A stretch of DNA of 64,000 nucleotides, taken from Desulfolutivibrio sulfodismutans DSM 3696. GTDB taxonomy: Bacteria; Desulfobacterota; Desulfovibrionia; Desulfovibrionales; Desulfovibrionaceae. The stretch covers positions 2,811,001-2,875,000 of the forward strand of contig NZ_CP045504.1 of the NCBI RefSeq assembly GCF_013376455.1. The letters are read 5' to 3'. This document shows, in pieces, positions 1 to 64,000 of this stretch. The translations under genes were made by a program, and so were the position numbers. Every line of letters begins with the position of its first letter. Positions within the stretch are counted from its first letter, which is position 1. Under the pieces are notes generated by a model. That model saw only the letters and a program-made list of their open reading frames with translations. It was not told where the DNA came from and made no database searches.

Positions 1-924
1 CAACGGCGGGTCATCGTGGTGCAAAGCTACAATCCCGAATACGTCTGGTGCCGGGAGATCGATGCGGGCATTCGGGAAGCCCTGGCCGGAACAGGCGCAA
101 CCATTGAAACCCTCTACCTGGACGCCAAACGCCGACCCGACCCGGCCTCGCTTCGCGCCGCCGCGGACACGGCCCTGGCGCGCATCCAGGCCGCCACTCC
201 CCAGGTGGTCATAGCCGTGGACGACGCGGCCCAGGCCTCTCTGACCGTCCCCTTCCTGAAAGACCGGCCCACCCCCCAGGTGGTTTTTTGCGGGGTCAAC
301 GCCCCCCTGGCAACCTATGGGTTTCCAGCACCGAACGTCACCGGGGTGCGGGAGCGCTACCATTTCCGAGAGGGCTTCGCCCTGATCAAAAAGATCGTGC
401 CCCAGGCCAAAAGCGTCGCCATTTTCGGGGAGGATTCGGAGTCCATGCGTTTTGTGGTGGAAGACCTGAACCAGATCATCCCCTTCGCCCTGGAGATTGC
501 CGGGGTGGAGATATGCCGGACGTTTCAGGAATGGCGGCAGAAGGTCGCCTGGTATCAATCCCGGGCCGATGTCTACGCCTTCGGCCCCTACAACGCCCTT
601 ACGGATGAACGCACCGGGCGCATCGTCCCCCCCGACGAGGTCATGGCCTGGACCGTGGCTGCGGCCGCCAAGCCGACCCTGGGCTTTTCCGACATCGCCA
701 AGGAGCACGGCATGCTGTGCGGTATCCTGGAATCCGGCCGCGAGCAGGGCCGGGTCGCCGGGGAGATGGCCCGCCACATCCTGGACACCGGGACGACGGC
801 CGGGAGCATGCCGGTACGCATCAATGTCGAAGGCGTGGTCATGGTCAACTTGAGGACCGCAGAACGCCTGGGCGTGCGCATCCCCTTTCCCATCATCGAG
901 GCGGCGGGGGTTGTGTTGCAATGA
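1..924 (+). CDS. ABC-type substrate-binding protein (TrpX/PF04392-like), 5' truncated by window edge
   Basis: The frame is open from base 1, so the true start and any signal peptide lie upstream. The visible 307 residues begin QRRVIVVQSYNPEY and show the two-lobed periplasmic binding fold of the uncharacterised ABC_sub_bind family: an N-lobe strand, the segment VVIAVDDAAQA, a hinge near VFCGVNAP, and a second lobe starting at KSVAIFGEDSES. The C-terminal MVNLRTAERLGVRIP resembles the usual end of this family. No permease or ATPase gene follows. The stop codon overlaps the start of a sensor kinase (ATGA), which suggests that the protein presents a ligand to the kinase rather than to a transporter. 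The ligand is unknown. Confidence 0.8.
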   Translation, partial: QRRVIVVQSYNPEYVWCREIDAGIREALAGTGATIETLYLDAKRRPDPASLRAAADTALARIQAATPQVVIAVDDAAQASLTVPFLKDRPTPQVVFCGVNAPLATYGFPAPNVTGVRERYHFREGFALIKKIVPQAKSVAIFGEDSESMRFVVEDLNQIIPFALEIAGVEICRTFQEWRQKVAWYQSRADVYAFGPYNALTDERTGRIVPPDEVMAWTVAAAAKPTLGFSDIAKEHGMLCGILESGREQGRVAGEMARHILDTGTTAGSMPVRINVEGVVMVNLRTAERLGVRIPFPIIEAAGVVLQ

Positions 925-3047
925 ACGCCGTCCGAAGGTTTGTTTCGGTCTTGTCCTTGGACCGGCATCTGGCCCCGGTCCTGACCGTGGTCTTTGCCGG
1001 GGTGCTTTTGAGCACCCTTCTGGCCTATTTTTCGACCAAGAACACCCTGACGAAACTGGCCCTGGGCCAGACCCACCAGACCCTGGGATTCCTCAACCGG
1101 GAGATCGGCTCCCGGGTCAAGGAAATAGCCGCCCGGCTCGACCTGTGGAGTCGTGAAGATATCTATGCCCTGGCCCTGGAGAACTCTTACCTGGGGGTGT
1201 CGGCCCGCGAGGAGGCCACCCGGCGTATGGCCTCCCGGGTCAAGGGCAGCTCGTTTGACCGGGTGTTTTTGATCAAGCTCAGCGGCGAAATCGTGGCCGC
1301 TTCGAACCCGGACATGGTGGGCCGCTTCTCGGTCGGGGACAGGGCCTATTTCCAGAAGGCCCTGGACGGAAACCTCTCCATGGAGACCCTGGCCGCCGGA
1401 CGCCATTCCCAAGTGCCCATGCTGGTGATTGCAGCGCCCATCCGCACCCCGGAAGGGATCCTGGCCGGGGTCATTGCCGTGGCCATGGAGACTTCTCGCT
1501 TTGCCGAGGAGTTGCCCCTCGGGATGCATACCCGGGAAACCGGCACCGGCTTTATCCTGGACAAGACCGGGGTCATCCTTGCCGCACCATCCGGCATCGC
1601 CTCGGGACATTCCTGGGCGAACTGGCGCATGGACGAGGTCCGGAAGTCCGCTACCTCGGGAGAACCAGCCCATTTTCGCGAGGGAGACGTGAAGCGTGTG
1701 CTTATGGCCATGTCCAACGCCGAGACCGAGTGGTACCTGGTGCTTTCAGCCGAAGAGGATGAGCTCCTGCGCCCGGCCGCCCGCATCGCCTGGCTGACCG
1801 GCGGCGTGTCCCTGGCCACCCTGGCCCTGGTGGCCCTGACACTGGCCGCCCTGGGACGGGCCATGGCCGGATTGCGCCAGTCCGAGGAAAAATTCTCCCG
1901 GATATTCATGTTCGCCCCGGACACCATTCTCCTGGCGGACATGGAAACCGGAAAAGTCGTCGACGCCAACGAAGCCTTCACCGCACAAACGGGCTACGCG
2001 CGCGAGGATATCCTGGGCAAAACCTCGGCCGAGGTTCCTCTTTATGTTAACAAATCGGACAGGGAAGACTTCCACCGCCACTTGCTCCGGGACGGCCGGG
2101 TGGACCATTTCGAATGCGAGTCCCGCTACAAGGACGGCTCCCTGGCCATCTGCTCCCTCTCCGGACAGATCGTGATCTTCGGCGGCAGGCGCTACCTCAT
2201 GACCATGGTCCGGGACATCACCGAGACCAAGCGGATGCAGGAGATGATGGTCCAGACCGAAAAGATGATCTCCGTGGGGGGCATCGCCGCAGGCATCGCC
2301 CACGAGATCAACAACCCCCTGGGCATCGTGCTCCAGGCCTCCCAGAACATCGTGCAGCGCACCCGGCCGGACTTCCGCAAGAACCTGGAGGCCGCCGAAA
2401 AAATCGGCCTGGATATGCGTCTTTTGGACCAATACATGAAAGTCCGAAAGCTCGACGTCTTCATCGAGGACATCCAGTCCGCCGCCTCCCGGGCCTCGGC
2501 CATCATCCGGCACATGCTCGATTTCAGCAGGCGCAGCGAATCCCGCCGCACGGTCTGCGACATCCGGGCCATTGCCGACAGCGCCCTGAACCTGGCCTCC
2601 AACGACTACGACCTCAAAAAAAGCTACGACTTCAAAAAAATCGAGATCGTGCGGGACTACGGCCCGGATCTGCCAGGCATCGGCTGCACGGCCACGGAGA
2701 TCGAGCAGGTGTTGCTCAACGTGCTCAGAAACGCCGCCCAGGCCATGGCCCAGGCCACTCCCCCCGTGGCCGCGCCGCGCATCGCCGTGCGCATCCGGGA
2801 TCTTGCGGATCGGGTCCGCATCGAGATTGAGGACAACGGCCCTGGCGTGCCGGAGGGGGTCCGCACCCGGATATTCGAACCGTTTTTCACCACCAAGCAG
2901 CCCGGGGTCGGCACCGGGCTCGGGCTGTCCGTGTCCTATTTCATCGTGACCAAGGGCCATGGCGGCAAGATGACCCTCGAAACCGGCCCTGACGGCGGGG
3001 CGGTCTTTTGCATCGACCTGCCCAAGGACGAAAGGCTTGAGGGATAA
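921..3047 (+). CDS. Membrane sensor histidine kinase (Cache-PAS-HisKA-HATPase)
   Basis: A 708-residue kinase whose ATG overlaps the preceding stop codon. Reading order: a membrane helix at about residues 17-37, an extracytoplasmic Cache-type region to about 285, a second membrane helix at about 288-316, and a PAS domain starting near 320. The HisKA H-box AHEINNPLG follows, with the phospho-acceptor His near 461. The HATPase motifs are DNGPGVP near 638 and GTGLGLSVS near 666. There is no fused receiver; two receiver genes follow within a few bases, so this is probably one phosphorelay operon. The Cache region and the coupled binding protein suggest sensing of a periplasmic small molecule. The earlier in-frame start at 717 lies inside the upstream gene and is unlikely. 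Confidence 0.9.
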   Translation: MNAVRRFVSVLSLDRHLAPVLTVVFAGVLLSTLLAYFSTKNTLTKLALGQTHQTLGFLNREIGSRVKEIAARLDLWSREDIYALALENSYLGVSAREEATRRMASRVKGSSFDRVFLIKLSGEIVAASNPDMVGRFSVGDRAYFQKALDGNLSMETLAAGRHSQVPMLVIAAPIRTPEGILAGVIAVAMETSRFAEELPLGMHTRETGTGFILDKTGVILAAPSGIASGHSWANWRMDEVRKSATSGEPAHFREGDVKRVLMAMSNAETEWYLVLSAEEDELLRPAARIAWLTGGVSLATLALVALTLAALGRAMAGLRQSEEKFSRIFMFAPDTILLADMETGKVVDANEAFTAQTGYAREDILGKTSAEVPLYVNKSDREDFHRHLLRDGRVDHFECESRYKDGSLAICSLSGQIVIFGGRRYLMTMVRDITETKRMQEMMVQTEKMISVGGIAAGIAHEINNPLGIVLQASQNIVQRTRPDFRKNLEAAEKIGLDMRLLDQYMKVRKLDVFIEDIQSAASRASAIIRHMLDFSRRSESRRTVCDIRAIADSALNLASNDYDLKKSYDFKKIEIVRDYGPDLPGIGCTATEIEQVLLNVLRNAAQAMAQATPPVAAPRIAVRIRDLADRVRIEIEDNGPGVPEGVRTRIFEPFFTTKQPGVGTGLGLSVSYFIVTKGHGGKMTLETGPDGGAVFCIDLPKDERLEG

Positions 3048-3048
3048 G

Positions 3049-3432
3049 ATGGCCACCTCACGCATTCTTATCCTCGACGACGAGGAGCGCATCCGGGATC
3101 TGTTGACCCAATATCTGGAAGATTTCGACGAGTTTACCATACTCGGCGCCCATTCCGGGGAACAGGCCCTGGAACTTCTGGCAAAGGCGCCTGCCGCCGT
3201 GGCCGTGGTGGACATGCGCCTGCCAGGCATGAGCGGCGCCCAGTTCATCCGGGAGGCCATGGCCCGGGGCGTGTGCCGCCATTTTCTGGTGCATACCGGC
3301 TCGGTGGACATGGTCATCAGCACCGAGCTCAAAGAGCTGGGCCTGACCAGGCAGGATTTTTTCTTCAAACCGGCCGGGGCCGACGCCATCCTGGACCGGA
3401 TACGGGAATGCCTGTCCCAAGGAGACGCTTGA
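3049..3432 (+). CDS. Single-domain response regulator (CheY-like)
   Basis: A 127-residue stand-alone receiver. It has the acidic pocket in ILILDDEER, a phospho-acceptor Asp near residue 55 (VVDMRLPG) and the conserved Lys near 107 (FFFKPAG). The usual Thr/Ser region reads VHTGS. It starts one base after the kinase stop codon and ends one base before the next gene, so the three are almost certainly co-transcribed. With no output domain it may be a phosphotransfer intermediate or act by protein contact. An in-frame TTG four codons upstream exists, but the ATG at 3049 fits receiver length better. Confidence 0.85.
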   Translation: MATSRILILDDEERIRDLLTQYLEDFDEFTILGAHSGEQALELLAKAPAAVAVVDMRLPGMSGAQFIREAMARGVCRHFLVHTGSVDMVISTELKELGLTRQDFFFKPAGADAILDRIRECLSQGDA

Positions 3433-3433
3433 C

Positions 3434-4524
3434 ATGGCCATCCTGGTCATCGACGACGAGGCCGGGCTGCGCCGCTCCCTGGGCGCACACCTGGAAGACA
3501 TGGACTACGACGTCCTTCTGGCCGAAAATGGCCGGGAAGGCCTGGACATCCTGGAGCGCGACCCCGATTCGGTCCAGGCCGTGGTGGTGGATCTGAACAT
3601 GCCGGTCATGGACGGCTATTCCTTCATCCAAAACGCCACGGTCCTGGCCCCGGACCTGCCCCTGGTGGTGCTGTCCGGGGTGGGCGTGGTGGAAGACGCC
3701 CTGCGCGCCATGCGCCTCGGGGCCTGGGACTTCATCACCAAGCCCCTATCCAACATGGCCGTTCTAGATCATGTGATGGACAGGGTTCTGGAACGGGCCG
3801 GGCTTTTACGCGAAAACCGCCTCTATCAGGAGAAGCTGGAACGTCTGGTGCAGGAACGTACCGCCGAGTTGGAAGTGACCCGCCGCCAGATCATGCAGCG
3901 CTTAAGCCGGGCCGCCGAATACAAGGACAACGAAACCGGACACCACGTCATCCGGGTGGGCGAGATCAGCGCCCTTTTGGCCCGGGCCATGGGGCTGCCC
4001 GAGGAGCGGTGCGAGATGATGCGGGAATGCGCCCCCCTGCACGACGTGGGCAAAATCGGCATTCGGATACCGTGCTGCTCAAGCCCGGGCCGCTCGATCC
4101 GGCCGAATGGGAGATCATGCGCCGCCATTGCCTCTACGGCTGCGAGATCCTGGGACCGCTCAACGGCACCGACACGGCCCAAAACGCCTGCGGTTTCCTG
4201 CTCGGCCCCCTGGAATCCGGCGACAACGAACTTTTGCGCCTGGCCCGCATCCTGGCCCTGTACCACCACGAACGGTGGGACGGCACGGGCTACCCCATCG
4301 GGCTGGCGGGGGAGGCCATCCCCCTGGAGGCCCGCATTGTGTCCGTGGTGGACGTGTACGACGCCCTGCGCAGCGACCGGCCCTACAAAAAGGCCTTCCC
4401 CGTGGAAAAATGCTTCGCCCTGTTGCAAAAAGGCGCGGGCAGCCAGTTCGATCCAGCGATCATTGAAGCCTTTTTCCGCGAGGTCGACGCCATCCGGGCC
4501 ATTCGGCAAAAGTGGAAGGACTAG
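3434..4524 (+). pseudogene. Receiver + HD-GYP c-di-GMP phosphodiesterase-type regulator, interrupted by a -1 frameshift
   Basis: The first frame encodes a receiver domain (Asp near residue 53, VVDLNMPVMDG) and a coiled linker (LVQERTAELEVTRRQ). It continues into an HD-GYP domain through HDVGKIGI, with the catalytic His-Asp near 203-204. The reading then switches to the +2 frame, where the family continues as DTVLLKPGPL, HHERWDGTGYP and RSDRPYK up to the stop at 4524. At 4061-4066 the sequence reads attcgg where attccgg (GIPD) is expected, so one C is missing. With it restored the product would be 363 residues. HD-GYP proteins hydrolyse cyclic di-GMP. As written, the first frame would yield a 374-residue product with a nonsense tail. 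This could be a real mutation or a base-calling error. Confidence 0.85.
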
Positions 4525-4830
4525 CGAGGCGTCCGAAAGAACATTTTTTTGTGAATAAAGACCATAAACGCAGGCTGTTGCTGACTGCCAACCCATAACG
4601 AAGATTCCCGGACAGGGCCTGGGCGCGCCGTCCGCCACGAGCGGACTTTGCCTGATGCAGGCCTACCCAGGCATCCCCGTATGCATCATCCTTAACGACC
4701 TGGCGATGTTTTCCAACGCCCCCTCACGCCGCGCTCCCGCCAACCGTCCTGCCCAAAAGGGTGCCAGCCGGGGAAAAACCTGCTAGGACGGGAGGGGAAT
4801 TTACTTCAAACCTCTTCCCCTGGAGCATAC
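4525..4830. other. Intergenic region, no gene recognised
   Basis: About 300 bases between the regulator operon and the ExbB-type gene. There is an A/T-rich patch at about 4540-4565. The rest is GC-rich with no convincing reading frame, terminator or riboswitch. It presumably holds the promoter of the proton-channel operon, but no clear -35/-10 pair was found. Confidence 0.4.
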
Positions 4831-5508
4831 ATGGACCTCATGCCCCACCTCGACGTCTGGGCCATGATCCGGGAGGCCACGCCCACGGTCAAGGTCGTGC
4901 TGGCCCTTTTGGCCGCCATGTCGGTTCTGAGCTGGGCCGTCATCCTGCACAAACTTTTCACCCTGCTCCCGGCGGCCCTGGCCTCCCGGGCCGCCCTGGC
5001 CGCCGCCCTGGCCGCCCTGGAACACGGGAATCCCCTCACGGCCGCCCTGGCCCTGGCAAAAAAACATCCCCGCGCCCCCCTGGCCGGGGCCGCGCAAGCC
5101 GCCCTGGCGGTCCTCGGCCAGGCAGCAGGCGGACCGCCATCGTCCAAACGCCTCCAGACCGCCATCCAGGCCGCTGACCTGGCCGGAACCCAGACCCTTC
5201 GCGGCCACGAGCGGGGCATCGGCATCCTGGCCGCCTGTTCCGGGGCCGCGCCCTTTATCGGCCTGTTCGGCACGGTGTGGGGGGTCATGCACGCCTTCCA
5301 CGCCCTGGGGCTGGTCCAAACCCAGGCGCTTACCCTGGTGGCCCCGGGTATCGCCGAGGCCCTGGTGGCCACGGCCCTGGGGCTGGCCGTGGCCGTGCCC
5401 GCCAGCGTGGCCTTCAACGCCGCCGTGGGCGCGGTGGATGGCCTGGAGCGGGATCTGGAGGCCCTGACGCTTTGCCTTGCCGCCGCTGCGCCCGAGGGGG
5501 AGGGCTGA
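4831..5508 (+). CDS. MotA/TolQ/ExbB-family proton channel protein
   Basis: A 225-residue inner-membrane protein. A first membrane helix lies at about residues 16-40 (VVLALLAAMSVLSWAVI). A long Ala-rich cytoplasmic segment follows, and then two helices carrying the family signature: GIGILAACSGAAPFIGLFGTV followed by GIAEALVATALGLAVAVPA. These are the channel helices of ExbB/TolQ, which pass protons to energise outer-membrane work through ExbD/TolR and a TonB- or TolA-like arm. The next two genes supply the ExbD-type partner and a periplasm-spanning protein. TolQ versus ExbB cannot be settled here, because no tolB, pal or TonB-dependent receptor is adjacent. Confidence 0.88.
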   Translation: MDLMPHLDVWAMIREATPTVKVVLALLAAMSVLSWAVILHKLFTLLPAALASRAALAAALAALEHGNPLTAALALAKKHPRAPLAGAAQAALAVLGQAAGGPPSSKRLQTAIQAADLAGTQTLRGHERGIGILAACSGAAPFIGLFGTVWGVMHAFHALGLVQTQALTLVAPGIAEALVATALGLAVAVPASVAFNAAVGAVDGLERDLEALTLCLAAAAPEGEG

Positions 5509-5512
5509 GGCC

Positions 5513-6007
5513 GTGTCCCGCCGCACAGCCGCCCGCCACCGCCTCCAGGCCGCCATCAACGTCCTGCCCTTCGTGGACGTCATGCTGGTTCTGCTGGTCA
5601 TCTTCCTGGTGGCCATCCCGCCCCTGATCCAGGGACTTTCCGTGGAGCTGCCCTTTACCCGCACGGTTGAGGCCGTGCATGAGGACGCGGGGCACATCGT
5701 GATCACCGTCAAAAAGGACGGGACGCTTTTCGTGGAGGATTTCGCGGCGCTTCTGCCGGACATGGAGAAGCATGTCCGGGTGCTGGCGGTGGAGCGCGGC
5801 AAGAAGGTCTATCTGCGGGCCGACCGGGACACGCCCCACGGCCAGGTGGTTGCGGTCATGGACGCGGCCAAACGGGCCGGGGCCCAGGCCGTGTATGTCG
5901 TCACGGAGCCGTATCCGGAGGAAGGGGACGGGAGGGCGGCCGGGGCGCAGCCCGACGGCGGTTCCGAGGCCGCTCCCCAGGGAGCGTCGTCCGGAACGAG
6001 GCCATGA
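5513..6007 (+). CDS. ExbD/TolR-family biopolymer transport protein
   Basis: A 164-residue protein with a single N-terminal membrane helix. The motif INVLPFVDVMLVLLVIF carries the conserved proton-relay Asp of ExbD/TolR. The periplasmic domain includes the family segments IVITVKKDGTLFVED and YLRADRDTPHGQVVAVMDAAKRAG. A GTG start at 5513 is chosen, five bases after the channel-gene stop; an earlier in-frame start at 5477 would overlap that gene by 32 bases. The tail after residue 140 is a Gly/Ala/Pro-rich extension that is unusual for ExbD. The next gene starts inside its stop codon (ATGA). Confidence 0.88.
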   Translation: MSRRTAARHRLQAAINVLPFVDVMLVLLVIFLVAIPPLIQGLSVELPFTRTVEAVHEDAGHIVITVKKDGTLFVEDFAALLPDMEKHVRVLAVERGKKVYLRADRDTPHGQVVAVMDAAKRAGAQAVYVVTEPYPEEGDGRAAGAQPDGGSEAAPQGASSGTRP

Positions 6008-6768
6008 GCCGTCTGGCCTGTCTCGCCATCTCCCTGGCCCTGCACGCCGGGATTTTCTTCCTGGCCGTTCTCGGGCCGCCCGGGATTTCCGCTCCGCCGG
6101 ACCCAGGTTTCGATGCCGTACGGGTGGAGCCCCTGACGCCGCCCGGGGCGGTCACGGAACATCCGGAGCCCGGTGACGACGCATCGCCCGCCGAGCCGCC
6201 CGCAACGGACGCACCGTCCGAAGGTCCGCCTGCCGCCGTATCCGGAGAGGCGGCCCAGGCGCCGACGGCCCCGCCCGGGGTGGAGGTCATAAGCCCGGTC
6301 AAGCGCAACATGAACCTGCCGCCGCCGCTGCATGTGGGCAAGGGACAGATCAAGACCGGCAAGGTCACGTCCATGACCCTGCGTCGCTTGGCCGGATACG
6401 ACTTCACCCTGGACGAATTCTGCGGCCATTACGAAATCTCCAATGAGCCCGGCCGGTTCGTGGACGTCACCCGCCATCCCGGCGACCCCGGGGCCCTGGT
6501 CCTGCACGATTCGGCCACGGGCATGGTCCGGACGCTTCAACGCTTCTCCAAGTTCATCTTCACCTACGGCCCCGGCTTTTATGAGAACGAACCCGTGGAG
6601 GGGTCCGTCACCTTCCTGGCCCGCAAGGACTTCGAACGCATCGCCGACGTGGACGAGCGCAGCCGCCTGCTGTGGCAGGCCGACGCGCCCCCGGCCCGGA
6701 TCGCCGTGCGCCTGGATGCCCCGGCGGGGCAGGCCCCGCCCACGCCGCCGCACGGCCCGGCGAAATAA
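6004..6768 (+). CDS. TonB/TolA-position periplasmic protein with Pro-rich linker and unrecognised C-terminal domain
   Basis: A 254-residue protein with an N-terminal membrane anchor (LACLAISLALHAGIFFLAVL), then a Pro/Ala/Glu-rich stretch at about residues 30-95, as in TonB or TolA arms. From about 97 (VISPVKRNMNLPPPLHVGKG) to 240 there is a compact domain that does not show the TonB C-terminal YP...A motif or a TolA fold I can recognise. Being third in an ExbB-ExbD-X operon with a 4-base overlap, it is likely the energy-transducing arm. The C-terminal domain, with FCGHYEIS and TFLARKDFERI, would then be the part that contacts the target. The function is inferred from position only. Confidence 0.65.
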   Translation: MSRLACLAISLALHAGIFFLAVLGPPGISAPPDPGFDAVRVEPLTPPGAVTEHPEPGDDASPAEPPATDAPSEGPPAAVSGEAAQAPTAPPGVEVISPVKRNMNLPPPLHVGKGQIKTGKVTSMTLRRLAGYDFTLDEFCGHYEISNEPGRFVDVTRHPGDPGALVLHDSATGMVRTLQRFSKFIFTYGPGFYENEPVEGSVTFLARKDFERIADVDERSRLLWQADAPPARIAVRLDAPAGQAPPTPPHGPAK

Positions 6769-6915
6769 TCACCCGCCCCGAGCCCCGGTCAGGCTTTGTC
6801 CGCGCCGTCGCATGACACATCGCCCGGGCCCGCCGCGCCGTCGCCGACCGCCCCGGCTCGGCTCGTGGCGCATTCGCCACGCCGATCCTGAAGGACTCCC
6901 CGTACCCCAAGCGAA

Positions 6916-6951
6916 ACGCCCCCCCGTCCGGACAACCGGGCGGAGGGGCGT
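6916..6951 (-). terminator. Probable intrinsic terminator after ahcY
   Basis: Inverted repeat with outer arms acgcccc (6916-6922) and ggggcgt (6945-6951) and an inner GC-rich stem around a short loop. On the minus strand it is followed by tttcgctt. It lies about 30 bases past the ahcY stop codon. Confidence 0.6.
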
Positions 6952-6981
6952 GTGCAGGTGTGTTTTTCGCTTCGCCGGGGG

Positions 6982-9451
<2,470 letters not shown>

Positions 9452-9602
9452 GAAAAAATATCCTCCATACTGGTGTCCATCACGCCGGGAAGATGGAAGC
9501 AGAAGCCCCGGCCATGGCTTTTTTTGGGATGAATCGAAATTTGCCTAAACGATTTTCCAAGAAAGGACAAGCAAGCCCCTTGAAATCCAGCCGCCGCGCC
9601 GC

Positions 9603-10463
9603 TTATGCCTCGTGCGGGGGCAGCGCCAGCCGGTTGTCGATGAGCCGGGCGCGGGAAAATTGCACCGCCGCCGCCAGCACCACCGGTCCCGCCGCCGTCT
9701 CCACGGGCTGCATGGACTCCGGATCCACGGCCTCCAGATAGTCCACCGCCCCCAGGGGGGCGTAGGCCGCAAGGATGTCCCGGGCGGCGGCAAGGATCGT
9801 CTTTACGTCGCGGATGCCGGAGGCGGCCAGGGCCGCCCCTGCCTCCAGGGCCTTGTTGATCCACGGGGCCTGATCCCGCTCCTCGCGCGATAAAAACACG
9901 TTGCGGGAGCTCAAAGCCAGGCCGTCGGCCTCGCGCACGATGGGCCGCCCCACCACGGCGACCGGGATATTCAAATCCCGTACCATTCGAGAAATAACAG
10001 CCAACTGCTGGCGGTCCTTTTCCCCGAACACGGCGAACGTGGGATTCACCAGCATGAAAAGCTTGGTCACCACCGTGGCCACGCCGCGAAAATGCGTGGG
10101 CCGGGAGGCCCCGCACAACCCGGCCGACACCCCCTCCACCGTGACGAACGTGGAGGCGTCCGGGGCGTACATGGCTGCCGGGTCAGGGGTGAAAAGGATG
10201 TCCACCCCGGCTGAGGCAGCCACCTCCCGGTCGTGATCGAGATCCCGGGGATAGCGGTCCAGATCCTCGTTTGGGCCGAACTGGGCGGGGTTGACGAACA
10301 GGCTGACCACCACCACGTCGGCGCGTTCCCGGGCATACTCCATAAGGCTTGTATGCCCCTGGTGGAAAAAGCCCATGGTGGGCACGAATCCTACTGTTTT
10401 ACGCTCATAGCGCAGATCAATCGAAATTTCTTGCATCTGTTTCGGGTCGGAAACGATACGCAC
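9603..10463 (-). CDS. panC: Pantothenate synthetase (pantoate-beta-alanine ligase)
   Basis: A 286-residue enzyme that joins pantoate and beta-alanine with ATP, the last step of vitamin B5 synthesis. The nucleotide-binding signature is PTMGFFHQGHTSLM, where most family members have PTMGALHEGH; the catalytic His residues are kept. Further landmarks are VNPAQFGPNEDLDRYPR, FRGVATVV, FGEKDRQQL and ADGLALSSRN. The start is GTG at 10463 with a ggagg site five bases upstream. It precedes metK by 151 bases on the same strand and may share its transcript. The other pantothenate genes are not in this window. Confidence 0.96.
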   Translation of the reverse strand: MRIVSDPKQMQEISIDLRYERKTVGFVPTMGFFHQGHTSLMEYARERADVVVVSLFVNPAQFGPNEDLDRYPRDLDHDREVAASAGVDILFTPDPAAMYAPDASTFVTVEGVSAGLCGASRPTHFRGVATVVTKLFMLVNPTFAVFGEKDRQQLAVISRMVRDLNIPVAVVGRPIVREADGLALSSRNVFLSREERDQAPWINKALEAGAALAASGIRDVKTILAAARDILAAYAPLGAVDYLEAVDPESMQPVETAAGPVVLAAAVQFSRARLIDNRLALPPHEA

Positions 10464-10641
10464 AGCATCCTCCGGTCATGTTCGTTCCGGCCTCGGTAGC
10501 CCAAATCCCCATGGCTGTCCACGCCAGGCCCCGGACACGGATTTCCCGCGCAGAAAAGGCCTTGTCCCGGCGGTCACGGCCCCCGGTCCCGTGGCCAAAG
10601 CAGCAAACAGCCCCGGCAGGGACGGCCCGCAATGCCTGGCG

Positions 10642-11481
10642 TCAGCCCCCGCTCTCCCGCCCCGGCGCGGGGCCGTCAAAAAAAGATCGCCCCTCCCCGT
10701 GGCCAGGCTCCCCATACTCCACCGATTCCAGACACAGCCCCCGGGCCGGGGCGGTTGCCGGGGCCCGGGTTCTGTCCCCTTCGGACAACAGGGAGCGGAC
10801 GTCGGCGGGGGAGATCTTCCCTTTGCCCACGGCTACCAGACAGCCCATGACATTGCGCACCATCTGCTTGAGAAACCCGTCGGCCGTAAACCGCCAGACC
10901 GTCTCGAAGGGGGTCTGCCCCGGCGACGCGGCGACGGATTCCATGGTGCGCACCGTCGTTCCCACGTCCGTGCCGGTATTTTGCATGGCCGCGAAATCGC
11001 GCCGGCCCAGGAACTCCTGGGCCGCCAGGGCCATGGCCTGCCGGTCCACGGGGCCGCAGGCCCAGACAAAGGGACGCCGCTGGGGATAGACAAATTCCGG
11101 CTCGGTCCACAGGGTGTAGGCGTAGGTCTTGCGCACCGCCCCGAAGCGGGCATGAAATCCCAGCGGAGCGGGTCCGGCCTCCACCACGGCCACATCCTCC
11201 GGCAACAGGGCGTTGAGGGCCCGCCGCCAGGGCAGCCCGGCCCGGGTGCCCGGCACGTCGGCGTGGACCACCTGGCCCAGGGCGTGGACCCCGGCGTCCG
11301 TGCGCCCGGAACCGATGGCCCGCACCGGCCGTCCGGTAAGCGTCGCCAGGGCCTTTTCCACAACCCCCTGCACCGTGCGGTCCCCGGCCTGAAGCTGCCA
11401 GCCGTGAAACCGCGTGCCGTCGTAGGCCACCACCAGGCGCAGTCGAAAAAGGGATTCCGGCCCGGACTGGTCCGAAATCAT
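10642..11481 (-). CDS. truA: tRNA pseudouridine(38-40) synthase
   Basis: A 279-residue enzyme that isomerises uridines in the tRNA anticodon arm. The catalytic Asp lies in the signature GSGRTDAGVHALGQV. Other landmarks are VAYDGTRFHGWQ at the start, AVRKTYAYTLW, and FLKQMVRNVMGCLV near the end. The ATG at 11481 overlaps the stop of the GH57 gene (ATGA) and gives a normal length; an earlier in-frame start would add 28 unrelated residues. The pairing with a glycosidase gene is probably just operon packing. Confidence 0.95.
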   Translation of the reverse strand: MISDQSGPESLFRLRLVVAYDGTRFHGWQLQAGDRTVQGVVEKALATLTGRPVRAIGSGRTDAGVHALGQVVHADVPGTRAGLPWRRALNALLPEDVAVVEAGPAPLGFHARFGAVRKTYAYTLWTEPEFVYPQRRPFVWACGPVDRQAMALAAQEFLGRRDFAAMQNTGTDVGTTVRTMESVAASPGQTPFETVWRFTADGFLKQMVRNVMGCLVAVGKGKISPADVRSLLSEGDRTRAPATAPARGLCLESVEYGEPGHGEGRSFFDGPAPGRESGG

Positions 11482-13739
11482 CCGGCGAACCACAAGAGTT
11501 CGGCCAGGGGACGGCAGGCCCCGCGCCCGCCAAACCGCTCCCACAAAAGGTTCTGCACCGCCCACCAGTCCGGATCAAATCCAATGGCCCGGCCCCGGGC
11601 CACGGCCAGGGCCAGGGCCGCAAAATCCGGTTCCGGCCCGGACAGCCGGTCCAGAAACTCCCGGAGCACCCGCTGCGCAAGCGCCGCAGCGCCGGGGTTG
11701 TCCTTCCCCGTGGCGCGCAAAAAGGCGTCCAGCAGGGCCGCCCGGCCAGGGGTCAGCTCCGGCCCGAACAGGCGATGCCACACAAGCCCCGGATACATCC
11801 CGACCCACAAGGGGGCCAGATTGACCGTGACCTGGGCCTCCTGAATCTCCGGCAAAAGCCGCAGGCCCTTGGCGGCCAGGGCCAGGGAGGCCTCCCACAG
11901 GCGGGACTCGGCGTGCCCGGCCAATGTGTCGGCCGCAGCCTGCCGCTTGTTCCAGGCCAGGCCCGCAGCCTCAAGGGCCACGGACTCCTGCCTGTCGCCG
12001 TTCGGCCAGGACAGGCAGGCCCGGCCTCCGGGAAGGCCGCCGCCCGCTCCCGGGGAAAGCGACAGCCCGTACCGCTCCAGGCGGCTTTCCAGGGTCCAGG
12101 CCAGGGAGAACGTCCCGGTGGCGCAGCCATCCCCCGTGGCCGCGTCCAGGCCCACGGAGGCGGTCACGGCGGGCCAGGCCACGGCCTGCCCCGGACTGCC
12201 GGGTCCGGGCAGGCGGTCCTCGGCCTCAAGGGTCACAAGCGTCTGCAGGGCCAGGGTCTTCACCGTGGCCCGGCGCGGCGTGACCAGGTTGTTCCAGACG
12301 TCGCGGCCGTCGCCCATGGCCGGGTCGTTGGAGCAGGCCTTTTCCAGCTCGCGCAAAAAACGCTCCTCGGGATCGACCATGCCCGTATCCCGGGCCAGAT
12401 CCATGGCCCGCAGGGCATAGGTCAGGGCGTTGACCGGCTCGATGCGGGTCAGCTCGTCGAAAAACCAGGCGCAACTGGCGAACGAGGACACGGCGAAGCG
12501 CTGCATGGAGAGAAGCGTCCAGGCCAGGGAGCGTTTGTCGGCGGCAAGCCCGGGGACAAAGCGGGCCGATTCGAAATCGGCCTTGTCCATGGCCCCGCAC
12601 AGCACCTCGCCATAGGCCAGAAGCGCCCCCCGGGGATCGCGGAAAAGGCCCTCCCCGACGGCGAAATAGTGGGCGTCCACCTCCGCCTTGAGCAGGTTCA
12701 GGGCGTCGCGCAAGGGCCCGCGCCATTTCTGGTTGTAGCCCGGGTGCTCGCCGTTGGTGCAGCCGCAGTCCGAACGCCAGCGTTCCACCCCGTGCACGCA
12801 GCTCCAGGCCGAAGGCTCGCGCAGCCACACCCGGTGCTGGGGCGGGTTTTTGGCCAGATACGCCCCGAAATTGGTGGGCGACAGGCCATCGCGGCCCGAG
12901 GCGGCCTGGGCCATGACATAGGCCAGGGCCATCTCCCCGAACTGGAAATGGTGGCCATAAGTCTCACCGTCCGTGGCCAGGGCCAGAAGCCCGGGTCCGG
13001 CCGCGCCCGAGAGCCTGTGCCAGAAGTTCTCGCCATCGGCCAGAAGCCGCTCGAAGGCCACGGCCTGGGACAGGCCGCCGTGGTAGAAAAAGATGTCCAC
13101 ATGCCGCCCCGACGGCAGCATGGCCCGGTAGGGCCGGGTGATGTCCAGATCCCATTCGGACACGGCCCGGCGGCCGCCGCCGTCCAGATCGGCCACAAAG
13201 GCCGCCTGGCACGGGGCCAGCACGGTGAAGGCGATGCCGTTTTCGGCCAGCACCTCCAGGGAGGCCGTGTCCACGGCGGCCTCGGACAGCCACATGCCCT
13301 CGGGGTCGCGGCCGAAACGATGCCGGAAATCGGCCACGGCCCAGCCCACCTCCAGATGCTTGTCCAGGTCCGAAGCCAGGGGCAGGATCACATGGTGGCA
13401 GACCTGGGCCAGGGCGTTGCCGTGCCCAAGCCTGGCCAGGCTTGCCCGGTCGCCCACCACCACCCGGGCCAGGGTCTCGGGGGCCTGTGCGGCCATCCAG
13501 CGGCACAGGGTGGGGCCGAAGTTGAAGCTGATCCATTCGTACAGGTTGAAGATGTCCATGATCCGCCCCGTGCCGTCCAGGCGGCGGGCCCGGGACAGGG
13601 GGGCGTAGGACTCCCGGCAGATGCGCTCGTTCCAGTTGGCGCTCGGCGCGGCGCTGCCCTCGGGCAAAAGCGCCCCAAGCCAGGGGTCTTCCCGGGGAGG
13701 CTGGTAGAAATGGCCGTGGATGCACAAAAATCGGTCCAT
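11478..13739 (-). CDS. Glycoside hydrolase family 57 protein with DUF3536-type C-terminal region
   Basis: A 753-residue protein, probably cytoplasmic because it has no signal peptide. It begins CIHGHFYQPPREDPW, the first conserved GH57 block. The later blocks are GMWLSEAAVD, whose Glu sits where the GH57 nucleophile is expected, and ATDGETYGHHFQFGEMAL, which contains the expected acid/base Asp. The C-terminal 450 residues are Ala/Leu-rich and look like the DUF3536 extension found with such enzymes. GH57 members act on alpha-glucans; the substrate here is unknown. ATG at 13739 has a good aaggag site. It overlaps truA by four bases. Confidence 0.85.
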   Translation of the reverse strand: MDRFLCIHGHFYQPPREDPWLGALLPEGSAAPSANWNERICRESYAPLSRARRLDGTGRIMDIFNLYEWISFNFGPTLCRWMAAQAPETLARVVVGDRASLARLGHGNALAQVCHHVILPLASDLDKHLEVGWAVADFRHRFGRDPEGMWLSEAAVDTASLEVLAENGIAFTVLAPCQAAFVADLDGGGRRAVSEWDLDITRPYRAMLPSGRHVDIFFYHGGLSQAVAFERLLADGENFWHRLSGAAGPGLLALATDGETYGHHFQFGEMALAYVMAQAASGRDGLSPTNFGAYLAKNPPQHRVWLREPSAWSCVHGVERWRSDCGCTNGEHPGYNQKWRGPLRDALNLLKAEVDAHYFAVGEGLFRDPRGALLAYGEVLCGAMDKADFESARFVPGLAADKRSLAWTLLSMQRFAVSSFASCAWFFDELTRIEPVNALTYALRAMDLARDTGMVDPEERFLRELEKACSNDPAMGDGRDVWNNLVTPRRATVKTLALQTLVTLEAEDRLPGPGSPGQAVAWPAVTASVGLDAATGDGCATGTFSLAWTLESRLERYGLSLSPGAGGGLPGGRACLSWPNGDRQESVALEAAGLAWNKRQAAADTLAGHAESRLWEASLALAAKGLRLLPEIQEAQVTVNLAPLWVGMYPGLVWHRLFGPELTPGRAALLDAFLRATGKDNPGAAALAQRVLREFLDRLSGPEPDFAALALAVARGRAIGFDPDWWAVQNLLWERFGGRGACRPLAELLWFAG

Positions 13740-13872
13740 GGAAACTCCTTGCCCCTGCCTTGCGTGGTGGCGGCCGTTTGTATTGCGAGGTCGGAAAATC
13801 AACGCCTCGAACGCCAAAACCCGCAGCCATGTTCAGGCTGCACGGGAAATGTCAAATGGTTCCGCTCGACGC

Positions 13873-15051
13873 TTACGGCTTGGGCGACACGCCGTCGCCG
13901 AAGGTTTTTCTGGCCATGGCCCCAAGCGCGGCCTCGATCATCCGGTTTTCCCCGTCGCGCAGGACCGGGGTGTAGGCATAACAGATCTCCAGGCTTCCCG
14001 TGTCCCGGTAGCGAATCAGGGCCACGGCCGCTGCGGGCCAACTCCAGACCAGATGTTCCGACACCCCGGGAGAAACCGTGGCGAAGGAACCGTACTTGGC
14101 CTCGTAGGCCGCGCGCAAGCGCTCGAAGTCGCCTGGGGCGGGTTTTTTAATGACTAAGATGACATAAAACAGCTTGTCGTCGCGAAACGAATAGACCTCG
14201 TCGTCCACGACGATGCCCCCGATGCGCCGTTTCTCCCCGGCCCGGCGGTAGTGGCGCACGTCCTTGTGGACAAAGAGATATTCCATGTTCCGAAGGTCCG
14301 CCACATGTGCGCCGAAGGGGATGCCCCCGAAGCCGTCCGGGGGCGGCTGCTTGGCGTATACGGCGATGCCGGGCCGCAAAAAGACCGGATCGCCGGGAAC
14401 GGGGTCCGGGGCCTCGGCGCGCATGCGCTCCACCCCGGGCAGGTGGGTATAGCTGATGGACAGGGAGTCCTCCAGGATGTCCCGGTCCAGGGCGATCTGG
14501 GCCTGGGGCCAATTCCACAGGTAGTTTTCGTCCAGGGACGTGGCGTTTTCCAGGGGCGGGCCGTACTTGGCGGCATAGGCGGTTCGTAAGGCGGCGATAT
14601 CCCCGGGCTCACGGGCCCGCATTTGCACATGAAAGAAGCTGTCGCGGTAAAATCCGTAGAGGATGTCCTTTAAACGCACCTCGCCGATCTCCAGGTTGTC
14701 CCCGGTACGGCGGTAATAGGCTACCTCTCCGGCGCCGTAGAGATATTCCAGGTCCGGATGGCCCGTCGGCGAGGCCCCCCAGGGCAGCCCGCGAAACCCC
14801 ACCGGTCCCCGGGCCTTGATCTCCTGCGCCTCCCGGTCGTCGACAGGGGCATCGGGAGCCGTCTCCACGGCCCCCATGTCGTTGGGGACGGCGGACGGGG
14901 AGGACGCGAGGGGAGCGGACGGGGCGGACGGTTCCGGGGACTGGCCAAGGGCCAGGGCCGAAAACGCCAGAGGGGCCAGGATCAGGATGACCGCCACGAA
15001 AAAAAACGGACCCGGTCGGCGCGGCCAGGCAGATATGGTCGAAGGCGTCAT
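13873..15051 (-). CDS. Exported protein with two tandem copies of an unrecognised ~125-residue domain
   Basis: A 392-residue protein with an N-terminal hydrophobic segment (FFFVAVILILAPLAFSALALG) and then a low-complexity Ser/Ala/Pro linker. Two homologous halves follow, at about residues 83-210 and 240-370. Each has a GF.G(L/I)P.GA start, LEYL or MEYL, a YYRR or HYRR block, a Y.FR.D..F core, an LR.AY.AKYG block, and (N/S)WP.A.(I/V)AL near the end. This is a clear internal duplication. I do not recognise the domain. Its start codon overlaps the stop of the upstream HAMP-sensor gene, so both are likely made together. It could be a periplasmic partner of that protein. Confidence 0.7.
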   Translation of the reverse strand: MTPSTISAWPRRPGPFFFVAVILILAPLAFSALALGQSPEPSAPSAPLASSPSAVPNDMGAVETAPDAPVDDREAQEIKARGPVGFRGLPWGASPTGHPDLEYLYGAGEVAYYRRTGDNLEIGEVRLKDILYGFYRDSFFHVQMRAREPGDIAALRTAYAAKYGPPLENATSLDENYLWNWPQAQIALDRDILEDSLSISYTHLPGVERMRAEAPDPVPGDPVFLRPGIAVYAKQPPPDGFGGIPFGAHVADLRNMEYLFVHKDVRHYRRAGEKRRIGGIVVDDEVYSFRDDKLFYVILVIKKPAPGDFERLRAAYEAKYGSFATVSPGVSEHLVWSWPAAAVALIRYRDTGSLEICYAYTPVLRDGENRMIEAALGAMARKTFGDGVSPKP

Positions 15052-16220
15052 CTGGCGAAGCTGCGCCCGAAGCGCCTGGACACCTCGCGCAGGGACTCGG
15101 CCAATATCCCCACCTCGTCGCGGCCGGAGACGGACAGCCCCTTGGGCACGCGGCCCGTGGCCAGCTCAAAGGCGAAAGCGGCGCACCGGGACACGGGAAT
15201 CCCCAGGAAGCGCACGGCCAACACGATCCATACCACGCCAAAGGCCAGGGTCAGGACCAGAAGGGTCCACAGGAGGGACTTTTGCACGGTCAGTTCCGAG
15301 GCAAAGGCCTCCATACCCTTGCGCTCCACCACGGCGGCGCTTTCCACGGCCCGGGAGGCGGCCTCCAGGGCGTCGCGCTCGGCCAGGGCCAGGGTCCGCC
15401 CCGAGGCGTGCAAAAGCTCCCATTCCTTGGCCAGGTGTCCGGCGGCCTTGTCGAATTCCCCGGCCACGGCGGCGATCTCCATCGCGTCCTTGATGTCGGC
15501 CTCCGAGGCCTGGGGGCGCAACCCCTCCACCAGGGCGTCCACGCCGCCCAGGCGCTCCATGGCCGCGCGCAAAATCTCCGGCCGACGCACACGACCGGCC
15601 TCGGCCTCGGCCGCCAGCACCTCCCGGGCGATCCCGGCCAGATCCAGTGCATGGAAAATCTTGTCGGACACGGCGCGCACCAGCGTGCCCGGGGGATACT
15701 TGACCGCCAACTCCACCAGGGCCGCCTTTTTGCGCGCCGCATAGGCCTCGGCCAGATCCGCGAAGCGGTTCCCGGCGGCCTCAAAGGCGTTGCGGGCCTC
15801 GGCCACGGCCTCGTTTTGCCCCACAATGGCCTCGGCGGCCTTTTTATAGGCGTCCACCAGCCAGGCCACCCGCTCGGCCTCCTCGGCAAACTCGACGCCG
15901 CCCGCCCGGCTGGCCGACGCCTTCAGTTCCTGCATGCGCGTCAAAGCCACGGCCAGTTCCTTTTTGGCCTCCTCCAGGAAGTGCCGCTCCCCGGTCAGTG
16001 CGTAGCCGCGCAGATGGTGGGCCGTCAGCAGGGTCTGCCGCTCCAGGCGCGTGGCCGCCTCTCCCCGGCCGAAGGCCACCTGAGCCAGGGCCTCGGCGGA
16101 TCGCCCCGAGGCGTTCTGGGCCGTGGCCGCCGCCAGGCAGGCGATGACCGCCAGGGCCGTCGGCAGGCCTACGGCAAAAAGGATCTTCAAGGAATAGACA
16201 GGGATTTTCGGCATCTTCAT
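15048..16220 (-). CDS. Membrane sensor protein with HBM-like helical domain and HAMP, but no signalling output
   Basis: A 390-residue protein. It has a membrane helix at about residues 10-33, then a long helical extracytoplasmic region rich in Ala/Glu (about 38-310). This resembles the helical bimodular sensor module of chemoreceptors, with the block LTAHHLRGYALTGERHFLEEA. A second membrane helix lies at about 316-340 (LLWTLLVLTLAFGVVWIVLAV). A HAMP-like segment (FELATGRVPKGLSVSGRDEVGILAESL) runs to the end. There is no methyl-accepting, kinase or cyclase domain; the gene stops right after HAMP and overlaps the next gene by four bases. It is either a naturally output-less sensor or a remnant whose partner is the following secreted protein. 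Confidence 0.7.
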   Translation of the reverse strand: MKMPKIPVYSLKILFAVGLPTALAVIACLAAATAQNASGRSAEALAQVAFGRGEAATRLERQTLLTAHHLRGYALTGERHFLEEAKKELAVALTRMQELKASASRAGGVEFAEEAERVAWLVDAYKKAAEAIVGQNEAVAEARNAFEAAGNRFADLAEAYAARKKAALVELAVKYPPGTLVRAVSDKIFHALDLAGIAREVLAAEAEAGRVRRPEILRAAMERLGGVDALVEGLRPQASEADIKDAMEIAAVAGEFDKAAGHLAKEWELLHASGRTLALAERDALEAASRAVESAAVVERKGMEAFASELTVQKSLLWTLLVLTLAFGVVWIVLAVRFLGIPVSRCAAFAFELATGRVPKGLSVSGRDEVGILAESLREVSRRFGRSFAR

Positions 16221-16366
16221 GGAGCGTCTCGACTGGGTTGCCGACAGGTTTTCCGGCTCACTCCCCCATGGCCGCGCACGTCATGTCCAAAGCCGCTTTT
16301 CCTATACCGGTTTGGGCGGTTTCTTCAAAGAAAAAAAGGGCTGGACCATGCAGCGGTCCCTGTCGG

Positions 16367-17374
16367 CTATTCCAGCGAGTCTTTGATCTGCTTGAAAAAG
16401 GCCCGCAAAAAGGCCTCGGAAACGTCTTTCCCGTTGATGCGCAGCCGCTGGAACACGGCCACATGATTGTTTTTTTGGGTGATGGCGGCGCGAAAAGAAT
16501 GTTCGTGCCCCATGTCCTGGCCTCCGGCCTGCTCCAGCCCGGCCTTGCCGATCCGCCGGTCCACGCCGCGCAGGGTCAACACCCAGTCCTCGCCGCGCGG
16601 CGTCCAGGCGGCGTACATCTCCCCGGCGGCGTCCATGCGCCCGGCCCGGCGCAGGAGGTGGGTCTCGAATTCGCCCAGGCTGAAGGCCGCATTGTCCGGG
16701 CCGGTGATGCCCAGGTATTCGCCGCGCTCGGATAGGACCACCACGGGCAGGGCCAGGAAGGCCGCCGGGGGCGGGCCGGGAATGTCCGCGCCTGCGACGG
16801 CATGGGCGGCGTCGGCCCCGCGCCCGGCCAGTCCGGCCAGACGGGGCAGACCGGCCAGGGCGTCGAGCTTGGCCAGAAGCTCCACATGCAGGGAATGGGT
16901 GCGGCTGCCCAGGGCCACGAGCTCGGCCAGCATGGCCTCCAGGCGCTCCAGGCGACGGGCCGTGTCCCGCTGCGCCACGGCCTGGGCCTGCCCATGCAAG
17001 GCCTCCGCGCCCTGTCCGGCGTCCAGCCCTGCGCCCTCCGGGGTGGACTCACCGGCCGGGGCCTCCCGCCGCGAAGGGGGAAAAGCCTGGGGCGCGGGGC
17101 GCGGCATATCGTCGCTTATCGATAAGCGTTCATATTCTTCAACACCTGGGAAGTCTTTTTTTAAGGCGCTTTTTATGTCTTCCGTCGACAACCCACGTTG
17201 AAATCCACCGTGAATGGCCCGGCAGGCGGCCAGGGCCTCGGGGGCGAAGCGCAGGGGCTTGCCCCGCCCCACAGGAAGGATGGCCCCGGGAAACTTGGTT
17301 CGGTAACTTTTGATGGTGGTCACGGACACCCCAAGACGGTGGGCCAGATCCTTGTGGGTCAGTTCACGGCTCAT
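16367..17374 (-). CDS. MerR-like helix-turn-helix regulator with long unknown C-terminal region
   Basis: A 335-residue protein. Residues 1-80 form a winged helix-turn-helix of MerR type (LTHKDLAHRLGVSVTTIKSYR, then a LRFAPEALAACRAIH wing). A disordered Pro/Ala stretch and a short coiled coil (ARRLERLEAMLAELVAL) follow. The C-terminal domain (about 230-335) contains VVVLSERGEYLGITGPD and AAITQKNNHVAVFQRLRIN and is not one I recognise. ATG at 17374 has a ggagg site; an earlier in-frame start would add 23 unrelated residues. A palindrome occurs both upstream of the start and inside the gene, which suggests autoregulation. Confidence 0.75.
   Translation of the reverse strand: MSRELTHKDLAHRLGVSVTTIKSYRTKFPGAILPVGRGKPLRFAPEALAACRAIHGGFQRGLSTEDIKSALKKDFPGVEEYERLSISDDMPRPAPQAFPPSRREAPAGESTPEGAGLDAGQGAEALHGQAQAVAQRDTARRLERLEAMLAELVALGSRTHSLHVELLAKLDALAGLPRLAGLAGRGADAAHAVAGADIPGPPPAAFLALPVVVLSERGEYLGITGPDNAAFSLGEFETHLLRRAGRMDAAGEMYAAWTPRGEDWVLTLRGVDRRIGKAGLEQAGGQDMGHEHSFRAAITQKNNHVAVFQRLRINGKDVSEAFLRAFFKQIKDSLE
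17114..17127. promoter_or_regulatory. Perfect 14-bp palindrome inside the MerR-like gene
   Basis: gcttatcgataagc, a perfect inverted repeat within the coding sequence (Arg-Leu-Ser-Ile-Ser). Together with flanking bases it matches 15 of 16 positions of a second site upstream of the same gene. It is a possible operator. Confidence 0.45.
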
Positions 17375-17443
17375 GGGGGGAGCGCCTCCGGACGGGTCGA
17401 GGTGGCGGCGGGGCCGTACCTGCCGGGCCCTGCAATTCGTCAC

Positions 17444-17453
17444 TTATCGATAA
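17444..17453. promoter_or_regulatory. Palindrome upstream of the MerR-like gene, matching the intragenic one
   Basis: ttatcgataa, centred about 75 bases before the ATG of the regulator. The extended match to the intragenic site is cgtcRcttatcgataa. Position and repetition fit an autoregulatory operator. Confidence 0.5.
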
Positions 17454-17473
17454 CCCTACGGAAAGCGCGGGTC

Positions 17474-17516
17474 AATAAAAACGCCGGGGCTGGGCCTTTC
17501 GGCCTCACCCCGGCGT
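17474..17516 (-). terminator. Intrinsic terminator of the pho operon
   Basis: Stem formed by 17481-17496 and 17500-17516 (acgccgggg / ccccggcgt outer pairs, ggcc inner pairs). On the minus strand it is followed by ttttTATT. It lies about 20 bases past the phoU stop codon. Confidence 0.8.
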
Positions 17517-17537
17517 GGATCGGCAAAAATCGGCGCG

Positions 17538-18215
17538 TCAGAAGGGACGGCAGTGATGCTTGATGCTCACGCCCTTGACGATGAAGATGGTGGCCTCGGC
17601 AATGTTGGCCGCCTTGTCGCCGATGCGCTCCAGGGAACGTCCGGCCACCACCTCGTGGATCGACCGCTCCAGGCTCGGGGTGGTGCGGGACGAATCCTCA
17701 GCCTGCTGCAGGGCGTCTTTGAGCACCAGCACATTGAGATCGGCGATGCCCGCGTCCATGCGGCAGACCTCCTGGGCCAGGTCCGTGTCGCCGCCCTGAA
17801 AGGCGCTTAAGGCCTTGTCCAGCATCTCCGAGACCCGGAAGGCCAGTTCGTCCAGATGGGCAGGCAGGGGCGCGGACGGCAATTGGGAGAGGAAGATGGC
17901 CCGCTCGGCGATGTGCAGGGCCTCGTCCCCCACCCGTTCCAGGTCGATGGTCATGCGCATGGCCCCCACCACCCGGCGCAGATCCAGGGCCACGGGCTGC
18001 TCCAGGGCCAAAAGCCGCAGGCTGGTGTCGTCCAGTTCGCATTCCATGCGGTTGATCTCCGCGTCCCGGTCGATGACCTCCCGGGCCAGGGCCGAATCGC
18101 ATTCGGAAAAGGCCTTGAGCGCGTCGGCCAGGGCCTGCCGGGAAAGCGCGGCCATGCGCAGGAGCTTTTCCGTGAGGAGTTCCAACTCGGCGTGAAAATG
18201 GCTTCTGCCATCCAT
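17538..18215 (-). CDS. phoU: Phosphate signalling protein PhoU
   Basis: A 225-residue, all-helical cytoplasmic protein made of two PhoU repeats. Landmarks are ALADALKAFSECDSALAREVIDRDAEIN with LALEQPVALDLRRVVGAMR and DLERVGDEALHIAERA, and in the second repeat ERIGDKAANIAEATIFIVKG. PhoU links the Pst transporter to the PhoR kinase and helps keep the regulon off when phosphate is plentiful. ATG at 18215 is preceded by a strong aggagg site; the in-frame start 18 codons upstream is rejected. It is the last gene of phoB-phoR-pstB-phoU; pstS, pstC and pstA are not in the window. Confidence 0.95.
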   Translation of the reverse strand: MDGRSHFHAELELLTEKLLRMAALSRQALADALKAFSECDSALAREVIDRDAEINRMECELDDTSLRLLALEQPVALDLRRVVGAMRMTIDLERVGDEALHIAERAIFLSQLPSAPLPAHLDELAFRVSEMLDKALSAFQGGDTDLAQEVCRMDAGIADLNVLVLKDALQQAEDSSRTTPSLERSIHEVVAGRSLERIGDKAANIAEATIFIVKGVSIKHHCRPF

Positions 18216-18315
18216 GACTGTTCCTCCTGGCCGCTTGCGCCGCGCGAGGCGAGGCGGCCGCGTGACCATGAAAAAGGGATGAGGGATCTCTTCCGACGGC
18301 GTCCCGGCCGGGGCG

Positions 18316-19077
18316 TCAACCGAAACGGCCGGTAATGTAGTCCTCGGTCTGCTTGTTGGACGGGCGGGTGAAGATGGTCTCGGTGTTGTCGGTCTCCACC
18401 AGCTTGCCCATGTAGAAAAAGGCAGTCATGTCCGACACCCGGGCCGCCTGCTGCATGCTGTGGGTGACGATGATGATGGTGAACCGCTTTTTAAGCTCGT
18501 GGATGAGCTCCTCGATCTTCTGGGTGGCGATGGGGTCCAGCGCCGAGGCCGGTTCGTCCATGAGCACCACGTCCGGGGCCACGGCCAGGGCCCGGGCGAT
18601 GCACAGCCGCTGCTGCTGGCCGCCGGACAGGCCCAGGGCCGAATCGTGCATCCGGTCCTTGACCTCGTCGAAAAGCGCCGCGTCGCGTAGGCTCTTTTCC
18701 ACCTGCTGGGCGATGTAGGCGTTGTCGCGCACACCGTTGACCCGAAGCCCGTAGGCCACGTTCTCGAACACGGTCTTGGGGAAGGGGTTGGGCTTCTGGA
18801 AGACCATGCCCACCCGACGCCGCAGCTCCACCACATCCACCTCCGGGGCGTGGATGTTCGCGCCGTCCAGGGTCAGCTCTCCATCCACCCGGGTGCCCGG
18901 AATAAGGTCGTTCATGCGGTTGAGACACCGCAAGAACGTGCTCTTGCCGCACCCAGACGGCCCGATCAGGGCCGTGACCTGGTTCTCGCGAATCTCCAGG
19001 CTGATGTCGTGCAGGGCCTTGAAACTCCCGTAATAGAAATCGAGAGTGCGGGCCGCCATCTTGATTTTGTGCGCCAT
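18316..19077 (-). CDS. pstB: Phosphate ABC transporter ATP-binding protein PstB
   Basis: A 253-residue ATPase of the high-affinity phosphate importer. Walker A is GPSGCGKST, the Q-loop is VFQKPNPFP, the signature is LSGGQQQR and Walker B is VVLMDEPAS, followed by ALDPIAT and the switch His in [20 protein letters not shown] is typical of PstB. Of two nearby ATG codons the one at 19077 has the better spacing (eight bases) from the aagga site. It sits between phoR and phoU; its membrane partners PstC and PstA must be encoded elsewhere. Confidence 0.96.
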
Positions 19078-19131
19078 AACCATATTCCTTGTCGTTTGCG
19101 GACGTCCCCGAATCGGCCCGGGGCCGGGCCA

Positions 19132-20535
19132 TCAACCCTGGGGCGGCGCGCCAGCCTGGTCCTCGCCGGAAGGCGCAGCCAGGGTGAAGTAAAAGGCCGC
19201 CCCGGTCATCTCGCCACGAGCCCGCTCCACCCAGATGCGCCCGCCGTGGCGTTCCACAATGTGCTTGGCGATGGCCAACCCAAGGCCCGTGCTGCCCGTG
19301 GTCTTGGCCCGGTGCTTCTCTACCCGGTAAAAGCGCTCGAACACCCGCAGCCGGTCCTCGTGAGGCACGCCCGGGCCGTTATCCTGCACGCAGAAGGTCA
19401 CGGTCCCGTTACCCATCTGATGCGAGACCGTGACAAAGGAGCCTTCAGGGCTGTATTTCACGGAATTTTCCAACAGATTGCGAAAAACCTGGGCCAACTG
19501 CCCACTATCGGCCATGACCGGCGCCCCGGCCTCGGGGAGCTGGCTTTTGATCCCGATGCGCTTCTCCAGGGCCATGGACTCGCATTCCTTGCGGGCCAGC
19601 AAAAAGGCCTGGAGGGCGTCGGCCCGGGGCGGCGCGGCAGGCATGGGGCTGTCCTCGATGCGGGCCAGGCACAGCATGTCCTCGATCATCTTGGACATGT
19701 GGTTGGCGTTTTTTAAGATGACCTCCAGAAACCGCACCCGCGCCGGGGGCATGCCCGCCGTGTCCTGCAACAGCGTCTCGGCATAGCCCTTCACCGAGGT
19801 CAGGGGCGTACGCAGTTCGTGGGTGACGTTGGCCGCGAAGTCCTTGCGGGCCCGGTCCAGACGCTTGAAGTCGCTTAGGTCGTGGAACACGGCCACGGCC
19901 CCAAGCTCGCCCCGGGCCTCGCGCAGGCCCACCACGCTCACGTCGTAAAAGCGATCCTTGCCCAGCTCGATCTCGAGCGTCATCAGCGGGGGGGCGTCCT
20001 TGTCCGAAGAGGCCAGCACGGCGTCGCAGGCCGCCTGGAATCGGGCGCAGGGCACCACCTCGATGGGCGGACGGCCCATGCGCTCCCCGTTGCCGGGAAA
20101 GATCTGGTCGAAGGCCTTGTTCACGGCCCGGATCTTGCCCTCGGCGTCGAGGACCATGACCCCTTCCTTCATGCCGTTTAAAATGGCCTCAAGCTGGCTT
20201 TTCTGGGCGGTGATGGTCCGGATCTGCATCTCGATGCCCCGGGCCATCTCGTTGATCGCGGCGGCCAGGGTCTCGAATTCTCCTCCCCGGGGCACCAGCA
20301 GGCGCTTGGCGTAGTCGCCCCGGCCGATGGACTCGGCCACCTGGATGGTCTCCCGGATGGAGCGCGCCGCCCGGCGGCTTAAGAAAAACCCGGCGGCGGC
20401 GGCGGCGGCCAGGGCCAGAATGAGGGCCAGGGGGGCCTGGGCCATGGGCTGATCCGGAAAAAAGACCATCGGCAGGGCCAAGGCCAGGGCGGCCACGGCC
20501 GCAAAGGAGAGAAAAAGCCTCAGTCCCAGGGACAC
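19132..20535 (-). CDS. phoR: Phosphate-regulon sensor histidine kinase PhoR
   Basis: A 467-residue kinase with two close membrane helices (about residues 5-25 and 33-53) and almost no periplasmic loop, as is usual for PhoR. A HAMP region (about 54-110) and a PAS domain (about 115-225, LEAILNGMKEGVMVLDAEGKI) follow. The H-box THELRTPLTSVKGY has its His near 239. The catalytic domain has DNGPGVP and GSTGLGLAIAKHIVERHGG. It phosphorylates PhoB when phosphate is scarce; PstB and PhoU downstream provide the inhibitory input. The gene ends 54 bases before the pstB start. Confidence 0.93.
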   Translation of the reverse strand: MSLGLRLFLSFAAVAALALALPMVFFPDQPMAQAPLALILALAAAAAAGFFLSRRAARSIRETIQVAESIGRGDYAKRLLVPRGGEFETLAAAINEMARGIEMQIRTITAQKSQLEAILNGMKEGVMVLDAEGKIRAVNKAFDQIFPGNGERMGRPPIEVVPCARFQAACDAVLASSDKDAPPLMTLEIELGKDRFYDVSVVGLREARGELGAVAVFHDLSDFKRLDRARKDFAANVTHELRTPLTSVKGYAETLLQDTAGMPPARVRFLEVILKNANHMSKMIEDMLCLARIEDSPMPAAPPRADALQAFLLARKECESMALEKRIGIKSQLPEAGAPVMADSGQLAQVFRNLLENSVKYSPEGSFVTVSHQMGNGTVTFCVQDNGPGVPHEDRLRVFERFYRVEKHRAKTTGSTGLGLAIAKHIVERHGGRIWVERARGEMTGAAFYFTLAAPSGEDQAGAPPQG

Positions 20536-20545
20536 GCCGCCTCCC

Positions 20546-21229
20546 CTAATCCTTGAAACGGTAGCCCACGCCGCGCACGGTCTCGATCATCCGGGCGTAG
20601 GCCCCGAGCTTTTGCCGCAACCGCCGGATATGGGTGTCCACGGTGCGGGCGTAGCCCTCGAATTCGTAACCCCACACGGTGTTGAGCAGTTGGTCCCGGG
20701 TCTGCACCCGGCCCTGGCCCCGGAAAAGTTCGGCCAGAAGCTTGAATTCCGTGGCCGTGAGCAGGATCTCCGCGCCATCGATCTCGGCCCGGTGGGCGGC
20801 CAGATCCACGCACAGCCCTCCCTGCCGCAAAACCGGCTTCTCCCGCGCCTCGGGGCCGGAACGCTTGAGCACGGCGCGCACCCGCAGCATGAGCTCCCGG
20901 GGGCTGAAGGGCTTGACCACATAGTCGTCGGCCCCAAGCTCCAACCCGACGATGCGGTCCACCTCGTCGCCCCGGGCCGTGAGCATGATTACCGGCACCT
21001 GGGCGGTTTTGGCCTCGCGCTTGAGCTCCTTGCACACCTCGAAGCCGTCCAGGCCCGGCAGCATAAGGTCGAGCAGGACCAGATCGGGGGGGGAGCGCCG
21101 GGCCTTTTGCAGGGCGTCGAAGCCGTCGCGGCTGGTGACCACGGAAAAACCCGCGCCTTGAAGGTTGTAGGCCAGGAGTTCGAGGATGTCCTCGTCGTCT
21201 TCTACTACAAGAATGGTGTCGTCGGACAT
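20546..21229 (-). CDS. phoB: Phosphate-regulon response regulator PhoB (OmpR family)
   Basis: A 227-residue regulator. The receiver has ILVVEDDEDI, the phospho-Asp in VLLDLMLPGLDG, Thr in VIMLTARGDE and Lys in YVVKPFSPREL. The winged-helix DNA-binding domain includes LTATEFKLLAELFRGQGRV, RDQLLNTVWGYEFEG and RTVDTHIRRLRQKLG. ATG at 21229 follows an aagga site; the 37 extra residues of an earlier in-frame start do not look like a receiver. A Pho-box-like repeat lies 67-84 bases upstream on the same strand, consistent with autoactivation. phoR follows after ten bases. Confidence 0.94.
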   Translation of the reverse strand: MSDDTILVVEDDEDILELLAYNLQGAGFSVVTSRDGFDALQKARRSPPDLVLLDLMLPGLDGFEVCKELKREAKTAQVPVIMLTARGDEVDRIVGLELGADDYVVKPFSPRELMLRVRAVLKRSGPEAREKPVLRQGGLCVDLAAHRAEIDGAEILLTATEFKLLAELFRGQGRVQTRDQLLNTVWGYEFEGYARTVDTHIRRLRQKLGAYARMIETVRGVGYRFKD

Positions 21230-21295
21230 GGTTCCCGTCCTTGATTTTGACGGAAAACTACGAACATTGCTGGGTGACGGGGGAATGGTGCTCGT

Positions 21296-21313
21296 GTTAC
21301 GGATCTGTGACAT
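21296..21313 (-). promoter_or_regulatory. Pho-box-like site upstream of phoB
   Basis: On the minus strand the site reads ATGTCAC-agat-CCGTAAC: two 7-base direct repeats with a 4-base spacer, the geometry of the E. coli Pho box (CTGTCAT-N4-CTGTCAY). The second repeat is weaker. Confidence 0.55.
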
Positions 21314-21383
21314 TTCTTGCGGCAAAGGGCAACACGACACGGGCGGGACGCATGGAGCGGGGGTTTCCGGGGCAGCCCGGCTT

Positions 21384-21401
21384 GCGTCACACGCCTGTCA
21401 C
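21384..21401 (+). promoter_or_regulatory. Pho-box-like site upstream of the binding-protein/kinase pair
   Basis: GCGTCAC-acgc-CTGTCAC on the plus strand, with 7+4+7 geometry; the second repeat matches the Pho-box consensus fully. It lies about 95 bases before the next gene's ATG, which hints that this pair belongs to the phosphate regulon. Confidence 0.6.
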
Positions 21402-21496
21402 GCATCAAAAGGATTGTCCGCTCCCGCACCGTTTTCGTCTTCCACCCCGGCGCTGTGCAATTTGACGCTTCAGGGCAAAGCCCATACAAGAGGAAT

Positions 21497-22810
21497 ATGG
21501 AATTGCCGCATGGCGGAGCCGTGGCCGCACGGCCCACTTTCCCCGATGGACCCGCCCGAGGCCTCCGGCCTTGTGCCGGTTCGTTTCCGCTTGTCCTGGC
21601 AGCCCTGCTTTGTTTCTGTCTCGCCGGGTTTGCGACGCCTGCATCCGGGGCCGAGGACATCCGCCTGGGCATGTCCGCCGGGTTCCACGGCCCTACCCGG
21701 GGGTTGGCCGTAGAGCTGTACCGGGGGGCCATGGCCTATTTCGACCACGTCAACGCCGAGGGTGGCGTGGACGGCAAAAAGATCGTCCTTTTGGCCCGAA
21801 ACGACGACTACGACCCCCTGCCCGCCATCGCCAACACCATCGCCCTGGTGGAGGACGACGTGGTGGCGCTTTTCTCCTATCTTGGCACCCCCACCGTGAC
21901 CCGGGTGCTGCCCCTGCTCAAAAGCTACGGGCAAAAAGACATCTGCCTGTTTTTCCCCTTCTCCGGGGCCCAGCCCCAGCGCGAACCCCCCTATGACCAG
22001 TACGTCTTCAACCTGCGGGCCTCCTACCGGGCCGAGGTCAAGGCCCTGGTGGACGCCCTGGTCACGGTGGGACGGACAAAACTGGCCGTATTCTACCAGG
22101 CCGACGCCTATGGCCGCAGCGGATGGGACGGGGCCCGGCTGGCCCTGGGCGCCCATGGCCTTTCCCTGGTGGCCGAGGCCACCTACCGCCGGGGCTCGTC
22201 CTTCGAGACCGACATGCGTCCCCAGGTGGAGATATTGCGCAAAAAGGCCCCCGACGCCGTGATCTCCGTGGGGGCCTATCCGGCCTGCGCCGCGTTTATC
22301 CGCGACGCCAGGGCCGCCGGGCTTAACGTGCCCATCGCCAATGTCTCCTTCGTGGGCAGCGACCTGCTGTTGCGGCTGCTTTTGCACGAGGGGCCGCGCT
22401 TTGGCCGCGACCTGACCCAAAACCTCATCAATTCCCAGGTGGTTCCCAGCTACGAGGATCTCAGCCTGTCCGCCGTGCGCCAGTATCGGCGGCTCATGGA
22501 GACCTACGGCGACCGGCTGCCCCTGGACCTGGTGCAGGGGGAATACCACCCGTTCCGCTTCAGCCAGGTGGGCTTCGAGGGCTTTTTAAACGCCAAGGTC
22601 ATGGTGGAGATCCTGCGGCGCATGCCCAATCCCCTGGACCGTTCCCAGCTTCGCGCCGCCGCCGAGGGCCTCCATGACCTGGACATCGGCATCGGCAGGC
22701 CGGTGCGGTTCGGCCCGGACCAGCACGATGGCCTGGACCAGGTGTTCCTGACCCAGGTCGTCAACGACCAGTTCGTCCCCATCCGGGACTTTTCGGTATT
22801 CGCCAAATGA
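21497..22810 (+). CDS. Periplasmic binding protein, branched-chain amino-acid type (Peripla_BP_6)
   Basis: A 437-residue exported protein. A signal peptide core (LVLAALLCFCLAGFATPASG) ends near residue 51; the mature part begins AEDIRLGMSAGFHGPTRGL. It has the two-lobe fold of LivJ-type proteins: AYFDHVNAEGGVDGKKIVLLARNDDYDP, then VVALFSYLGTPTV, KLAVFYQADAYGRSGW, ISVGAYPACAAFIRDA and NSQVVPSYED. No permease or ATPase gene is near. The stop overlaps the start of a hybrid kinase (ATGA), so it probably serves as the ligand sensor for that kinase. The start is less sure because the aagagga site is close to the ATG. Confidence 0.8.
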   Translation: MELPHGGAVAARPTFPDGPARGLRPCAGSFPLVLAALLCFCLAGFATPASGAEDIRLGMSAGFHGPTRGLAVELYRGAMAYFDHVNAEGGVDGKKIVLLARNDDYDPLPAIANTIALVEDDVVALFSYLGTPTVTRVLPLLKSYGQKDICLFFPFSGAQPQREPPYDQYVFNLRASYRAEVKALVDALVTVGRTKLAVFYQADAYGRSGWDGARLALGAHGLSLVAEATYRRGSSFETDMRPQVEILRKKAPDAVISVGAYPACAAFIRDARAAGLNVPIANVSFVGSDLLLRLLLHEGPRFGRDLTQNLINSQVVPSYEDLSLSAVRQYRRLMETYGDRLPLDLVQGEYHPFRFSQVGFEGFLNAKVMVEILRRMPNPLDRSQLRAAAEGLHDLDIGIGRPVRFGPDQHDGLDQVFLTQVVNDQFVPIRDFSVFAK

Positions 22811-25332
22811 AGATGTCCAAACTGTTCCGCAAGACCCTGGTGGCCATCGTCATCCTCTTCGGGGTGGTGGCCAACGCCTCGGCCCTGCTGTCGGCCTTTA
22901 TCCTCTATACGGACTTAACCGACGAATACGAGACCAAGGGCCGGGCCATCGCCGGGAGCATCGCCGAGGCCAGCGTGGAGATCCTGCAAAGCCGCGACGC
23001 CTCCACGGTCCAGGCCATGATCGACAAATTCCTGGACATCGAGGGCGTGGGATACGTCTATGTGCTCGACAACGAGGCCCGCATCATTTCCCATACCTTC
23101 GTGCCGGGCATCCCGGACGAAATCCAGAAGGCGCAGATCGACCCCTCAGGTTTCACGGTCAAGGACGTGGATCTGCCCGGCATCGGCGGTTTCATCCAGA
23201 TATCGGCACCCATCCTGGCCGGGGTGGCGGGAACGGTTTCCGTGGGCATGGCCAAAAACATCATCCACGCCAAGATCCGCGCCGCCGTCATCCAGCAGGA
23301 ACTGCTCATGCTGTTTATGCTGGCGGTGGCCGTGGTCGTGTTTTTCATGCTCATCAAGGGCATCTCCCGGCCGTTGATGGAACTTTCCGAATACGCCCAA
23401 AAGCTTCGCGCCCACGATTTTTCCGCCCGCATCATCATCACCTCGGACGACGAGGTGGGCCTCCTGGCCGCCACCATGAACTCCATGGCCGACGAGCTCT
23501 CCGATCTCGTCTCCGGCCTGGAGCGGGCCGTGGCCGCCTCCACCCGGGAACTCCAGGGCGCCTTGGCCCACATGCGGGCCATCATGGACAACATGGCCGA
23601 CGGCCTCCTGGTCACGGACGCCCACGGACGCATCACCAACGTCAACCCGCCCCTGGTCCACATGTTCGGCCTGGAGGGCGCGGACCTGACCGGCAAGGAC
23701 GCCCGGCAGCTCTTTTCCGGGGCCATGGCCGAGCTTCCCGAGGCGGCCAGGACCGCCCAGACCGCCATCCTCACCGCCGAGGTCCGCCTGGGCGGCGGCC
23801 GGGTGGGCAAGGCTGCGGCCTCGGCCATCCACTCCCACGCCGACGGCTCGGCCGGGCCGGACGCCGTGGCCGACGACGCCGCCACCTGGCTGGGAACGGT
23901 CATCCTGGTGCGCGACATCACCTCGGAGAAGGAAGTGGACCGGATGAAGACGGAGTTCATCTCCACCGTGTCCCACGAACTGCGCACCCCCCTGACCTCG
24001 GTCTTGGGGTTCGCCAAGATCATCCGCAAGAAATTCGTGGAGGACATCCTGCCCCGCCTGGATGCCTCGGACAACAAATCCCGGCGCGCGGCGGGACAGA
24101 TCGGCGACAACCTGGGCATCATCGTGTCCGAGGGAGAACGCCTGACGGAACTGGTCAACGACGTGCTGGACATCGCCAAGATGGAGTCGGGCAAGATCGA
24201 GTGGGATCTGCAACCGGTGACCATCGCCGAGGTCATTACGCGCAGCGTCACGGCCACCAGCGCCCTCATCGAACAAAAGGGCCTGTCCCTGGCCCAGGAC
24301 GTAAGCTTCGGCCTGCCGCAGTTTTTGGGCGACCGGGACCGCCTCATCCAGGTCATGCTCAACCTCATCTCCAACGCCGTGAAATTCACGGCCGCAGGCG
24401 GCATCACCATCCGGGCCTTCATTGATGGCGAGATGATCCGGGTGGGGGTGTCGGACACGGGCCCGGGCATCTCGGAAAACGACCAGCAGATCATCTTCGA
24501 GAAATTCAAGCAGGCCGGGGACACGCTGACGGAAAAGCCCAAGGGCACCGGGCTTGGCCTGCCCATCTGCCGCCAGATCGTGGACCGCCACGGCGGCCGC
24601 ATCTGGGTGGAGAGCACCCCGGGTGCGGGAAGCGTGTTCTGGTTCACCCTGCCCATTCGCGGCGCGTCCCGCCAGGATGCGGCCCATCCCGTGCAGCAAC
24701 CGGCCTTCCGGGACCGCCTCCTACCCCTGCCCGCCGAAAAAAACCAGGGCACCATCCTGGTGGTGGACGATGAGCCGCCCGTGCGTCTGTTTCTCGAACA
24801 GCTCCTGGCCGACGAGGGCTTCCGGGTGCTGTCCGCGTCCGACGGCCCCCAGGCCATCGAGATGGCCAAGGCCCACGCCCCGGACCTCATCACCATGGAC
24901 CTCATGATGCCCGGCATGGACGGCACGACCACCATCCGGCATCTGCGCGCCGACCCCGCCACGCGGGACATCCCTGTGGTGGTCATCTCCGCCCTGCCCG
25001 CCCGGGAACGGGAACAGGCCGGGGGCGACGCCTGCATGGTCAAGCCCGTGGACGAAAGCGCGCTCATCGAAACCATCGTGAGCCTGCTTCGCGGGGCTGG
25101 CAAGGACACCCGGCCGTGCATGGTGCTTAAGCGCAACGGCGCGGAAAGCACCAACCCCCTCTTGATGATCTGTCCGGGCAAGGTCCAGCACACCACCCGG
25201 GAGGAGTTATGGAAACGCCTGGAGGAAGGATTTTCAGGCACGGTCTTCATTCCGGGCTCCATCAGCCATGAGATGGACCTCGCCCGCCTGTCGGCCCACC
25301 CCAACATCCATGTGGTGATCTTTGCCGAATGA
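22807..25332 (+). CDS. Hybrid sensor histidine kinase (Cache-HAMP-PAS-HisKA-HATPase-receiver)
   Basis: An 841-residue kinase. It has a membrane helix at about residues 10-35, a short Cache-like periplasmic domain (to about 160), a second helix at about 165-185 and HAMP to about 245. A PAS region starts near 258 (AIMDNMADGLLVTDAHGRI). The H-box SHELRTPLTSV has its His near 390. HATPase motifs are DTGPGIS and KGTGLGLPICRQIVDRHGG. The receiver has ILVVDDEPPV and a phospho-Asp near 698 (MDLMMPGMDG). About 70 residues after the receiver form a small C-terminal unit I do not recognise. No DNA-binding partner is adjacent. It is translationally coupled to the binding protein. Confidence 0.88.
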   Translation: MKMSKLFRKTLVAIVILFGVVANASALLSAFILYTDLTDEYETKGRAIAGSIAEASVEILQSRDASTVQAMIDKFLDIEGVGYVYVLDNEARIISHTFVPGIPDEIQKAQIDPSGFTVKDVDLPGIGGFIQISAPILAGVAGTVSVGMAKNIIHAKIRAAVIQQELLMLFMLAVAVVVFFMLIKGISRPLMELSEYAQKLRAHDFSARIIITSDDEVGLLAATMNSMADELSDLVSGLERAVAASTRELQGALAHMRAIMDNMADGLLVTDAHGRITNVNPPLVHMFGLEGADLTGKDARQLFSGAMAELPEAARTAQTAILTAEVRLGGGRVGKAAASAIHSHADGSAGPDAVADDAATWLGTVILVRDITSEKEVDRMKTEFISTVSHELRTPLTSVLGFAKIIRKKFVEDILPRLDASDNKSRRAAGQIGDNLGIIVSEGERLTELVNDVLDIAKMESGKIEWDLQPVTIAEVITRSVTATSALIEQKGLSLAQDVSFGLPQFLGDRDRLIQVMLNLISNAVKFTAAGGITIRAFIDGEMIRVGVSDTGPGISENDQQIIFEKFKQAGDTLTEKPKGTGLGLPICRQIVDRHGGRIWVESTPGAGSVFWFTLPIRGASRQDAAHPVQQPAFRDRLLPLPAEKNQGTILVVDDEPPVRLFLEQLLADEGFRVLSASDGPQAIEMAKAHAPDLITMDLMMPGMDGTTTIRHLRADPATRDIPVVVISALPAREREQAGGDACMVKPVDESALIETIVSLLRGAGKDTRPCMVLKRNGAESTNPLLMICPGKVQHTTREELWKRLEEGFSGTVFIPGSISHEMDLARLSAHPNIHVVIFAE

Positions 25333-25351
25333 CCCGGCGGCCGCCATGAAA

Positions 25352-25385
25352 AACGCCCCCGGAACCAGACGGCTCCGGGGGCGTT
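25352..25385. terminator. Bidirectional terminator between convergent genes
   Basis: The arms acgcccccgga and tccgggggcgt surround a short loop, between the hybrid kinase and the oppositely transcribed coiled-coil gene. Confidence 0.75.
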
Positions 25386-25409
25386 CGCGTTGTATTGCGG
25401 GGCCTGAAA

Positions 25410-27065
25410 TCAGTCGTCCATCTCGCTGGCCAGGGCCGCGATCTCCTCGCGGATGATCCGGGCGGCCTCGGCCGGAACGGATTTTTGGATCGCCGCCTGC
25501 ATCTCTGCGGCCATCTCCATGCGTATCCGCGTCAACAGGGCATCCTGGTCCACCTTGGTCACCCGGCAGGCCATCTCGCCGCGCAGGGTCTCCAGGGCCT
25601 TGGCCAGATCCGCCGTCTCCTGGCGCAGGGCGGCCACGTCGTCCATGGACGGCCCGGCCTCGGCCGGGGACTGGGCGGCCACAGCCGCCAGTTCGGCCTT
25701 GAGGGCCGAAACCTCGGCCCGCAGGGAATCGGCCGACTCCGCCGACTCGGCCGTGGCCTCGGCCGTCTGGCGTCCGATCTCGTCCAAAATCTCGCGGCGC
25801 AGGTCCGAGGCGGCGGCAGCCTGGGCGGCCGGGTCCGGAAGGTTCGCCAGCCGGGCGGAAATGTCCTCGCCAAAGGCCTCCAGGCGCTCCTCCAGGAAGG
25901 ATTTGAGCTCCGTCGACAGGACGGACAGGGCCGGGGCCACATCCGCCGGGGGCGGCGGCGTGTCGGCCATCTCCCTGCCGAAGGCCTCCAAACGCTCTTC
26001 CAGGTACGCCTTGAGCTCCGAGGACACGGCCGCCAAAGCCGGGGCCACATCCACCGGGGCCGGGACGTCTTTGGCCATCTCCTGGCCAAAGGCCTCCAGG
26101 CGCTCTTCAAGCAGGCCGGAAAATTCCGTGCGCAGGGCGGCGGCATCCGGGGGCGGCGTGGCGGCCAGGGCCTCCAACGCAGCCTCGTGCCGCCCGGCCT
26201 GCCCGGTCACCCCGGACAGTTCGGCCTCCAGGCCCGCGATCCGGTCTTCCAGGACGGCGATGCGCGCCGTGGCCGCTTCCAGGAGCTCGGCCGCAGCCTT
26301 GGCCTCCTCCTCGCTGGGTACGGGCGGCGGCCCGCCGGCCTTGGCGATGATGGCGTCCAGGGCCTCCAGGTCGATGCCCTCGCCCGGGGGAACAGGGGTC
26401 GGCGGCGCGACAGCGGCGACGGCCAGCCCCGTGGCGGCCATCGCCGCCATGTCGGCGGCCGGGCCGGAAATGTTCGGGGACGCTTGCCCGGCCGTGACCT
26501 CAAGCGCCTCGTCCTCCTCAAGGCCGAGCCCCGTCAGGTCGGGCAGGGCGTCGTCGTCCCTGGCCCTGGTTATTGCCGGAGCGCCGAATCCTTGGTCCGC
26601 CTCCATGGCCTCGAGGTCGTCCAGGCTCCCGACGTCCACGACATTGGAGGCCTCGTCTTCAAGGGGCGGGGCGGCCCGTGGCGTTTCCACGGGTTCTTCG
26701 GGCAGATCATCGTCGCCCGGTTCTTCATCGACGAAATCGGAAAGATCAATGGCGTCCGTGTCGTCATCGTCCGCGACCGCCGGACGAGGCGTCTCCACCT
26801 CCGGAGACGGGGTCGCATCGAGCCCGATTCCGGACAGATCCATCTCCTCCAGTTCCAGAGGGTCGTCATCGGGAGACAGGGGCGGGGACGGGGACTTGGC
26901 TGCAGCAGGCGCCGGGCCCGCATCGGAAAAAAGATCCTCAAGCTCGCGCTCGAAGCTCATGTCCGCACCGGCGGCGCCGGAACCGGGATCCGCAACGGGC
27001 GATCCGTCCTCCTCAACAATGTCCGTCAGATCAAAGATATCGTCGGAGGGGTTGGTTTCGGGCAT
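25410..27065 (-). CDS. Acidic coiled-coil protein with tandem 36-37-residue repeats; function unknown
   Basis: A 551-residue, probably cytoplasmic protein. The N-terminal half is strongly acidic and disordered, with scattered short motifs of one pattern: IFDLTDIVEED near the start and AIDLSDFVDEE about 95 residues later, with weaker relatives such as LPDLTGLGLEED. The C-terminal half is helical. From about residue 310 it has three tandem repeats built on the core LEERLEAFG, separated by Pro-rich turns. A long coiled coil then ends IREEIAALASEMDD. I do not recognise a family. The layout would suit a scaffold or polar organising protein, but that is a guess. Cytochrome c3 lies downstream on the same strand. 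Confidence 0.6.
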   Translation of the reverse strand: MPETNPSDDIFDLTDIVEEDGSPVADPGSGAAGADMSFERELEDLFSDAGPAPAAAKSPSPPLSPDDDPLELEEMDLSGIGLDATPSPEVETPRPAVADDDDTDAIDLSDFVDEEPGDDDLPEEPVETPRAAPPLEDEASNVVDVGSLDDLEAMEADQGFGAPAITRARDDDALPDLTGLGLEEDEALEVTAGQASPNISGPAADMAAMAATGLAVAAVAPPTPVPPGEGIDLEALDAIIAKAGGPPPVPSEEEAKAAAELLEAATARIAVLEDRIAGLEAELSGVTGQAGRHEAALEALAATPPPDAAALRTEFSGLLEERLEAFGQEMAKDVPAPVDVAPALAAVSSELKAYLEERLEAFGREMADTPPPPADVAPALSVLSTELKSFLEERLEAFGEDISARLANLPDPAAQAAAASDLRREILDEIGRQTAEATAESAESADSLRAEVSALKAELAAVAAQSPAEAGPSMDDVAALRQETADLAKALETLRGEMACRVTKVDQDALLTRIRMEMAAEMQAAIQKSVPAEAARIIREEIAALASEMDD

Positions 27066-27139
27066 CGATCACCTCGCGCCGGGGGGATTGGGAGGCCATG
27101 GAGAGACCGCAAAGCGGCCTCTCCATGACAACGGAAGTG

Positions 27140-27529
27140 CTAGGACTTCTTCGGATGGCAATCCGTGCACTTGGTGGGGCCCTTCTGCTGCGCCTTGTGG
27201 CAGCCCAGGCAGCTCTTTTCGCTCTTCATGTCGTGATAAGCCCGGTAGAACGACTTGTCGCTGGTCTTGTCCTTGGGATCCGTGCTGTCATGACACCCGG
27301 CGGACGCGCACTTCACGACGGCGGCCTTACCATCCCACTTGTGGTGGCACACCTTGCAGTCGGTGGCTGCATGCCCCTTGTGGGAGAAGTTCACCGGCGA
27401 CTGGGTGGCGGCCATGCCTTCCGGGGCCTTGATCACCAGGTCCGCAGGGGCGTCCACGGCATACAGGGCCGGAAGACAGAAGGCGCTGACCAGCAGCGCG
27501 GCAACGAAACCAATAAGCCACTTTTTCAT
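27140..27529 (-). CDS. Tetraheme cytochrome c3
   Basis: A 129-residue periplasmic protein with a signal peptide (WLIGFVAALLVSAFCLPALYA). Four heme-binding motifs are visible in order: CKVCH followed by a second His, CASAGCH (the CX4CH form), CLGCH and CTDCH, with His residues between them as sixth ligands (FSHKGH, YHDMK). In this group such proteins accept electrons from periplasmic hydrogenases and pass them to membrane complexes; the Dsr complex encoded here has a cytochrome subunit that could be a partner. ATG at 27529 has a perfectly spaced aggagg; the GTG three codons earlier overlaps that site and is rejected. Confidence 0.95.
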   Translation of the reverse strand: MKKWLIGFVAALLVSAFCLPALYAVDAPADLVIKAPEGMAATQSPVNFSHKGHAATDCKVCHHKWDGKAAVVKCASAGCHDSTDPKDKTSDKSFYRAYHDMKSEKSCLGCHKAQQKGPTKCTDCHPKKS

Positions 27530-27627
27530 CCCTCTCACCTCCTCAAGCGTTTGGGAATCTATTCACACCAGCCAATACGGCGACGTATAGCGCCCTGTCA
27601 AGGACTGCTGGAAAAAACGAAGGCAAA

Positions 27628-28371
27628 TCAACCTGAAAGGCCGTATTTCCCCTCATAGCCGCGCGGGGTGAGCATCCTCCCCGAGACGTTGCGGCTGGCG
27701 GCGTTGCCCACGATGACGATGGTCAGCATGTCCACGGCGCCGGGGTCGAATCCGGACAGGGTGGTCACGAAGGCCTCCTGTCCCGGCCGGTAGGCGTTGC
27801 GCACCACGCCCACGGGCGTGTCCGGGCCGCGCCAGGCCCCGATGATCTCCATGGCCCGGGCCAGATGTCCGGCCCGGCGTTTGGACCTCGGATTGTACAA
27901 CACCAGAACGAAATCCGCCTGGGCCGCCAGGTCGATGCGTTTTTCAATGACCTCCCACGGCGTCAGAAGGTCGCTTAAGCTGACGCTTGCGAAATCGTGG
28001 GTCAGCGGCGCGCCCAGAAGCGCCGCCGCCCCGGCCAGGGCCGGGATGCCCGGCGCCACGGAAAACTCCAACACATCCAAAAGGCCCCTGGCCTCCAAAA
28101 TCTCCAGCACCAGCCCGGCCATGCCGTACACCCCGGCGTCCCCGCCGGACACCACCACCGTGTCGTCCCCGGCCAGGGCCCGGGCCACGGCCGCCTCGCA
28201 CCGGGCCACCTCGCCGGTCATGCCCGTGCGAATGACCTCCTTCCCGGCCAGGAGTTCGGGCGACACAAGCGCAAGATACGTGCCGTAGCCGACCACCACC
28301 CGGGCCGCCTCAATGGCCTGCCGGGCCATGGGGGCCAAAAGCCCGGCGTCGCCCGGGCCAAGGCCCACCAC
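27628..28371 (-). CDS. cobJ: Precorrin-3B / cobalt-factor III C17-methyltransferase
   Basis: A 247-residue SAM-dependent tetrapyrrole methylase (CobJ/CbiH) that carries out the ring-contraction methylation in corrin synthesis. Visible motifs are the N-terminal VVGLGPGDAGLL, the glycine-rich VVSGGDAGVYGMAGL, the PGIPALAGAAALLGAPLTHDF block, VLYNPRSKRR and the C-terminal LTIVIVGNAASR. It follows cbiG with overlapping or abutting ends. The start is uncertain: the first usable codon after the overlap is GTG at 28371, directly after the cbiG stop, with no clear ribosome-binding site, so translational coupling is likely. A long in-frame extension upstream is a shadow of cbiG. Confidence 0.9.
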   Translation of the reverse strand: MVGLGPGDAGLLAPMARQAIEAARVVVGYGTYLALVSPELLAGKEVIRTGMTGEVARCEAAVARALAGDDTVVVSGGDAGVYGMAGLVLEILEARGLLDVLEFSVAPGIPALAGAAALLGAPLTHDFASVSLSDLLTPWEVIEKRIDLAAQADFVLVLYNPRSKRRAGHLARAMEIIGAWRGPDTPVGVVRNAYRPGQEAFVTTLSGFDPGAVDMLTIVIVGNAASRNVSGRMLTPRGYEGKYGLSG

Positions 28372-28373
28372 CG

Positions 28374-29552
28374 TCAGTCGGCCATGGCCACGGCCACGGT
28401 CACCGGGCCGATCACGGTCTTTTTCACCACAAGCCGGTCTGTCCCCGCCGCCAGCATCGCCGCCGCTTCGCATACGCTTTTCGTCCCCACACGCCGTTTC
28501 ACGGTCTGGGAGGGGGTGGGCACGGCAACCGCGTCCAGCTCCCCCTCCGGATAAAACATCGTCTCCGCCGAAAACTCTTGTGCGGCACGCAAAAGGCCCG
28601 GCTCGTCGCGCTTGATCCCGGCCGTGGCCACAATCCCCACGCAGGACGCGGACAGCCCCCGGGCCTCCAGCACCCGGCGCACCGCCGCCACGATCACCTC
28701 CCCGGACGTCCCCCGGCGGCAGCCCAGGCCCACGGCCAGTACCCGGGGCCGCAGCGCCAGCCGGGCGGGCAGGGGGGCCGCCTCCCGCACGTCCACCACG
28801 ATATGCGGCCGGGCCGGATCGAGCATCGACGGGTCCGACACCCACTCGAAAAACCGCGCCTGGCCCGGGTCGGCCACCTCGAAACGGCGCCACGGATCGA
28901 ACACCGCCACGGTCCCGCCCGCAGCCAACACCGCGTTCACCGCCACCAGGGCCGCCCGGTTCTCCAGGCCAAGGCCCAGGCGCGCCGCCAAGACCTCGGC
29001 CGCAGGCGCGCCCATGGCGTCCGTGGCCGTGGTGACCACCGCCTGCCCGCCGGTCAGGGAGGCCGCCAACCGGGCCAGATCGTTGGCCCCGCCCAGATGC
29101 CCGGAAAGCAGGCTGACCACGAACCGCCCGGCCGGGTCCGCCGCGACCACGGCCGGGTCCACGGCCTTGTCGCGCAAAAGAGGGGCCATGGCCCGCACCA
29201 CCGCGCCGCAGGCCGCAAAAAACACATGCCCCCGGTAGCAGCCCCACACCCGGGCCACATGGTCCGCAAAGCCCGTAAAGCCTTTTGCCCCCACCTCGGC
29301 CGCAAACCTTTCGGGCGCAAAAAAATCCGCCCCCAGCCGCCGCGCCGTTTCAGCCGCCGTGGCTGAGGCCGTCAGGGTATGCACGGCCAGGGCGCCCCCG
29401 GTCCACGGGCCGGACGCGGCAGGAAGCCCCTGGCCTTGCGTCCGGCCAGGCGCGCAAGGCGGCCCCGCGAGATTGACGCTCGAAACGGACGGCTCGCAGC
29501 CTTGCGCCCGGCTGGGCGGACTCGGGGCCTTGCGGCCTGGTTCATCGTTCAT
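28374..29552 (-). CDS. cbiG: Cobalt-precorrin-5A hydrolase CbiG
   Basis: A protein of up to 392 residues that opens the delta-lactone of cobalt-precorrin-5A and releases acetaldehyde, in the anaerobic cobalamin route. Family blocks are HVFFAACGAVVRAMAPLL, LSGHLGGANDLARL, TTATDAMGAPAAEVLA, VGLGCRRGTSGEVI and ATAGIKRDEPGLL. The first ~55 residues (to about GGALAVHTLTASATA) have no counterpart in the family and are coded by a stretch with repeated gccttgcg motifs. The true start may therefore be internal, for example a GTG near residue 56, although the ATG at 29552 does have a gagg site. cobJ follows immediately. Confidence 0.88.
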   Translation of the reverse strand: MNDEPGRKAPSPPSRAQGCEPSVSSVNLAGPPCAPGRTQGQGLPAASGPWTGGALAVHTLTASATAAETARRLGADFFAPERFAAEVGAKGFTGFADHVARVWGCYRGHVFFAACGAVVRAMAPLLRDKAVDPAVVAADPAGRFVVSLLSGHLGGANDLARLAASLTGGQAVVTTATDAMGAPAAEVLAARLGLGLENRAALVAVNAVLAAGGTVAVFDPWRRFEVADPGQARFFEWVSDPSMLDPARPHIVVDVREAAPLPARLALRPRVLAVGLGCRRGTSGEVIVAAVRRVLEARGLSASCVGIVATAGIKRDEPGLLRAAQEFSAETMFYPEGELDAVAVPTPSQTVKRRVGTKSVCEAAAMLAAGTDRLVVKKTVIGPVTVAVAMAD

Positions 29553-29652
29553 GGTCGCCTCGACGCAAGGCCAGCTTCGGCCTGTTCAACCTGGCGCGGC
29601 AGCCGTTTTGCCGGGCCTGGGCAGGGGCGCGCAGGCGGACGGCCCGGCCGCC

Positions 29653-30933
29653 TCAGGTCGCGGGCGAAAGCCGGTCGCGGCCGCCCATGTAGGGCGCAAG
29701 GGCAATCGGCAGGGTCACGGAACCGTCGGCGTTCTGACCATTTTCCAGGATGGCGGCCATGGCCCGGCCCACGGCCAGCCCCGAGCCATTCAAGGTATGG
29801 GCCAGGACGGACTTCTTGGCCCCTTTGTCCTTTAACCGGATGTCCGCCCGGCGGGCCTGGAAGTCCTCCAGGTTGGAGCAGGAGGAGATCTCGCGGTATT
29901 TCCCCTGGGCGGGCAGCCAGACCTCCAGGTCGTAGGTCTTGGCCGCGCCGAAACCCAGATCCCCGGCGCACAGGCTGACCACCCGGTAGGGCAGTTCCAG
30001 CTTTTGCAGCACGGCCTCGGCATGGCCCGTGAGCCGCTCAAGCTCGACGTAGGAATCCTCGGGACGGCAGAGGCGCACCAATTCCACCTTGTCGAACTGG
30101 TGCAGGCGGATCAGCCCCCGGGTGTCCTTGCCGTAGGAGCCGGCCTCGGACCTGAAACAGGGGGTGTAGGCGGTATAGGCCAGGGGCAGGGCTTCGGCGG
30201 CCAGGGTCTCCTCGCGGTGCAGATTGGTCAGGGGCACCTCGGCCGTGGGGATGAGGTAGCGATCCTGGCCCTCGATCTTGAACAAGTCCTCGGCGAACTT
30301 GGGAAGCTGCCCGGTGCCCACAAGGCTGGCCCCGTTCACCAGGTACGGCGGGGCGATCTCCAGGTAGCCGTGCTCCTGGGTGTGCATGTCGATCATGAAG
30401 GCCACCAGGGCCCGTTCCAGCCGGGCCAGATCGCCGCGAAGCACGCAAAACCGGGCCCCGGACATGCGCACGGCCCGCTCGAAGTCCAGGCCCGCCAGAC
30501 CCGCGCCCACGTCCAGATGGTCGCGCACGGGGAAATCGAAGGTCCGGGGCTCGCCCCACACCCGCTGCACGGGATTGTCGTTCTCGTCCTTGCCGTCGGG
30601 CGTGGTGGCGTGGGGGATGTTGGGCACGGTCAGAAGGATGTCGCGCACCTGCGCGTCCACGGCGGCCAGTTCGGCGTCCAAGGCCTTGATCTCGTCCGAG
30701 GCCCTGGAGATTCCAGCCAGGATGTCCGAGGCGTCGCGCCCCTCGCGCTTGGCCCTGGCCACCTCGGCCGACACCCGGTTGCGTTCGGCCTTTATGGCCT
30801 CCACGCGGGAGAGCAGGTCGCGGCGCACGGCGTCTTTTTCCAGAAAGGCGTCCAGGCCGGGGATGGGGCCGCGCCGGGACAGGGCCTGGCGCACGGCCTC
30901 GAAATTGACGCGCACATACTTGAGATCGAGCAT
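29653..30933 (-). CDS. serS: Seryl-tRNA synthetase
   Basis: A 426-residue class II synthetase that charges tRNA-Ser (and tRNA-Sec where present). The N-terminal antiparallel coiled-coil arm is about residues 1-110 ([18 protein letters not shown] to [18 protein letters not shown]). The catalytic core has [14 protein letters not shown], motif 2 as [29 protein letters not shown], and motif 3 as [17 protein letters not shown]. The end [11 protein letters not shown] is short. Divergently transcribed from pncC across a 163-base gap. Confidence 0.97.
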
Positions 30934-31096
30934 AAAACGGCTCCTTGGCGTGATGTCCGCGACCCGAAACCGGCCGCTGGCGCTGCCCGGGTCTTACGCG
31001 GGCGGCCCGCGCGGCGTCAAGAAGCCGCCACCCAGGCGGCATGCGCCATGACAGCCGCCCCGCTTTGGGATAGTCCGGCGTCGAAGGAGACCTCCC

Positions 31097-31609
31097 ATGA
31101 CCGATATCGTCCAAAAAACCCTGGCCGCCGCCCAGGCCATCGTCCCCCGCCTTGCCGCCCTCCTGTCCGATGGCGGCCTCACCCTGTCAACGGCCGAGTC
31201 CTGCACCGGCGGCCTCATCGGCCACATCCTGACCAACCAGCCGGGCGCCTCGGACTGGTGCCTGGGCGGGGTGGTGGCCTATGCCAACAGCGTGAAAACC
31301 GGACTCCTCGGTGTTCCCGCCGCCACCCTGGCCTCGGCCGGGGCCGTGAGCAAGGAAACGGTTCTGGCCATGGCCGAGGGCGTTCGCAAGGCCACCGGCT
31401 CAGCCTGCGCCGTGGCCGTCTCGGGCATCGCCGGACCTGAGGGCGGCACGCCGGACAAACCCGTGGGCACGGTGTGGATGGCCTTCGCCATGCCCGACGC
31501 CACGGACGCCCAATGCTTCCAGTTCACGGGGTCGCGGGAAGAGATCAAGGCCAAGACCGCTGCGGCGGCCCTGGGCAACCTGCTGGCCCGGCTGGCCCCG
31601 GCGGATTGA
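31097..31609 (+). CDS. pncC: Nicotinamide-nucleotide amidohydrolase (CinA C-terminal domain family)
   Basis: A 170-residue stand-alone CinA C-terminal domain. It deamidates nicotinamide mononucleotide for NAD recycling. The catalytic Ser lies in [12 protein letters not shown]. Other landmarks are [51 protein letters not shown] and FTGSREEIK. It has no N-terminal competence domain. An aaggaga site lies seven bases before the ATG. A long palindromic repeat begins about 15 bases past its stop codon and may also end its transcript. Confidence 0.93.
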
Positions 31610-31621
31610 GCAGGAGAGGAT

Positions 31622-31850
31622 GCCTCCGGCGGCCAGGGGGGAAACCTTTTGAAAAAGGTTTCCCCCCTGGACCCCCTTTCGAAAACTTTGTCGCGCTTCG
31701 CGTCCGCGTGCGGGAGACAGCATTCTCTCCGACCCCCCTGATTTCGGGCGTTTTGCCCGGCGCTTCGCGCCGGGCAAAACGCCCGAAATCAGGGGGGGCC
31801 GGGGGAAATGATTTCCCCCGGGCGGGGTTCGGGGCGGCAGCCCCGCCTCC
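31622..31850. repeat. Compound palindromic repeat, copy 1 (~230 bp)
   Basis: Modular element in four parts. (a) A hairpin at 31627-31670 with arms ggggggaaacctttt / aaaaggtttcccccc, which could also act as a terminator. (b) A spacer at about 31671-31732, including gtcgcgcttcgcg. (c) A perfect 31-bp inverted repeat at 31733-31763 / 31767-31797 with a 3-base loop. (d) A short hairpin, gggggaaat-g-atttccccc, at 31801-31819, followed by a GC-rich tail. The same modules occur in inverted order and orientation at 49.2-49.5 kb. No real gene lies within it. Confidence 0.85.
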
Positions 31851-31950
31851 CTGCCTCCCCGCCTCCAAATCGTCACGCTTCCGTCGCGTGGCCGCAACCC
31901 GGGCGCGGCAACATCAGGCACTTTATCGGGAGTTCCCGGGAGGCATGGAC

Positions 31951-32718
31951 ATGCGGACCTTGGCGGTCATCAACCAGAAAGGCGGGGTGGGCAAGACCAC
32001 CACGACCCACAACCTTGGCGCGGGGCTGGCCCGCCGGGGACTGCGGGTGCTCCTGGTCGACGCCGATCCCCAGGCCCATCTGACTACGGCCATGGGCCAG
32101 GACGCCTCTGCCCAAAAGGGCGGCGGCCTGTTCGAGGCCCTGACCGGCGAGGCCGCGCCGCTGGATGTTGTCCGCACCGGCGTCGGCCCGGACCTTCTCC
32201 CGGGATCTCTGGCCCTGGCCGGGATCGAGTCGCGCCTGTCCGGCACGCCCGGTCGCGAGGCCCTGGTGCGCCGGGTTCTGGAAAAGCTGCCCGGCTATGA
32301 TGTCGCCGTCATCGACTGTCCGCCCAACCTGGGTCTTCTGACGGTGTGCGCCCTGGGCGCGGCCACCGAGGCCCTGGCGCCCATGCAGGCCGAATTCCTG
32401 GCCCTTACGGGGCTGGCCGCCCTGCTCGACACCCTGCGCGCCGTGCGTTCCCGCATCAACCCGGAACTGGCCCTGGCGGGCATCCTGCTCACCCGGTTCG
32501 ACGCCCGGCGTCGGCTTGGCCGGGAGGTGGCCGCGCGCCTGGACGAACATTTTCCCGGCCTGGCCTATGCCGCCCGCATCCGTGAAAACGTGGCCCTGGC
32601 CGAGGCCCCGGGATTTGGCCAGGATATTTTCACCTATGCCCCGGGCAGCCGGGGGGCTGCGGATTATGCGGCCCTGGCCGCCGAGGTGGCTGAACGGGCC
32701 CCCAGGCCCATCCCCTGA
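31951..32718 (+). CDS. ParA/Soj-family ATPase
   Basis: A 255-residue cytoplasmic ATPase with the deviant Walker A of the ParA/MinD group (INQKGGVGKTTTTHNLG), the VLLVDADPQAH block and Walker B-like VAVIDCPPNLGLL. It looks like chromosome-type Soj in length, but no parB or centromere-like repeats are beside it. The following gene is an unrelated small protein, so it may position some other cargo. ATG at 31951 is preferred because gggagg lies seven bases upstream; another ATG two codons earlier sits almost on that site. Confidence 0.88.
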   Translation: MRTLAVINQKGGVGKTTTTHNLGAGLARRGLRVLLVDADPQAHLTTAMGQDASAQKGGGLFEALTGEAAPLDVVRTGVGPDLLPGSLALAGIESRLSGTPGREALVRRVLEKLPGYDVAVIDCPPNLGLLTVCALGAATEALAPMQAEFLALTGLAALLDTLRAVRSRINPELALAGILLTRFDARRRLGREVAARLDEHFPGLAYAARIRENVALAEAPGFGQDIFTYAPGSRGAADYAALAAEVAERAPRPIP

Positions 32719-32767
32719 ACCCGGCCCCCCGGTTGCCGGACAACCCGTTTTGCAAGGCGGCACGATC

Positions 32768-33403
32768 ATGACCAGACCCCTTCGGCTGGGGAAAGACCCC
32801 CTGGGCCGGTTGGATTCCCCGGCAGACGGCCACCTTTCGGCCCCCGGCCCCGGCGGCAGCGCCCTGGACCGCATCCTGGCCGACTCAGGGAACCCGTCGG
32901 CGGCCCCCGAACCGCAATGTCCGCCCCAGTCCGGATCGGCCGGGCGCGAATCGGACGCCGTGGCCCGGACCCTCGAATTTCTGCAGGACATGATCGACGG
33001 TTCGGAGACGACGCTGCCGTGTCCGCCCTGCATCACGGTGGACACGGAAAGCGATCTGACCGATCTGCCCATGCGGCAGGCCTATCTCCTGGGCCACGCC
33101 CTGCGGCTCATTTTGGAGATGGGAAAAGATGCGCCGCGATCCGGCCCGGCCGCCACCCCCCTGCGCATCCATCTCCACAGCCGCCTGTCCGGTCGCCTGG
33201 AGCTGTCCGTGACCGACGGCGGCGACTTTTTCCCCGCCAACCTGAGCCTTTTCGAAGGGCCGCACCCTGATGTCCGGGAACTGGCGGATTTCGTGTCCCG
33301 CCGGGGCGGGTCCGTGCTGGTGACCCGGGGGCGGGCCACCCAGGTGTCCGTAGTGGTCTGGGGCCGTCAGGCGGCCACGTCCACGATCTGCGCCGCTGAA
33401 TGA
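32768..33403 (+). CDS. Unknown protein with degenerate HATPase-like C-terminal fold, downstream of ParA
   Basis: A 211-residue protein. Residues 1-70 are Pro/Gly/Ser-rich and probably disordered. The C-terminal part has a pattern that resembles a worn GHKL ATPase: a helix LGHALRLILEMG, strands RIHLHSRLSGRLELSVTDGGDF where DxGxG would be expected, then ADFVSRRGGSVLVTRGRATQVSVVVW. The nucleotide-binding N and G2 boxes are not intact, so kinase activity is unlikely. It starts about 50 bases after the ParA gene, behind an aaggcgg site, and is probably co-transcribed with it. This assignment is a weak, pattern-level inference. Confidence 0.55.
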   Translation: MTRPLRLGKDPLGRLDSPADGHLSAPGPGGSALDRILADSGNPSAAPEPQCPPQSGSAGRESDAVARTLEFLQDMIDGSETTLPCPPCITVDTESDLTDLPMRQAYLLGHALRLILEMGKDAPRSGPAATPLRIHLHSRLSGRLELSVTDGGDFFPANLSLFEGPHPDVRELADFVSRRGGSVLVTRGRATQVSVVVWGRQAATSTICAAE

Positions 33404-33451
33404 ATTCATCAACAACCCGGTCTTGTCCCGGAAACGAAACGGAGGAAATCC

Positions 33452-33730
33452 ATGGCCAAAAACAAGGTGAAGATGGAAGGCATGCTGGAATTGCGCGAGG
33501 TGGTGGCGCGACTTGAGGATGTGGTGTCCAACCTCAAGGCCGGAAGCATCTGCATGACTGTTGGCGAGGACTGCGTGACGCTTCGTCCCACGAGCATCGT
33601 GTCCATATCCATGAAGGCGTCTCAGAAAAAGGATAAGGAAAAGTTCACGCTGGAACTGTCCTGGAAGACCGGAAGGGATGCGGAACTGGCCCCTGAAGCC
33701 CGCATCACCGGGGCCGGATTCGCGGATTAA
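33452..33730 (+). CDS. Amphi-Trp domain protein
   Basis: A 92-residue small cytoplasmic protein that matches the amphi-Trp domain pattern: VKMEGMLELREVVARLEDVVSNLKAGSI, then a VTLRPTSIVSISMKAS strand, KKDKEKFTLELSW with the conserved Trp, and a short tail. The biochemical role of this family is not known to me. ggaggaaatcc gives a good start context. It is followed by a terminator. Confidence 0.8.
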   Translation: MAKNKVKMEGMLELREVVARLEDVVSNLKAGSICMTVGEDCVTLRPTSIVSISMKASQKKDKEKFTLELSWKTGRDAELAPEARITGAGFAD

Positions 33731-33755
33731 TCATCTGCCTGCCGCGTGAAAAAAA

Positions 33756-33793
33756 GAACGCGCCCCCGAACAGTTCGTCCGGAGGCGCGTTTT
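33756..33793. terminator. Bidirectional terminator
   Basis: Stem of aacgcgcccccg and cggaggcgcgtt with a short loop. It is flanked by an A-run on the left and a T-run on the right, between two convergent genes. Confidence 0.75.
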
Positions 33794-33812
33794 GCGTCGT
33801 TACAGGAGCGGG

Positions 33813-34313
33813 CTACAGTCTGCCCGTTTCCCGCAGGGCCCGCAACCCCTTGGAGGAGACGATATAGCCCTTGGCCTTGCGCCCCTCGCCCCACTTGATG
33901 CGCACCCGCAGCAAATACCCCCGGGCGAACAGGTCGGCCACATCGTCGGGGTCGTAAAAGCGGGCCTTTTTATCCGGCATGATCCCCCGGTAGCGGGAGG
34001 TCTTTGACAAATGATACGTGTCGCCCAAAACGTCCAGGTGCTCGGGTTCCAGCCCGGTCGAGTCGGCGCCCGGGACGCGCCCGCCCGTCAGCATGCGGCG
34101 TCCCGCATCGGTCAGGCGCAACCCCTTGAGCCCTTTGCCGCAGGAAAAGGTCAGCTTGATCCATTCCAGAAAATCGGCATGCACCAACTCCTTGATGTCC
34201 CGTTCGTCGTACAAAAACGTGTGCCTGCGGGGCATGGCCCCCTGATAGCGCTCCACGGCCGAAAACTCGGCCACGGCCTTGACAATGCCGTGTTGCGCGC
34301 TTGAAAGCTCCAT
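33813..34313 (-). CDS. Small protein of two tandem winged-helix-like repeats, function unknown
   Basis: A 166-residue protein. The halves match each other: ERYQGAMPRRHTFLYDERDIKELVHADFLEWIKL..GKGLKGLRLTDAGRRML against SRYRGIMPDKKARFYDPDDVADLFARGYLLRVRI..GRKAKGYIVSSKGLRAL. Each copy reads like a winged helix (helix pair, then a basic beta-wing, then a final helix), so binding to DNA or RNA is possible. ATG at 34313 has an aggagg site eight bases upstream. It is divergent from the dsr operon, 173 bases away, so it could be a regulator of that operon, but nothing visible proves this. Confidence 0.6.
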   Translation of the reverse strand: MELSSAQHGIVKAVAEFSAVERYQGAMPRRHTFLYDERDIKELVHADFLEWIKLTFSCGKGLKGLRLTDAGRRMLTGGRVPGADSTGLEPEHLDVLGDTYHLSKTSRYRGIMPDKKARFYDPDDVADLFARGYLLRVRIKWGEGRKAKGYIVSSKGLRALRETGRL

Positions 34314-34407
34314 CTTCGCTGCCTCCTGGCCCAAGGCCTGTCACAGACGGTCTGCGGGCGTGAAATGCCGCGCCCGGACGGCAAAAAAGGACGGAATGGA
34401 CGGGCGG

Positions 34408-34482
34408 TGTCCTTTTCATCTTTACAATTGTCATGTTTTTGGTATGGAATCAACCTGTTAGACGTTTGTGAAGAAAAGGACA
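34408..34482 (+). promoter_or_regulatory. Inverted repeat sequestering the ribosome-binding site of the dsr-operon leader gene
   Basis: tgtccttttc (34408-34417) and gaaaaggaca (34473-34482) are perfect 10-base complements. The right arm contains the aagga site of the RsbRD-domain gene, whose ATG is at 34487. A possible promoter (tttaca at about 34421 and tatgga 16 bases later) lies between the arms. The arms could pair in RNA or be a protein-binding site. Confidence 0.45.
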
Positions 34483-34486
34483 TTTC

Positions 34487-35026
34487 ATGACGGTTTCAAG
34501 CGCCCTCCTCGCCCAAAAAAAGGATGATATTCTGGCCCGTTGGTTCGATCTGACGCTGGCCACCTACGCGCCTGAAACAGCGGTTTTGTGGAAAAAACAG
34601 AAGGACCGCTTCGCCAATCCCGTGGCCCATCGCTTCAAGACCGGCATGACCGGCGTTCTCGACGAACTGGTCAACACCTCGGAAACACCGACGGCGGCCG
34701 TGTTCGAGCCCCACCTGGACGAAATCGTGCGGGTGCGGGCCGTGCAGGATTTCACTCCGGCCCAGGCCGTGGCCTTCATTTATCTGCTCAAGCAGGCCGC
34801 GCGCGATGTGCTGTGGGAGGAGGTCAGCCAAAACGGACGCTTCACCGAGCTTTTTGAACTGGAATCGCGCATCGACGTGCTGGCGCTCATCTGTCTTGAC
34901 ATCTATTGCAAATGCCGGGAAAAGCTCTTCCAACTCAGAATCAACCAGATCAACACCCAATATTCCAGGCTGCTCAAGCGGGCGGGGCTCGTTTGCGAGA
35001 TTGATCCGGAGACCCCGGAAAGCTGA
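34487..35026 (+). CDS. RsbRD N-terminal-domain protein preceding dsrM
   Basis: A 179-residue cytoplasmic helical protein of the RsbRD_N (RsbR N-terminal-like) type. It opens LLAQKKDDILARWFDLTLATY and has the block FEPHLDEIVRVRAVQDFTPAQAVAFIYLLK. There is no STAS or kinase domain. Proteins of this family are often found directly ahead of dsrMKJOP in Desulfovibrio relatives, and here it starts 39 bases before dsrM and is very likely in the same transcript. Its role is unknown; regulation or assembly of the complex is the natural guess. Confidence 0.8.
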   Translation: MTVSSALLAQKKDDILARWFDLTLATYAPETAVLWKKQKDRFANPVAHRFKTGMTGVLDELVNTSETPTAAVFEPHLDEIVRVRAVQDFTPAQAVAFIYLLKQAARDVLWEEVSQNGRFTELFELESRIDVLALICLDIYCKCREKLFQLRINQINTQYSRLLKRAGLVCEIDPETPES

Positions 35027-35064
35027 TTTCGTTGTCGGTGAAACTTTTAACGAGGTGAGGGTCC

Positions 35065-36069
35065 ATGGCAGCGTTCTACTCCTTCTTCGTCGTTCTGGCA
35101 CTTGTCGTGCTCGCCTGGGCGGGAGCCGGTGAGGCCGGGTGGAAGGGTCTTTTTGGGATATATATCCCATATTTGGCCCTTTTGGTCTTCTTGTTCGGAT
35201 TTTTATCGAAAATCCTGAGCTGGGCCAAAACCCCCGTGCCTTTCTGTATTCCGACCACTGGCGGGCAGCAGAAGTCCCTTCCCTGGATCAAGAACAATCC
35301 GTGGGACAACCCGTACAACGCCAGCGGCACGGTCATCCGGATGGCCCTGGAAGTCCTGACCTTCCGGTCGCTGTTTCGCAACACGTCCGTCCAGTTGCAG
35401 CAGGACGGCCCCAAGGTCGGGTACAACTCCGCGAAATGGCTGTGGCTCTTCGCGCTGATGTTCCACTATTCCTTCCTGCTCATCGTGCTGCGGCATCTGC
35501 GCCTTTTCACCAACCCGGTGCCCATGCCCATCCTGAAGCTGGAATTTTTCGACAGCATCCTGCAGATCGGGGTTCCGGTCCTGTACCAGTCCGACATGAT
35601 CTTCGTCGTGGCCATCCTGTTTCTGTTCCTGCGCCGGGTGTTCGACTGTAAGGTCAACTACATCTCGATCATGTCCGACTACTTTCCCCTGTTCCTGATC
35701 CTGGCCATCGCCCTGTCCGGCATGTGGATGCGCTACATCGCCAAGGTGGACGTCATCGCCGTCAAGGAACTGACCATGGGGCTGGTGACCTTCCATCCGG
35801 TCATCCCCAAGGATCCCATCGACATCTCCTTTTTTGTCCACATCTTTTTGGTGAGCGTGCTTTTCATGTACTTCCCGTTCTCCAAGCTCATGCACATGGG
35901 CGGCGTGTTCTTAAGCCCCACGCGTAACATGCCCAACTTCAGCCGCCGCCAGATGTGGGTCAATCCCTGGAACGACCCGGCCATCAAGGCGCACTCCTAT
36001 GCGGCCTACGAGGACGATTTCCGCGAGAAGATGATCGAGGCCGGACTGCCCGTGGACAAGAAGGCGTAA
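35065..36069 (+). CDS. dsrM: DsrM, membrane cytochrome b subunit of the Dsr complex
   Basis: A 334-residue membrane protein related to the NarI gamma subunit. It has several helices, at about residues 3-20, 28-48, 126-148, 180-200 and 212-235, plus one near 260-285. His residues in the helices (FHYSFLLIVLRHLRL, FHPVIPK, FVHIFLV, KLMHMGG) are candidates for b-heme ligands. With DsrK it forms the menaquinol-oxidising side of the DsrMKJOP complex, feeding electrons to reduction of the DsrC trisulfide in the cytoplasm. It starts dsrMKJOP with a gaggtgag site. Confidence 0.95.
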   Translation: MAAFYSFFVVLALVVLAWAGAGEAGWKGLFGIYIPYLALLVFLFGFLSKILSWAKTPVPFCIPTTGGQQKSLPWIKNNPWDNPYNASGTVIRMALEVLTFRSLFRNTSVQLQQDGPKVGYNSAKWLWLFALMFHYSFLLIVLRHLRLFTNPVPMPILKLEFFDSILQIGVPVLYQSDMIFVVAILFLFLRRVFDCKVNYISIMSDYFPLFLILAIALSGMWMRYIAKVDVIAVKELTMGLVTFHPVIPKDPIDISFFVHIFLVSVLFMYFPFSKLMHMGGVFLSPTRNMPNFSRRQMWVNPWNDPAIKAHSYAAYEDDFREKMIEAGLPVDKKA

Positions 36070-36111
36070 GCGCCCAAACCCATATTTATCCCTTGGTGAA
36101 AAGGAGCGATC

Positions 36112-37728
36112 ATGGCCAAGTATCCGCCACCTGAAGAGTTGATCAAGATCAACTACAGCACGCCGCCCACTTCCTGGATGGACGTGCCGCCGGAGTTCAA
36201 ACCGGGCAATTTCAGCTATCCGGCCAAACCGGACATCCTCAAGTACTTAAACTTCCCCAATCCCCGGGTCTGGTCGCCCATGGACGACGACTGGAAGCTG
36301 CCCGAGAACTGGAAGGAGATCATCACCGAGGGCTTCCGCGAACGCCTGGACAAATACCGCTCGTTCAAGATCTTCATGGACGTGTGCGTGCGTTGCGGGG
36401 CCTGCGCCGACAAGTGCCACTTCTTCATCGGCGGCGGCGACCCCAAGAACATGCCGGTTTTGCGGGCCGAACTTTTGCGCTCCATCTACCGCGGCGACTT
36501 CACCATGGCCGGGAAGATCCTGGGTCGGCTGGCCGGGGCCCGCAAGCTTGAGACCGACGTGGTCAAGGAATGGTTTTTGTATTTCTACCAGTGTACGGAA
36601 TGCCGCCGCTGCTCGCTTTTCTGCCCCTACGGCATCGACACCGCCGAAATCACCATGATGGCCCGGGAGCTCCTGCACCTGGTGGGCTGCAACATCAACT
36701 GGATCCTCGAACCCGTCGCCAACTGCAACCGCACCGGAAACCACCTGGGCATCCAGCCCCACGCCTTCAAGGACATGGTGGAGTTTTTGTGCGAGGATAT
36801 CGAAACGGTCACGGGCGTGCGCATCGATCCGCCGCTGAACCGCAAAGGGGCCGAGATCCTGTTCATCACCCCCTCGGGCGACATCTTCGCCGATCCGGGC
36901 ATCTACACCTTCATGGGGTACCTGATCCTGTTCCACTACCTGGATCTCGACTACACCTGGAGCACCTACGCCTCGGAGGGCGGCAACTTCGGGCTGTTCA
37001 CATCCGACAAGATGATGAAAAAGCTCAACGGCAAGATGTACCACGAAGCCGAACGCCTGGGCGTCAAATGGATCCTGGGCGGCGAGTGCGGCCACATGTG
37101 GCGGGTCATCAACCAGTACATGCTGACCATGAACGGCCCGGCCAACTTCCTGCAAACACCGGTTTCGCCCATCACCGGCACCCGGTTCGACGCGGCGGCC
37201 GGAACCAAGATGCTGCACATCACGGAATTCACCGCCGACCTCATCAAGAACAACAAGCTCAAGCTCGACCCGAGCCGCAACGCCAACTTCAAGGTCACCT
37301 TCCACGACTCCTGCAACACCGCCCGGGGCATGGGCATCCTGGAAGAACCCCGCTACATCCTGAAAAACGTGGTCCCGGAATTCTACGAGATGCCCGACAA
37401 CACCATCCGCGAGCAGACCTTCTGCTGCGGCGGCGGCGCGGGCTTAAACAACGAGGAGTTCATGGAGACACGCCTGCGCGGGGGCCTGCCCCGGGGCAAC
37501 GCGGTCAAATACGTCCGCGACACCCACGGCGTGAACACCCTGGCCTGCATGTGCGCCATCGACCGGGCCACCCTGCCGCCCCTGTGCGACTACTGGGCGC
37601 CCGGCGTCGGCGTGAGCGGCATCCATGAACTGGTGTCCAACGCCCTGGTTCTCGACGGCGAGAAGAAACGGACCATGGACCTGCGCCAGAATCCGCTGCC
37701 AGGCTTCGAGGACGAGGAGGAGGAATAG
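36112..37728 (+). CDS. dsrK: DsrK, HdrD-like iron-sulfur catalytic subunit
   Basis: A 538-residue cytoplasmic-side protein. It has two [4Fe-4S] motifs near residues 88-103 and 163-180 (CVRCGACADKCH and CTECRRCSLFCP). Cys-rich CCG-type domains of heterodisulfide-reductase family follow: GGECGHMW, FHDSCNTARGMG and TFCCGGGAG. These hold the special cluster that reduces disulfides, here the DsrC trisulfide. The order MKJOP and the short gaps (43 bases after dsrM, 2 before dsrJ) point to one transcript. Confidence 0.96.
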   Translation: MAKYPPPEELIKINYSTPPTSWMDVPPEFKPGNFSYPAKPDILKYLNFPNPRVWSPMDDDWKLPENWKEIITEGFRERLDKYRSFKIFMDVCVRCGACADKCHFFIGGGDPKNMPVLRAELLRSIYRGDFTMAGKILGRLAGARKLETDVVKEWFLYFYQCTECRRCSLFCPYGIDTAEITMMARELLHLVGCNINWILEPVANCNRTGNHLGIQPHAFKDMVEFLCEDIETVTGVRIDPPLNRKGAEILFITPSGDIFADPGIYTFMGYLILFHYLDLDYTWSTYASEGGNFGLFTSDKMMKKLNGKMYHEAERLGVKWILGGECGHMWRVINQYMLTMNGPANFLQTPVSPITGTRFDAAAGTKMLHITEFTADLIKNNKLKLDPSRNANFKVTFHDSCNTARGMGILEEPRYILKNVVPEFYEMPDNTIREQTFCCGGGAGLNNEEFMETRLRGGLPRGNAVKYVRDTHGVNTLACMCAIDRATLPPLCDYWAPGVGVSGIHELVSNALVLDGEKKRTMDLRQNPLPGFEDEEEE

Positions 37729-37730
37729 CC

Positions 37731-38147
37731 ATGTACCAGGCCAAATACATCATCCCCGGACTGATCGTCTTCGCGGCGCTGGTGCTCTTCCCGTTCGTCT
37801 TCAATGCGGGCAGCGCGCCTTTCGAGGTCAAACTGGAACTCCCCAAAAACGCCTCGGAGTGCATCGAGGCCAAAGAGGTCATGCGCGCCCGGCACATGCA
37901 GATCCTCGACGAGTGGCGCGACAAGGTGGTCCGGCAAGGGGTTCACGTCTACGAGAACTCCAAGGGTCAGAAGTTCGACATCAGCCTGACCAACACCTGC
38001 ATGGAATGCCACACGGACAAGGCCAAGTTCTGCGACCGGTGCCATACCCCCGTAGGCGTGTCGCCCTACTGCTGGGACTGCCACAACCTGTCGCCCAAAC
38101 AGGCTGGGCCCATTCCCCCGGTTTCCCAGGAAGCCGGCGGTCACTAG
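37731..38147 (+). CDS. dsrJ: DsrJ, periplasmic triheme cytochrome c subunit
   Basis: A 138-residue protein with an N-terminal hydrophobic anchor (IIPGLIVFAALVLFPFVF) and three heme c motifs in the second half: CMECH, CDRCH and CWDCH. DsrJ hemes are known for unusual axial ligation, including a Cys candidate. It is the periplasmic electron entry or exit point of the complex and may exchange electrons with cytochrome c3-type carriers such as the one encoded at 27.1 kb. It begins two bases after dsrK. Confidence 0.95.
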   Translation: MYQAKYIIPGLIVFAALVLFPFVFNAGSAPFEVKLELPKNASECIEAKEVMRARHMQILDEWRDKVVRQGVHVYENSKGQKFDISLTNTCMECHTDKAKFCDRCHTPVGVSPYCWDCHNLSPKQAGPIPPVSQEAGGH

Positions 38148-38186
38148 GCCCCCCCGCGGGACACAACCTCTGAAAGGGGACCATCA

Positions 38187-38963
38187 ATGAAAAGCAGCAG
38201 AAGAAAATTCCTGAAGCTGGCCGCGGTTTCCGCCCTCGGGTTGGGAGCCGGACGGATCGGCTTTCTGGGCGACGCCCCGGCCGGGGCCATGGATATACCC
38301 ACGGCGGCTGACTACAACGCGCCGAGGGAGGCCAAGCATTGGGGCATGGCCATCGACACCACCCGGTTCAACCAGGAACTGGTGGACACCTGCGCCACGG
38401 CCTGCCACACCCAACACAACGTCCCGACCATCCCCGGCAAAAAGGGGATCAAGTGGTTCTGGGGCGCCAACTTCGAAGAGTCCTTCCCCACCGAGCACGG
38501 ACACAATCTGCCCGAAGACGTGGAGCACCGGACCTACCCGCTTTTGTGCAACCAGTGCGAAGAGCCCATGTGCGTGCGGGTGTGTCCCACCCAGGCCACG
38601 TTCAAGCGGGCCGACGGCATCGTCATGATGGACTTCCATCGCTGCATCGGCTGCCGCTACTGCATGGCGGGCTGTCCGTTCGGGGCCCGGAGCTTCAACT
38701 TCCAGGATCCCCGGCCGTTCATCAAAAACTTCAACCCGCTGTTCCCCACCCGCACCCGCGGCGTGGTGGAAAAATGCAACTTCTGCGCCGAGCTTCTGGC
38801 CCTGGGCAAGATGCCCGCCTGCGTGGAGGCCTCCGGCGGCGCGCTCATCTTCGGCGACCTGGAAGACCCCGAATCCGACATCCGCAAGGTCTTGCGGGAA
38901 CGGTTCGCTTTGCGCCGCAAACCGGACGCCGGCACCGGCCCCAGCGTCTACTACTTGATGTGA
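38187..38963 (+). CDS. dsrO: DsrO, periplasmic iron-sulfur subunit (Tat-exported)
   Basis: A 258-residue protein with a twin-arginine signal (SRRKFLKLAAVSALGLGAG). The mature part contains ferredoxin-like clusters of the molybdoenzyme beta-subunit type: CATACH, CNQCEEPMCVRVCP, CIGCRYCMAGCPFGAR and CNFCAELLALGKMPAC. It pairs with the NrfD-like DsrP in the periplasm and passes electrons between DsrJ and the membrane. A ribosome-binding site aaagggg precedes the ATG. Confidence 0.95.
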   Translation: MKSSRRKFLKLAAVSALGLGAGRIGFLGDAPAGAMDIPTAADYNAPREAKHWGMAIDTTRFNQELVDTCATACHTQHNVPTIPGKKGIKWFWGANFEESFPTEHGHNLPEDVEHRTYPLLCNQCEEPMCVRVCPTQATFKRADGIVMMDFHRCIGCRYCMAGCPFGARSFNFQDPRPFIKNFNPLFPTRTRGVVEKCNFCAELLALGKMPACVEASGGALIFGDLEDPESDIRKVLRERFALRRKPDAGTGPSVYYLM

Positions 38964-38971
38964 GGTAAGCC

Positions 38972-40162
38972 ATGATCGAGAAAGCACTTCGAGGCTCTCC
39001 ACGCTACTGGGGCCTGATCATCGGCCTTCTGTGCGTCATCGGGCTGGGGGCGGGCTTCTGGATGTTCCAGCTCACCAAGGGCTTGGTGGTCACCGACTTA
39101 AGCCGCGACGTGTCCTGGGGATTCTACATCGCCCAGCTGACCTACTTCGTCGGCGTGGCCGCCTCGGCGGTGATGCTGGTTTTGCCCTACTACTTCCACC
39201 ACTTCAAAGCCTTCTCCAAGATGATCATCCTTGGGGAGTTCCTGGCCATCTCCTCGGTCACCATGTGCATGCTCTTCGTGGTGGTTGACCTCGGCCAGCC
39301 CCAGCGCATGCTGAACATCATCTTCCATCCCACCCCGAACTCGGTGCTGTTTTGGGACATGATCGTCTTAAACGGCTACCTGTTCCTGAACCTGATCATC
39401 GGATGGACTTCGCTGCAGGCCTTCCGCAACAACATGACGCCGCCAACGTGGGTCAAGCCCCTGGTCTACCTCTCGGTGATCTGGGCCTTCTCCATCCACA
39501 CCGTGACAGCCTTTTTGTACGCGGGCCTGCCCGGCCGCCACTACTGGCTCACGGCCATCATGGCCGCGCGCTTTCTGGCCTCGGCGTTCTGCTCCGGCCC
39601 GGCCATCCTTCTCTTGCTGACGCTTCTGGTCAAGCGTCTGACCAGCTTCGACCCGGGCAAGAAGGCCATCGACACCCTGGCCACCATCATCACCTACGCC
39701 ATGTGCGTGAACGTGTTCTTCTTCCTGCTTGAGCTCTTTACGGCCTTCTACAGCAACATGCCCGGCCACATGGCCCCCATCGTGTACCTCTTCAAGGGCT
39801 TCGACGGGGACACCACACTTGTTCCGTTCATGTGGACCGCAGCCGTTTTGGCCATCATCTCCCTGGCCATGCTCATCCCCTACAAGATTCGCCAGCAGGG
39901 CCCGGCCCTGGTGACGGCCCTGATCCTTCTGGTCATCGCCTCCTGGATCGACAAGGGCATGGGACTCATCGTGGCCGGTTTCGCGCCCAACCCCTTCGAG
40001 AAGGTCACCGCCTACCTGCCCACGGTTCCCGAGCTTGTGGTGTCGTCCATGGTCTTCGGCATCGGCGCCCTGATGCTCACGGTGCTGTGGAAGGTGGCCC
40101 TGAGCGTGCGGGCCGAGGTCGAGGGCGGCAACATCAGCATGGTGCCTCCCAAGCCCGAATAA
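38972..40162 (+). CDS. dsrP: DsrP, NrfD-family integral membrane subunit
   Basis: A 396-residue membrane protein of the NrfD/PsrC family with about ten helices, starting IIGLLCVIGLGAGFWMF and LTYFVGVAASAVMLVLPYYFHHF. Conserved family features include VVDLGQPQRMLNI, HTVTAFLYAGLPGRHYW and the late helix WIDKGMGLIVAGF. It is expected to react with menaquinone. It begins eight bases after dsrO and closes the operon, and a strong terminator follows. Confidence 0.95.
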   Translation: MIEKALRGSPRYWGLIIGLLCVIGLGAGFWMFQLTKGLVVTDLSRDVSWGFYIAQLTYFVGVAASAVMLVLPYYFHHFKAFSKMIILGEFLAISSVTMCMLFVVVDLGQPQRMLNIIFHPTPNSVLFWDMIVLNGYLFLNLIIGWTSLQAFRNNMTPPTWVKPLVYLSVIWAFSIHTVTAFLYAGLPGRHYWLTAIMAARFLASAFCSGPAILLLLTLLVKRLTSFDPGKKAIDTLATIITYAMCVNVFFFLLELFTAFYSNMPGHMAPIVYLFKGFDGDTTLVPFMWTAAVLAIISLAMLIPYKIRQQGPALVTALILLVIASWIDKGMGLIVAGFAPNPFEKVTAYLPTVPELVVSSMVFGIGALMLTVLWKVALSVRAEVEGGNISMVPPKPE

Positions 40163-40184
40163 CCGCCGCCTCCCGGCAAGCGAC

Positions 40185-40220
40185 AAGGCCCGGCCCCCCT
40201 ATGGGGACCGGGCCTTTTTT
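40185..40220 (+). terminator. Intrinsic terminator of the dsr operon
   Basis: A stem of aaggcccggcccc and ggggaccgggcctt with a short loop is followed by a T-run (tttttt), about 25 bases past the dsrP stop codon. Confidence 0.9.
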
Positions 40221-40288
40221 GCGCCGCGGGGAGCCTTCCCGTCGTCAGGCAGGACACCCGGGGTTCCCGCAGCCGCGCCGTACGCGAA

Positions 40289-40804
40289 TCAGGCTTCCTG
40301 CTCCGCAACCGTCTCGCGTACGAAAAGGATGGGCTTGACGCTATGCCGCAAGACCTTCTGGGCCACGCCGCCAAGCAGCATGTCCATGAAACTGTTGTGG
40401 CCGTGGGTTCCCATGACCACGAGGTCGTACCCTCCTGCGGCGAGCTCCTCCAGGATGCGCCCAGCGGGATCCCCCATGGCGATCTTGATCCGGGCGTTCG
40501 CCGCCGGACAATTCGGCGAGTCGGTCACGCATTCCTTCGCGGCCTCCGCCACCTTGGCCCGGGCCCGCTCCAGGGCGCGGGACGTGTTTTTTTCATTGAA
40601 CTCGTTCCAGGATGCGGCGTCGAAATGGCCTTCGATATCGAACCCCGATTCCTCGCTCATCATCTCCACCACGTCGGGCGCCACATGCAGGATCGTCAGG
40701 GAGGCGTGGTGGCGCTCGGCCTCGGAGACCGCGTAGCGCAACGCCTGGCGGGAACTTTCCGACAGGTCTGTGGCCAGAAGGATTCGACGGATTATGGGCA
40801 GCAT
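40289..40804 (-). CDS. Universal stress protein (UspA family)
   Basis: A 171-residue cytoplasmic protein with the Usp fold. It begins RRILLATDLSESSRQALRYA, with SLTILHVAP after it, and ends with the nucleotide-loop region YDLVVMGTHGHNSFMDMLLGG followed by VLRHSVKPILFV. The loop has G-x2-G-x9-GG rather than the usual GS, so ATP binding is possible but not certain. It is convergent with the dsr operon. Confidence 0.93.
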   Translation of the reverse strand: MLPIIRRILLATDLSESSRQALRYAVSEAERHHASLTILHVAPDVVEMMSEESGFDIEGHFDAASWNEFNEKNTSRALERARAKVAEAAKECVTDSPNCPAANARIKIAMGDPAGRILEELAAGGYDLVVMGTHGHNSFMDMLLGGVAQKVLRHSVKPILFVRETVAEQEA

Positions 40805-40896
40805 GGCATGACTCCTTTGTTTTCCCTACACGGATCGAAGACGACCCGATGTCGTCAGAAACGGGCCTCCATCCCCGGCAGGCCCGGGCGGGTTGG

Positions 40897-41892
40897 CTAC
40901 CCGCGGGCCGGTTGCAGGGGGGCCGCTTCCGGGACCGGCCCGAAGATCCGGGTATTGAACTTGACGTACCAGGCCGCCGACTGCACCTGGATGATGTAGG
41001 CCAGGGCCACCACCAGGGCGGCGTCGGACCCGCTGGCCCCGAAGGCGTTCACGGCCACGGCCAGGGCGATAGACAGGTTGCGCATGACCGTGCCGTAGAC
41101 CAGGGCGATGGCCGTGCCGCGCGGCAACAGCCAGCGTCCGAGCAGGGTCGAGAGCACATAGTTCACCCCGTAGATGATCCCCAGGGGAACCAGGATCTCG
41201 GCCAGGAGCACGGGATTGGCGGCGATGGTCCCGGCCTTGAGCGCCAGGGCGATCATCACGATGCCCAGCACGCCGATGGTGGACATGGCCGGAAACCTCG
41301 GGCCGATGCGCTCCTTGAAGACCTTTTGTCCGTAGCTGCGCACCAGGAGACGCTGGGTGGCGTAGCCTGCGGCCATGGGCAAAAAGACGATCAGCCCGAT
41401 CTGCTTCATGACCCCGGCCACATCCATCTCAATGTCGGCCCCAAGCAGGGCCCGGACGTAAAACGGCGTGGCCAGGGAGCCCAGCGTCAGCCCGATGACC
41501 GTCATCTTGACCGCCGCCGCCACGTTGCCCTTGGCGAACCCCGTCCAGGAGATGGTCATGCCGCTGGTGGGCACCAGCCCGGCCAGGAGGATGCCGAGCA
41601 CGAGGTACGGCCGACCCGGGAAAAAGAGCTGCGCCACCCCGAAGGCCAAAAACGGGATGACCAGGAAGTTGATGGCCTGGGTGAGAAACTGGGCCTTGCC
41701 GTCGCCGCCCGAGAAGACCTCGCTCACCTTGAGCGTCACCATCATGGGATAGACCATAAGGAAGGTAAACGGCAGGATCAGGCTTTTCATCCACGAGACA
41801 TCGGCCAGAAGGCCCCAGACAAACCCCAGAACCATGGCGGTGGGGATGGCCAGCACGAGATTTTTCGAGATACGCTGCAAAAGGGACCACAT
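40897..41892 (-). CDS. Bile acid:sodium symporter / arsenite (ACR3-like) family carrier
   Basis: A 331-residue inner-membrane protein with about nine to ten helices. It begins LVLAIPTAMVLGFVWGLL; family blocks include LPFTFLMVYPMMVTLKVSE, LVPTSGMTISWTGFAKGN and YGTVMRNLSIALAVA. The arrangement fits the BASS/ACR3 superfamily, but no ars regulator or reductase is adjacent, so the substrate (organic anion, sulfur compound or arsenite) is open. An FNR-type palindrome lies 109 bases upstream of the start on the same strand. Confidence 0.8.
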   Translation of the reverse strand: MWSLLQRISKNLVLAIPTAMVLGFVWGLLADVSWMKSLILPFTFLMVYPMMVTLKVSEVFSGGDGKAQFLTQAINFLVIPFLAFGVAQLFFPGRPYLVLGILLAGLVPTSGMTISWTGFAKGNVAAAVKMTVIGLTLGSLATPFYVRALLGADIEMDVAGVMKQIGLIVFLPMAAGYATQRLLVRSYGQKVFKERIGPRFPAMSTIGVLGIVMIALALKAGTIAANPVLLAEILVPLGIIYGVNYVLSTLLGRWLLPRGTAIALVYGTVMRNLSIALAVAVNAFGASGSDAALVVALAYIIQVQSAAWYVKFNTRIFGPVPEAAPLQPARG

Positions 41893-42446
41893 GACGCTTC
41901 CTCCCGGCTTCGCCGCCCTGCAGACGGGGCGGACGTGGTTTTTCGGCCTTTCCGGCCCTTACTCCGGACGGCACGTTGCCTGGAAAACACCGGGGGCGCA
42001 TTGATCCGGATCAATCGGCGGGGCGCTTTTCGTACCCATGTCGCAAAAGCCCACGAAAAATCCGGCCGGGCGTCGCGTGCCTGTCCCGGACCCCGGGGGC
42101 TGGGGGAGCCGGGAAAGGCAGGGCGCGCCCAAACGGCCCTGGAGCCCCGACAGACGCTTCTTTTTGCTGCCGGACGGTGGACCCGGGCTGCCGCCCGGAG
42201 TAGGATATGGATCACGATCTGCTCCCTGCCGGGGCCTGGGCCCCAGTCAGGCCAGACAGGCCGGACAGGCCATGGGCGCGGCTGGCCCTGTGCGGCAAAA
42301 CCCGGGACCGCGCGCCGGGAGGGGGACGTCCGGGGCATAGGGCTGGGGCATGGGGCCGGACGCCTTGTCCGGTGCGGGCCAATGCCGCCAGGGTCGCAAC
42401 AGGCTGACGCCGTAAAGGCGGCAGACGACAAACCAGGAGGACGGAG
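41893..42446. other. 554-base divergent intergenic region
   Basis: Lies between the carrier gene and the YeeE pair. It contains the TTGAT-N4-ATCAA palindrome at its left side and GC-rich sequence with several local inverted repeats, such as around 42260-42340. No convincing gene was found; short frames here have no family resemblance. The end, gccgtaaaggcggcagacgac, could be a leader hairpin ahead of the aggagg site. Confidence 0.4.
42001..42014. promoter_or_regulatory. FNR/CRP-superfamily operator palindrome
   Basis: TTGATCCGGATCAA, a perfect match to the FNR-type consensus TTGAT-N4-ATCAA. It lies between the divergent carrier gene and the YeeE/YedE pair. Confidence 0.65.
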
Positions 42447-42959
42447 ATGCGCCGAGACGCAACGGCATGGAATCCTTATGTGGCAGGGGCCTTATCCGGG
42501 GTGCTGGCCGTGGGGTCCGTCGCGGTCACGGGGAAATACCTCGGGGCCTCGACGACGTTCGTGCGCGGGGCGGGCATGGTGGAACGCCTCTTCTCGCCCG
42601 ACGTGGTGGCCAGCTTAAGCTACTATCTCAAGGAAAAGCCCATCATCGACTGGCAGTTCCTGTTTGTGGCGGGGATTTTCCTGGGGGCCTTTCTGGCCGC
42701 GAAGCTCTCCGGAGACTTCAAGATCCAGGCCGTTCCCGACTCCTGGCGTCAGCGTTTCGGCCCGGGGGCGGGCCTGCGGGCCGTGGTCGCCTTTTTCGGC
42801 GGCATCATCGCCATGTTCGGGGCCAGGCTGGCCGACGGCTGCCCCAGCGGCCACGGCTTAAGCGGCCTGAGCCAGCTTTCGGTCTCCGGCTTTCTGTCCG
42901 CCGCCGGATTCTTCCTGGGCGGCATCCTTATGGCCCGCCTGGTCTACGGGAGAAAATGA
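42447..42959 (+). CDS. YeeE/YedE-family sulfur transport protein, first half
   Basis: A 170-residue membrane protein with about four helices. It has the conserved cysteine motif ADGCPSGHGLSG near residue 128. YeeE/TsuA relatives move thiosulfate or related sulfur compounds by passing them between Cys residues. The two-gene split arrangement seen here (with the next gene one base after the stop codon) is common for this family, sometimes called PmpA/PmpB-type. It fits a sulfur-metabolising organism. Confidence 0.88.
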   Translation: MRRDATAWNPYVAGALSGVLAVGSVAVTGKYLGASTTFVRGAGMVERLFSPDVVASLSYYLKEKPIIDWQFLFVAGIFLGAFLAAKLSGDFKIQAVPDSWRQRFGPGAGLRAVVAFFGGIIAMFGARLADGCPSGHGLSGLSQLSVSGFLSAAGFFLGGILMARLVYGRK

Positions 42960-42960
42960 C

Positions 42961-43485
42961 ATGGAACTCCTTATCGGCCTTTTCACCGGCATCGTCTTCG
43001 GCTTCCTGCTCCAGCGCGCCCATGTGCTGCGCTACGACAAGCAGCTCGGGGCCCTGCGGCTCATGGACATGACCATCGTCAAGTTCATGCTGGCGCACAT
43101 CCTGGTGGCCATGGTCGGCCTGTATCTGTTGTCCGATCTGGGCCTGGCCAAGCTGTCCCTCAAGGCCACGGTGCTCGGAGCCAACATCCTGGGCGGGCTG
43201 ATCTTCGGCCTGGGCTGGGGGCTTCTGGGCTACTGCCCGGGCACCTCGCTCGGGGCCCTGGGCGAGGGCCGGGTGGACGCCCTGTCCGGCATCCTGGGCA
43301 TGCTTGTCGGCGCGGCGGTCTTCTCCCGATCCTACGACTGGCTTTTAACAACGGTCTACACCTGGGGGGACTACGGCAAGATCACCCTGCCTGGGGTGAC
43401 GGGCCTGAACCACTGGCTGGTCATCGCGGTCCTGGCCGCCGTCTACGTGCTCATCCTGCGCTTTCTCGAGCGCAAGGGGCTGTGA
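42961..43485 (+). CDS. YeeE/YedE-family sulfur transport protein, second half (DUF6691-like)
   Basis: A 174-residue membrane protein with about five helices. It begins LLIGLFTGIVFGFLLQRAHV, has NILGGLIFGLGWGLLGYCPGTSLGALGEG with the conserved Cys and Gly-rich turn, and ends VIAVLAAVYVLILRFLERKG. It follows the first half by one base, so the two proteins probably form one carrier. The substrate is likely a reduced sulfur species. Confidence 0.88.
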   Translation: MELLIGLFTGIVFGFLLQRAHVLRYDKQLGALRLMDMTIVKFMLAHILVAMVGLYLLSDLGLAKLSLKATVLGANILGGLIFGLGWGLLGYCPGTSLGALGEGRVDALSGILGMLVGAAVFSRSYDWLLTTVYTWGDYGKITLPGVTGLNHWLVIAVLAAVYVLILRFLERKGL

Positions 43486-43612
43486 CGCCCGGCAGGGGGA
43501 CGCGTTCCCCGGCCGACACACGATCCCCGTGGATGCAGATGGCGCCCTCCAGACAGGCGCAGGCCCGATCTGAACGCAAAGGGGCGGCACGACAGCCGCC
43601 GGAGGTATGCCC

Positions 43613-43867
43613 ATGCGGTTCCCCGTACTGGCCATGATCCTGGCGGTCCTTGTGGCGGCCACGGCCCATGCCGAACCGGACAAGACCACCACCAGCCGCA
43701 TCTATGACGAAAAAGGACGCTACCAGGGCAAGACCGTACAGCGCGATGGAAACGCCCGGATCTACGACGCCAAGGGCGTCTATCAAGGCCGGATCATCCG
43801 GAAGGAGAACGGCGACGCCGTCATGTACGACGCGAAAGGCACGTTCCAGGGCCGGATCAAGCCGTAA
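43613..43867 (+). CDS. Small exported protein with three YDxKGxYQG repeats
   Basis: An 84-residue protein with a signal peptide (FPVLAMILAVLVAATAHA). The mature part has three copies of a ~20-residue unit: RIYDEKGRYQGKT, RIYDAKGVYQGRI and VMYDAKGTFQGRI. This is a beta-hairpin-like repeat similar to other short YD repeats. ATG at 43613 has ggagg seven bases upstream; another ATG two codons earlier is too close to it. The role is unknown. Confidence 0.7.
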   Translation: MRFPVLAMILAVLVAATAHAEPDKTTTSRIYDEKGRYQGKTVQRDGNARIYDAKGVYQGRIIRKENGDAVMYDAKGTFQGRIKP

Positions 43868-44048
43868 ATCCCCGGGCGATCTCCCAGGCCCTCCGGATAT
43901 CCGCCAGATGCGCGCAACCGGCCCCGGGCGCGGGGCATTCGTTTGTTTTCGCAGGGATTGTGTTCTATGACCTTTTCAAATACGCCATCGGCCTCGCGCC
44001 TCCCGAAAGACCAGGGGACGCCCCCGCCAGCCGAGAAAGGAACTCCCC

Positions 44049-44324
44049 ATGCCCGAACGTACGGCCCTGAAACGCGCCTTGGAAGAACTCCTGGGCGCTC
44101 CCCTGCCCGGCGATCCCACCGGCCACGTCAATGACGCCCTGGATCTGGCCGGACGGCTCGAAGCCCGGGGCTACGGCTTCCGGTTGCGCGACGCCCGGCC
44201 CAAGGATCCCCTCGCCAACCTCTGGAAGGCCGTCTTCACCAAGGACGGGCGCGCCTTCGAAAACGAGGACGCCGAGGCGGCCCTGGCCGTGTGCCGCGCC
44301 GCCCTGGCCGCGCTCTCTGACTGA
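44049..44324 (+). CDS. Hypothetical small protein
   Basis: A 91-residue, probably cytoplasmic protein, largely helical and slightly acidic (ALKRALEELLGAPLPGDP, AEAALAVCRAALAAL). There is a clear aaggaact site before the ATG and codon use is normal for the window. I do not recognise a family. Confidence 0.6.
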   Translation: MPERTALKRALEELLGAPLPGDPTGHVNDALDLAGRLEARGYGFRLRDARPKDPLANLWKAVFTKDGRAFENEDAEAALAVCRAALAALSD

Positions 44325-44618
44325 CCGCCGCCAGCCAGACGTTACCCGCACACCCTACTGAAACGTGGCGGATCTGTCCGCCTCTGCAGCACGACGCCGA
44401 ACGAAAGAACTATCACGTAAAATTCTATTTACGTATCTCTGCATGGAACCGCCTCCAGCGAGTGGCTCCATGCAGCATGATGCAGATGCTTGCCAGAACA
44501 TGAATCCTGGGTATAGCCTTGACCCGGCGTATCGGCGCGCGTCCCTGCACACGCCTGGACACACTTTTCAACTTCCTTACGAAAAAATATATTTTTGCTT
44601 GCTAAAAAGGAGCTCTAT
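44325..44618. other. AT-richer intergenic region with one hairpin
   Basis: An island of lower GC than its surroundings (for example at 44405-44440 and 44570-44605). It holds an inverted repeat gcatggaacc (44441-44450) with ggctccatgc (44464-44473). No gene was recognised. The lower GC suggests promoter DNA for the next gene or acquired DNA. Confidence 0.4.
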
Positions 44619-45353
44619 ATGGACCGACAGCCTTGCGCCCTGGATGTGCTGCAAAACAAGGCCGCCCGGATATGGGAAAAGGCGGGGCTGCTCCAGACGC
44701 CCATCACGATCACGGCCCGGACGTTGAGCACGCAGGAGGCCATCGGCGACCCCGAAGGGGACGACTTTCCTCTGCAAAAGGGCAAGGAACGGCTCATGGA
44801 GGCGGTATTTCTCGGCAGCCGGGGGCAGGCCTTCACGGATCAGTTCGGCGATTTCTCGGGCAGTCTGGCCGATGTGGCGGACATGCCCCTGGGCAACAAT
44901 TTCCGCCGGGCGGTGCTCGTCTGCGCTGTCAACGCCACGGCCAGACACCTGGGGCTGTGCGACCGGACCATCCACTGTCGTGACAAGGAGCCCGGGCAAT
45001 GCGCCGGGCTTTTCAGCGAGTACATCAGCGCCCGCTACGGCGCGCCGCGTATCGCCCAGGTGGGATTTCAGCCGAAGATCATCGAGGCCCTGGCAAAGCG
45101 CTTCGAGATGCGGGTGCTCGATCTCGACCCGGACAACATCGGGACCACCCGGCACGGGGCGCCCGTCGAGGGGCCTGCGAAGCAACTGGAGGTGCTGGAC
45201 TGGGCGGATCTGTGGGTGGTCACCGGCTCCACCCTGGCCAATGACACCCTTGGGGATTTCCTCGGCACAAAACCGGTGGTGTTCTACGGCACCACCATCG
45301 CCGGAACCGCCGCGCTTTTGGGCCTCGAGCGGTTCTGCGCCATGGCCACATAG
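44619..45353 (+). CDS. DUF364 (Rossmann-like, putative metal-chelation) protein
   Basis: A 244-residue cytoplasmic protein. The C-terminal two-thirds fit the DUF364 pattern: RIAQVGFQPKIIEAL, LDLDPDNIG, and DLWVVTGSTLANDTLGDFL followed by PVVFYGTTIAGTAALLG. Proteins of this type are suggested to bind heavy metals or metal chelates, often near molybdenum or tungsten enzymes; no such enzyme is next to it here. The N-terminal third is family-specific. ATG at 44619 has an aaggag site; an ATG-like start eight codons earlier is less likely. Confidence 0.78.
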   Translation: MDRQPCALDVLQNKAARIWEKAGLLQTPITITARTLSTQEAIGDPEGDDFPLQKGKERLMEAVFLGSRGQAFTDQFGDFSGSLADVADMPLGNNFRRAVLVCAVNATARHLGLCDRTIHCRDKEPGQCAGLFSEYISARYGAPRIAQVGFQPKIIEALAKRFEMRVLDLDPDNIGTTRHGAPVEGPAKQLEVLDWADLWVVTGSTLANDTLGDFLGTKPVVFYGTTIAGTAALLGLERFCAMAT

Positions 45354-45373
45354 GCCATCGGGGCCGCCGCCCC

Positions 45374-45420
45374 GAACCCCGGGGGGAACCTTTTTTTCAA
45401 AAAAGGTTTCCCCCGGGGTT
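45374..45420. terminator. Bidirectional terminator; short relative of the compound repeat
   Basis: A long stem of aaccccggggggaacc and ggtttcccccggggtt with a T/A-rich loop, between convergent genes. Sequence and shape match the first hairpin module of the ~230 bp repeat. Confidence 0.8.
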
Positions 45421-45997
45421 ATTCTTCTTCGGCCAAGATCTCCCGGCCCTCGCCGGGATAAATGCGCCGTTCGGAAAGGGGCGTGGGCCGGGTCACGGTC
45501 GGCCATGTCCCGGGCACGGGGTCGGCCCCTTCCAGGGTCACGGCCGACGGCCGCTTGTCGACCATGGCCGGGTGGGCGCGGACGTCCACGCCGGGCACGG
45601 GACAGCTGAACTCGATGGCGATGCCGTTGGGGTCGAAGGCATAGACGGAAAAGATGAAGCCGTGGTCGATGACCTCGGACACCCAGACGTCCGCCGCCTC
45701 AAGCTTATCCTTGATCTCGAAGAGGTCGTTTCTGTCCCGCACCCCGATGGCCACATGATCGAAGGCGTACGGCCCCCTGACGGGCACGCCGTGGTCCTTT
45801 TCCGGGATGGGTTCCACGCCGTCCCATTCGAAAAAGGCGATCATGTCGGTGGGGCTTATCTCGAAAAAATAGTGCCGGTAGCCGGGACGCCCCAGCCCCG
45901 CCACCAGCCGCAGGCCCAGAAGGTCGCGCCAGAAACGGATAGTCCCGTCCATGTCCCCGGTGGCCATGGCCAAGTGGTTGATGCCGGTGTAGTGCAT
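45419..45997 (-). CDS. VOC-superfamily (glyoxalase-like) protein
   Basis: A 192-residue protein with the paired beta-alpha-beta units of the VOC fold. Metal-ligand positions are visible as His in INHLAMAT, His in FDHVAIGV and Glu in GIAIEFSC; WRDLLGLRLV and VYAFDPNG are typical. It may be a lyase, isomerase or dioxygenase; the substrate cannot be told. The extra ~35 residues at the end (HPAMVDKRPSAV onward) are outside the fold. ATG at 45997 is chosen because the family starts there; the longer frame overlaps DNA of dapF. It follows dapF after 47 bases. Confidence 0.8.
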   Translation of the reverse strand: MHYTGINHLAMATGDMDGTIRFWRDLLGLRLVAGLGRPGYRHYFFEISPTDMIAFFEWDGVEPIPEKDHGVPVRGPYAFDHVAIGVRDRNDLFEIKDKLEAADVWVSEVIDHGFIFSVYAFDPNGIAIEFSCPVPGVDVRAHPAMVDKRPSAVTLEGADPVPGTWPTVTRPTPLSERRIYPGEGREILAEEE

Positions 45998-46044
45998 GAC
46001 GGACTCCAGGCGGCGCGTGGCCGGGACGAAGGTCGTGGCGGCGA

Positions 46045-46905
46045 TCAGTCGCGGGAAAGCCCCATGGACGCCGGGTCCATGTCGCCCCAAAAAATCAGCT
46101 CGGCCGCGCCGCGCAGGTAGGGCGCGCCTTCGCCCACACTCACTCCGAGCACCTCGCCGCCTGTGGTCACCACCTCCACCTCGCCGCCCACCAGCCCAAG
46201 CGCCCCGGCCACCACGGCCGAGGCCACGGCCCCGGTGCCGCAGGCATAGGTTTCGGCCTCCACGCCGCGCTCATAGGTGCGCAGCCGGATGCGGCCATGG
46301 TTTTCAACCGTAATGAAATTCACGTTGGTCCCGGCCGGGGCGAACTCTTCATGATAGCGCATGGCCCGGCCAAGCCCGGCGACGTCCAGGTCGGCCAGGT
46401 CTTCGCGGATGACCACGGCATGGGGCACCCCCGTGTCCACGAAATGAAACGGCACGGTCATGCCGGAAACCTCGACCTCCATGCCCAAAAGCAACCCCTT
46501 GGGCATGGTCAGCCGCACCCGCACCTGGCTTGTGCCCGCAAAAACCTCGGCCGCGATGTCTCCGGCGTCCGTACCCAGGACATGCACAGCCGGGGCCAGG
46601 CCGATGAGGAAGGCCAGCCGGGCCGCGCACCGCGCCCCGTTGCCGCACATCTCGGCCCGGGAGCCGTCGGCGTTGTAGAAATGCCAGATATAATCCGCCG
46701 TGGCCCCGGCCGGGGCGTCATCCAGAAAAACAAGCCCATCCGCGCCCACGCCGAAGGCCTTTCGGCACACGGCCTGGGCCCAGCCGCTCATGGCGGCCAC
46801 GGGAAGCCGGGCCACACGGTTGTCGATGAGCACGAAATCGTTGCCGCAGCCCTGCATTTTGAAAAAAGGGACCGTTTTGGCGATCCCGGATATGCCGAAA
46901 CCCAT
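46045..46905 (-). CDS. dapF: Diaminopimelate epimerase
   Basis: A 286-residue enzyme that converts LL- to meso-diaminopimelate for lysine and peptidoglycan. The two catalytic Cys sit in NADGSRAEMCGNGARC and TYACGTGAVA. Other landmarks are FFKMQGCGNDFVLID near the start and VDTGVPHAVV. ATG at 46905 has ggag eight bases upstream; an in-frame start 31 codons earlier is less likely. It is divergent from the acyl-CoA dehydrogenase gene across 256 bases. Confidence 0.96.
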   Translation of the reverse strand: MGFGISGIAKTVPFFKMQGCGNDFVLIDNRVARLPVAAMSGWAQAVCRKAFGVGADGLVFLDDAPAGATADYIWHFYNADGSRAEMCGNGARCAARLAFLIGLAPAVHVLGTDAGDIAAEVFAGTSQVRVRLTMPKGLLLGMEVEVSGMTVPFHFVDTGVPHAVVIREDLADLDVAGLGRAMRYHEEFAPAGTNVNFITVENHGRIRLRTYERGVEAETYACGTGAVASAVVAGALGLVGGEVEVVTTGGEVLGVSVGEGAPYLRGAAELIFWGDMDPASMGLSRD

Positions 46906-47161
46906 AGCGCATGCTCCATTTCGAAAAAGGATTGTTTCTTCGTAGCAGAAGCGCCATTCCCCGTCGAGCGGGAGACGCGCCAGGAAACGGCGGCGCAAGC
47001 CCCGTCAGCCGAACCTGCCCGAAAAAGCCCGCAACCCATGTCTGGACAGGCAAAACCCGGCCTCGGAAACCGTTGACGGGTATGGTCGAATATCATACGT
47101 ATCTGGCTCATTTTCAAGTCCGAGCAGACTTCTCGCACCTCAAATACCGGGAACTTCACGC

Positions 47162-49219
47162 ATGGAACTTTTACGCACCCTGCCGGGCGACGATGTTCGG
47201 CAAATCATGTGGCGCTTTGCCGACCGTTTCGACATGCAGATGGCCGTCCAGTCCGCCCGCTCCGTGGCCCGGGGCCTGGTGGCGAGGCTTGTGGCCGAAG
47301 GCGCGCGCCATACCCACGAATGGACCCCGCAAAAGGCCCAGCTGCTCAAAGCCTTTGACGAATCGGGTATCACCGCCGTGTTCCTCGACCCCCACCAGGG
47401 CGGCTTCATCGAGGGACCGAAAAATATGGGGCTGGCCCTGGTGGCCTTCGAACTGTCCTGGGTGGACGCCGGGTCCGCCACCTGCTCCCTGGCCGGCAAC
47501 CTGGCCCTGTCGCCCATCCACGAACGCGGCACGCCCGAACAGCGCGACCACTACATGAGCCTGTGCGCCCCGGCCGCCCCCGGCGAGGACCGCACCCCCT
47601 GGCGCGGAGCCTTCGCCCTCACCGAACCCCTGCCCTACGTGGGCGTGGACACGGGCGTCCTGTGCGGCCGGGTGCGCGTGGCCTCCTGGGAAGAGGGTCA
47701 GGAGCCGGTGCTTCAGGTGGAAAAACGCGGCCGATTCATCACCGGCATGGACTTCGCCAATTTCGTCACCGCCGCCGTGGAAACCGGCGACCCGCGCATC
47801 AAGACCTCCTGCATGGTCATCCTGGAGGAGTCCGACCCAGGAACCTTCGACCGGGGTTCGCCCACGCTGAAGATGGTGCATCAGTTGTCCTCCACCCGGG
47901 ATCCGGTCCTGTCGCTGACCGTCCCGGCCAGCCGTATCATCGGCGGCTATACCGTCAAAGACGGGGTCATCGTCCCCAACTACACCCACGGCGAGATCAT
48001 CGCCGCCGTGTTCCACCGCACCCGGGTCACCGTGGCGCTCATGACCACGGCCAAGCTGCTCTCGGCCATCGAACCGGTCATCCGCTATCAGCGCGCCCGG
48101 TTCCGGGGCGGCGACGCCTGCACCGAGGGTTCGCCCAAATTCGAACTGGGCCTGCAGCAGAAGCAGGACGCCGTCCACCGGCTGGCCGAGGTCTGGGCCA
48201 CGGGCGAGGCCAGCGCGTCGCTGGGGTTCGCCACGGCCCGGCTCTTCGATCTCCTCGACCCCACGGAAAAGGCCAAGGACCAGGCCCTGGCCGAGATGGG
48301 CGTCCAGGGCGTGCGCGCCCAGCTCATGACCGTGCGCAAGAGCCAGCCCAAGGCCCTGGAACTCGTGGACCTGCTCTTCGCGCCGGCCGAAGGCCGCGAC
48401 GAGGCCCGCCTGGCGGAGCTTACGGCCGATCCCCTGGTGCTCTACACCGTGCTCGAGGCCGAAGCCTCGGTGCTGTGCCCGGCCTGCAAGCTGTGGAACA
48501 CGGGCTACGGTTCGGTCATGATGCGCGAGGCCGTGGCCCTTATGGGCGGCTACGGCATCACCGAGGACTGCCCGGGCTTCCTGTTCCACAAATGGACCGA
48601 CTGCCAACTCGAGGCCACCTACGAGGGCCCCGAGGCCGTGCAGCGCCGCCAGCTCTCCGCCACCATGATCAATGAGGTCTTCCTGGCGCTTGCCCGCAAA
48701 TACGTGGACGAACTGGAAACCCTGCACGCCTCCCGGCCGGACATCGGCGCCGCCAGCGTGGCCGCAGGCTTCCGCCTGTGGTTGTGGACCCTGGACTTCC
48801 TGTCCAGCGAAAAAGACGCCGACGGCAACCGCCTCTACCACGGCAAACGCCAGGGCGTGACCTTCCCCCTGGCCGACGCCCTGTGCTGGCTGGTGGCCGC
48901 CCGGCTGCAGATCCTCGACGTGGTGGAACTGGCCGAAAAGGGACCGGAAAACCCCCTCCTGGCCGAAGGCCTGGAAGGCACCGTCACGTTTTTCACTGAC
49001 CTGGCCCGCATCCAGGCCGCCAAGGCCGCTGCCGAGGCCGCCCGGGTGGCCAGCCTCCTGGTCAACGGCTTCGCCGCCCCGGTCGCGGACACCGCCGCCT
49101 TCGACAGCCTGCGCCAGGCCGTGGACAAGTCCCTGGCCGGAACTGGCAAGGCCAGGGACCGCGCCGCCGAGGCCCTGACCAAGGTCATGATCCCCGAGGC
49201 CCTGGACTACCCGGTATAA
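47162..49219 (+). CDS. Acyl-CoA dehydrogenase family protein
   Basis: A 685-residue flavoprotein. The N-terminal part shows the acyl-CoA dehydrogenase helical and beta domains: GLALVAFELSWVDAGSATCSLAGNLAL, then ALTEPLPYVGVD in the ALTE..G position, and RIKTSCMVI. Further on are IRYQRARFRGGD and MMREAVALMGGYGITEDCPGFL, where FAD/substrate contacts and the active-site region lie. It is about 300 residues longer than a simple acyl-CoA dehydrogenase, with an added helical C-terminal region, like some bacterial fused-length forms. It is followed by ETF:quinone oxidoreductase, EtfB and EtfA, its likely electron acceptors. The ribosome-binding site is weak. Confidence 0.85.
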   Translation: MELLRTLPGDDVRQIMWRFADRFDMQMAVQSARSVARGLVARLVAEGARHTHEWTPQKAQLLKAFDESGITAVFLDPHQGGFIEGPKNMGLALVAFELSWVDAGSATCSLAGNLALSPIHERGTPEQRDHYMSLCAPAAPGEDRTPWRGAFALTEPLPYVGVDTGVLCGRVRVASWEEGQEPVLQVEKRGRFITGMDFANFVTAAVETGDPRIKTSCMVILEESDPGTFDRGSPTLKMVHQLSSTRDPVLSLTVPASRIIGGYTVKDGVIVPNYTHGEIIAAVFHRTRVTVALMTTAKLLSAIEPVIRYQRARFRGGDACTEGSPKFELGLQQKQDAVHRLAEVWATGEASASLGFATARLFDLLDPTEKAKDQALAEMGVQGVRAQLMTVRKSQPKALELVDLLFAPAEGRDEARLAELTADPLVLYTVLEAEASVLCPACKLWNTGYGSVMMREAVALMGGYGITEDCPGFLFHKWTDCQLEATYEGPEAVQRRQLSATMINEVFLALARKYVDELETLHASRPDIGAASVAAGFRLWLWTLDFLSSEKDADGNRLYHGKRQGVTFPLADALCWLVAARLQILDVVELAEKGPENPLLAEGLEGTVTFFTDLARIQAAKAAAEAARVASLLVNGFAAPVADTAAFDSLRQAVDKSLAGTGKARDRAAEALTKVMIPEALDYPV

Positions 49220-49220
49220 G

Positions 49221-49468
49221 CCGGGGATGGGGCTTCGCCCCCTCCCCGGACCCCGCCCCCGCCCGGGGGGAATCATTCCCCCCGGCCCCCCCTGGTTCCG
49301 GGCGTGCTGCGCCGAAGCTCCGCTTCGGCGCAGCACGCCCGGAAAGCCAGGGTGGCCGGAGAAACTGCTGCTCCCCGCGTGCGGCCGCGAAGCGCGATAA
49401 AGTTTTTTGAAAGGGCGGCCAGGGGGGGAACTTTTTTTCAAAAAAGTTCCCCCCCTGGCCGCCGGAGG
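49221..49468. repeat. Compound palindromic repeat, copy 2 (inverted relative to copy 1)
   Basis: Same modules as the 31.6 kb element in reverse order. The GC tail and a hairpin, ggggggaatcattcccccc, lie at about 49265-49283. The central inverted repeat has 21-bp perfect arms (49298-49318 / 49322-49342), with outer pairing extended. A spacer with cgcgaagcgcgataaagttt follows at about 49360-49412. The last hairpin, ggcggccagggggggaac / gttccccccctggccgcc, is at 49415-49463. The end carries ggagg, which serves as ribosome-binding site of the next gene. Confidence 0.85.
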
Positions 49469-49476
49469 CAATGCCG

Positions 49477-51338
49477 ATGGACGTCGAACGCCAGGTGATG
49501 GAAGCGGACATTGTGTGTGTCGGGTTCGGCCCGGCCATGGGCGGATTTCTGACCACGCTGTGCCGGGGGCTTGTCGATGAACAGGGCGCGCCCGTGGTCG
49601 AGAGCGCGGCCATGCCCGGCATGCCGCCCCAGGTCATCTGCTATGAGCGCGCCGATGATATTGGCTTTGGCGTGTCCGGGGTGGTGACCCGGGGAAGGGG
49701 GATCAAGGCCTCGTTTCCGGATTTCGACCCGGCTGCGGTGCCCATGTGTACCCGGGTGAAGGAAGAAAAGGTCGCCTATCTGCTCGACCCGATAGGGGTC
49801 AGCCGCAGGCCGAAACTTCTGCGGTTGAAGGACCGGGCCATCCGGGCGGCGGCGAGGGGTCTGGGAAAAAAGATTCCCTATGCCCATGAGGCGGTGGAGC
49901 TGCCGTATATCCCCCCTTTCTGGCCAAGCATGACGGATTTACGTTTTCTCTGGGGCAGTTCAACCAGTGGGTGGGTTCCGAAATCATGGGCTCGGGGCTG
50001 GCCCAGATCTGGCCGTCCACGCCCGTGGCCGGGCCGCTGATCGAGGACGGCGCAGTGGTGGGCGTACGCCTGGCGGACCAGGGCGTGGACAAAAAGGGCG
50101 CGCCCGACGCCGGGTTCATGCCGGGCCTGGACGTGCGTGCGGCCTTGACGGTTGTGGGCGACGGGCCGGTTGGGCCGGTTGGCCGGGCCATTGATGACGC
50201 CTTTGGGATGCCTGCGGGGAAACATCGCCGGGAATGGGCCGTGGGCATGAAGATGGTGGTGGACCTGCCCGAGGGCTGCGAGCTGGCCGAGGGCACGGTG
50301 CTGCACACCTTCGGCTATCCTGAGCCGGAAATTTTCGGATTCCTGTATGTCCTGCCCGAGCGGGTGGCCTCGCTCGGCATCTTCGTCCCCTCCTGGTTCG
50401 ACAACCCGGTGCGCACGGCCTACCGCTACATGCAGCACTGGATGCGCCATCCCTATCTGTGGCGGCGCCTGGAGGGCGGCAGGCTGCGTTCCTGGGGCGC
50501 CAAAAGCCTCCAGGAGTCCGGGCGGCGGGGCGAACCGCATCTGGTGGGCAACGGCTATGCCCGCATCGGCGAGGGCTCGGGTTCGACCAACGTGCTCACG
50601 GGCTCCGGCGTGGACGAGGCCTGGACCACCGGGGTGCAGCTGGCCGAGGGCGTTTTGGAGCTGGCCAAGGCGGGCAAGCCGTACACCCGGGAGAATCTCC
50701 AGGCCGCCTATGTGGCCAGACGCCGGGCCTCGTGGGTCGAGGCCGAGGCCAAGGTGGCCGAGAAGGCCCGCGACGGCTTCACCGAGGGCTTTTTGCAGGG
50801 GCTTATGGGCATGGGCCTGGCCGGGTTCACCAAGGGCAAGGTCTATTGGCCGGGCGTGTCGCGCCGGGTGCATGAGCGCATCCCGAGCCTGGAGCGCTAT
50901 TTCAAGGACCGCATCCCGACGGTGGAGATCGCGGCCATCCGGGCCGAGTGCGCCAAAAAGGGGCTGTCCCTGCACGACGCCCTCATGGACCGGGCGGGCT
51001 GGCCGCCCATCGAATACGACGGACAGCTTCTGGTGTCGCATCAGGACGCCCTGCTCCTTGGCGGCAAGGTCCAGGCCAACCCGGGCTACGGCGACCATGT
51101 GGTCTTCGCGGACCCGGCCGTATGCGCCACCTGCCGGGAAAGGGTCTGCATCGAGGCCTGTTCCGGACAGGCCATCACGGTCAATCCTGAGGGCGGCGCG
51201 CCCCTTTTCGACCGGGAAAAATGCGTGCATTGCGGGGCCTGCCTGTGGAACTGCTCCAAGCCCCATCCGCACGATCCGGAAAAGACCAACGTGGAGTTTT
51301 CGGCCGGTTCCGGCGGCCTGCATTCCGTTGAGAACTAA
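49477..51338 (+). pseudogene. ETF:quinone oxidoreductase (FixC-like) with C-terminal ferredoxin domain, interrupted by a -1 frameshift in a C-run
   Basis: The first frame (to about 49918) encodes the FAD-binding N-terminus (ADIVCVGFGPAMGG). The +2 frame continues LAKHDG...FSLGQFNQWVGSEIMGSGLAQIWP and runs to the stop at 51338. It has the family landmarks FGYPEPEIFGFLYVLPER, GNGYARIGEGSGSTNVLTGSGVDEAW and a C-terminal [4Fe-4S] module (CATCRERVCIEAC and CVHCGACLWNC). The break is at 49911-49920, a run of six C where seven would keep PYIPPFLAK in frame. Restored length is 620 residues. It would pass electrons from EtfAB to the quinone pool. Start at 49477 (ggagg eight bases upstream). A base-calling slip in a homopolymer is quite possible. 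Confidence 0.85.
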
Positions 51339-51414
51339 AGCATTGCGACAGGAACCGCCCTGCTCTCCGCCTTGACGGCGGGAGATGCGGCGGCATGAAC
51401 AAGGGAGACAAGTC

Positions 51415-52224
51415 ATGAGCACGGGTTTTCACATCGTGGTCTGCGGCGGCATCGTGCCCGATCCGCTCCAGACCCTGGAACCGGTGAGCACCCCGGCCGG
51501 GCCGGGACTCAAAAACGAGATGATGCTGCCGGCCATCCTCGACCCCTGGGCCTCCCACGCCCTGTTCGAGGCCGCGCATCTGGCCAAGGGCGCGCCCGGC
51601 AGCAAGGTCTGGCTGGTGAGCCTGGGGCCCAAGGCCAAGCTGCAGCAGGTGATGATGTCCGTGGCCCAGAAGGCCCCCTTTGAGCTGGTGGTCTGCGACG
51701 GCCCGGCCGGGGGATTCACGGAGTCGGCCGAGGCGGCCGAGGCGTTGGCCGCCGCCATCGAGGCCATCCCCGGCATCGACAAGACGAGGCTGCTTCTTTT
51801 CGGCGGCTGGCAGTCGGCCTCGCGCGGCGCCGGGACCACCATGCAGCTGGTGGGCGAACGCCTGGGCGTCACCGAGCAGTTCCAGGGCGTGGACAGGCTG
51901 ACGGTCGGCGCGGATGGGTCGCTCACGATCATGGAACGCGTGGAGGGCGGGGCCTATCAGGTATCCGTGTGCCAGGGCGCTCCGGCGGTCCTGGGCTGGG
52001 CCACCGGGGAGCTTCCCGAGCCTCCCAACAACCCCCAGGTGGGCATGCAGAACATGCGTTTTATCATGCCCGCCCTGCAAAAGGCCAAACCGGCCAAGGT
52101 CGGCGCGGACGGCGTGACGTTCGCTGCGGTTGAGCTGCCCAAGCAGCGCCGCGAGACCCGCATCGTCAAGGACACCCCGGCCGAGGACATCGCCCGGGAG
52201 ATCGTGGCCTGGATACGCGGCTGA
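51415..52224 (+). CDS. etfB: Electron transfer flavoprotein beta subunit
   Basis: A 269-residue protein of the EtfB family. It begins HIVVCGGIVPDPLQTLEPV, with ALFEAAHLAKGAPGSKVWLVSLGP and the AMP/nucleotide-binding-like LLLFGGWQSASRGAGTTMQLVGERLG. It is somewhat divergent from standard EtfB: the usual DTGQVGP-type loop is replaced by GGWQSASRGAG. An aagggaga site precedes ATG 51415. With EtfA it carries electrons from the acyl-CoA dehydrogenase to the quinone oxidoreductase encoded upstream. Confidence 0.85.
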   Translation: MSTGFHIVVCGGIVPDPLQTLEPVSTPAGPGLKNEMMLPAILDPWASHALFEAAHLAKGAPGSKVWLVSLGPKAKLQQVMMSVAQKAPFELVVCDGPAGGFTESAEAAEALAAAIEAIPGIDKTRLLLFGGWQSASRGAGTTMQLVGERLGVTEQFQGVDRLTVGADGSLTIMERVEGGAYQVSVCQGAPAVLGWATGELPEPPNNPQVGMQNMRFIMPALQKAKPAKVGADGVTFAAVELPKQRRETRIVKDTPAEDIAREIVAWIRG

Positions 52225-52309
52225 TCCGGACGGCGCTGACGCCTGAACACATGATTTTCGCAAGGCCGCGCGGGGTGTTCCCCGCTTCCGGCCGTCGGAG
52301 ACACAAGCC

Positions 52310-53329
52310 ATGGAAAAGATCCTTTTTCTCGCCCATACCGAAGCGGACGGCAGCCTGTCCCAGGCCGGGCTGGAGGCCCTGACCGCCGCCAAAACCCTGG
52401 CCCAGGGGCTTGGCGCGGGGTTTGACGCAGCCCTTTTCGGGGCCGACGCGGCCGCCGCCGCCAACGCCGTGGCCGGATGCGGCGCGGGCACGTTTTTTTG
52501 CGTCTCGGGCCAGGCCTTCGCCCAGGCCCGCTACGCCACGGACGCCGCCGCCATCACAACGCTGTGCCAGGCGGCAGAAGCCACCATCGTGGTCTGCGCC
52601 GACGACTCCCGCCTGTCCCGGGCCGTGCCCGGGGCGGCCCACCGCCTGGGCGGCCGGGCGGACACCCATGTCACGGCCCTTGCGGCCAAGGATGGCGCGG
52701 CCTTCGTGCAACGCTGGCACTACCGCCAGCGCATGTACGCCGAGGTCACCCGGGTCCAGCGCCCCTGGTTCGTCACCGTCTCCGGCGGCGTGTTCCCGGC
52801 CTCTGACGTCGCCCCGGGCCAGGCTGCGGTGCAGGCCGTGACGGTGGCGGACGTGGCCACGCGCACCACGGTGAAGGAGATCCTCGCGCCATCGGCCGAC
52901 GAGCAGACCATCCGTCCGGACGCGGCGCTTCTGTTCGTGGCCGGGGCAGGTTGGACCAAAAAGCAGGCCGACGGCCAGCCCCACACCCCCGAGGCGGCGG
53001 AACTCATTTTGGGATTCACCACCAAGGCCCAGGCCTCCCTGGGCAGCAGCAAGTCCCTGGTGGACATGGGCGGCGAGGGCCAGGCCGTGCTGCCGTTTCT
53101 CACCCACCTGCACCAGGTGGGACAGACCGGGGCCACCCCGCGCCATCCCAAGGGGCTGGCCACCTGCTGCCACGGCGAGGAGCCGCATGTGGTGGGCTGG
53201 CGGTTCATCGGCGAGCGCCGGGCGGTGAACCTGGATGCGGGCTGCGGCTGGGCCCAGGGCAAATGCGACGTGCTCTATGTGGCCGACGCCTTTGCGGTCA
53301 TGCGGCTGGTCAACGCCATGATCGGATAG
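52310..53329 (+). CDS. etfA: Electron transfer flavoprotein alpha subunit, divergent
   Basis: A 339-residue protein. The N-terminal Rossmann-like half (KILFLAHTEADGSL, ATIVVCADDSRLSRAVPGAA) and central RPWFVTVSGGVFPA fit EtfA. The FAD-binding C-terminal half is recognisable (DAALLFVAGAGWTKK, TTKAQASLGSSKSLVDMG and AVNLDAGCGWAQGKCDVLYVADAF). However, it lacks the standard GASR and SGxxQH motifs: these positions read SLGSSKSLV and GQTGATPRHPKG. It may therefore bind its cofactors differently. It follows etfB after 85 bases and is ended by a strong terminator. Confidence 0.78.
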   Translation: MEKILFLAHTEADGSLSQAGLEALTAAKTLAQGLGAGFDAALFGADAAAAANAVAGCGAGTFFCVSGQAFAQARYATDAAAITTLCQAAEATIVVCADDSRLSRAVPGAAHRLGGRADTHVTALAAKDGAAFVQRWHYRQRMYAEVTRVQRPWFVTVSGGVFPASDVAPGQAAVQAVTVADVATRTTVKEILAPSADEQTIRPDAALLFVAGAGWTKKQADGQPHTPEAAELILGFTTKAQASLGSSKSLVDMGGEGQAVLPFLTHLHQVGQTGATPRHPKGLATCCHGEEPHVVGWRFIGERRAVNLDAGCGWAQGKCDVLYVADAFAVMRLVNAMIG

Positions 53330-53366
53330 GGTCGCGGGAAAAAACCGCGACGGAGGATGACAGATC

Positions 53367-53403
53367 ACGCCCCGGATGCAGATGCACCCGGGGCGTTTTT
53401 TTT
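53367..53403 (+). terminator. Intrinsic terminator after etfA
   Basis: acgccccgg (53367-53375) pairs with ccggggcgt (53388-53396), followed by a T-run to 53403. Confidence 0.88.
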
Positions 53404-53426
53404 AGGCGAACATTTCCCGCGTCGCG

Positions 53427-55331
53427 TCAACCGACCGGTCGGAGAGGGGGAACGCCCGGCCGGGGGATGTCCGTCGGCCGGGCGGACTCGGCGACCCGGC
53501 AGGGGACATGGAAATAGACCGTCGTGCCCTCCCCGGGGGCGCTGTCGATGGCCAGCGAACCGCCCAGAAGCTGCACCAGCCGCTTGACGATGGGCAGCCC
53601 CAGCCCCGCCCCCTGAAAGCGGCGGCTGTAGGAGCCGTCCACCTGGGTGAAGGGTTCGAAGATGGAGGCCAGCAGGTCGCCCGGGATGCCGATGCCGGTA
53701 TCCGAAACGCTAAACAGCAACCGAAATGTCCCTGGCCTGCGGCCCGGCAGGAAGCTGATTTCCACGGCCACCTCCCCGGACGGCGTGAACTTGACGGCGT
53801 TGCCCACCAGGTTCAACAGAATCTGGCGCAGCCTGGCCGCATCGCCCACAAGCCTTGCGGGAACGTCCGCATCGGGCCGCATCACCAGGGCGACGCCTTT
53901 TTCCCGGGCGGCATGGCGAAAAAGCATCTCCACCTCGCCAAGAAGGTCCGGCAGGGAAAACGCCTCCTCGCGCACCACAAGCTTGCCCGCCTCGATGCGC
54001 GACAGATCCAGGATGTCGGTTAAAAGCGCGGTCAGGCGTTTCCCGGACTGGGCGGCATGCGACAAATATTCCTTCTGCTCCCCGCTGAGCTCCGAGAGCT
54101 CCAGAAGCTGGATCATGCCCAGGATGCCGTTTAAGGGCGTCCTGATCTCGTGGCTCATGTTGGCCAGAAACTCCGACTTGGCCTTGCTCGCGGCCTCGGC
54201 CGCCTCCTTGGCCCCACGCAGGTTGCTTTCGGCCTCGTGGCGCATGGCCGATTCCCGCTCCAGGGCCTCGGCCATGCCGTCCATGGCCCCGGCCAGCCGC
54301 CCCAGCTCTCCTGTGTCGTGGGCAATGCCGGTACGGGCAAAAAAATCGCCGCGTCCGAACCGCTCGGCAGCCGCCACCAGCAGGCCCACGGTGCGGCCGA
54401 TGGACACGGCGCCCAGCAGCCAGGCCCCGACCAGGGAGATCACCGCCAGGGCGCCGAGCAGGCCCAGAAGGCGGATGTGGTCCCGGGAGGCCCCGTCCAA
54501 GACCGCTTCCACAGGCAATCCGGCGAAAAAGGTCATGTACGGTTCGAGATCCTGTCCCAAACGCAATTTGGCGTAGGCATAGACCCGCGTGACGCCATCG
54601 GAGCCGGTCTGCCGGACTAAACCGGTATCCCCCGAGGCTTTCGCCGCTTCCCAAATCTCCTTTTTGATGGGCTTGCCCGGGGGGTTGGTCCGGGGCGAGG
54701 GGGGATAATGGTAGAGCCGGATGCCGACATGATCGGCGATGCCGAGCATGGTCCCGGCAGGATACCGCGAATCGGCCAGCCAGTCCTTGATGGAGCTCAG
54801 ACGCACGGCGGCGATGAGCACCCCCGAAAGGCGGCCGTCTTCCGTAAAATACGGAAGGGCATAGGGAAAGGCCGGTTCGTAGGATGTCCGGCTGACGATG
54901 TATTCGCCGACGGAAAAGGTGCGGTCTTTCACCGCATCCAGGAAATGTTTGCGGTCGCCAAGCGTGACCGGACCCTCGGCGGGAATGCCTGAGGCGAACA
55001 TGTCCCCTGCGGCGTCTACGGCCAGAATATTGGTATAATAAGGATTTTCCTTGAGTAGGCGGGCAAATATCGTCGAGCAGGCAACGGAATCCTGCGCGCG
55101 AACCTCGGGCAGTTGGGACAGGGTCATGAGCATCTGCCGGGCGCCGAGGGCCATGTGCTCCTGGATATCCGCCGCGCCGGCCACAAGCTGCCTGGCTTCC
55201 TCCTGGGCGAGTTCCATGGCCCGCACCCGTTCCTGTTGCCAGAATAGGCCCAAAAGGCCCATGGCCGGGAGCACGGAGAGCAGCACCAAAAGGACCAGCC
55301 TGCCCCGGATCGTCGATGGCAAAACGCGCAT
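53427..55331 (-). CDS. Sensor histidine kinase (Cache-HAMP-HisKA-HATPase)
   Basis: A 634-residue membrane kinase. It has a membrane helix at about residues 12-32, then a periplasmic double-Cache domain (about 35-290) with [16 protein letters not shown] at the end. A second membrane helix ([16 protein letters not shown]) and HAMP (to about 370) follow. The H-box [12 protein letters not shown] has its His near 394. Catalytic motifs are [19 protein letters not shown] and [18 protein letters not shown]. No receiver is fused and no regulator gene is adjacent, so it is an orphan here. The start at 55331 is a choice among in-frame codons; the ribosome-binding site is weak. Confidence 0.87.
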
Positions 55332-55513
55332 GTCAACCGCCGTTCCCGGCGGAGAGACTTTCGAGTCGTCCTGCTGCCTGCCGGGTAGGCTGGGTGTTCG
55401 CGGGGCACGGCCAAACACCTGTTCCTGGAAAAAGAGACGGGGAGCTCAATTTACGTCAAAGAGTACGCCGGAATGTCGCCTTGGGCAAGGGATGCCGGGG
55501 GCCTGACGGGAGG

Positions 55514-56230
55514 TCAGTCCGAAAACAGGACGGCCGGATCCCCGGGCATGTCTTCGGCCCGAAAACAGCTGGCCCTGGGACTGGATAACTCCTCGACCCG
55601 CCAGGCCTCCCCGGCCGGAATGGCGGCCATCTCGACCCCCAGATGATGCAATAGCGACAGGGTGCTTTTGGGCTGGGCGTCGGCGGACAGGGTGACCAGG
55701 ACCGGACGCAGGATCTTCAACAACAAAAACCCGGCCGCATTCCAGGTGCCGAGCCTGCGCAACTCGGGCAGCTTTTGGGTATCCCGGATCTGCCCGACCT
55801 TTGACAGGCCCAGTTCCTTGCGCAGCGCCTTAAACAGCAGATCGCCCGGGGCATCCTCAAACCGCTTTTCCACTGTCAGGTAGGGTTCGGCCCGGGGCAC
55901 AAGCCCGGCCTTGGTCCACCAGCCGTACAGACGCCAGAAGCGGCTGCCGTCCTCGCTCAGGGGGACGACGAGCATATGGTCGGACTCGACCGCCACCATC
56001 TCGGTTTTCCCGTCGCTGGTCATGAGGAAGGGCTCGATGAAGGGGAACCGGGCCAGATCCCGGGGGATGGGCTGGGCTTGCGGCCAGGAAATGCGCCGAA
56101 ACCGCAAAAAACCCTGGCGGTAACGCTCGAAAAGGGCCTGGGGCGAAAGTTCAGCCCCTGGCCGCTGCCACATGGCCACGGTTTCCGGATCGTCAACCCG
56201 GACCAGACGGCTGACAGGTTTTTCCTGCAT
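55514..56230 (-). CDS. Hypothetical protein
   Basis: A 238-residue, apparently soluble protein without signal peptide or membrane helix. Distinctive segments are SDHMLVVPLSEDGSRFWRLYGWWTKAG and PYLTVEKRFEDAPGDLLFKALRKELGLS. A gggagg site precedes the ATG. I do not recognise a family. It lies just ahead of the sensor kinase on the same strand, with a gap of 182 bases. Confidence 0.6.
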   Translation of the reverse strand: MQEKPVSRLVRVDDPETVAMWQRPGAELSPQALFERYRQGFLRFRRISWPQAQPIPRDLARFPFIEPFLMTSDGKTEMVAVESDHMLVVPLSEDGSRFWRLYGWWTKAGLVPRAEPYLTVEKRFEDAPGDLLFKALRKELGLSKVGQIRDTQKLPELRRLGTWNAAGFLLLKILRPVLVTLSADAQPKSTLSLLHHLGVEMAAIPAGEAWRVEELSSPRASCFRAEDMPGDPAVLFSD

Positions 56231-56363
56231 GTCGGCCTCCCTCCCGAAGCATCATGGGCGGGCCGACGCTCGCCGCGTCCGGCCGCACAAAACATGTGCG
56301 TTTCTTGTAGCAGAACCCGGGACGGGTGTCATCGCCGAAGGCCCGGACCCGGCGGCAGGAGGT

Positions 56364-56825
56364 TCAGCCGGACACCCCCGGAAGCACGCCGCCCACCCGG
56401 GCCCGGTAGCGCCGATAGTCGTCGCCAAAGCGCGACTCCAGCCACTGCTCTTCATGCCGGATGGACAGGCGGTAGATCAGGGCGGTGAAAATCGGCGCGC
56501 TCAGCACCAACATCCCGCCCGCCAGAAGCGACAGGCCCGGGATGATGCACACCACCCAGGCCGCATACATGGGGTGGCGCACCAGGGCGTAGATCCCCCC
56601 GGTCTCCAGGCGGCTGGCGTCATAGGATTGATACAGACGCATGATGGCCGCGGCGTAGACGGCAAGCCCCAGAAGCACCAATCCGGCGCCCACGGGGCGC
56701 AGGGGCAGGTATTTGACGTAGGGCCGGGCCACGGCGGCAAAGAGCAGTTCATCGTAAAAAAAGGCCAGCTTGGCGTAGCACAGGGAGGCCCGATACAGGG
56801 CCGTGCCCGATCCCCAGCGATTCAT
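56364..56825 (-). CDS. Isoprenylcysteine methyltransferase-like (ICMT/PEMT-type) membrane protein
   Basis: A 153-residue inner-membrane protein with four or five helices. It has the SAM-binding end of the family: YALVRHPMYAAW and, further on, RHEEQWLESRFGDDYRRYRARV. The RHPxY and E-x7-Y pattern is typical of ICMT-like and phospholipid methyltransferase-like enzymes. The methylated substrate is unknown. ggagg lies before the ATG. Confidence 0.85.
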   Translation of the reverse strand: MNRWGSGTALYRASLCYAKLAFFYDELLFAAVARPYVKYLPLRPVGAGLVLLGLAVYAAAIMRLYQSYDASRLETGGIYALVRHPMYAAWVVCIIPGLSLLAGGMLVLSAPIFTALIYRLSIRHEEQWLESRFGDDYRRYRARVGGVLPGVSG

Positions 56826-57060
56826 GGCGTTCCTCCGGCGCGTCGTTATGTGAAAAATATCACAACCGTCGCGGAGGCGTCAACGGGGGAAAGAGACACT
56901 CCGGGATACCATGCCGAGACGATTCCAGGTTCTCACCGTATTTCACATTTTGGCCGCCAGGGTCACCGACAAGCGCCTGATTCGTTTTTCTACGCCTGCG
57001 GCTTCGCCGACAGAAACAGCGTGTGTGCGACCTGGAAAAAGGACGGTCCACACCCGGCTG

Positions 57061-57975
57061 TCAGGCTGTCGTGTGCGACGGCTGGCAGGGCAAGGCCGTG
57101 AGGTTGAAGTCCGCAAGCGACACCCGGCTCTCCCATTGCGGCAACCTGCCCCCGGGGCCTTCAATCAGCACCAGCGCAGGCGCCCGATCCGCAAGCCCAT
57201 TGATTTTGCCCCACAACGTCGTATCGCCCCAGAACCGGGGCGGAGGATCGGCGGCTGAAACGGCCTTCAAAATCTCGCCCGGCGTTTCGCAACCGGCGCG
57301 AATCGCCGCGAGGGCAAGCGCTTCAAGCCTCCCCAGCCCGGTTCGCGGGTCGGGTTGTTCCTGCAGCCATCGCCTGACCGCTGCCGGAACGAAGGGGAGA
57401 GGCGGATCGGTCGTTTCTGAGAGTTCGGCGAACACGGCGGCATCCTGTGTTGCAAACGCCTGGTCCACGACCGCTGCAAAGCGAAACTGCCCGTCTGTGA
57501 CGGGACGCCTGCCTGGGTAGAGTGATGCGAGTTGTCCCGGCTGAAGTTGTCCAAGCCCATGAAAGGGTTCGATCCCTGGGAACGCATCCACACAAATGAG
57601 TTCTGCCCTCTTGTTTCCTGTGTGAGCCAGACAGGCAAGAATATGGGCCAGCATGGACTGATCAAAAAGGCAGGCGTCAAACCACAGCACGACATGTTCA
57701 TGAACAGCCGCTTCAGCCAGCCTTTGATACTGATTATGCAGACCTTTTAGAATAAACTTCCGGTCCATGCCGCCTGCGGTGGACTCCTCCAAAAACAGCG
57801 CCCGGGTGCAGAGTTCCGTTTCCGTTGGCCAGCCCGGCTGCCGGGGGCCGTCATAGAGGATGTCACGCCAGACGAACACCTCTCCGGAAAGACCGGCCTT
57901 TGCCAAACATCCGCCTGCGATGTCACCGCCTATGATGTGGCATATCGGGTTTATCTCATTTTTCCTGTCGGCCAT
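57061..57975 (-). CDS. DUF1835-domain protein
   Basis: A 304-residue soluble protein. The N-terminal part fits the DUF1835 pattern: ICHIIGGDIAGGCLAKAGLSGEVFVWRDILYDGP, then HEHVVLWFDACLFDQSML and LICVDAFPGIEPF. The rest, about residues 140-300, is helical with a conserved-looking LGRLEALALAAIRAG block. The role of the family is unknown to me. ATG at 57975 is chosen; a TTG six codons upstream is the alternative. It follows aroC after 14 bases and so may share its transcript. Confidence 0.75.
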   Translation of the reverse strand: MADRKNEINPICHIIGGDIAGGCLAKAGLSGEVFVWRDILYDGPRQPGWPTETELCTRALFLEESTAGGMDRKFILKGLHNQYQRLAEAAVHEHVVLWFDACLFDQSMLAHILACLAHTGNKRAELICVDAFPGIEPFHGLGQLQPGQLASLYPGRRPVTDGQFRFAAVVDQAFATQDAAVFAELSETTDPPLPFVPAAVRRWLQEQPDPRTGLGRLEALALAAIRAGCETPGEILKAVSAADPPPRFWGDTTLWGKINGLADRAPALVLIEGPGGRLPQWESRVSLADFNLTALPCQPSHTTA

Positions 57976-57989
57976 TGGCAGCGTATCCC

Positions 57990-59048
57990 TCAATCCATGC
58001 GCCGCTGCAACAGCAGAAAATCGGCCAGGGTCAGAAGCATCATGGCCTTCAGCACCGGCACGATGCGCGGGATGGCGCTGCGGTCGTGGCGGCCGCCCAC
58101 GACGATGGTGGCCGGGTTGCCGTCCGTATCGATGGTGGGCTGGGGCCGGGCGATGGACGCAATGGGCTTGACCGCCGCACGGACCACGATGGGCCAGCCG
58201 CAGGAGATGCCGCCCAGGATGCCCCCGGCGTTGTTCGTGACCAGAGCCGTGCCCGCAGGAACCAGGGGGTCGTTGTTGTGCGAACCGGTCAGCCGGGCGG
58301 CGGCGAAACCCGCCCCGATCTCCACCCCCTTAACCGCGCCTACGCCCATAAACGCCGAGGCCAGCCGGGCGTCCAGCTTGTCGAAGACCGGCTCCCCGAG
58401 CCCGGCCGGAACCCCCGTGGCCGCAACCTCCACGATCCCGCCAAGGCTGTCGCCAGCGGAGACGGCCTCACGGGCGCGGGCTTCCCAGGCCGGAACCACC
58501 CCGTCTGTGGCCGCAAAAAAAGGGCGGGAAAGCGCCCCGTCATGATCCAATTCGGCCGCCGGGATGCCGCCAAGCTCCACGCAGCAGGCCGTCACCCGGA
58601 TGCCCGACGTCGCCAGAAGCTCCTGGGCCACGGCCCCGCCGGCCACCCGGCAGGCCGTCTCCCGGCCCGAGGACCGGCCGCCGCCCCGGTGGTCGCGCAG
58701 GCCGTATTTGGCCTGGTAGGTCACATCGGCGTGTCCGGGCCGGAACAGATGCTTCAGGGCGTCGTAATCCGTGGAGCGCTGACAGGTGTTCTCGATCATG
58801 AACCCGATGGGGGTGCCGGTGGTGCGGCCCTCGAAGATTCCCGAGAGCAGGCGCACGGTGTCTGGCTCCTGGCGCGTGGTGGAGGTCAGCGAACCCCCGG
58901 GCTTGCGGCGGTCCAACTCGCGCTGGATCATCGCCTCAGCCAGGGGGATGCCCGCCGGGCAGCCGTCCACCACGCCGCCCAGGGCCGGGCCGTGGGACTC
59001 GCCAAACGTGGTCAGCCGGAAAACGCGTCCGAAGGTGTTGCCGCTCAT
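57990..59048 (-). CDS. aroC: Chorismate synthase
   Basis: A 352-residue FMN-dependent enzyme that makes chorismate, the last shared step to aromatic compounds. Signatures are LTTFGESHGPALGGVVDGCPAGI, the GRSSGRETACRVAGG segment (with RGGG before it), RPGHADVTYQAKYGLRD and NNAGGILGGISCGWPIVV. Length is normal. purN lies immediately upstream on the same strand, with only 15 bases between. Confidence 0.97.
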   Translation of the reverse strand: MSGNTFGRVFRLTTFGESHGPALGGVVDGCPAGIPLAEAMIQRELDRRKPGGSLTSTTRQEPDTVRLLSGIFEGRTTGTPIGFMIENTCQRSTDYDALKHLFRPGHADVTYQAKYGLRDHRGGGRSSGRETACRVAGGAVAQELLATSGIRVTACCVELGGIPAAELDHDGALSRPFFAATDGVVPAWEARAREAVSAGDSLGGIVEVAATGVPAGLGEPVFDKLDARLASAFMGVGAVKGVEIGAGFAAARLTGSHNNDPLVPAGTALVTNNAGGILGGISCGWPIVVRAAVKPIASIARPQPTIDTDGNPATIVVGGRHDRSAIPRIVPVLKAMMLLTLADFLLLQRRMD

Positions 59049-59063
59049 GAGGGTATCCCGGGG

Positions 59064-59744
59064 CTAAAACCCCTGTTCCAGGGGCGGATTGACCAGGCAG
59101 GGACCAAGCCCGGACATGTCGGCCGGGGCGACGTCGGCCGGGGCCAGGCGCACATGGCGGCCGACGATGGACAACCGGCCGGTGCACAGCCAGTGGACGG
59201 CCTGGGGGAAGATACGGTGCTCCAGGGCCAGGATGCGCCCTCCCAGGGCCTTGCCGTCGTCTTCGGCATGGGCCGGGACCGCCGCCTGGATGACGATGGG
59301 GCCATGGTCCATTTTTTCGTCCACGAAATGCACGGTGCAGCCGGAGATCTTGACCCCGTGCCGGGCCGCGTCAGGCTGGCCATGCACCCCGGGGAAGCTC
59401 GGCAGGAGGGCCGGATGGATGTTCAGGATGCGCTGGGAAAAGGCCGTGACGAACCCCGGCCCCAGAATGCGCATGAACCCGGCCAGGACCACGACTTCGG
59501 CCCCGGATTTCCGTATGGCCGCCACCAGGGCGGTGTCGAAGGCCTCGCGGCAGGGGTAGGCCCCGTGCTCCACCACGGCCGTGGGGATGCCGCACTTGGC
59601 GGCCCGGGCCAAGCCGTAGGCGTCTCCCCGGTTGGAGAGCACCAGCCGGATATCCGCCGCCAAAACGCCCGCGGCGGCCTTGTCCAACATGGCCTGGAGG
59701 TTCGATCCGGAGCCGGAGATGAGGACCGCGACAGGGGTCTTCAT
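59064..59744 (-). CDS. purN: Phosphoribosylglycinamide formyltransferase
   Basis: A 226-residue enzyme of purine synthesis that transfers a formyl group from 10-formyl-tetrahydrofolate to GAR. Landmarks are VLISGSGSNLQAM at the start, the catalytic NIHPALLPSFPG with its Asn and His, and CTVHFVDEKMDHGPIVIQ with the catalytic Asp. It ends shortly after the fold. Its start codon overlaps the stop of cobA-hemD by four bases, so the two are probably translated together. Confidence 0.95.
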   Translation of the reverse strand: MKTPVAVLISGSGSNLQAMLDKAAAGVLAADIRLVLSNRGDAYGLARAAKCGIPTAVVEHGAYPCREAFDTALVAAIRKSGAEVVVLAGFMRILGPGFVTAFSQRILNIHPALLPSFPGVHGQPDAARHGVKISGCTVHFVDEKMDHGPIVIQAAVPAHAEDDGKALGGRILALEHRIFPQAVHWLCTGRLSIVGRHVRLAPADVAPADMSGLGPCLVNPPLEQGF

Positions 59745-61273
59745 GACGCGGCGTCCCGTTCGGCGGCGGCGTGCCGGGCCACGGCCCGGGCCAGGGCCGG
59801 GACGGTATATTCCCCGGCCGTGACCGCCGGAATAAAGCCGTACGTCTCCAGGGTCTTGGCCGTGATGGGCCCGATGACCGCGCAGGCCACGGCCGGGGTG
59901 AACTCCCGGAAGACCTGGGGCGGTATCTTGGCGAAGAAGTTGTCCACCGTGGAGGAGGAGGTGAAGGTCACATAGCGGATCTCGCCCGAGCGCATGGCCT
60001 CCAGAATCTCTTCGGGATCCTGGTCCACGGGCCGGGTGGCGTAGACCGGCAGCACCGTGACCGCCGCCCCGGCCTCGGCCAGTTTCTCGGGCAGCACCTC
60101 CCGGGCCTTTTCGGCCCTGGGAATGAGCACCTTTTTCCCGGCCACGCCCCGGGCCAAAAGCCCCTCCACCACGGACTCGGCCACGAATCGTTCGGGCAGA
60201 AAGTCGGCCCGGATGCCGCGCCCCGCCAGGGCGGCGGCCGTGGCCGGGCCGATAGCCCCGACCTTGGCCTGCCCGAAGGCCCGGGCGTCCAGTCCCTCGG
60301 CGGCCATGGCCGCGAAAAAGGCCTCCACGCCGTTGGCCGAGGTGAATATCACCCAGTCGTATCCGGAAAGCTCCCGGGCGGCGCGGCGCACCGGGGCGTC
60401 GTCGGAAAGCGGCGCGATCTCGATGGCCGGGAACTCGAAGCAGCAGGCCCCGTCATCTTCTAAAAGCCGCACCAGGTCGCTGGCCTGCTCCCGACTGCGG
60501 GTGACCACCACGCCTTTGCCCAAAAGCGGCCGCTTCTCGAACCAGGACAGCCGGTCCCGAAGCCGCACCACCTCGCCCACCACCAAAAGCGACGGCGCGG
60601 CGAACCCGGCGGCCTTGGCCTTCTCGGCGATGGAGCCCAGGTCGGCGGCCAGGGAACGATGGCGACAGGTGGTGCCCCAGCGCACCAGGGCGGCCGGGGT
60701 GGTGGCCGGGCGGCCGGCGCGCATAAGATTTTTGGCGATGTCCGGGAGGTTTTTCACCCCCATGAAAAAGACCAGGGTGGAGGCGGACCTGGCCAGGGCC
60801 TCCCAGTCATGGGCGCTCCCGGCTTTGGTGGGATCCTCATGCCCGGTGATGAAGCTCACGGACGAGGCATAGGCCCGGTGCGTCAGGGGGATGCCCGCAT
60901 AGGCGGGCGCGGCCACGGCCGAGGTCACCCCGGGCACCACCTCGAAATCCACCCCGGCGTCGAGCAGTTCCTCGGCCTCCTCGGCCCCCCGGCCGAAGAC
61001 ATACGGGTCGCCGCCCTTTAAGCGGGCCACCACCTTGCCTTCCTTGGCCTTTTCCACCAGGAGCTGGTTGATCTGGTCCTGGGGCAGGGTATGGTCGCCG
61101 CCCTTTTTGCCCACGTAGAGGATCTGCGCGTCGGGGCGACAGAAGGACAGAAAGGACTTGTTGGCCAGATAGTCGTAGACCACCACGTCGGCCGTCTGCA
61201 GCACGGCCTTGGCCTTGAGGGTGAGCAGGCCCGGATCGCCGGGACCGGCGCCGAGCAGATAGACCTTGGGCAT
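59741..61273 (-). CDS. Uroporphyrinogen-III C-methyltransferase / uroporphyrinogen-III synthase fusion (CobA-HemD)
   Basis: A 510-residue bifunctional protein. Residues 1-245 are the SAM-dependent methyltransferase ([56 protein letters not shown]). Residues 250-500 are HemD ([43 protein letters not shown]). It makes uroporphyrinogen III and then precorrin-2, at the branch to siroheme, heme and corrin. In sulfate reducers this fused form is common and feeds siroheme to sulfite reductase. The AAGGA site is seven bases before the ATG. It overlaps purN downstream. Confidence 0.95.
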
Positions 61274-61547
61274 GTCGTTCCTTTTGGACGGATGGGGAAT
61301 GATGGTCGGAAACCCGCGTTCCGGCCGGTTTCATGTACCGGCTTCCGGCCCGGCTGACAAGAACCGCCCAGACCAAAGCCCGAGGGCTGGCCGCAACCGT
61401 CGCAGACGGCCACCGCTTTGACTTTTCCCCCGGTTTGGGGGAAGGATCATGGGGTCTTGTAGAAAATCCGCCTGAGGCGACGCGCGCAAAGCTCCGGCCA
61501 TTGTCGCCGACATCAGGCTGCGCGCCTGCAGGACGCGAAGAGGTGTC

Positions 61548-61910
61548 ATGAACCATACCATACGCATTCTGCTCGGCACATTGCTGGTCGTGTTTCTGGC
61601 GTCGCCGCTTTGCGCCGAAGGGATGCTGCCTGACAGATTCCAGGGCGAGGTGGCCGTGTATCCCGGGGCCGTTATCGTCAAGGTGCTCGACTTTCCCAAG
61701 TCCGTGATGGTCCGGCTCAAGTCCCAGGACACGCCCGAGCGCATCGCGGCGTTTTACAAAACGGACATGGCCGCCAAGGGCTGGACCACCCAGGTGGCCG
61801 ACGCCACCGCAACCGGGGCCTTCCTGGTCATGACCAAGGAGACGAGGCGCTTGATCGTGGAGGTTGAACGGGGACCGGACGCCACAAGCCTTTTCAACAT
61901 CAGCCTGTAG
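61548..61910 (+). CDS. Small exported protein of unknown function
   Basis: A 120-residue protein with a signal peptide (ILLGTLLVVFLASPLCA). The mature part has VAVYPGAVIVKVL and a ERIAAFYKTDMAAKGWTTQV block. This matches a pattern seen in small secreted proteins where a residue signal after a pro-YPGA segment precedes a helix-turn; I have no functional name for it. It ends 45 bases before the next gene and is probably co-transcribed with it. Divergent from cobA-hemD. Confidence 0.65.
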   Translation: MNHTIRILLGTLLVVFLASPLCAEGMLPDRFQGEVAVYPGAVIVKVLDFPKSVMVRLKSQDTPERIAAFYKTDMAAKGWTTQVADATATGAFLVMTKETRRLIVEVERGPDATSLFNISL

Positions 61911-61955
61911 CCGCCCCGACCTTGCCGCCGCCATGCGCCATGCGGATTTTCGCCC

Positions 61956-64000
61956 ATGAGCACCCCTGCCAAACATTCCACTGACCCCGAGTTCGCACCA
62001 GCCAGGGGCGCGAACCTGCGTCGGCGTCTGCGTCTGGCCGCCCTGCTGGGCCTTGTGCTGGTGGCGGGCTTTTTCGCCCTGCCCCAGATCGTCGATTTGT
62101 CCCTTGGGCAGGATAAAATAAAGGAATACGCAGAATTATCCCTCTCCCAGGCCCTTGGCCGCAAGGTGACCGTGGGCGGGCAGGTGCGGCTGTCCTCTTT
62201 TCCGTGGATGATGCTGCACGCCGACGACCTGACGGTGGCCGACGCCCCGGGGTTCGGCTCCGAACCGTTTTTATCCGTGAACCGGGTCACGGTGGACATC
62301 CGGCTCCTGCCCCTTTTTTCCCGGATCATCATGCCCGGGGCCATCACCCTGATCAGCCCGACCATGCATCTCAAACGCGACGCCGCCGACCGCCCCAATT
62401 GGGAGGGGCTCCCTTTTTTCAGCGCCTCTGCAGCGCCGATGGAGGCTCTCGTCTCCCCGGAAAACGGAGACGCCCCGCCAAAGGCCGACGCGCCTTCGGG
62501 CTGGGAGGTGGTCCCCCTGCCCAGCGGCATCCGCATCCAGGACGCCATGGTCCACTATGATGACCGCCGCCGGGGGTTTTCCGGGGCGCTTCGCCACTTC
62601 ACCCTGGCCACCGGGCGCGGCGAGCGTTTCGATTTTCACCTGTCCTTCGATGTCACCGGACTGGATCCGGCCGTGGAGGCCCAGATTCATGCCAAGGGCA
62701 CGGCCGGTTTCGATGCCGAGCGCCTGAGCCTGTCCGTTGCGGACGCGCTCGTGGAGGCCACGTTGGCCGTTCCCGGCGACGAACGCTTTGCCAGCCCCGA
62801 AGGCGGCGAGCCCTGGCGCGTCACCCTGCGGGCCGCTGTGGACTGCGACACCGCTGCCGGGAGTCTTGCCGTGCGTGACCTCACGGCCGCCGCGCCCGAT
62901 GCGCAGCTGACCGGAAACGTGGAACTGACCGGACTTATGGAGCATTTCCAGGCCACGGCATCCTTTGCCCTGCGCGCGGCGCTCAGCGGCCCCATGGGAC
63001 AGGCGACGCAACTCGCGCCTTTGGCCGCCAAGACCGGGGAGAGCGTCCCCTCTGCCCCATCCGTTTCGCCCGACGGAAAAAAACGCTCCTTCCTGGATTT
63101 CTCCAGCCGTTTTTTACCTGCCAAGCCCCCCAGCCCCCTGGACGACCTGACCCTTACGGCCCAGCTTTCCGCCTCGGCGGATCGGATCAGCCTTGCGTCC
63201 GTAAGCCTGCATCTGCGGGACGCCTCCGTGACCGGGCGAGCCGACTACCAGTTTGGGCCGCGTCCCCGGCTGACGGCGGACCTTCAGGCCGTGGGCCTGA
63301 ATCTGGACCGGATCCCCTGGGGATCCGGCGGGCAGGGCTTTGTCTTGCCCCTGTCGTTTTTGACAGACGCCTACGGCCGGATCACGCTTGACGCGCGCGA
63401 CATGACGCTGGGCGGGGTGACCCTGCCCCAGGCCGCGCTCACGGCGGCATCCGAGAAGGGCCAGTTCCGCCTGTATCCCCTCTCGGCCATCACCCCCGAA
63501 GGCATCCTTGCGGCGGATGTCCGGGGCGAGGTCCGGGGCCAGGCCCTGGATGTGACCGCCGAGGCAGAAATCTCCCAGACCCCGCCGAATGGCCAGAAAA
63601 CATCTTCCCGGCCCGTGCAGGCCACCACCCTGGTGCTTACGGGAACGGCCGAGGCCGCACGCGCCACGGGGAATCTCCAGTTGACCGCAAAAGACCCCCT
63701 TTCCGTCGCCCGGATTCTCGGCCAGTCCGAGGCGTCGGCATCCGCCATGGCCTCTCCCCCGGGACTCTCCTGCAAGGCCGCGTTCACACTGACTCCGGGA
63801 CTTGACCGGATATGGGACCGGCTTGATTTCACAGGCCTTGAGGCCCGCCTGGGTCCGGATGTGATAAACGGCGGCGTGACCGTGAAAAATGGACCGGAAA
63901 AGACTGTTGAACTCGGCCTGCACCTGGAAACCCTGGAACCGGATCGCCTGGCTGCCCTGTGGGCAGCCATGGTTCCGGCAAAAAACGGCGCGACGGCCGA
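61956..64000 (+). CDS. AsmA-family protein, 3' truncated by window edge
   Basis: The frame stays open from ATG 61956 to the end, giving at least 681 residues. It starts with a basic cytoplasmic stretch, then a membrane helix (LAALLGLVLVAGFFALP) and a periplasmic part that begins LSLGQDKIKEYAELSLSQALGRKVTVGGQV. SFPWMMLHADDLTVADAPGFGSEPF and LLPLFSRIIMPGAITLISPTMHLKRD are classic AsmA/DUF748 blocks. AsmA-like proteins span the periplasm and are linked to lipid transport and outer-membrane assembly. The end of the protein is not visible. Confidence 0.9.
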   Translation, partial: MSTPAKHSTDPEFAPARGANLRRRLRLAALLGLVLVAGFFALPQIVDLSLGQDKIKEYAELSLSQALGRKVTVGGQVRLSSFPWMMLHADDLTVADAPGFGSEPFLSVNRVTVDIRLLPLFSRIIMPGAITLISPTMHLKRDAADRPNWEGLPFFSASAAPMEALVSPENGDAPPKADAPSGWEVVPLPSGIRIQDAMVHYDDRRRGFSGALRHFTLATGRGERFDFHLSFDVTGLDPAVEAQIHAKGTAGFDAERLSLSVADALVEATLAVPGDERFASPEGGEPWRVTLRAAVDCDTAAGSLAVRDLTAAAPDAQLTGNVELTGLMEHFQATASFALRAALSGPMGQATQLAPLAAKTGESVPSAPSVSPDGKKRSFLDFSSRFLPAKPPSPLDDLTLTAQLSASADRISLASVSLHLRDASVTGRADYQFGPRPRLTADLQAVGLNLDRIPWGSGGQGFVLPLSFLTDAYGRITLDARDMTLGGVTLPQAALTAASEKGQFRLYPLSAITPEGILAADVRGEVRGQALDVTAEAEISQTPPNGQKTSSRPVQATTLVLTGTAEAARATGNLQLTAKDPLSVARILGQSEASASAMASPPGLSCKAAFTLTPGLDRIWDRLDFTGLEARLGPDVINGGVTVKNGPEKTVELGLHLETLEPDRLAALWAAMVPAKNGATA

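Follow-up and report, generated by a model that had tools for sequence, protein, structure and literature searches.

A HAMP domain is generally seen as relaying a signal from the input to the output of one chain. What, then, would be relayed, and to what, by a receptor whose chain stops where its HAMP domain stops? This question is raised by a locus of Desulfolutivibrio sulfodismutans DSM 3696, where the gene for such a receptor (SENS) is followed directly by the gene for a secreted protein in which an unnamed domain occurs twice (DUPL). The window, i.e., the whole stretch of DNA analyzed here, spans 64,000 nucleotides, and its relevant features are collected in Table 1. The SENS-DUPL pair is real, conserved and not ordinary, joining an HBM-HAMP receptor that stops at HAMP to a secreted partner of its own, which is built from copies of an unnamed domain. 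No description of receptors ending at HAMP was found in the open-access literature, a body of work with most subscription journals outside its coverage.

Table 1. Features of the SENS-DUPL locus, in positions of the window
Feature	Positions	Strand	Basis
GH57/DUF3536 protein of 753 aa, lacking an evident signal sequence	11478..13739	-	PF12055 7.8e-48, PF03065 1.3e-12
DUPL, secreted protein, 392 aa, unnamed ~124-aa domain present twice	13873..15051	-	ORF and ortholog alignment
DUPL half 2, residues 236-375	13927..14346	-	match to half 1; profile match E 1.3e-41
DUPL half 1, residues 82-215	14407..14808	-	match to half 2; AlphaFold2 pLDDT 93.6
ATGA overlap, SENS stop/DUPL start	15048..15051	-	sequence
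SENS, output-less receptor, 390 aa: TM1 - HBM periplasmic domain - TM2 - HAMP - stop	15048..16220	-	ORF and ortholog alignment
SENS HAMP, residues ~339-390, with conserved basic tail at end	15051..15206	-	ortholog alignment and Pfam
SENS periplasmic helical domain, HBM fold, residues ~47-307	15300..16082	-	AlphaFold2 model vs PDB structures
Terminator-like hairpin between HTH gene and SENS	16343..16359	-	consensus scan only
HTH gene, MerR-type, 358 aa, lying between phoU and SENS; C-terminal half unassigned	16367-17443		
PhoU	17538..18269	-	TIGR02135 2.8e-55
PstB	18316..19083	-	TIGR00972 1.1e-122
PhoR-type kinase: HAMP-PAS-HisKA-HATPase	19132..20535	-	HAMP at residues 51-102

A receptor that ends at its HAMP domain

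The preliminary description had spoken of an HBM-like sensor ending right after HAMP, and this anatomy is borne out. Two hydrophobic segments (residues ~6-35 and ~312-351) enclose ~280 helical residues, and no residues follow the HAMP domain. Pfam HAMP (PF00672) matches 14 of the 15 aligned orthologs, positioned after TM2 (best 2.4e-8); the HAMP domain of the window SENS is too divergent for Pfam by itself and gives a weak match only, its HAMP region also matching the HAMP part of the NCBIfam MtrB/WalK/MCP models at 1e-5 to 2e-4. Pfam HBM (PF16591) matches five of the 15 (best 4.5e-5), the window SENS itself being unmatched. An MCP signalling domain (PF00015) was found neither in SENS nor elsewhere in this region of the window, and HisKA and HATPase are likewise absent, the chain ending at residue 390 and the 15 orthologs giving no Pfam match to them. 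The HAMP domain and the tail that closes it are among the most conserved parts of the ortholog alignment: the tail consensus R-R-x-G-[RK]-x-[LF]-A-R-stop is present in nearly all 15 sequences, and residues invariant across the two genera that carry SENS include L339, G340, P342, V343, R345 and C346 and, further along, E369, L373, A374, L377, E379, R383, G385, A389 and R390.

The periplasmic part was assigned through an AlphaFold2 model built from eight sequences, which has a mean pLDDT of 76 and is best in this part (~80-97 over residues 131-280). Its closest structural relatives are McpZ (Z 19.1, 2.9 Å, 236 residues), McpS (2yfa; Z 18.9, 2.8 Å, 235 residues) and the TorS sensor domain (Z 17.5-18, 2.5-2.9 Å, 220-250 residues; for 3o1j, Z 17.9, 2.7 Å, 250 residues), with the TorS-TorT complex structures 3o1h/i/j ranking among the closest folds; PilJ follows at Z 15.9 and unrelated bundles score near 14. 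As modelled, the SENS periplasmic domain has the bimodular helical fold that characterizes HBM. SENS thus resembles McpS, McpK and McpQ in carrying an HBM fold between two transmembrane segments followed by HAMP, but each of these has the MCP signalling domain that SENS does not.

Orthologs of SENS occur in 16 genomes from two genera of the Desulfovibrionaceae, three from its own genus and 13 from Solidesulfovibrio. All 15 sequences in the alignment end at residue 390; in the Solidesulfovibrio genome G190, SENS is split over two contigs. A search of 199 genomes from the family divides the SENS matches into two groups, namely the orthologs ending at 390 and full-length chemoreceptors, whose open frames are mostly ~660-890 aa and which are ~20-28% identical to SENS. 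In a tree of the 15 SENS sequences and 13 homologous receptors, the output-less proteins all lie on one side of a branch with 100/100 support, and long branches separate them from the receptors. Identity between SENS proteins of the two genera is ~32-37% in most pairs. Nei-Gojobori dN/dS for SENS is ~0.06-0.46, and dN is below dS in all pairs for SENS, for DUPL and for the SENS HAMP domain, the HAMP values being noisy in close pairs; SENS is under purifying selection.

Other short-frame matches to SENS (G211 C1, G153 C44, G129 C1 and the contig-edge G132/G085) are frameshifted or cut MCPs; in two of them (L222 and L223, in G211 C1 and G153 C44), the chemoreceptor genes of relatives run into frameshifted sequence after HAMP, unlike SENS. 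The preliminary description had named a sign of truncation, namely relatives whose locus encodes a kinase or chemoreceptor domain; such a domain was looked for on the SENS orthologs and at their loci and was found in none of the 16 genomes with SENS. Homologous MCPs do run on for ~275-310 residues past the SENS end point, but the end point and conserved tail that 16 species from two genera share, the single tree group, dN/dS below 1, the absence of an MCPsignal remnant from the window and the different appearance of truly broken receptors led us to reject truncation or pseudogene formation, and we consider it extremely improbable that SENS is a decaying chemoreceptor.

The secreted partner and its unnamed domain

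DUPL was first described as two homologous halves of ~125 residues behind a signal sequence or anchor, and we find the same: the halves are 38% identical over 125 residues (E 3e-27), a common 124-position profile matches each at ~1e-41 or better, and the N-terminus carries one strong hydrophobic segment (residues ~12-39). From its sequence this segment is probably a cleaved signal peptide, though it may alternatively be an uncleaved anchor. DUPL has no match in Pfam (up to E 10) or NCBIfam, the periplasmic binding-protein and protease families included, and PDB sequence searches with DUPL and with the half-domain gave no useful match. Searching 44 members of the half-domain family against Pfam and NCBIfam likewise gave no name for the domain, the only matches being to fused or unrelated domains (LysM, nuclease). 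DUF6301 was rejected as a name; it matched three members (best 9.7e-4), and a whole-genome search gave only sub-threshold matches elsewhere.

Structural prediction of the halves, which had been proposed as a check, yields a confident model. The half-domain, which carries a conserved Y-x-R-R site, forms a separate 134-aa alpha+beta unit in an AlphaFold2 model from 22 sequences (pLDDT 93.6, pTM 0.85). Its best PDB match is the YdcD double-wing (Z 7.1, 3.7 Å, 107 residues), and the best structural matches as a group, i.e., the YdcD double-wing, the TagH C-terminal domain, DUF4309 (YjgB) and PsbP-like proteins, lie at Z ~5-7 with 0-13% identity, a background-level range expected without a true relative, and with no common motif shown. 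We accordingly do not assign the fold, nor do we call it new.

The preliminary description had placed an unfamiliar duplicated domain in this pair. The domain indeed has no Pfam or NCBIfam name, but it is not unique to the pair, being spread through the Desulfobacterota as an unnamed secreted domain. Many Desulfovibrionaceae encode proteins with a single copy, secreted or lipoproteins, as do some two dozen further genomes in the sample of the phylum, and the window genome has three further members, one with LysM domains and two standing alone. Single half-domain genes have diverse neighbours, with no recurrent partner among 82 flanking ORFs. Tandem-domain DUPL proteins, on the other hand, were seen only in genomes with SENS; a scan of the genome collection with DUPL, using ortholog-specific patterns, gave seven loci, all in Desulfovibrionaceae. 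Solidesulfovibrio DUPL has three domain copies (~494 aa), of which the middle one is closest to half 1 of the window protein (46-49% identity) and the last aligns with half 2.

Several members of the family are joined to other domains. Fusions of the half-domain with two or three LysM domains occur in the window genome, two sister genomes and one Solidesulfovibrio (L018, at G000:C1:4147226, L017, L019 and L016), which suggests a peptidoglycan-linked role for the family. In another Desulfobacterota genome it stands behind a staphylococcal-nuclease-like region (L089:1027-1749). In a single case (G249, L107:1-2037), a secreted half-domain gene is followed ~20-30 nt later by a histidine kinase with a helical sensor, HAMP and PAS, and a sigma54-type response regulator gene lies upstream of the two, a KinB-AlgB-like order. 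This may be an independent link of the half-domain to a HAMP sensor, possibly relevant to SENS-DUPL.

Gene order around the pair

As the preliminary description suggested might be checked, the pair is kept in other genomes, SENS and DUPL being stably paired there. In every locus long enough to show it, the order is a divergent binding protein and hybrid kinase, then phoB, phoR, pstB, (phoU and the HTH gene), SENS, DUPL and GH57. Within this block, phoU is present in the window's own genus only, Solidesulfovibrio carrying it elsewhere, and the HTH gene is found in two of the three own-genus genomes and is absent from the third and from Solidesulfovibrio. Further PhoU and PstB copies are encoded elsewhere in these genomes. 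The PhoR of the block has almost no periplasmic part, too little to hold a sensor domain there. At the far end, the divergent Peripla_BP_6 binding protein and Cache-HAMP-PAS hybrid kinase (window 21317-25332) adjoin phoB and hold the same place in both genera.

The four-base overlap reported for the window is present as the ATGA shared by the SENS stop and the DUPL start, but it is limited to the window's own genus, where all three genomes have it; in Solidesulfovibrio the two genes are separated by 3-21 nt. In all examined loci GH57 is the gene immediately following DUPL, and in most Solidesulfovibrio the GH57 match starts ~6-10 nt past the DUPL stop. Because these gaps are so short, the tightly packed unit is SENS-DUPL-GH57. 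The two genes taken at first as a sensor/partner unit are a real pair, but the unit comprises three genes and sits in a conserved phoB-phoR-pstB block. Upstream of SENS the gap is ~150-340 nt; the hairpin found there in the window comes from a consensus scan whose yield, 11 hairpins against 9.4 expected from shuffles, is not above shuffles. In the window's own genus truA-panC-metK follow GH57, and these are not matched in the Solidesulfovibrio loci, so that the order differs downstream of GH57.

GH57 also occurs apart from the pair. Across 20 further genomes of the order, its gene stands with neither SENS nor DUPL nor phoB-phoR-pstB beside it, and no ancestral MCP or kinase related to SENS was found upstream of it in these 20. 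In two of them, from two other genera, a histidine kinase gene unrelated to SENS lies directly upstream of GH57/DUF3536 (L174:2834-4486 and L172:6435-9002); one encodes a soluble PAS kinase (G018) and the other a hybrid membrane kinase (G011), neither matching the SENS profile. In G016 a chemoreceptor (MCP) lies ~6.5 kb away. GH57 may be linked to signalling genes in its own right.

Possible roles of SENS and DUPL

The preliminary description had considered a signalling or mechanical unit between periplasm and membrane, and either would be a putative role. The reading that we tentatively prefer is that SENS and DUPL form a conserved two-part receptor, with DUPL as the periplasmic partner, the HAMP domain acting in trans and PhoR as the best candidate target. 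DUPL would be exported to the periplasm and would serve as the soluble partner of the SENS HBM domain, either as a ligand-bearing co-receptor or as a regulator. SENS would relay its state across the membrane to the HAMP bundle and the conserved basic tail, and its HAMP domain would contact a second protein, located in the inner membrane or the cytoplasm. Kinase, cyclase and chemotaxis domains are all missing from SENS, and we infer from this that its HAMP domain signals in trans. The candidate encoded close upstream is PhoR, a HAMP-PAS kinase whose HAMP domain starts so early that almost no periplasmic part precedes it, and the locus thereby puts a kinase-less sensor next to a sensor-less kinase. 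It is common, however, for PhoR kinases to have no periplasmic sensor, their control being ascribed to PstB/PhoU, and for this reason the complementarity is suggestive only and not specific.

That DUPL would bind SENS is argued by analogy with other HBM domains that have protein partners, TorS-TorT and CtpL-PstS. TorS is an HBM-type sensor that takes its signal from the periplasmic protein TorT, and its periplasmic fold class is the same as that of the SENS model (Z ~18 over 250 residues); TorS, however, runs on into HAMP and a kinase. CtpL, the chemoreceptor of Pseudomonas aeruginosa for low phosphate, has been described as an HBM receptor (PMC5126104); it does not bind Pi and instead binds PstS 1:1 with a KD of 3.7 µM (PMC4926252). 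The two systems share a tie to phosphate, through a periplasmic protein for CtpL and through adjoining pst/pho genes for SENS, but CtpL is a full chemoreceptor whose partner is PstS, and the phosphate link of SENS comes from gene order alone. DUPL, moreover, is not a binding protein of the PstS or TorT type.

The shared end point across 16 genomes, the single tree group and the selection on SENS, DUPL and the SENS HAMP domain all favor the trans-acting receptor, as do the confinement of tandem DUPL to SENS-bearing genomes and the retention of gene order at such low SENS identity, when the order downstream of GH57 has changed. Synteny across two related genera may nevertheless be partly inertia, the gap and possible terminator upstream of SENS would permit a transcript independent of the pho genes, and the tightest-packed neighbour of the pair is GH57, whose own link to signalling is putative. 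The anatomy, the HBM fold of the model, the missing output, the single tree group, the selection and the gene order are shown; binding of DUPL to SENS, signalling by HAMP in trans and the involvement of PhoR, or of phosphate, are inferred.

Signalling might instead run outward. A cytoplasmic partner would bind the HAMP domain or basic tail of SENS, which would hold or release DUPL, and DUPL would be not the input but the effector. To our knowledge, every HBM domain characterised to date is an input, and DUPL carries no enzymatic signature, whereas the combination of a missing output with a conserved basic C-terminal tail would be in keeping with outward control, and the LysM domains of the secreted relative L018 fit a role at the cell wall. 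A precedent is provided by LapD, through which HAMP receptors are known to be able to signal outward (PMC4359373). LapD-LapG resembles SENS-DUPL in pairing a HAMP-containing inner-membrane receptor with a periplasmic protein, but LapD has a cytoplasmic c-di-GMP-binding (GGDEF/EAL) module and LapG is a periplasmic cysteine protease, neither of which is present here; SENS has no cytoplasmic ligand-binding domain at all. We regard outward control as unlikely.

It is similarly doubtful that SENS passes no signal and merely docks DUPL at the inner membrane, perhaps with GH57 inside. Such a tether would explain the missing output domain, would suit the tight packing of SENS-DUPL-GH57 in Solidesulfovibrio and could use the two or three DUPL domain copies as a scaffold, but it would need neither an HBM domain nor a HAMP domain under purifying selection, and HAMP and tail are among the best-kept parts of the protein. 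Mixing of SENS with full-length HBM-type MCPs in chemoreceptor arrays, so as to modulate them, is quite improbable: SENS does align over its whole length with such MCPs and the genome encodes many (29 PF00015 matches), but the region responsible for CheA/CheW binding and for trimers of dimers is missing from SENS, the tree sets SENS apart from these MCPs by a long branch, and the block gave no match to a chemotaxis gene.

Taken at its most specific, the trans-acting receptor would represent a class of split receptor in which a HAMP-ending sensor acts on a HAMP kinase that is a different protein and has no sensor of its own (PhoR), while a secreted protein from a new domain family, dedicated to this sensor, carries the signal in the periplasm; in this full form we think the proposal improbable as yet. 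The SENS-DUPL pair gives a functional context to an unnamed secreted domain family that is spread through the Desulfobacterota, and it is a possible new input to phosphate control. A receptor that ends at HAMP and is conserved across two genera offers a natural test of HAMP signalling in trans.
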